Shown: piece after piece, positions 1 to 22,783 of the stretch
Position numbering within the stretch: the stretch's first letter is position 1
How the letters are laid out: every line of letters begins with the position of its first letter
NCBI GenBank assembly: GCA_029932675.1
Contig: JAOZPP010000049.1
Coordinates: forward strand, 1-22,783
Reading direction: 5' to 3'
DNA length: 22,783 nt
From: a bacterium
GTDB taxonomy: Bacteria > SM23-81 > DAOVCL01
The notes under the pieces: model-generated
Seen by the model: the letters and a program-made list of their open reading frames with translations, nothing else
Told to the model about the DNA's origin: nothing
Database searches by the model: none
Made by a program: the position numbers and the translations under genes

Positions 1-34
1 AATCCACCCCATGATGTATAATGTAGACACTCAT
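1..34 (-). CDS. 5' end of an unidentified gene running off the left edge
   Basis: An ATG at 32-34 on the minus strand opens a frame (MSVYIIHHGVD) that continues to the window edge. It is preceded by a strong Shine-Dalgarno sequence, AAAGGAGGG, complementary to positions 39-47, with the usual short spacing. A perfect TATAAT lies further upstream on the same strand (117-122), though I see no good -35 partner. Eleven residues are too few to identify a family. The hydrophobic strand followed by HHG faintly recalls histidine-phosphatase N termini (RHG/QHG), but this is a guess only. The gene is divergent from the cyclophilin-like gene. Confidence 0.6.
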   Translation of the reverse strand, partial: MSVYIIHHGVD

Positions 35-124
35 AGTGCCCTCCTTTCTGGCTTACTACCCTTAAAATAACATAATTCCCGGGAAGGAGGGTGCCCTTTT
101 TGACAAGCTTCTTTATATTATAAC

Positions 125-152
125 TTGACTAAGCGGGATATGGGCTTATATT
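125..152 (+). promoter_or_regulatory. Sigma70-type promoter, possibly driving a leaderless transcript
   Basis: TTGACT at 125-130 and TATATT at 147-152 are separated by 16 bp. The expected start of transcription is about position 159-160, exactly at the GTG that is one candidate start of the cyclophilin-like gene. This would give a leaderless mRNA, possibly running on into the tRNA and SRP RNA. It is inferred from sequence match alone. Confidence 0.45.
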
Positions 153-159
153 GAACCCT

Positions 160-540
160 GTGGAAGGGAAGAGGATAAAGATAAGAGTCAGCGGTTTGGA
201 GGTAATTGCCCATTTGAACCAGAGCCGAACCGCACAACTGATCTGGGAGTCCCTGCCTATAAGATCCCAGATTAATGTCTGGGGGGAGGAGATCTATTTT
301 CCAATTCCGGTGAAAGGTGGGGAGGAGGAATCCCAAGAGGTTGTGGGTAAAGGGGATGTGGGCTATTGGCCCCCAGGAGAAGCCCTCTGTATCTTCTTTG
401 GTCCAACCCCAATAAGCAAGGGAGAGGAGATTAGGCCAGCAAGCCCGGTGAATATCGTTGGGAGGGTTGAGGGTGATCTCCCGGTCCTAAAAGGGATGGC
501 TTTGGAGGGGGCAGAGATAATTGTGGAAAGAGTTGGTTAA
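160..540 (+). CDS. Cyclophilin-like fold protein (TM1367/DUF369 family)
   Basis: A 126-residue protein matching the small cyclophilin-like family typified by Thermotoga TM1367 (Pfam Cyclophil_like). Characteristic segments are INVWGEEIYFPIPV, GDVGYWPPGEALCIFFGPTP and ASPVNIVGRVEG, which cover most of the beta-barrel. The family shares the cyclophilin fold, but prolyl isomerase activity is not established, so the function is unknown. The frame also permits a TTG start at 151. I prefer GTG at 160 because the TATATT of a plausible promoter overlaps the TTG and predicts transcription starting at about 160; neither start has a clear ribosome binding site. The stop codon is only 4 nt before tRNA-Ala, suggesting shared transcription. 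Confidence 0.85.
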   Translation: MEGKRIKIRVSGLEVIAHLNQSRTAQLIWESLPIRSQINVWGEEIYFPIPVKGGEEESQEVVGKGDVGYWPPGEALCIFFGPTPISKGEEIRPASPVNIVGRVEGDLPVLKGMALEGAEIIVERVG

Positions 541-544
541 AGGT

Positions 545-620
545 GGGGCAGTAGCTCAGATGGGAGAGCGCATCCCTCGCACGGATGAGGTCGGCGGTTC
601 GATCCCGCTCTGCTCCACCA
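545..620 (+). tRNA. tRNA-Ala (anticodon CGC)
   Basis: A 76-nt cloverleaf. The acceptor GGGGCAG pairs with CTGCTCC (one G-U pair), and the anticodon stem CATCC/GGATG closes the loop CTCGCAC with anticodon CGC, reading GCG (alanine). The T arm GGCGG/CCGCT closes TTCGATC, followed by the discriminator A and an encoded CCA end. The D arm contains AGCTCAGATGGGAGAGC. It begins 4 nt after the stop codon of the cyclophilin-like gene and ends about 50 nt before the SRP RNA, so the three may be processed from one transcript. A T-rich run follows at 621-632. Confidence 0.97.
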
Positions 621-670
621 TATTTATTTTTTGGCTAATTTTATAACGGATAAACATTGAGAGATTATAT

Positions 671-941
671 GGTCGTGCTAGACGGGGAGCTAGCGGTGCC
701 CTGTAACTCGCAATCCGCTATAGCGAGGTTTAATTCCCTACTTGAGGTCAACTTCCCTGGAGGGAAGGGGGAGAAGTGGTGTGGAAAGTTGGGTCCTACG
801 CAACGGAGGTAATGCCCAACCCCGTCAGGACCGGGAGGTAGCAGCGGTAAGCATTCTTCTCCGTGTGCCGTAGGTTTACCTAACTGGAGCTAACTGGCCT
901 TTCTTCCCCCAGTGAAGTGGATCGAGAGAGGGTGCACGACC
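671..941 (+). ncRNA. ffs: Signal recognition particle RNA, large bacterial type with Alu domain
   Basis: The ends GGTCGTGC (671-678) and GCACGACC (934-941) pair perfectly; with flanking ATAT on each side the terminal helix reaches 12 bp. The 5' part carries the Alu-domain signature, with GGTGCCCTGTAA near 695-709 followed by the CGCAATCCGC/AGCGAGG region. The S domain holds the conserved core GTCAGGACCGGGAGG with a GGGA tetraloop at 833-836, followed by TAGCAGCGGTAAG. At about 271 nt it matches the long SRP RNA of Bacillus, Clostridium and Thermotoga rather than 4.5S RNA. It scaffolds Ffh for cotranslational targeting, and the Alu domain is thought to act in elongation control. A T5 run at 948-952 may end the transcript. 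It lies directly upstream of dnaX. Confidence 0.93.
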
Positions 942-1007
942 ATATTGATTTTTAACTCATAGAGGCCCTGCCCAAAAGGCATAGCGATTAACTATAAACG
1001 GTGAAGC

Positions 1008-2585
1008 ATGCCCTATCTTGTTTTAGCCCGTAAGTGGCGACCTCAGCAGTTCGATGAGGTAGTAGCCCAGAAGCACATAACCACCACTTTAAGGAATGCG
1101 ATCGCACAGAAGAGGATTGCCCATTCCTATCTTTTCACTGGACCCAGAGGGGTGGGAAAGACGACAACTGCCCGTATTCTGGCCAAAGCATTGAATTGCG
1201 AGCAGGGACCCACACCTACTCCCTGCAATAGGTGTCACTCCTGTGTGGAGATAACCAGGGGAAATAGCCTTGATGTGCTGGAGATAGACGGGGCATCCAA
1301 TAGGGGGATAGACGAGATCCGCAATTTGCGGGAGAATGTAAAGTATGCCCCGAGTAGCGGAAAATACAAGGTCTACATAATTGATGAAGTTCACATGCTC
1401 ACTCCAGAGGCCTTCAATGCCCTCTTGAAAACCTTAGAGGAGCCCCCAGCTCATGTCATCTTTGTCTTGGCAACGACCCAGCCTCAGAAGATACCCTCCA
1501 CTATAATCTCCCGTTGCCTGCGGTTTGACTTCCACCGTATACCTACAAAGGAGATCGCCGAGCACCTCTCCTATATAGCCCAACAGGAAGGTATAGAGGT
1601 AGAGGAGGAGGCCCTCTTAACCATAGCGAGGAGGGCAGAAGGGAGTATGAGAGATGCGCAAAGCATCTTCGATCAGATAATCTCCTATCAGGGGGAGAAG
1701 ATCTCGCAGAGGGACTTGAAAGAAATGCTGGGGCTCATTGACCAGGATATCCTCTTCTCACTAACCCATGCCATCGTTGAGGGGGACGCGTCAAAGGGGC
1801 TGGGTATATTGGAGGAAATGGAAATCCAGGGATATGATCTTTTAGAATTTGCCCACAGCCTGGTTGGTCACCTCAGGAGCCTCCTCTTGGCCAAGCTTTC
1901 CCAACCTCTTGATCTTTCCGCTGAAGAGGAGCAAAGATATGGAGAAGAGGCCAAAAATCTGGATGAAGGCTACCTTTTAAGATTGATTAAGATAGCTCAA
2001 GATGCGGAAAGGGAGGCAAAGAGAAGCCCTCAGCCAAGGTTAGATTTGGATCTGGCCGTGGTGAAGATGGCCAAACTTGATTCTACTGTGCAATTGGAGG
2101 AGATACTAAACAGATTAGGGATAGAGCCCATCTCCCCAAAGAAAAAGAAGGTTAAGGATGCTGGGAATGATTTTCCATCCCTTCCAGCGAAGGAGAACTC
2201 AACCAACCTCTGGGAGGAACTTCTGGCCAGGGTCAAATCCCGCAAGATATCTTTGGGTACCCTTCTTGCGGAAGGGGAGTATTTGGGAGAGAAAGAGGGG
2301 AAGATAAGGGTTTGTTTCTATAATAACCACAATTTCCATCGCAAACAGGTTGTCCAGCCCCAAAACCGCAAACTTATTGAGGAGGAGGCATCCCACCTAT
2401 TCGGAAAAAGGGTGACCTTAGAGGTCGAGACGAGGGAGGAGGAGCTCCTGACCAAGCTCCCTCCCAAAATTCCCCAACAGCGACCCAACTCGCGGTTTGG
2501 TGGTAAAGAGCCAATCATCCAAAAGGTTTTAGAGATCTTCAATGGCCAGATCATTGAGGTTAAGCCCAGAAAGGAGGAGGAATGA
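1008..2585 (+). CDS. dnaX: DNA polymerase III subunit tau/gamma (clamp-loader ATPase)
   Basis: A 525-residue clamp-loader subunit of the replicative polymerase. Visible motifs are Walker A GPRGVGKT (45-52), the zinc-binding cysteines C64, C73, C76 and C79, Walker B IIDEVHM (124-130), sensor 1 ATT (155-157) and the SRC arginine finger (168-170). Domain III follows, with a lysine-rich linker near residue 380 and a tau-like C-terminal region. It is slightly shorter than B. subtilis DnaX (563) and E. coli tau (643). The ATG start is followed by [20 protein letters not shown], the standard family N terminus; the ribosome binding site is weak. The TGA stop overlaps the ATG of ybaB, indicating translational coupling. 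I see no canonical slippery heptamer for a separate gamma product. Confidence 0.97.
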
Positions 2586-2902
2586 TAAAAGGCCTGAATG
2601 GGATAATTAAACAGGCCCAAAAGATGAAGGTAAAGATGGATGAGCTGAAGAGGGAGCTGAGCGAGAGGAGGGTCGAGGCGTCTACGGGAGGGGGTATGGT
2701 GACTGTAGTGGCTAATGGAATACAGGAGATCCTGGAGATAAAAATTGATCCAGAAGTGATAGACCCTAATGACAAGGAGATGCTTGAGGATTTGGTGGTG
2801 GCAGCGGTAAATCAGGCCTTGAAGAAGTCTCAAGATTTAGCTGCAGAGGAGATGACTAAGCTTACCGGAGGCTTGAATATACCCGGACTAAATCTAAGCT
2901 AA
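2582..2902 (+). CDS. ebfC: YbaB/EbfC nucleoid-associated DNA-binding protein
   Basis: A 106-residue member of the YbaB/EbfC family (Pfam YbaB_DNA_bd), which forms dimers that bind DNA and act as nucleoid-associated proteins. Family features seen are an N-terminal helix rich in K, M and E, the central strands [20 protein letters not shown] and [10 protein letters not shown], the acidic D-x-E-M-LEDLV helix and a C-terminal GGLNIPG. The start overlaps the dnaX stop (ATGA), with the purine-rich AGGAGGAG at the end of dnaX as ribosome binding site. In many bacteria recR follows; here the next gene is convergent and overlaps this 3' end by 9 bp. Confidence 0.95.
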
Positions 2903-3397
2903 GAGCTCTGCTAAGACCTGTTTCAACCTCTCCAAAGTCCTCCCCACGGAAGGGGATAAGCCTTCTCCGAACTTAGTTCTCTCCGGTTGTACACCGATGG
3001 TGTAGATTTGGGCCCTGATCTGGGACTGAATGATTGCAGCCAATAAGGGAAGGGAGAGGTGGTGGGTGGAAAACTCATCCCTCCCCAATTGTTCAGGCTC
3101 AAAGATGGCTACCTTACCAGGCTCACTGCCCATATCTAAGGCGTCTACAATTAGGATGATATCCGGTTTTTCCTTAATTATCTTACCGATATAATTCTCT
3201 GGTGACACTCCCCCATCATAGACTATACCCTTGACCATCCCTTTCAATCCCTTGGCCAAAAGGGAGCCAAAACCATCGTCCCCGCGCAGGTCGTTCCCTA
3301 CTCCCAGGATGATGACCTTTCCCCTGATTATCCGAGCAAGCTTTTTCTTAACATCTCCCTGGTCTGTTATCTTATTCACCGATGAAATACCATCCAT
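2894..3397 (-). CDS. HycI/HupD-type [NiFe]-hydrogenase maturation protease (peptidase M52)
   Basis: A 167-residue protein of the M52 family, which clips the C terminus of the [NiFe]-hydrogenase large subunit after nickel insertion. Hallmarks are [17 protein letters not shown] (about residues 28-44) with the first metal-binding acidic residue, [21 protein letters not shown] with the second acidic ligand, and the histidine motif [10 protein letters not shown]. The SPEN and THHLSLPL patterns resemble HycI of hydrogenase 3 (group 4) more than HyaD. The 5' end overlaps the lipoprotein gene by 26 bp, so the true start may be an internal codon; the core begins near residue 25. No hydrogenase subunit or hyp gene is in the window, so the substrate must be encoded elsewhere. 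It is last in a minus-strand cluster. Confidence 0.9.
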
Positions 3398-3764
3398 AGG
3401 ATATGGGAATATTTGTTTTGGAGTCTATCGCCACGATGATTCCTCTGTGCGCACTTGTAGGAATGCCTACAAACCTGAACTTTTCGGACTTATCCTTAAA
3501 CTGCTCAGCGAATTCTTTTTCTAACCCATCGAAGAATATGGGCTTCTTCTGGAGAAGGCTTTTTACATCACAATAGACAATTATGGCTTTGTCCCAAATG
3601 GGCTCACGATTACCTGGATAAGTGATTTTCTGCCCCTGCAGGTAGCTTTTCACCCTTTCTAATACAATGGTCCTTTCCATCTGGCCAGGCTCTCGTGGCG
3701 AAGAGCAGTTCCCACAACCAAAGAGGATGATAAAGGGGAGTAAGGATTTAATTAGGGGAATCAT
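3372..3764 (-). CDS. Small predicted lipoprotein of unknown function
   Basis: A 130-residue protein. I chose the ATG at 3764 because it gives a lipoprotein signal peptide: a short hydrophobic segment with a lysine, then LFGC with the lipidation cysteine at residue 17. The frame extends upstream to 3833, but that extension only hides the signal. The mature part is a small, charged alpha/beta-looking domain (WDKAIIVYCDV ... FRFVGIPTSAHRGIIVAIDS). I recognise no family. It sits about 100 bp downstream of the permease gene and overlaps the next gene by 26 bp, so the three are probably one operon. Whether it assists the permease or the protease cannot be told. Confidence 0.7.
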   Translation of the reverse strand: MIPLIKSLLPFIILFGCGNCSSPREPGQMERTIVLERVKSYLQGQKITYPGNREPIWDKAIIVYCDVKSLLQKKPIFFDGLEKEFAEQFKDKSEKFRFVGIPTSAHRGIIVAIDSKTNIPISYGWYFIGE

Positions 3765-3864
3765 CGCATAGAAATGGCGCGACGAAGCGGTAACCAGACA
3801 AAGCTCACTAAATTTGGCTGTTTTAGAGCTCATTACCCTCTGTTGCCTATAGGTTGGTGCTGCT

Positions 3865-5721
3865 TTACTTTGGTTCCCTCCTTCTGGAGGAGAGAAGTAT
3901 TATGTGCCTTAATTCCTCTGTGGTTCTGGCCTCAAGCCAATTTTTTTCAAAGTTGGACTGTTGGGCAATTTGGGCAATGGCCATCAGGGCACGCAGATGA
4001 AAGTTACGCTCATCCGAGGATCCGACAAGGACAAAGACGATGTGGACAGGTGGGAGAACAGTGGAGAAGCTAATCCCTTCCTTGCAGCGGGCAAGGAGGA
4101 TTTCAAACTTTTTTCTCCCTTCAACGATGACGTGGGGGATGGCCAACCCAGGGTGGATAGCGGTGGTGGATTCGCTTTCCCTCTTCAAAAAGAGGTTATA
4201 GAGGTCCTCCTCATTGACCTTTAATCGAGGAGAAAGGGTTTGGGCTGCCAGCCTGAAGAACTCCTCCATCTTCGGAGAACCCCGCACATCTAAGATCTCA
4301 CACCTTTTGATCAGTCTGTCAAATCTGTCCTCTATGATGTTGTCCCTTTCCATCAGGATTTCCTTTAGTTCGTTTTCTAAGGTGTGGCCAGCCAATTCCT
4401 TGGCGGTAACCCTCTCCACGATATGGATGAGCGCCGATCTCCGATTAGCCCTGGGCCGCACCCATAACCAATACCAGAGGAGACCAAAACCAGTGAAGCC
4501 ACCAGTAATGAGCAGCGGTGTCCTCCCCATCTCCAAGATGAGAAATCCATACCCAATGATCCCTAAGATCTGAATCCAGGGATAGAGGGGAGATTTGAAT
4601 TTTGGCTGATAATTTCTAATCTTGCTTTCCCTCATAATAATAACCGAGAGGTTCACCAGCAGGAACATAAGGATCATCATCGTCGAGGCAGTTTCTACTA
4701 AGTTCTTCAGGTCCAAGAACAAGATAGCTATTACTATGAAGGTACCGGTGGAGATAATAGAGTTGTGTGGGGTTTTGAATTTGGAGTTGACTCTAGCCAA
4801 GAAACTGGGCAGGAGCTGGTCCCTGCTCATCGCTAAAGGGTTACGGGAAGCGGAGAGGATTCCAGCGTTGGCGGTAGAGATAAATGCCAACAGGGCGGCG
4901 ATGGCCAGCAGTGCCTCCCCCCAAGTACCTGCAAACACTTTGGCTCCCAAAGAAATGGGGGTGAGGGAGTGGCTGAGGGGATTAGGATCGAGGAGACCTA
5001 CTGTGGTGAAGACAACCAGAACATAGAGGAGCATCATAATGCAGAAGGAGAGAAACATCCCTAAGGGGATGTTGCGGCCAGGGTTTCTCACCTCCTCGGC
5101 CACAGAGGCTATCTTCGTTAGGCCAGCGTAGGAGATGAAGACAAGGCCAGCGGTGGAAAAGACAGGTGCCCATCCATAGGGGGCAAAGGGAAGATATCTT
5201 TGGGGCTGGATGGATAGTACTCCCCGAAAGATGTAGAAGCCAAGCAAGCCGATGAGTCCAACGACCAGGAAGATCTGGAACCTACCAGTCCGTTTGACGC
5301 CGATCAGGTTGACGAATGTAAAGAGAATGCAACAAAGGATAGCGATAAGCCTTATCTGGAATTGTGTTAGGTTGGGGCTGAGCAGGAGGGCGAATATTCC
5401 TATTCCCAGCAGGGCGAAAGCGCTCTTCAAGCTCAGGGATAGCCAAGTGGCCAGTCCCCCAAATGTGCCCGGGGCAGCTCCCATGCTTCGCTCAATAAAG
5501 AAGTAAGAGCCACCTGCCTTCGGCATTGCCGTGGCCAGTTCGGCCTTGGCCAGCATAGTGGGAATCAGCATAATTCCGGCCAGAATGTAGGAGAATATTA
5601 CGGCCGGTCCTGCCTCCCGATAGGCGATGGCGGGCAGAATGAAGAGGCCAGAGCTGATCATAGCTCCTGAGGCTATACAGAAGATGTCCAGCAGGCCAAG
5701 CTCTTTTTTGAGGAGTGGCAT
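3865..5721 (-). CDS. APC-family amino-acid permease fused to a C-terminal PTS EIIA-like domain
   Basis: A 618-residue membrane protein. Residues 1 to about 422 form an APC-superfamily (LeuT-fold) amino-acid permease with roughly 12 hydrophobic segments, beginning with the GAMISSGLFILP substrate-loop motif (19-30). After a charged linker, residues of about 485-612 resemble a PTS EIIA type 2 / EIIA-Ntr domain, with AIHPGLAIPH and the candidate phosphorylatable histidine H530, the block VHIVFVLVGSSDERNFHLRAL (559-579), and a closing helix. The family link suggests uptake of an amino acid or amine gated by a phosphorylation or nitrogen signal; the substrate cannot be read. The ATG start has GGGGGA upstream. 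A possible promoter lies at 5842-5869. Confidence 0.9.
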   Translation of the reverse strand: MPLLKKELGLLDIFCIASGAMISSGLFILPAIAYREAGPAVIFSYILAGIMLIPTMLAKAELATAMPKAGGSYFFIERSMGAAPGTFGGLATWLSLSLKSAFALLGIGIFALLLSPNLTQFQIRLIAILCCILFTFVNLIGVKRTGRFQIFLVVGLIGLLGFYIFRGVLSIQPQRYLPFAPYGWAPVFSTAGLVFISYAGLTKIASVAEEVRNPGRNIPLGMFLSFCIMMLLYVLVVFTTVGLLDPNPLSHSLTPISLGAKVFAGTWGEALLAIAALLAFISTANAGILSASRNPLAMSRDQLLPSFLARVNSKFKTPHNSIISTGTFIVIAILFLDLKNLVETASTMMILMFLLVNLSVIIMRESKIRNYQPKFKSPLYPWIQILGIIGYGFLILEMGRTPLLITGGFTGFGLLWYWLWVRPRANRRSALIHIVERVTAKELAGHTLENELKEILMERDNIIEDRFDRLIKRCEILDVRGSPKMEEFFRLAAQTLSPRLKVNEEDLYNLFLKRESESTTAIHPGLAIPHVIVEGRKKFEILLARCKEGISFSTVLPPVHIVFVLVGSSDERNFHLRALMAIAQIAQQSNFEKNWLEARTTEELRHIILLSSRRREPK

Positions 5722-5841
5722 AGAATCCCCCTTTTAAGGGACGATCAGCCTTCCACCGTCCCCCCCTTGAATTTGAGGATGAAAGCTGACTGCCCAACGC
5801 TTGCCCCTTTTTGATAGCAATGGGTAGTTGAGGGTAGTAGC

Positions 5842-5869
5842 AAAATAAGGGTTGGAAGAAATTTGTCAA
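5842..5869 (-). promoter_or_regulatory. Possible promoter of the permease operon
   Basis: On the minus strand a perfect TTGACA (complement of 5864-5869) is followed after 16 bp by TATTTT (complement of 5842-5847), a 4/6 match to the -10 consensus. Transcription would start near 5835 and leave a leader of about 115 nt before the permease ATG. Sequence match only. Confidence 0.4.
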
Positions 5870-5910
5870 CTCCATTTTGACTTCTACCCAGGAGCCTAAG
5901 CCGAAAACCT

Positions 5911-5933
5911 CCCGCAGGTTTCAAACCTGCGGG
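5911..5933. terminator. Perfect 11-bp inverted repeat between two minus-strand genes
   Basis: CCCGCAGGTTT and AAACCTGCGGG are separated by a single C. It lies about 40 bp beyond the stop codon of the six-repeat secreted protein and upstream of the permease promoter, so it may terminate the former. On the minus strand it is followed by only a short T run (GGTTTTCGG), so termination is plausible but not textbook. It could also be a dispersed palindromic repeat. Confidence 0.45.
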
Positions 5934-5971
5934 GGGCTGAAGGCAGTTCACTTGGCGGAAGAGGTATGGAG

Positions 5972-7378
5972 TTACCTCAAAAGCGCTATCCTCCGAGTAG
6001 CGGTGAACCCCCCGGCCTCAAGCCGATAGAGGTAGATGCCACTGGAGACATCCCTCCCATCCCACCTCACTGAGTAGTAGCCAGGGGCCTGTGGCTCATC
6101 CACCAGCGTCCTCACCTCCTGCCCCAAGATGTTGTAGACCTTTAAACTAACGTAGCTCGTGCTCGTAGTTCGTGCTCGTGAACCCCCGCTCCTTGACTTC
6201 CCTTGACGATCTACGAGCAATGAGTAACAAATAACTGTGGTTGAGTTAAAAGGGTTGGGAAAGTTCTGGGCTAGGGAAAATCCATGGGGTAGCCCTGGAG
6301 CATAACAATTGGTAAGAACCCCCACCGGAGGTGCATTGCCGTTGTGATCCACCCTTTGGGCATAGATGTCATAATCCCCACCCCTCTGGTCCTGCCAAGT
6401 GATGATCGCCCCACCAGCCCCATCTGAGATAAGCTGGAGGTGAGACTGGTCGGTGGCCGTAGTGCAGATGGCTACCCCATTGGTATCCCAGCGGATTGAG
6501 CCATTTGCGTCCACCCTTTGGGCGTAGATGTCATAGTCGCCGCCGCTTCTGTCCACCCAGGCTATGATTGCCCCACCTCCACCGTCAGGGACCAGGTGGG
6601 GCGTCCGTTGATCGCCGGATGTGGTGCAGATGGGTACCCCATTGGTCTGCCAGACAACGTGCCCCTGGGAGTCGATCCTTTGGGCGTAGATATCGCCCTG
6701 GCCTGAGCGGGTATCATCCCAGGTGATGATCTCCCCCTCGGCCAGATCTGAGATGATCTGAGGTATATCTTGTTCACCTGGAGCAATGCAGACCGCTACC
6801 CCGTTGGTATCCCAGAGCACCTGGCCTGCGGAGTCGACCCTCTGGGTATAGACATCCCCCTCATCCGAGCGATAGTCACTCCAGCCAATGATCGCCCCAC
6901 CCATTCCCGAGGGGAGGAGAACAGGATCCCACTGGTCCCCAGTGGCCGTAGCTATAGCCACCCCCTCGGGGTCCCAGAGAAGTTGGCCTGAGGAATCCAC
7001 CCTCTGGGCATAGAGGTCATCATCATCGCCGTTCCGGCTATCCTCCCAGGCGATGATGGCCCCACTTGCACCGTCAGGGGCAAGGCGGGGTATACTCTGA
7101 TAATCTATCTGGGTGCAGACCCCTACCCCATTCGTCTCCCAGAGCGCCTCACCGGAGGAGTTAATCCGCTGGGCGTAGATGTCGCCTCGGAGGCCCCGGC
7201 TGTCCCCCCAGCAAATGATCGCCCCCCCACTACCGTCGGAGACGAGCTGGGGATAAATCTGGTTACCTCCTGCCGTGCAGATGGGGACCCCATCTACCAC
7301 CCACTCGGCCAGGGAGCCAGTGGGTTGCAATATGAGCACCGACAGGGCAATCAGCAAAATGGCCAAAGACCTTTTCAT
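5972..7378 (-). CDS. Secreted six-repeat (probable beta-propeller) protein with type IX-like C-terminal sorting domain
   Basis: A 468-residue exported protein. A signal peptide of about 24 residues ends in SLA. Six repeats of 54-55 residues follow, beginning at W26, W80, W135, W189, W243 and W297, with the pattern W-x-TNGV-x-IC ... LVSDG-x-GGAII-x-W-x-D-x-R ... DIYAQRVDS-x-G. This suggests a six-bladed propeller, which is an inference. Residues of about 367-468 are a type IX-like sorting or anchoring domain: QNFPNPFNST, VYNILGQEVRTLV, YYSVRWDGRD, SGIYLYRLEAGG. An insertion of about 20 residues (390-410) in that domain is encoded by short tandem DNA repeats. A strong ribosome binding site (AAAGGAGGA) precedes the ATG. 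The ligand or function of the propeller is unknown. Confidence 0.9.
   Translation of the reverse strand: MKRSLAILLIALSVLILQPTGSLAEWVVDGVPICTAGGNQIYPQLVSDGSGGAIICWGDSRGLRGDIYAQRINSSGEALWETNGVGVCTQIDYQSIPRLAPDGASGAIIAWEDSRNGDDDDLYAQRVDSSGQLLWDPEGVAIATATGDQWDPVLLPSGMGGAIIGWSDYRSDEGDVYTQRVDSAGQVLWDTNGVAVCIAPGEQDIPQIISDLAEGEIITWDDTRSGQGDIYAQRIDSQGHVVWQTNGVPICTTSGDQRTPHLVPDGGGGAIIAWVDRSGGDYDIYAQRVDANGSIRWDTNGVAICTTATDQSHLQLISDGAGGAIITWQDQRGGDYDIYAQRVDHNGNAPPVGVLTNCYAPGLPHGFSLAQNFPNPFNSTTVICYSLLVDRQGKSRSGGSRARTTSTSYVSLKVYNILGQEVRTLVDEPQAPGYYSVRWDGRDVSSGIYLYRLEAGGFTATRRIALLR
6154..6179. repeat. 13-bp tandem repeat inside the sorting-domain coding region
   Basis: AGCTCGTGCTCGT (6154-6166) is followed directly by AGTTCGTGCTCGT (6167-6179), with one mismatch. 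A further internal repeat (CCTTGACTT / CCTTGACGA) lies at about 6191-6209. Together they encode the extra loop (GKSRSGGSRARTTSTS) of the sorting domain. The unit length is not a multiple of three, but two copies plus flanks keep the frame. Confidence 0.75.
6332..7306 (-). repeat. Six tandem coding repeats of about 162 bp
   Basis: DNA encoding the six W-x-TNGV ... IYAQRVDS-x-G units. Copies are clearly alike at the nucleotide level, for example the recurring segments encoding DIYAQRVD and GGAIIxW, which makes the region prone to copy-number change by recombination. Confidence 0.8.
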
Positions 7379-7593
7379 CGGCTCCTCCTTTCATTGGACT
7401 ACTTCGCTTGCCTCTATCCAGAAAAAAAGGGGTCTTTGTCGCTCCCCGATCACCTCCTTTCCCCGGTGAGTTTAGGCACCAATTAGGAGACCAGACCTTA
7501 TGGGGGTTGCCCACCCCTTTTTGTGAGCGGTAATGAGGAAAGTATCTATAGGCAGAGAATGAGGGCTTTCGTCCATCTCCTCGAACTTCCCTA
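7379..7593 (-). other. 215-bp intergenic region with possible structured leader or terminator
   Basis: It lies between the TPR gene (ending at 7594) and the six-repeat gene (starting at 7378), both on the minus strand. On that strand it contains in order a GGGGT/ACCCC hairpin (about 7502-7516), a GGTCT/AGACC pairing (7493-7497 with 7431-7435) enclosing CTCC/GGAG and TCACC/GGTGA helices, then CCCC and a run of seven T (7422-7428), and finally the ribosome binding site of the downstream gene. This is either the terminator of the upstream operon or an attenuator-like leader. It matched no riboswitch class I know. Confidence 0.4.
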
Positions 7594-9372
7594 CTACGGC
7601 AGGGAGGACCCCTTTAACCTCCTCAGCTTCGTGCGTGCTTCATCGGCCAATATGCTCTCCGGGTATTTGGTGAGCAGTTCCTGGAGGGCCTTGATGGCCT
7701 GTGGTTGGTTATGCAGCCCGTGCAGCCAGATGGAGGCTATCTTCTCTTGGGCCCGATCGGCGAGCTGGCTGTGGGGATAGTCTCGCTCTAACTCTTGAAG
7801 GGTTTCTATGGCCTCTTTGTATCTCTTGGCCCCTTCAAAGGCCTGGGCCAATCCCCAAAGTGCTAAGTCGCTGAGGGTAGAGTCCCCCATATCCACGATT
7901 TGACGGTAGAGGTTTATGGCCTTGGCGTAGCTGCCTTGCCAGCAGAGCAATTCCGCCTGAGCAAAGGTATGGAGGATGTTGGCTTGGCCCAAGTGATCCT
8001 GAATGAAGATGGATTTCTCTAAGGCGTCGTTGGCATAGATCCCTGCAGGATGTGCTTTAGCCAGGGAGAGGTACCCCTTCTGGGCCTCGTCGAACTTCTC
8101 CTCGAAGTAGAGGATCTGACAGAGTTTAAACTTTGCCTCCTCCCTCAAGGTTTCCCCCTCCTTAACCTGCCTATAGTATTGCTTGGCCTTATCCATCTGG
8201 CCAGCCAAGAGGTAGGAGTCCCCTGCTCTGAGGAGAGCGGAGGGGTAGCGGTTGGTGTGGGGATACTCTTTGATTATCATCTCAAAGTCCAAGGCTGCTG
8301 CCTCCGGATCCCTCAGGTCCTCCAACTTCACCATCCCCAACCTATAGCGGATCTCGGCCTTTAAGTTAGCGTTTTTTGCTCCCTTTAAGGCTTCAGTATA
8401 CCTTTGGATGGAGAGCTGAGGGTGGGCCATCTCCCTCTCGCAGTCCCCCATCCCCATTTTGGCTTCTACCTCAACTTGGGGATGTCTTTTCATTACCCAT
8501 TCATATGCCTCTAAGGCAACAGAGGTAAAGCCCCTTCTTAGGGACTGAGAGGCAAAGGAGAGGATTAACCTCCCCTTGTCCTTCTCCAGATTGTCCACCT
8601 TCTGATAGTAGTGAAGGGCCTCCTGGGGGAGACCAGCTTCCGAGAGGAGATCAGCCAATAGGTGGTTGAGATGTGGATCTTGTGGCCTATCTATGAGGGC
8701 AACCTTCACTGCCCCAATCGTTGCCTCCCCTGCCCCCCGGATAAGGTAGTCCTTAAGCTTTCCCTCCACTTGGCGAAACCTTCTTTTCGGCTTCTGGAGA
8801 AGCCATTCGATCTGTTCCTGGGTAGCCCTACTATAGCTTCCCTGGATCTCATAGAGGTTGATCAGTTCCTGGCGGAAGAGGTTTGGTTTGCCTAAGGCCT
8901 TCCTTCCCTGGAGGTAGGTTTCTATCGCCTCCTCGATCATCCCCCTCTTGGCGTATTCGGAGGCGACCTGAAGATAGGAGCTCTTTGTGGTAGGAGAGAG
9001 CTCAATTATCTTCCCCCATTCCCTTTTTGCCTCCTCCCTCTTGCCTAAGGAGAAGAGCACCTGGCCTAATTCCTTGTGCAGGTTGGGATTTTTCGGATCC
9101 TCTCTTATCTCCTGGTGTAAGAGGGTGGAGAGCTTGGCATAGCTCTTGGTCTGAAAGTAAACCTCCTTCAACCCCCTCCTCACCCTCCTGTCCCCCGGAT
9201 GGGAGGCATAGAGCTTTTCATAAATGGCTTGGGCCTTGATGTAATCCCCGGCTCGCTTGTATCCCTCAGCGAGCCTGAGTTGATAGTCATAGGGCTTACG
9301 CGCCCAGCTATTGGAAAGGATGAGGAGGGGAACGAAAATGATGAGGGGAACTATTTTTAGAGAGTTCTTCAT
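7594..9372 (-). CDS. Exported tetratricopeptide-repeat protein
   Basis: A 592-residue protein with an N-terminal hydrophobic signal sequence (cleavage perhaps after SWA, residue 24), followed to the end by TPR helices, for example AGDYIKAQAIYEKLYASHP, ALHYYQKV, YKEAIETLQELERDYP and QAIKALQELLTKYP. Several units have the spacing of the YbgF/BamD/Tol-Pal type (DEAQKGYLSLAKAHPAG, ALLRAGDSYLLAGQMDKAKQYY), suggesting a periplasmic scaffold. Its ATG overlaps the TGA of the preceding DUF4175-like gene, so the two are translationally coupled and probably form one complex across the inner membrane. TPR proteins commonly accompany DUF4175 and VWA/Bat proteins in Bacteroidetes-type operons. No enzymatic motif is seen. 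Confidence 0.88.
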   Translation of the reverse strand: MKNSLKIVPLIIFVPLLILSNSWARKPYDYQLRLAEGYKRAGDYIKAQAIYEKLYASHPGDRRVRRGLKEVYFQTKSYAKLSTLLHQEIREDPKNPNLHKELGQVLFSLGKREEAKREWGKIIELSPTTKSSYLQVASEYAKRGMIEEAIETYLQGRKALGKPNLFRQELINLYEIQGSYSRATQEQIEWLLQKPKRRFRQVEGKLKDYLIRGAGEATIGAVKVALIDRPQDPHLNHLLADLLSEAGLPQEALHYYQKVDNLEKDKGRLILSFASQSLRRGFTSVALEAYEWVMKRHPQVEVEAKMGMGDCEREMAHPQLSIQRYTEALKGAKNANLKAEIRYRLGMVKLEDLRDPEAAALDFEMIIKEYPHTNRYPSALLRAGDSYLLAGQMDKAKQYYRQVKEGETLREEAKFKLCQILYFEEKFDEAQKGYLSLAKAHPAGIYANDALEKSIFIQDHLGQANILHTFAQAELLCWQGSYAKAINLYRQIVDMGDSTLSDLALWGLAQAFEGAKRYKEAIETLQELERDYPHSQLADRAQEKIASIWLHGLHNQPQAIKALQELLTKYPESILADEARTKLRRLKGSSLP

Positions 9373-12300
9373 TGGCTTTTGGAGAGGGCTTCAAAGTAGG
9401 CCTTGATCAACTCCCTATATTCTGGAGGATATTCATCCCCCAGCGCTCTGATTAGATCTTCTTTCGGCTGGGTCTTCTTGGCAGTAAGCTCTGGGGAAAG
9501 CTCTGCCGGGCTGCGGCGGACGACTTCCTGGCCGGGTGTAGCCCTTCTCTTTCTGCTATAGTCCCTTCGATGGAGGGAACGTTGGGCATCCAATAACCGG
9601 GAGAGGATCCTTTGTTGGCGATCGATCACCTTCTGATCGATGTTATGGCTGGCCAATTCCTCTTCCACTTTCTTCATCTCACCGGCCAGCTTGTCCAACC
9701 TGCCTAAGATCTCTGCCCTCTCCCCAAATTCCTTTTGCAATTGCTCCAATGATTTCCTTAATGCCTCCTGCTGGGCTGCCAGCTTAGAGAGGTTGCCCCC
9801 CAACGCCTTTTGTAGTTGAGCTAAGGTCTGTTGGTTGAGGTTTGCTTGTCCTTCAGCCAATGCCTGGAGCTGTTGGAGGAGCTGTTCCATCCCTCCCCCT
9901 CCGCTGCAGGAACACATTGAGTTACAGGCCTGCTGAAGCTGGATCACCGCCCGGTTTAGCGAGGCCATGGCCTCCTTCTGGGCCTGGGATGCTCCCCGGG
10001 AGCTTCGCCTTTCTAAGCTTTTTATCGCCTCCCCCATCTTCTGCAGCGACTTCCCGATGTTCCTCCCCAGTTGGGGGGAGATAAAGGTGCTCTTCTCCGA
10101 TGTGCGGAATATCTGGCTGGCTAACTTGTTCAAGCCCTGGGAGAGGTTATATTGATCCTCTGCTAACTGATTCAAATCGGAGGGACTAACGGATTTGGAT
10201 AGCCCCATCAGCTCTTCTTGCCTCTGGGAAAGGAAGAGGATGGCCCTTTTTGCCCTTTGCATCTCCTCCAAAACCTCCCTGTTCTGCTGGGCCATAAACA
10301 TATTTTGAAAAGAACTTAGATTAGAGGAGAGGCGGGAGAGGCTCTGGCTGACCTTTCCCTGCATAGCCTGTGCCTGAGGCCTATTCCCCTGGGAGAGGCT
10401 TTGACTGGCCTTCTGCATATCTTGTAAGGGTTGGTCTATCGATCTGGCCAGTTGAGCCATCTGTTGAGAGGGCATCTGAGGAAATTCGGACATTTGCTGG
10501 GAGAGTTTCTTAAGCTGATCTTGCAAGCTTTTCGCTCCCTCCCTAAGTCGGGACTGCTCTTCAGCCAGGGCGGGGAGCTCCCCCTCAGGTGATTGGGCGG
10601 TTTTCCTATTTAGCTCCTTCTGTTGTTCGGTGAGCTTCTGGGCGAGTTTTACTGCCCTATCTAAGCCCTCCTCTATCTGGATCCTCTTCAAAAGTTTTAA
10701 GGTTCGTTCCAGACTTTCCGTTATCTCCTTTTGGGATACCTGATAGTTAGTCATCTGGGAACTGAGCTTGTTCCTGTTCAACTTCTTGATGGCTTCTCGG
10801 ATCTTTTCTATTAGCCTCCTCAGCTCAGGGGTGGAGACCTCATCTAAAAGCCTCTGCACTTCAAAGAGCTTCTCCAAAACTTCCGGACTAGCCAGTTGGT
10901 TTTTCTCTACTTTGTCTAAGGTCTGCTCCATCCTCTGAGACAGGTTTTCCAACTGCTGAGCAAGCCTCTGTTGCTTTTCCAAGAGGGCCTGCACCTCTTT
11001 CTTCTCCTCCCAATCCATCCTTTTCGGGGAGAGCAAATCCTGGGCTATCTGATGTAGCTTCTGACTTAGCTCCTTCCCCTGTTGGACAGCATCCTCTAAG
11101 CTTATCGTCTGCTCTGCTTCCTCCCTCATCACCTCGGAAATTATCTCCTCTAATGAGGGAAAGCGGACCGTATACCTCTTGCTTTCCCCCTTTTTCGGGC
11201 CGGAGACCAAGTCGTTATCCCATACCTCAGCCCAGTAGGTGACCACATCGTTTGGTCGGAGGTTCAGCTTCGACAGATCCCAAAGCCAATCGATTTGGAG
11301 GGTCTTCCCAGGATCAAATCCTATCCTCTCCTTCTGGGGAGGATATTTGGCTTCGCCGCTTTTTACCTCATATCTTAGAAAAAGCTTGGAGAGACCATAA
11401 TCGTCATTGCCCAGGATACGCAGATTTATCAGCATATCCTCCGATAGGTCCCGATCCTCACCGGGCTCGGTTATCTTTACAGATGGGGGAAGGTCCTCTA
11501 TGGCCTTTATGCGGTATACAATGGGGTCCTTGTTTTCGTATCCTTCCCTGTCGAGGAGCTTTATGTAATAGGTTCTATCCTTTCGCACCCTAATCCGGGC
11601 CAAAGCATAGTTATCCTCTGCCCGGGCGCCAATTTCTAACTTATTATCCACTACCAGCTTAGCCGATTTGAGGGGTTTGTTTGCCCTTATTCGCATATCC
11701 ACCCCCGTTCCCACCAACGCCTCGATGTTGCCCTCGTCGACGACCTCCTGGTTCCCCAGACCAGTGTAGGAGGGATAGATGTATTTATAATTTAGTCCCA
11801 AGACCTTGGGCAGTTCAGTGATCTTGATCCAATATATTGGGCTGTGAGCATCACCAGCCCGGGCTTGGTATTGGAGGGAATCCTCGATGTCCTTAAAGAG
11901 GTAGGTGAACCTTCCCTCTCCAGAAAGTTCTTCCTGCCTCCAATTCTCCCTCTCCCGCCTCCAGAGGAGGTGGGCCCGGTGAGGGATCTTCCCTTGGGTT
12001 GTTATCTCTACAAGGAGGTCTGAGGACTTGAGCACCCGCACGTTCCCAGGCGTTACCTTGATTGATGTCTGAGCTGGCCTCTGAAACTTGGTCCAGGGGT
12101 GAGCTAATCTGCTTAGGGTAGGAAGGGTGGGGAAGGGGGTGAGGCCGAAGCCAAGGAGGAACCCTATCCCCAGGAGAAGGGCTAATCTGGCCATCCTCTT
12201 AGTTGGCCTCTTCTCTACTATCACATCCCAGTTTAAGGGGAGGGAGAGCCTTGCCGCCTGGAGGGCATTGGCATCGATGAGCTCGAGGGAATAACCTTCC

Positions 12301-12659
12301 GGGTTCCTCCTCTTCTTCTCCCAGAGCTGGAGGGTAGCCACCAACCTGTTGGCCAGTTGAGGGAATCTCCCCTCCACCTTTAAAGCCATTTCCAGGAGGG
12401 AGGGCCTCTTGATCAGAAACTTTAAGGTAAACCTGAGGAAGAGATAACCACAGGTGAGGCCAGCCAAACCAAGCAGGGTTAGCTTGAAGGTTGGAGGAAG
12501 CCAGAGGGTGTGCTCTAAAACCAAGCCCAGAGTTACCCAGCCAAGAACTACGCTCACCAACAGGGCGAGTCCAAAGAGGAGGAGGTTGGAGAGATAATTT
12601 CTGCGGAGGGAACGCAACCTCTCTTGGATCTTTTGATAGACCTCTTCCGGTTTCATCAT
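9369..12659 (-). CDS. DUF4175-like membrane protein with long coiled-coil domain
   Basis: A 1,096-residue protein resembling the DUF4175 family. Two hydrophobic helices (about 24-48 and 58-78) and a third (157-175) are followed by an extracytoplasmic beta-rich region with repeated Ig-like sandwiches (about 195-505), including YIYPSYTGL and DDYGLSKLFLRYEV. A glutamine- and leucine-rich coiled coil runs from about 515 to 1040, interrupted by the small cysteine cluster CNSMCSCSGGGG. Family members are usually encoded with MoxR, DUF58 and Bat VWA proteins; none is present here, only the TPR partner. The ATG has no Shine-Dalgarno sequence, and a promoter predicts transcription starting at the ATG itself, so the mRNA may be leaderless. 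Function is unknown; an envelope-spanning or stress role is an inference from the family. Confidence 0.85.
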   Translation of the reverse strand: MMKPEEVYQKIQERLRSLRRNYLSNLLLFGLALLVSVVLGWVTLGLVLEHTLWLPPTFKLTLLGLAGLTCGYLFLRFTLKFLIKRPSLLEMALKVEGRFPQLANRLVATLQLWEKKRRNPEGYSLELIDANALQAARLSLPLNWDVIVEKRPTKRMARLALLLGIGFLLGFGLTPFPTLPTLSRLAHPWTKFQRPAQTSIKVTPGNVRVLKSSDLLVEITTQGKIPHRAHLLWRRERENWRQEELSGEGRFTYLFKDIEDSLQYQARAGDAHSPIYWIKITELPKVLGLNYKYIYPSYTGLGNQEVVDEGNIEALVGTGVDMRIRANKPLKSAKLVVDNKLEIGARAEDNYALARIRVRKDRTYYIKLLDREGYENKDPIVYRIKAIEDLPPSVKITEPGEDRDLSEDMLINLRILGNDDYGLSKLFLRYEVKSGEAKYPPQKERIGFDPGKTLQIDWLWDLSKLNLRPNDVVTYWAEVWDNDLVSGPKKGESKRYTVRFPSLEEIISEVMREEAEQTISLEDAVQQGKELSQKLHQIAQDLLSPKRMDWEEKKEVQALLEKQQRLAQQLENLSQRMEQTLDKVEKNQLASPEVLEKLFEVQRLLDEVSTPELRRLIEKIREAIKKLNRNKLSSQMTNYQVSQKEITESLERTLKLLKRIQIEEGLDRAVKLAQKLTEQQKELNRKTAQSPEGELPALAEEQSRLREGAKSLQDQLKKLSQQMSEFPQMPSQQMAQLARSIDQPLQDMQKASQSLSQGNRPQAQAMQGKVSQSLSRLSSNLSSFQNMFMAQQNREVLEEMQRAKRAILFLSQRQEELMGLSKSVSPSDLNQLAEDQYNLSQGLNKLASQIFRTSEKSTFISPQLGRNIGKSLQKMGEAIKSLERRSSRGASQAQKEAMASLNRAVIQLQQACNSMCSCSGGGGMEQLLQQLQALAEGQANLNQQTLAQLQKALGGNLSKLAAQQEALRKSLEQLQKEFGERAEILGRLDKLAGEMKKVEEELASHNIDQKVIDRQQRILSRLLDAQRSLHRRDYSRKRRATPGQEVVRRSPAELSPELTAKKTQPKEDLIRALGDEYPPEYRELIKAYFEALSKSQ

Positions 12660-12665
12660 GTCTTA

Positions 12666-12694
12666 AAGATAAGCTTTTGTAGCTCAAAAGTCAA
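12666..12694 (-). promoter_or_regulatory. Sigma70-type promoter of the DUF4175-TPR operon, predicting a leaderless mRNA
   Basis: On the minus strand TTGACT (complement of 12689-12694), 17 bp and TATCTT (complement of 12666-12671) are followed after 6 nt by the ATG at 12659. The expected start of transcription therefore falls on the A of the start codon. The absence of a Shine-Dalgarno sequence fits this. Confidence 0.55.
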
Positions 12695-12827
12695 GCCATT
12701 CTCACTTATGAAACCCCTCAGAACTGAATAAGTTTCCACATAAGTTGTTCGGCTTGGGAGAAACATCAAAATGGTTTCCCTACACCTTCTTTTGTAGCTA
12801 CGGCACCGAATTCGCGGATGGAATTGA

Positions 12828-12855
12828 GAAGGGGAGCAGATACTTGCTCCCCTTC
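12828..12855. terminator. 11-bp perfect hairpin downstream of the giant exoprotein gene
   Basis: GAAGGGGAGCA and TGCTCCCCTTC enclose a 6-nt loop, about 50 bp past the TAG stop at 12906. It is the likely terminator of that minus-strand gene. However, the T-rich tail (TTTTATC) is on the plus-strand side, so orientation is ambiguous. Confidence 0.55.
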
Positions 12856-12905
12856 TTTTATCTACTACGAGGGAAGGTAGTCCTCACCTTGTCTGCTTGA
12901 AACTC

Positions 12906-15900
12906 CTACTTCAGAACTACCATCTTCTTTACCTGGGTAAACCTGCCAGCTTTAAGCCGGTAGAAATATATCCCACTGGTTACCTCTTGACCGATCTTGT
13001 TCTTGCTGTTCCACCTCACAGTGTAGTAGCCAGCCTTCTGGGCCTGATTAACCAGTCTGATCACCCGCTGGCCTAACACATTGTAGATGTCCAAGCTCAC
13101 TTTACAATCCTTGGGCAATTGATATTTGATCACCGTAATTGGGTTGAATGGATTGGGATAGTTCTGAGAGAGGGCAAATTCCCTGGGCAGTGGTGTCGCC
13201 TCAGATTGGGTTATTTTAGTGGCAATAGGCTGGCCATCTTTGTCTGCCAGCACAGCCTCCTTAAGATGCAGTTTGACCCGGCCAAGAAGATCCGGGGAGA
13301 CCTTTAGAGGTAGTTCAAGAATGGAACCTTTCCCCACTTCTATTGTTTTTCCCTTGAGGCTATAGACCAGTACCGTCATCTTCCCGCCCTCTGCATTAGA
13401 GGTTATGGTAAGATCCTTACACCTCTCTGTGGCTTTAGCTTTCTCAAAGCTGATATCCTTGGGTTCATACTCCAACTCTAACTGAAGCCCTGCCGCTGGA
13501 ACAGAACTCTTCAGCCCAATGGCAAAGCTAACCCCCTGAGTTGTTGCTTCAGCAGAAGACTCAAGAAAACCGACCTCAGCAGCCTTTTCCCCCTGGGTCC
13601 CTGCAGCCTTGGCTAAGACCTTGTCCTCACAGAACTCACATTCATCATAGAGGATGCAGTTGACCACTTTAATAATGTCCAGAATGTTAACGCTCCCATC
13701 ACAGTTACAGTCACCAGCCCATAACTGATACTCATGAGATGGCGGCTCTGGGGCCTCATCAATGCCATAGAGGATGATGTTCACCATCCTGATAATATCC
13801 AGGATGTTGATCTGCCCGTTGGCATCAACATCCCCCTTGCCAGAGCAGGCAAAGGTCCTATCCGTAGAGGCGGCACATCTCCACTCATCGTCATAGGAGA
13901 TAACCCGGAAATGATAGGTGGTGTCAGCCTGGAGCCCGGTCAGCTCAACAGAGTGGTGGAGAACTAAGGTGCTATCAAACAGTGAGGATAGACCATAGTC
14001 ACTGGTCAAACCATATTCCACCTGGCTGGTGGCTGGAACATTGGTGTCCCACCCTATCCGTGCTGAACTGGGCGAGGTCCTCTCCACATTGACGGCAATA
14101 ACGACAGGCAAAGATAGATCTAAATCTGCCTCTCCTGAGCTGTCCGGTGACTCGGTTGTCTCAAAGATCCCATCTCCATCTAAGTCAGTCCGCATCATAA
14201 AATCGGGGCTGGTAGTTACGTCTACTTCACTTACCGAGCTGTTTCCGCTTGGCCTCCCCCAGTAGGTGGCATAATATCCAGTCTCCCCGCTCATATCCGG
14301 ATAGAAAAGACCCAAGTCAAAGGTGCCTTCATCCCAACCCTCCACTCTAATGGTATAACCACACCCCAGGTCCAAAGCATCCCTGGAGATGAGGATGACC
14401 TGGATGCTATCACTTACCAGATAACTTTGAAACCCTGGTAGACTATCATCGCATATGCCTTGGCAATTACAGATGTGTAGATCCGCTGGACAGGCCAAAG
14501 AGGCAAACAGTCCCGAGAGACCAATATGGAAGTAGGGGAATTGAGAACAGAGCTCAAAGGTGACCTCACCTCCTGGGCACCAATCCAACCAATCCAGAGG
14601 ACATAGCCAAACAGAGGCCGTTGCGGACATACATTCCCTTTCAGGCTTAAAATTGAAGGAGTTCTTCCCCCCAAATTTCCAACCATCAATCCAGAACTCG
14701 GTGTCAAAAGAACCTTCTACTATTTCAGGAGCAAAAGTGAAATGTGCATCGGCATCCAAAAGGTAGAGAAAATGGAGCTTCCCGTAAGAGTGAAAGCCAC
14801 TTTCATCCAAGGTAAGTGAGGCCCCGTTGGCCATAAAACTGATTCCCACTATATCAAAATTCTGCTCTATAACTCCGCTGAATTCGCGGTGGTCCTCCTG
14901 AAGAACAACATTAAGGGAGCCCTTGAATGCCACCCCATGGAAGTAGAAGGGATAGTAGCGAGTTGATCCGCAATACCTTTGCTGAGCCAAATCCAATATG
15001 ATCTTGGACTCTACTTCGTCGAGCTTGAAGATGTCCCCCAGCTTTATCCCCTTCCAGGCTTGAAAGGAGAATCTCCTGTTGGCCCAATCAAGCTCTATTA
15101 TGGCCTCAGCAGCGGTAAAGTGGACATATTTTACCAAATCCAAATCTAGAGTAATATGTCCATATATATAGGCATCGTCATTAAACAGCCGGATTGTCGT
15201 ACCTTTCTTGATGGTAATGCCCACATCAATAAGCACTGTTTTTTCTCTTTCTGAACCTAAGGATTTCTCCATAGCTCCCTTTTTCGCTGAACCAAGGTGA
15301 GTAGAATTAGGCCCGCTTCTGCCCGTTTCCACAGGAGGAACAATACCTTTTTGTCTTAAGCGAGCTTGAATATTAGAAGTACGGGGCTCTTCACCTTTGG
15401 TAGGAGTATAGATTTGAATAGAAATGTCCTCCACTACGGTGACACTCAAGTCGGACAGATTGATGTCCAGCATACCAGTGACCGGAACCCCTGCGGAACC
15501 TAAGTCAAAACCAAACGCTCCTCCACTCTCCTCAAACTCTAATGCCCCACCAGTCAAACCTATGCGGAAAATGCCCCTGTCCATGAAAACGCCCACTGTA
15601 ACCTTTCCCTTGAGCAAGGAGACATCAGTAAATTGAATAGGGTAGGGTAGATCTACCTCCATATTTAGTCCAAAGAACGGTCGGTCATCCAACTTCCAGC
15701 TACCTGCTGAGGCCTCAATCACCCCAAAATAGGGGTCGTCAAACCGAATGTTACCACCTAAAGTGCCATTGTTCAGATCCAATACCAGGGCACCGCTCAA
15801 TGAACTTTGGAAGATTGCACCCGCCGCGTAATGAACCGTCCCTTCTATGAAGACAGCTCCCGTTGCTGGATCTACACTAAAGGTGACGATATTATCAACA

Positions 15901-18362
15901 GAGTAGCTGGACCCTAGGGATAAGATTGCCGGATTGACATACACAACCTGGTTGATGGTGACGGTATTTACATCAAAGGTCAAGGTGGATGTAGCTCCTA
16001 AGAATAGATAAAAGGCATTCCCCAACTGATTGCCTATGCTCACATTATTCTCTGCCCTATAAACGCCTCCCCCTAAGTCCACAAACCTGTCCGCCCGGAT
16101 GGAGAGCTGACCCAGGATGACCACCTCTTGAATGGGCAGCACCTGGCCGCTCACCTGATCGCTCCCCGAGGCCAAGGTGGGATGCCAGGCGCTTACAGTT
16201 ACCGTGCAATCACCATCATGGGTTGGCCTCCAGGTATTGGCATAGATGCCATCGTTTGCCTGATAATCCCCGTGATGGCCATCATCATACAATACCGAAT
16301 CCTTATCTCCAGTGCTGAAGGCCGCCTTCACGCTGTCTGTCTGAGATCCAGGGATTGGGTTGCCAAAATTGTCCCTCACCAAAGCCCTGATCAACTGAAC
16401 ATCCGGTATCCTCACCACAAATCCATCGGCTGGAGACTGGATGTCCACCACCAAGGAGCTTGGCCCCACTATGTCCATCCAGGTGGTATCAGAGCCCCAG
16501 GCCCCACAGCGGCCAGCGGTAACCATCACCAGACAGCTATCCTCCTGATGCTGCGGGCTCCAGATGTTGCCATAGATGCCATCATCGCTGCCCTCATCAT
16601 TGTGTTGGCCATCGTCGTAAAGAATCAAATCCTCGTCGCCATTGCTAAAAGTAGCCCTGGCCATCTGGCCCAATCCGGGCAGACCATCTACCACCACCTC
16701 TGCCTTGATAACAGTCTGAGTTCCCAGATTGATGGACGCCCCCTCCAGGGGTTGCTGGATGTTCACCGTAACCTCATCGGCTGGCCTGATCAGACCAGAC
16801 AGATTCCATACCCTCTCGTTGGCCTCCTCCTGAGATGGCGCGCTGATGTATCTTTCGTATTCGCTGAGACAGAAGAAGACCTCAATGTTGGTAGTCAAAA
16901 CATAATGGCCACCGTTCATATGTTTGGTTCTCAACTGAATCACATTCTTGGAGACTTGGTATGGAGAGAGGTTCAAAAAGGAGGAGTCAACTGGAAAGAC
17001 ATAGGTTCCATCTGGAATCAGGTTGAGCAGTTCACCAACTTTATGACCATTCACATAGATGTGGACATCGTGTTTTTTGTGGTGCCATCCAGATTTAGGG
17101 GTAAACTCCATCCGTAGCTCGCAGCTTTCTATGTTCTCAGTTGTTACCCCAGAGGGAACCTGAAAACCCACATCTATGTTGGGCCTGTTGTTGCAATACC
17201 AATCATGAACCTTCACCGATAATCCCGGGTTGTCCAGATGTGCCAGCCATATCCGCTCACCAGGAGGGGGTGAGAAGTCTGCATAGAGGGAGTCCCTTCT
17301 GCCCAGATAACTGGCCAGGATATAACCTTGCACTGTCTTGGCCAGTGAGGAGGGAAAGGAGATGACCTTCCCATCTTCCCAGACAATGCCCTTCCCGCTG
17401 CTGTCCTCTAAGGATAGGGTGGGGATAGCCTTGAGGTCAACTATTTCACCGGTGCGCACAAAGGCATGGTTTATCACTGGCTGGAAATAAACCTTGTCGG
17501 CTATCTCATCGGAGGCGAAGACGGCCAGATCGGTTAAGGGATCGCCGTTGTTGGTGATACGCAGGTTCTTGGCCAGGGTCCCCTGGTCTATCCCGATCTC
17601 CTCAAAGCTCACATCGATATGAGGGACATTGATGTGCACATGGGCGGTAGCAAAATCCCTGATGGTATCCCGATTGACGCTCACCAGGGAGAGGGGAAAG
17701 GAGTAATCGATATCCCTGGCATCTTGAGCATGGATGGCCAGGGTGACCTCGGCTGTCTGATTAGGATTGAGGGGGATGATGTCATCCTCTGAGCCGGAGT
17801 CCACAAAGCCGACGATTATATCCTCATAGGGATTCTCCACCTGGACCAATAGATCGTGGGACACGCTGTCGGTGTTTACCACCCCTACGCTTACCCTCTG
17901 GTCATAGTCATGGTTCACCCCGAAGTAATATTCCTCCTGGGTGAAGACGATGCCATTGCTCACATAGAACTTCCTCACCTCGCTGCTGTCTATGCCTCCC
18001 CAGGAACCTCTGCTTTTCACCCACCAATAATACCAGTGATTGCGGGGAAGATCCTTCACCGTAACCCTATGTTCCCTTCCGGATAGGCCGAGCACAGATG
18101 TGTATCCGGTGTCGGTATCCGACCGATAGAATAGCTCTGTGGAGGTAAAGGCCCCTGTCTTCCAGCTAAAGGTCACATCGTTGGAGCCGGTGATGATGGA
18201 GTCGGGCGGAGAGAGATCGGTGATTGAGGGATTAAAGTTTACCGTAAAGGTGGGAAATTCGGTAAAGAAGCGCTCAAGCTTTTTAGAATAGAGCTGCAAA
18301 TCAAAGGGGTGATCGCCGATATTTGCCGGTGAGGGAGGAACATCTATGCTCAGGCTTATCAA
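12906..18362 (-). CDS. Downstream part of an interrupted giant exoprotein: Ig/Fn3 modules, dockerin, cohesin-like and sorting domains
   Basis: The frame continues, in phase, the gene ending at 18372; only a TGA and three codons separate them. As an independent gene it would start at TTG 18362, which has GAGGGA upstream but no signal peptide. Residues 1-43 complete the split beta sandwich. Then come an Fn3-like part (46-135), CARDB-like and other beta modules (136-529), two related repeats with FSTGD and LYDDGxH (530-634, 635-742), an unassigned beta-rich region (about 745-1290) with a lysine/glycine linker near 985-1045 and a cysteine cluster at 1244-1304, an Fn3 domain (about 1419-1508), a dockerin with two DxxxxGxINILDII motifs (1509-1573), a cohesin-like sandwich (1608-1726) and a type IX-like sorting domain (1727-1818). 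The role, perhaps binding of polymer or cell surface, is inferred. Confidence 0.8.
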   Translation of the reverse strand: MISLSIDVPPSPANIGDHPFDLQLYSKKLERFFTEFPTFTVNFNPSITDLSPPDSIITGSNDVTFSWKTGAFTSTELFYRSDTDTGYTSVLGLSGREHRVTVKDLPRNHWYYWWVKSRGSWGGIDSSEVRKFYVSNGIVFTQEEYYFGVNHDYDQRVSVGVVNTDSVSHDLLVQVENPYEDIIVGFVDSGSEDDIIPLNPNQTAEVTLAIHAQDARDIDYSFPLSLVSVNRDTIRDFATAHVHINVPHIDVSFEEIGIDQGTLAKNLRITNNGDPLTDLAVFASDEIADKVYFQPVINHAFVRTGEIVDLKAIPTLSLEDSSGKGIVWEDGKVISFPSSLAKTVQGYILASYLGRRDSLYADFSPPPGERIWLAHLDNPGLSVKVHDWYCNNRPNIDVGFQVPSGVTTENIESCELRMEFTPKSGWHHKKHDVHIYVNGHKVGELLNLIPDGTYVFPVDSSFLNLSPYQVSKNVIQLRTKHMNGGHYVLTTNIEVFFCLSEYERYISAPSQEEANERVWNLSGLIRPADEVTVNIQQPLEGASINLGTQTVIKAEVVVDGLPGLGQMARATFSNGDEDLILYDDGQHNDEGSDDGIYGNIWSPQHQEDSCLVMVTAGRCGAWGSDTTWMDIVGPSSLVVDIQSPADGFVVRIPDVQLIRALVRDNFGNPIPGSQTDSVKAAFSTGDKDSVLYDDGHHGDYQANDGIYANTWRPTHDGDCTVTVSAWHPTLASGSDQVSGQVLPIQEVVILGQLSIRADRFVDLGGGVYRAENNVSIGNQLGNAFYLFLGATSTLTFDVNTVTINQVVYVNPAILSLGSSYSVDNIVTFSVDPATGAVFIEGTVHYAAGAIFQSSLSGALVLDLNNGTLGGNIRFDDPYFGVIEASAGSWKLDDRPFFGLNMEVDLPYPIQFTDVSLLKGKVTVGVFMDRGIFRIGLTGGALEFEESGGAFGFDLGSAGVPVTGMLDINLSDLSVTVVEDISIQIYTPTKGEEPRTSNIQARLRQKGIVPPVETGRSGPNSTHLGSAKKGAMEKSLGSEREKTVLIDVGITIKKGTTIRLFNDDAYIYGHITLDLDLVKYVHFTAAEAIIELDWANRRFSFQAWKGIKLGDIFKLDEVESKIILDLAQQRYCGSTRYYPFYFHGVAFKGSLNVVLQEDHREFSGVIEQNFDIVGISFMANGASLTLDESGFHSYGKLHFLYLLDADAHFTFAPEIVEGSFDTEFWIDGWKFGGKNSFNFKPERECMSATASVWLCPLDWLDWCPGGEVTFELCSQFPYFHIGLSGLFASLACPADLHICNCQGICDDSLPGFQSYLVSDSIQVILISRDALDLGCGYTIRVEGWDEGTFDLGLFYPDMSGETGYYATYWGRPSGNSSVSEVDVTTSPDFMMRTDLDGDGIFETTESPDSSGEADLDLSLPVVIAVNVERTSPSSARIGWDTNVPATSQVEYGLTSDYGLSSLFDSTLVLHHSVELTGLQADTTYHFRVISYDDEWRCAASTDRTFACSGKGDVDANGQINILDIIRMVNIILYGIDEAPEPPSHEYQLWAGDCNCDGSVNILDIIKVVNCILYDECEFCEDKVLAKAAGTQGEKAAEVGFLESSAEATTQGVSFAIGLKSSVPAAGLQLELEYEPKDISFEKAKATERCKDLTITSNAEGGKMTVLVYSLKGKTIEVGKGSILELPLKVSPDLLGRVKLHLKEAVLADKDGQPIATKITQSEATPLPREFALSQNYPNPFNPITVIKYQLPKDCKVSLDIYNVLGQRVIRLVNQAQKAGYYTVRWNSKNKIGQEVTSGIYFYRLKAGRFTQVKKMVVLK
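12909..13184 (-). other. Type IX-like C-terminal sorting domain of the giant protein
   Basis: The last 92 residues carry FALSQNYPNPFNP, YQLPKDCKVSLDIYNVLGQ, AGYYTVRWNS, SGIYFYRLKAG and a basic, hydrophobic end (KKMVVLK). In FCB bacteria such modules direct outer-membrane translocation by the type IX secretion system or anchor the protein. No secretion component lies in the window. Confidence 0.85.
13185..13541 (-). other. Cohesin-like domain
   Basis: About 119 residues with the cohesin-type pattern: VSFAIGLKSSVPAAGLQLELEY at the start, a glycine-rich turn, MTVLVYSLKGKTI, GKGSILELPLKV and a late strand ending in DKDGQPIATK. Cohesins bind dockerins; here both sit on one chain. Assignment is by pattern only. 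Confidence 0.5.
13644..13838 (-). other. Dockerin type I domain
   Basis: Two calcium-loop repeats, GDVDANGQINILDIIRMVN and GDCNCDGSVNILDIIKVVN, are separated by an insertion of about 20 residues. Both keep the Asp/Asn ligands and the NILDII helix start that define dockerins. The spacing between the repeats is longer than in cellulosomal dockerins. Confidence 0.88.
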
Positions 18363-18374
18363 CTTGCTCCCTCA
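18330..18374 (-). other. In-frame TGA within the giant exoprotein frame, at the base of an 8-bp hairpin
   Basis: On the minus strand the codons read ...CAT CTG GTA TCC TGA GGG AGC AAG TTG ATA AGC..., with the stop at 18372-18374. The same frame is open from 22319 to 12906. The stop forms the first three bases of TGAGGGAG, which pairs perfectly with CTCCCTCA (complement of 18330-18337) across a 29-nt loop. Whether this is a mutation, a read error or a recoding site cannot be decided from sequence alone. Confidence 0.9.
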
Positions 18375-21300
18375 GGATACCAGATGGAAGCTATCAGCGC
18401 TCAGGCTATACCAGCTTGGCTGCAGGCTATCCACCGATAGGGTGAAATCGTCACCACCAGGGTTCCCATTGGTCACCTCGATGGTAAACTCTAAGTGTCC
18501 CCCTAAGCTCACCGAATCGGCCATCGGCTCACAGGTAAAGTGAATATTTCGAGGGTGATAGAAATAGAGTAGCTTGTGGGCAGTATTGTTTCCCTCATTC
18601 AGCTCCGGGATGAGGTTATCAGGGTCCACCTCAACCGGCATATCAAAAAAATTTTCTTCTTCGTTGTGTATGAAAAGCTCTATCGAGGCAGTTGCGCTGC
18701 CACCTGCTGGAATAGGGCCAACTATCCTTCGATATGTATAGTAAAATCTCACATATGCGCTGTCCACATCAACAGCTCCCACATTGTGAACCTTGACATT
18801 TACGGTAAACACTGTGCTGTCAACTGGTAGTTCGGGGTCAGAAGATATATCTTGAGGGGAAATGGTAAGATCGGGAAGAAGCAGAGGGGCAAGTTGAATA
18901 TCCACAAAGGTGGTCTCGTCAGTAATCACCTGCACCCCATAAATGGTGGTGTCTCTGTATCCGGTGGCAGAAGCCCGGAGATTGTAAAGACTGGCAGGTA
19001 GGTCAGGAATGCTATATGAGCCTGTAGTATCGGTAGCATCAACCCCTATAATCGTGGAGTCCTGCAATGCTTTCACTAAAACGTTTCTAATAAGTTCATG
19101 AGTATTGAGATCTCTTGTTCTTCCGGCTATTGTTCCTCTCTGCACGGGCCTCTTGCTCAGATTCCTCAGCACTGAAATATCATTGGTTCCTCCATTGGTG
19201 GAAGCCAAATCAAAATCCAAGTCATTGTCAAAATCAGAGCAAATCATGAAATCAGGATTACGCCCGACCGAGTACTTAACGATTGTGTCAAAGATACCAT
19301 TTCCATTATTTAACAGAACTGAAATATAATTGCTATCACTGCTGGTTACAGCTAAATCGAAATCACCATCGCCATCTAAATCCTCAGAGACTATGAAACG
19401 AGGTTTGTCCCCAACTGGATAATCGGTAGGCAATCCAAAAGAGCCGTCACCGTTGTTGAACGCGACAGAGACTTTGTTATCGCCAGAGTAAGCCGCGGCT
19501 AAATCGAAATCACCATCGCCATCTAAATCCCCAGAAACTATGCAATCACCACCAAAAGTGTAATTAACAGCAGGTGCGAAGGTGCCATCTCCATTATTGA
19601 GCAAAACCGAACCTGTATTAGTGGAGAGGTCGAAGTGACCATCACCATTCAAATCTGAGACTACTACTTGTTTAGGGCTTCCTTGAACATTATAACTTGC
19701 TGTCAGGGCGAATGTACCATTGCCTTGATTCAAAAAAACAGAGACTTTGCCCGTATCACCTGAAGCTATATTTGTAATAGCGAGATCCTTGTATCCATCG
19801 TCATCCAGATATTCCGAGATTATAAAATAGGGGAAACGCCCGGCATAGTAATTGACAGCCGGGGCAAAGTACCCGTTTCCGTAGTTAAGCAAAACAGAGA
19901 CGCTATCTTCAGCCCAGTCGTTGGCGCTTGCCAAATCAAAGTCCCCATCCCCGTCAAAGTCGTCAGCCACCAGGAAGAAAGGTGGACCAGGAACAACATA
20001 GTAGCCGCGGAGGCGAAAGGTACCATCACCATTATTTAGTAAAACTAAAATGGCTCTGTGGCCGAAACATATTACAGCAAGATCCTGATACCTGTCCCCG
20101 TTGAAGTCTGCGGCAACAATGAACTGTGCCCGACTCGAAACTCGGTAGTTAGTCGAGGGAGCAAAAGTCCCGTCACCGTTGTTGATTATAATAGAAATAC
20201 TGTCGCTGTTGAAGTTAGCAACGGCAAAATCCTTATCCCCGTCATTGTCCAGGTCCTCAGCTAACGCAAACACAGGGTTGCTATCAACTGGGCAACTCAC
20301 CGCAGGGGCAAAAAGGCCCAATAGCCTAAGTTCAATATTCACACTAGTAATCTCACCCGAGATCACCTGCACCCCATAAATGGTGGTGTCTCTGTATCCG
20401 GTGGCAGAGGCCCGGAGGTTGTAAAGCCCAGCCGGTAGGTCAGAGATGCTATATGAACCTGTGGTATCGGTCAAATCACTCCCCATAACCGTAGCTCCCT
20501 GAAGTGCTTCCACCAAAGCGCCAGCAATGGGATTATGGGTATCCAAATTTTCTACTGTCCCAGCAATGGTGCCTCTTCCCCCTGGTTGATTAGTCAGATT
20601 TATTAGAACCGAGACATTATCACTGTTTGAATTCGTCACCGCCAGGTCCATATCCCCGTCCCCATCCAAATCTGAGGAGACTATAAACCAAGGATAGCTT
20701 CCCACCGGGTAGTTTGCAGCCGGGGTGAATGTGCCATCACCGTTGTTTAACAGAACTGAAACATTATCACTCAAATCATTGGTCACCGCCAGGTCTGTAT
20801 CTCCATCTCCATCCAAATCGGAGGAAACTATGTGGAAAGGCCCATCTCCAACCCTGTAGCTTACAGCAGGGGCAAATGTGCCATCTCCATGATTTAACAA
20901 AACAGAAACATAAGCACTATCAGTATTTGCTGGCACCGCCAGATCCATATCCCCATCCCCGTCTAGGTCGGTGTAAACCATGTCTGATGCCCAACCCCTA
21001 ACTTCATTATTTATCGGAGCAGCAAATGTACCATCGCCGTGATTCAAGAAAACGGAGATGTGATAACCAACAGGCACTGCAAGATCCATATCCCCATCCC
21101 CATCCAGATCTCCGGAAACTATAAAAACCGAACCGCCCTCAGTGTCATAATTCATAGCGGAAGTAAATATGCCATTTCCATTATTCAACAAGACGGAAAT
21201 CCAATCATCCCCAGCATTCGCTACTGCCATATCTTCATCCCCGTCTCCATCCAAATCTGAGAGGACTATGTGTTCAGGGCTGTCCCCAACCCCATAGCTT

Positions 21301-22319
21301 AGAGGAGGGACAAATGTCCCATCACCATTGTTCATTAAAACAGAAATGCTCTGAGCTTCGACATTAGTCACTACCAGATCCGTATCTCCATCCCCATCCA
21401 AATCTGAGGAGACTATAAACCAAGGACCGCCTCCCACCGGGTAGTTTACCACCGGGGCGAATGTGCCATCGCCCTGATTTAACAAAACCGAAACATTACC
21501 ACTTGAATAATTGGTCACCGCCAGGTCCATATCCCCGTCCCCATCCAAATCTGAGGAAACCATATAATAAGGAAGGCTATCCACGGGGTAGTTAACCGCG
21601 GGGGCGAAGCCGGGCCAGGGGTGGTAGGCTACCCATCCGCACATCAGCAGCTCGATCGTCGGATCGTAGGCACCCCACATACCGTCAACTGTTGGGCCGC
21701 CGAACCAGGTGTAGGTGGTATCGCCATTGTTCTCCAGATTGGCTAATGGATGAGGGTAATCCCCGGTCTTTACAAAACCAATAAAGAAAGGACGGGCAGG
21801 GGAGATTACCGGTATGGGGCCATAATCGGCGAGGTTCAGCCTCTCCCACCCATAGGGAGGTCCGCCGCCGGTCACCGTCCAAGGGATGGGACCGGCGATG
21901 ACATCGCCCAAGAGCTTGATGGAATCCCTCGGGAAGATGGCTATACCATCATTAGGGCAATCTGGCCCTGCCTCCCAGACATACATATCAACCGTCCCCG
22001 CATCATACCATTGCACATCAACATAATAGAGTGAGCAGGCTCTGGTCGGCCTATACCAGACGGCAAAGGTGTCGCCCACCGCTCCACTGCTCAGGTAATA
22101 TTCAGCGGTATCATCTGAACAGTGGTTCAGCTCATAGAGGCCATTCTTCGGGGTTGATAGAAGCTTGATGGTTGCCCCGGCAGTTGGGTGTTCCACCTTT
22201 TCCAGCTCAAGGTTCTTGTAAGCACCGTTAAGGATATGGAGCTCAGCAAAGGAGCTGTTTGCCCTAAGCCCAATGCTTACTGCGGCAATGGCCACAAAGA
22301 AAACAAATATCCTTCTCAT
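18372..22319 (-). CDS. Upstream part of an interrupted giant exoprotein: signal peptide, FG-GAP/VCBS arrays, CARDB
   Basis: A 1,315-residue frame ending at a TGA. The signal peptide (cleavage about 25, SSFA) is followed by a beta-rich jelly-roll-like domain (28-235). The first FG-GAP/VCBS array has seven units starting at F238, F287, F336, F385, F432, F482 and F531, each with a DLDGDGDxDLAV calcium loop and VSVLLNNGDGTF. Then come a carboxypeptidase-regulatory-like domain (582-668), a second array of eight units (670-1055), a second regulatory-like domain (1060-1144), CARDB (1148-1255) and the first half of a beta sandwich (from 1256). That sandwich continues in phase past the stop, so this is probably not the natural C terminus. 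The ATG has AAAGGAGA upstream. FG-GAP arrays usually form integrin-like propellers for adhesion; that role here is an inference. Confidence 0.85.
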   Translation of the reverse strand: MRRIFVFFVAIAAVSIGLRANSSFAELHILNGAYKNLELEKVEHPTAGATIKLLSTPKNGLYELNHCSDDTAEYYLSSGAVGDTFAVWYRPTRACSLYYVDVQWYDAGTVDMYVWEAGPDCPNDGIAIFPRDSIKLLGDVIAGPIPWTVTGGGPPYGWERLNLADYGPIPVISPARPFFIGFVKTGDYPHPLANLENNGDTTYTWFGGPTVDGMWGAYDPTIELLMCGWVAYHPWPGFAPAVNYPVDSLPYYMVSSDLDGDGDMDLAVTNYSSGNVSVLLNQGDGTFAPVVNYPVGGGPWFIVSSDLDGDGDTDLVVTNVEAQSISVLMNNGDGTFVPPLSYGVGDSPEHIVLSDLDGDGDEDMAVANAGDDWISVLLNNGNGIFTSAMNYDTEGGSVFIVSGDLDGDGDMDLAVPVGYHISVFLNHGDGTFAAPINNEVRGWASDMVYTDLDGDGDMDLAVPANTDSAYVSVLLNHGDGTFAPAVSYRVGDGPFHIVSSDLDGDGDTDLAVTNDLSDNVSVLLNNGDGTFTPAANYPVGSYPWFIVSSDLDGDGDMDLAVTNSNSDNVSVLINLTNQPGGRGTIAGTVENLDTHNPIAGALVEALQGATVMGSDLTDTTGSYSISDLPAGLYNLRASATGYRDTTIYGVQVISGEITSVNIELRLLGLFAPAVSCPVDSNPVFALAEDLDNDGDKDFAVANFNSDSISIIINNGDGTFAPSTNYRVSSRAQFIVAADFNGDRYQDLAVICFGHRAILVLLNNGDGTFRLRGYYVVPGPPFFLVADDFDGDGDFDLASANDWAEDSVSVLLNYGNGYFAPAVNYYAGRFPYFIISEYLDDDGYKDLAITNIASGDTGKVSVFLNQGNGTFALTASYNVQGSPKQVVVSDLNGDGHFDLSTNTGSVLLNNGDGTFAPAVNYTFGGDCIVSGDLDGDGDFDLAAAYSGDNKVSVAFNNGDGSFGLPTDYPVGDKPRFIVSEDLDGDGDFDLAVTSSDSNYISVLLNNGNGIFDTIVKYSVGRNPDFMICSDFDNDLDFDLASTNGGTNDISVLRNLSKRPVQRGTIAGRTRDLNTHELIRNVLVKALQDSTIIGVDATDTTGSYSIPDLPASLYNLRASATGYRDTTIYGVQVITDETTFVDIQLAPLLLPDLTISPQDISSDPELPVDSTVFTVNVKVHNVGAVDVDSAYVRFYYTYRRIVGPIPAGGSATASIELFIHNEEENFFDMPVEVDPDNLIPELNEGNNTAHKLLYFYHPRNIHFTCEPMADSVSLGGHLEFTIEVTNGNPGGDDFTLSVDSLQPSWYSLSADSFHLVS
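18925..19034. repeat. 110-bp direct repeat, copy 1 (regulatory-like domain)
   Basis: Nearly identical to 20362-20471. It encodes the DTTGSYSIxDLPAxLYNLRASATGYRDTTIYGVQV part of the carboxypeptidase-regulatory-like domain. The copies are 1,437 bp (479 codons) apart, consistent with duplication of an array-plus-domain module. Confidence 0.85.
19155..20315 (-). repeat. Second FG-GAP/VCBS array, eight coding repeats
   Basis: Eight units of about 44-52 residues starting at F670, F719, F768, F818, F870, F914, F961 and F1010 of the upstream part. The calcium loops are more varied than in the first array (DNDGDKD, NGDRYQD, DDDGYKD, DNDLDFD), suggesting the array is older or under weaker constraint. 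Confidence 0.85.
20362..20471. repeat. 110-bp direct repeat, copy 2 (regulatory-like domain)
   Basis: Partner of 18925-19034; the two differ at only a few positions, much less than the flanking propeller repeats differ from each other. Recent duplication or gene conversion would explain this. Confidence 0.85.
20592..21608 (-). repeat. First FG-GAP/VCBS array, seven coding repeats
   Basis: Seven units, five of them 49 residues apart, with strongly conserved DLDGDGD calcium loops. At DNA level the complement contains the recurring block ATCCCCATCCAAATCTGAGG, so copies are close relatives. Confidence 0.9.
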
Positions 22320-22329
22320 CTCACTTCTC

Positions 22330-22358
22330 CTTTTAACCCAAAAAGGTTACAAAGTCAA
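22330..22358 (-). promoter_or_regulatory. Candidate promoter of the giant exoprotein gene
   Basis: TTGACT (complement of 22353-22358) and TAAAAG (complement of 22330-22335) are 17 bp apart on the minus strand. The -10 overlaps the Shine-Dalgarno sequence, and the predicted transcript would begin only a few nucleotides before the ATG. Either the leader is nearly absent or the true promoter lies further upstream, so confidence is low. Confidence 0.3.
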
Positions 22359-22390
22359 TTTTAACGACAGAGGCTTATACAAATTTAAGT

Positions 22391-22405
22391 GGTGATATTA
22401 TCACC
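22391..22405. promoter_or_regulatory. 15-bp palindrome GGTGATATTATCACC, possible operator
   Basis: Perfect 7-bp half sites GGTGATA/TATCACC around one central base, about 70 bp upstream of the giant gene's ATG. The size and symmetry suit a dimeric regulator, but none is identified. Confidence 0.4.
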
Positions 22406-22447
22406 TCCTCCAATGAAAAAGCTCTTGCCAATTTGAATACTTTGAGT

Positions 22448-22493
22448 GAGCAGGTCGGGTTTTCCACATTAGCGGATCAAACCCGACCTGCTC
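22448..22493. terminator. 15-bp perfect hairpin downstream of the gene entering from the right edge
   Basis: GAGCAGGTCGGGTTT and AAACCCGACCTGCTC enclose a 16-nt loop, 17 bp past the TGA at 22510-22512. It is the likely terminator of that minus-strand gene. As at 12828-12855, the T-rich side (TTTAAAT) faces the plus strand. Confidence 0.6.
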
Positions 22494-22509
22494 TTTAAAT
22501 TTCACAACA

Positions 22510-22783
22510 TCAGCGCATCAGAACCATCTTCTTGGTGTCGGTGAACTTGCCAGCTTTAATCCGGTAGAAGTAGATACCTGAGGCTACATCTTTGCCAGCC
22601 TGGTCTCTGCTGTCCCATCTGACCGAATGATACCCAGCCTCTTGTTGACCATCAATTAGTGTCCTCACCAATTGCCCCTCAATGTTGTAGATCTTCAAGC
22701 TGATTGCTGCCGACTGATTACGATCTACGATCAACGAGTAACGAATAACGGTCTCTGAGTTAAACGGATTAGGATAGTTCTGG
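22510..22783 (-). CDS. C-terminal end of a secreted protein with type IX-like sorting domain (partial)
   Basis: The frame is open from the right edge to a TGA at 22510-22512 and reads QNYPNPFNSETVIRYSLIVD, then SLKIYNIEGQLVRTLIDG, AGYHSVRWDSRD, SGIYFYRIKAG and KKMVLMR. This is a complete sorting or anchoring domain of the same type as in the two other secreted proteins of the window; the functional part of the protein lies outside. Its DNA is close to that of the six-repeat gene's sorting domain (26 of 29 bases identical between 22721-22749 and 6207-6235). Confidence 0.9.
   Translation of the reverse strand, partial: QNYPNPFNSETVIRYSLIVDRNQSAAISLKIYNIEGQLVRTLIDGQQEAGYHSVRWDSRDQAGKDVASGIYFYRIKAGKFTDTKKMVLMR

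Follow-up and report, generated by a model that had tools for sequence, protein, structure and literature searches.

The window analyzed here is a whole contig (C28) of 22,783 bases, from an assembly of 3.03 Mb in 116 contigs that is 97% complete and whose many short contigs suggest a metagenome-assembled genome. An interrupted gene occupies positions 12906 to 22319 of its minus strand, to which all coordinates given below for this gene refer, and runs in one frame from an ATG at 22319 to a TAG at 12906. The joined frame (22319 to 12909; 3,137 codons, the internal TGA included) contains exactly one stop, the TGA at codon position 1316 (18372 to 18374). This stop closes a first open frame of 1,315 amino acids (18372 to 22319) that starts with the ATG, while the second open frame (12906 to 18362; 1,818 amino acids) has a TTG as its first possible start. 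The two are separated only by the TGA and the three sense codons GGG AGC AAG, and their frame is identical, as the original prediction had correctly described. Elsewhere in the window, on the minus strand at 3865 to 5721, lies a gene for a putative APC-type permease, the C-terminal part of which resembles a PTS EIIA-type domain when its translation is inspected by eye.

The 1,821 codons that remain open 3' of the TGA are not due to chance (log10 P of approximately -37 for random sequence of matching composition), and the codon-use scores on the two sides of the TGA, 0.18 and 0.23, are coding-like. The 271 bases surrounding the TGA are single copy in the genome; thus, there is no near-identical paralogue able to mislead the assembler. 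Within the frame 3' of the TGA there are 599 single-step routes to another stop, none of which has been taken, and approximately 1.5% unconstrained substitution would be required before a further stop reached a probability of 95%, so that the TGA, if real, is recent. The absence of other stops had previously been read as a sign of either recent decay or persisting selection; the observation itself is correct, but given the amount of substitution required it says little.

Pfam searches of the joined protein identified, 5' of the stop, FG-GAP repeats (a total of 13 FG-GAP_3 stretches), a pair of CarboxypepD_reg domains, and a CARDB domain at residues 1149 to 1247 (18579 to 18875), the last complete Pfam domain ahead of the stop. 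The second open frame encodes the rest of an Ig-like domain, FN3-like domains (one at residues 2742 to 2813), a type I dockerin at residues 2828 to 2888 (13656 to 13838), and a type IX secretion system (T9SS) C-terminal sorting domain (Por_Secre_tail) at residues 3054 to 3135 (12915 to 13160). The latter scored 35.3 bits against a cutoff of 27 and is the only sorting-tail match in the joined protein. As the N terminus of the first open frame is hydrophobic and, judged by eye, signal peptide-like, and the second open frame has no signal peptide, the earlier assignment of a signal peptide without a sorting domain to the first half, and the reverse to the second, is borne out. With a signal peptide-like N terminus, repeats and Ig-like modules, and a C-terminal sorting domain, the protein resembles T9SS cargo (Por_Secre_tail, PF18962; modular FG-GAP/CARDB/dockerin exoproteins). 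It differs from such cargo in its one stop, which under the standard code parts the putative signal peptide from the sorting domain, leaving the two on no single conventionally translated chain. The genome carries T9SS machinery (an SprA_N match on C25) and 124 matches to T9SS tails. A second T9SS tail lies upstream in the window (22522 to 22776, minus strand), at the contig end, and forms the end of another cargo gene, placing two cargo genes in tandem.

The stop falls within an Ig-like beta-sandwich (approximately residues 1256 to 1361; 18237 to 18554), identified from the alignment, the structure model, and Foldseek, and of NEW3 type by resemblance. It is immediately followed by an FN3-like sandwich (approximately residues 1366 to 1445; 17985 to 18224) with a weak Pfam match and a confident model. 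An AlphaFold2 run on a five-sequence alignment (A1) gave two beta-sandwiches with a mean pLDDT of 89.6, and the best Foldseek matches were likewise beta-sandwich domains. In the model the stop occupies the turn that joins strand E61-64 to E69-77, and strands E86-96 and E101-112 of the first sandwich are still ahead. As about three strands of the Ig-like sandwich remain past the stop, the first half ends in an incomplete domain, and the proposal that the two sides of the stop form one beta-sandwich domain agrees with the model, in which the stop is internal to a complete Ig-like sandwich.

Relatives of this region are continuous across the stop site. Among 386 relatives, G312:C16 aligns from residue 1256 onward with 32% identity across 595 columns and has an open frame of 2,578 codons, and a scan of GTDB contigs identified L008 (DYJB01000243.1), with 33% identity over 706 columns in one open frame. 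Both cross the site unbroken and continue into the following domains, so that the alignment across the site, originally suggested for orthologues, shows in these relatives one continuous frame and not two genes. The homologous block of G312 starts 60 residues ahead of the stop, after TSP3-type repeats in place of CARDB; thus, the block is a shuffled module with its edge upstream of the stop. Two further relatives, matching the one domain, also align over the site, L006 (C61) from the same genome and L003 from the same genus. In A1 the stop column is occupied by Gly in four of four relatives, within a (P/A/S)-G turn, and the stop is absent from all four, each of which is distant. Searches of the four-genome phylum, the 386 relatives, and the GTDB contigs yielded no close orthologue, and PDB sequence searches with two comparison genes returned no match. 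From the model and the relatives together, the interrupted locus was one gene, not two.

Whether the TGA could be read as sense was examined in stretches of the genome totaling 1.27 Mb with some overlap, about 40% of the whole. The stops of long coding-like segments (n = 1,235) comprised 443 TAA, 435 TGA, and 357 TAG, extensions past TGA were no longer than those past TAA or TAG, and prfB, encoding release factor 2, is present with a score well over the cutoff; UGA is an ordinary terminator in this genome. A changed genetic code in which UGA is sense, for example Gly, would account for the residue that the relatives carry at the stop column, but UGA terminates about a third of the genes in the presence of prfB, and the only tRNA with a UCA anticodon among the tRNA loci scanned is tRNA-Sec. 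A reassigned code was rejected on stop-codon usage and release factor 2, and we regard it as the least probable of the readings weighed here. A 4-bp anticodon stem in tRNA-Trp has been linked to UGA read-through (PMC13092985); the tRNA-Trp of this genome is canonical, with a 5-bp anticodon stem, and a superwobbling tRNA-Trp was rejected on this ground. Selenocysteine at position 1316 deserves slightly more credence, as tRNA-Sec is directly followed by selB (G000:C9:5462-7423; L026, L030), so that selenocysteine machinery is present, and another T9SS-tailed gene of the same genome resembles a genuine selenoprotein. The gene thus shares with bacterial selenoproteins an in-frame UGA and a genome that carries selC and selB, but it lacks a bacterial SECIS (bSECIS) element, a Cys homologue, and a redox site. 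Under the bSECIS model (PMC13188914) the loop must be small, carry G in its first two positions, and lie 16 to 37 nucleotides from the UGA; no hairpin at this TGA fits these constraints. The model is permissive, being passed by 208 of 500 random TGAs, so that failing it has some weight and passing it little. Residue 1316 lies in a structural turn without a redox motif, and the failure of the bSECIS model, combined with the presence of Gly rather than Cys in the homologues, makes selenocysteine very unlikely at this position.

Regulated or tolerated read-through, in which a minority of ribosomes would insert Trp or a near-cognate residue to give an anchored 3,137-residue form while most would yield a 1,315-residue form, is consistent with the long frame still open past the stop. 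UGA is also known to be leaky, and bacterial genes that combine a conserved in-frame stop with a dN/dS below 1 have been described (PMC7918605). A perfect 8-nucleotide inverted repeat (TGAGGGAG...CTCCCTCA; 18330 to 18374) starts exactly at the TGA, and such repeats are uncommon, beginning at only 12 of the 9,924 TGAs in the sampled stretches. However, this repeat, which fails the SECIS model, was spotted after the fact. Its fold has a z score of -2.3 in a 48-nucleotide cut but is not unusually stable in longer cuts, and it is probably incidental. No Rfam match above the gathering score was found at the stop site, and neither a terminator nor a convincing promoter above chance was found at the junction. 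Read-through is further opposed by the relatives, none of which has the stop, by the canonical tRNA-Trp stem and the presence of release factor 2, and by the short form, which ends mid-domain without a T9SS tail and so offers no useful released product. Without a SECIS element, a UGA-decoding tRNA other than tRNA-Sec in the scanned loci, or a conserved stop, the original suggestion of regulated read-through with a released 1,315-residue form was not upheld, and we consider read-through improbable. Its stronger version, in which the UGA is kept on purpose and partial read-through, with the stem-loop following the UGA, sets the ratio of a short, nonexported form to a full-length, T9SS-anchored one, is a shade less probable. 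Two separate genes are less probable again, although still ahead of selenocysteine. In that case the second gene would start at the TTG at 18362, perhaps by translational coupling, with the purine-rich GAGGGAG located 4 nucleotides ahead serving as its ribosome binding site, and other same-frame neighbors in the genome are indeed real operon genes. The pairs examined, however, look like distinct genes of the usual kind, most having a start codon close by, whereas the junction here lies inside one folded domain that relatives encode in one continuous frame. The second open frame would, moreover, give a product that has the T9SS tail but, lacking a signal peptide, could not reach the T9SS.

To place the stop against the background of the genome, the same 1.27 Mb (approximately 410,000 coding-like codons) was surveyed for stops flanked on either side by coding sequence in one frame, and the pairs were sorted by eye and by codon-use scores. 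Nearly all look like ordinary adjacent genes, most with a start just past the stop. Besides the present gene, three were judged by eye to be broken inside the protein. One, on C98 (L086:1371-2819, minus strand; G000:C98:1371-2819), encodes an Omp28-like, T9SS-tailed protein with a TGA (2708 to 2706) in a thioredoxin-like AHIG-(TGA)-PYCPSAE context. This TGA passes the bSECIS test (stem UCAGCC/GGCUGA, loop AGUU, spacing 34), and judging from its sequence the protein is probably a secreted selenoprotein; a literature search on Omp28 selenoproteins found no paper linking the two. Another, on C95 (L112:3460-6543, plus strand), encodes an M36-like peptidase with a beta-helix and a T9SS tail, and is interrupted within its catalytic part by a TGA at 4885 (HEGFADY-(TGA)-AA); this TGA is followed by a strong hairpin compatible with the permissive SECIS constraints, yet no redox motif is visible. 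The third, a gene for a C25-type peptidase, is disrupted by an in-frame TAG (L152:10504, plus strand; G000:C111:30504), with a C25 propeptide and catalytic domain 5' of the TAG and a beta-helix 3' of it according to Pfam, and with no start in the next 60 codons. Non-selenocysteine breaks thus occur at about one per 0.4 Mb, and the two further genes of this kind, one with TGA and one with TAG, amount to a low background rate of nonsense mutations or consensus errors. As both stop codons are represented, there is no pointer to a UGA-specific mechanism, with counts too small to exclude one.

Occasional nonsense pseudogenes are a normal feature of bacterial genomes. The best explanation for the locus, to which we assign a probability of approximately 0.88, is that a single nonsense codon, arising from a mutation or an assembly base error, interrupts one gene at the Gly turn of an Ig-like domain and that the gene is probably nonfunctional. 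This is the simple reading of the original prediction, and it is strengthened by relatives that are continuous with Gly at the stop column and by the position of the stop in the middle of the sandwich. Because such pseudogenes are normal in bacteria, a genuine nonsense allele, recent or segregating in the population that was sampled, is favored over a single-base consensus error of the contig by about two to one, the error being the less likely of the two but a substantial possibility. Counting against a nonsense mutation is the intactness of both sides, with no second lesion, as selection with read-through would give the same picture. With one stop, coding-like flanks, and a sense codon in relatives, the gene resembles nonsense-mutated bacterial genes (pseudogenes or "in-frame stop" genes; Belinky et al. 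2021, PMC7918605). That study argues that read-through lets bacteria tolerate certain in-frame stops; the present stop, however, is common to no orthologue and so falls outside the class of conserved in-frame stops described in that study.

If the nonsense codon is real, ribosomes would stop at position 1316 and release a 1,315-residue product ending in an unfinished domain, which, with its putative signal peptide, would enter the periplasm. In characterized T9SSs the C-terminal domain is the outer membrane translocation signal (PMC4804311). Lacking this domain, the short form would be retained rather than released and would probably be degraded in the periplasm. The 1,315-residue form had earlier been called released, and on these grounds it is instead expected to remain periplasmic; a literature search on truncated T9SS cargo found nothing. 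Any product from the TTG at 18362 would lack a signal peptide. As the short form has no tail and the TTG product no signal peptide, the gene is most likely nonfunctional in the genome as assembled. The single frame, the unbroken relatives, the mid-domain position of the stop, and the ordinary terminator role of UGA are shown here, whereas the lost export and the recent age of the stop are inferred.

For annotation, the locus calls for caution, as one exoprotein gene shows as two, each with half of the export signals. A stop that was kept and read through would constitute a new control of surface display, for which no support was found here. The genome nonetheless has tRNA-Sec and selB and probably encodes a T9SS-tailed, thioredoxin-like selenoprotein; thus, UGA breaks in the exported cargo of this lineage need to be tested for selenocysteine before they are called pseudogenes.
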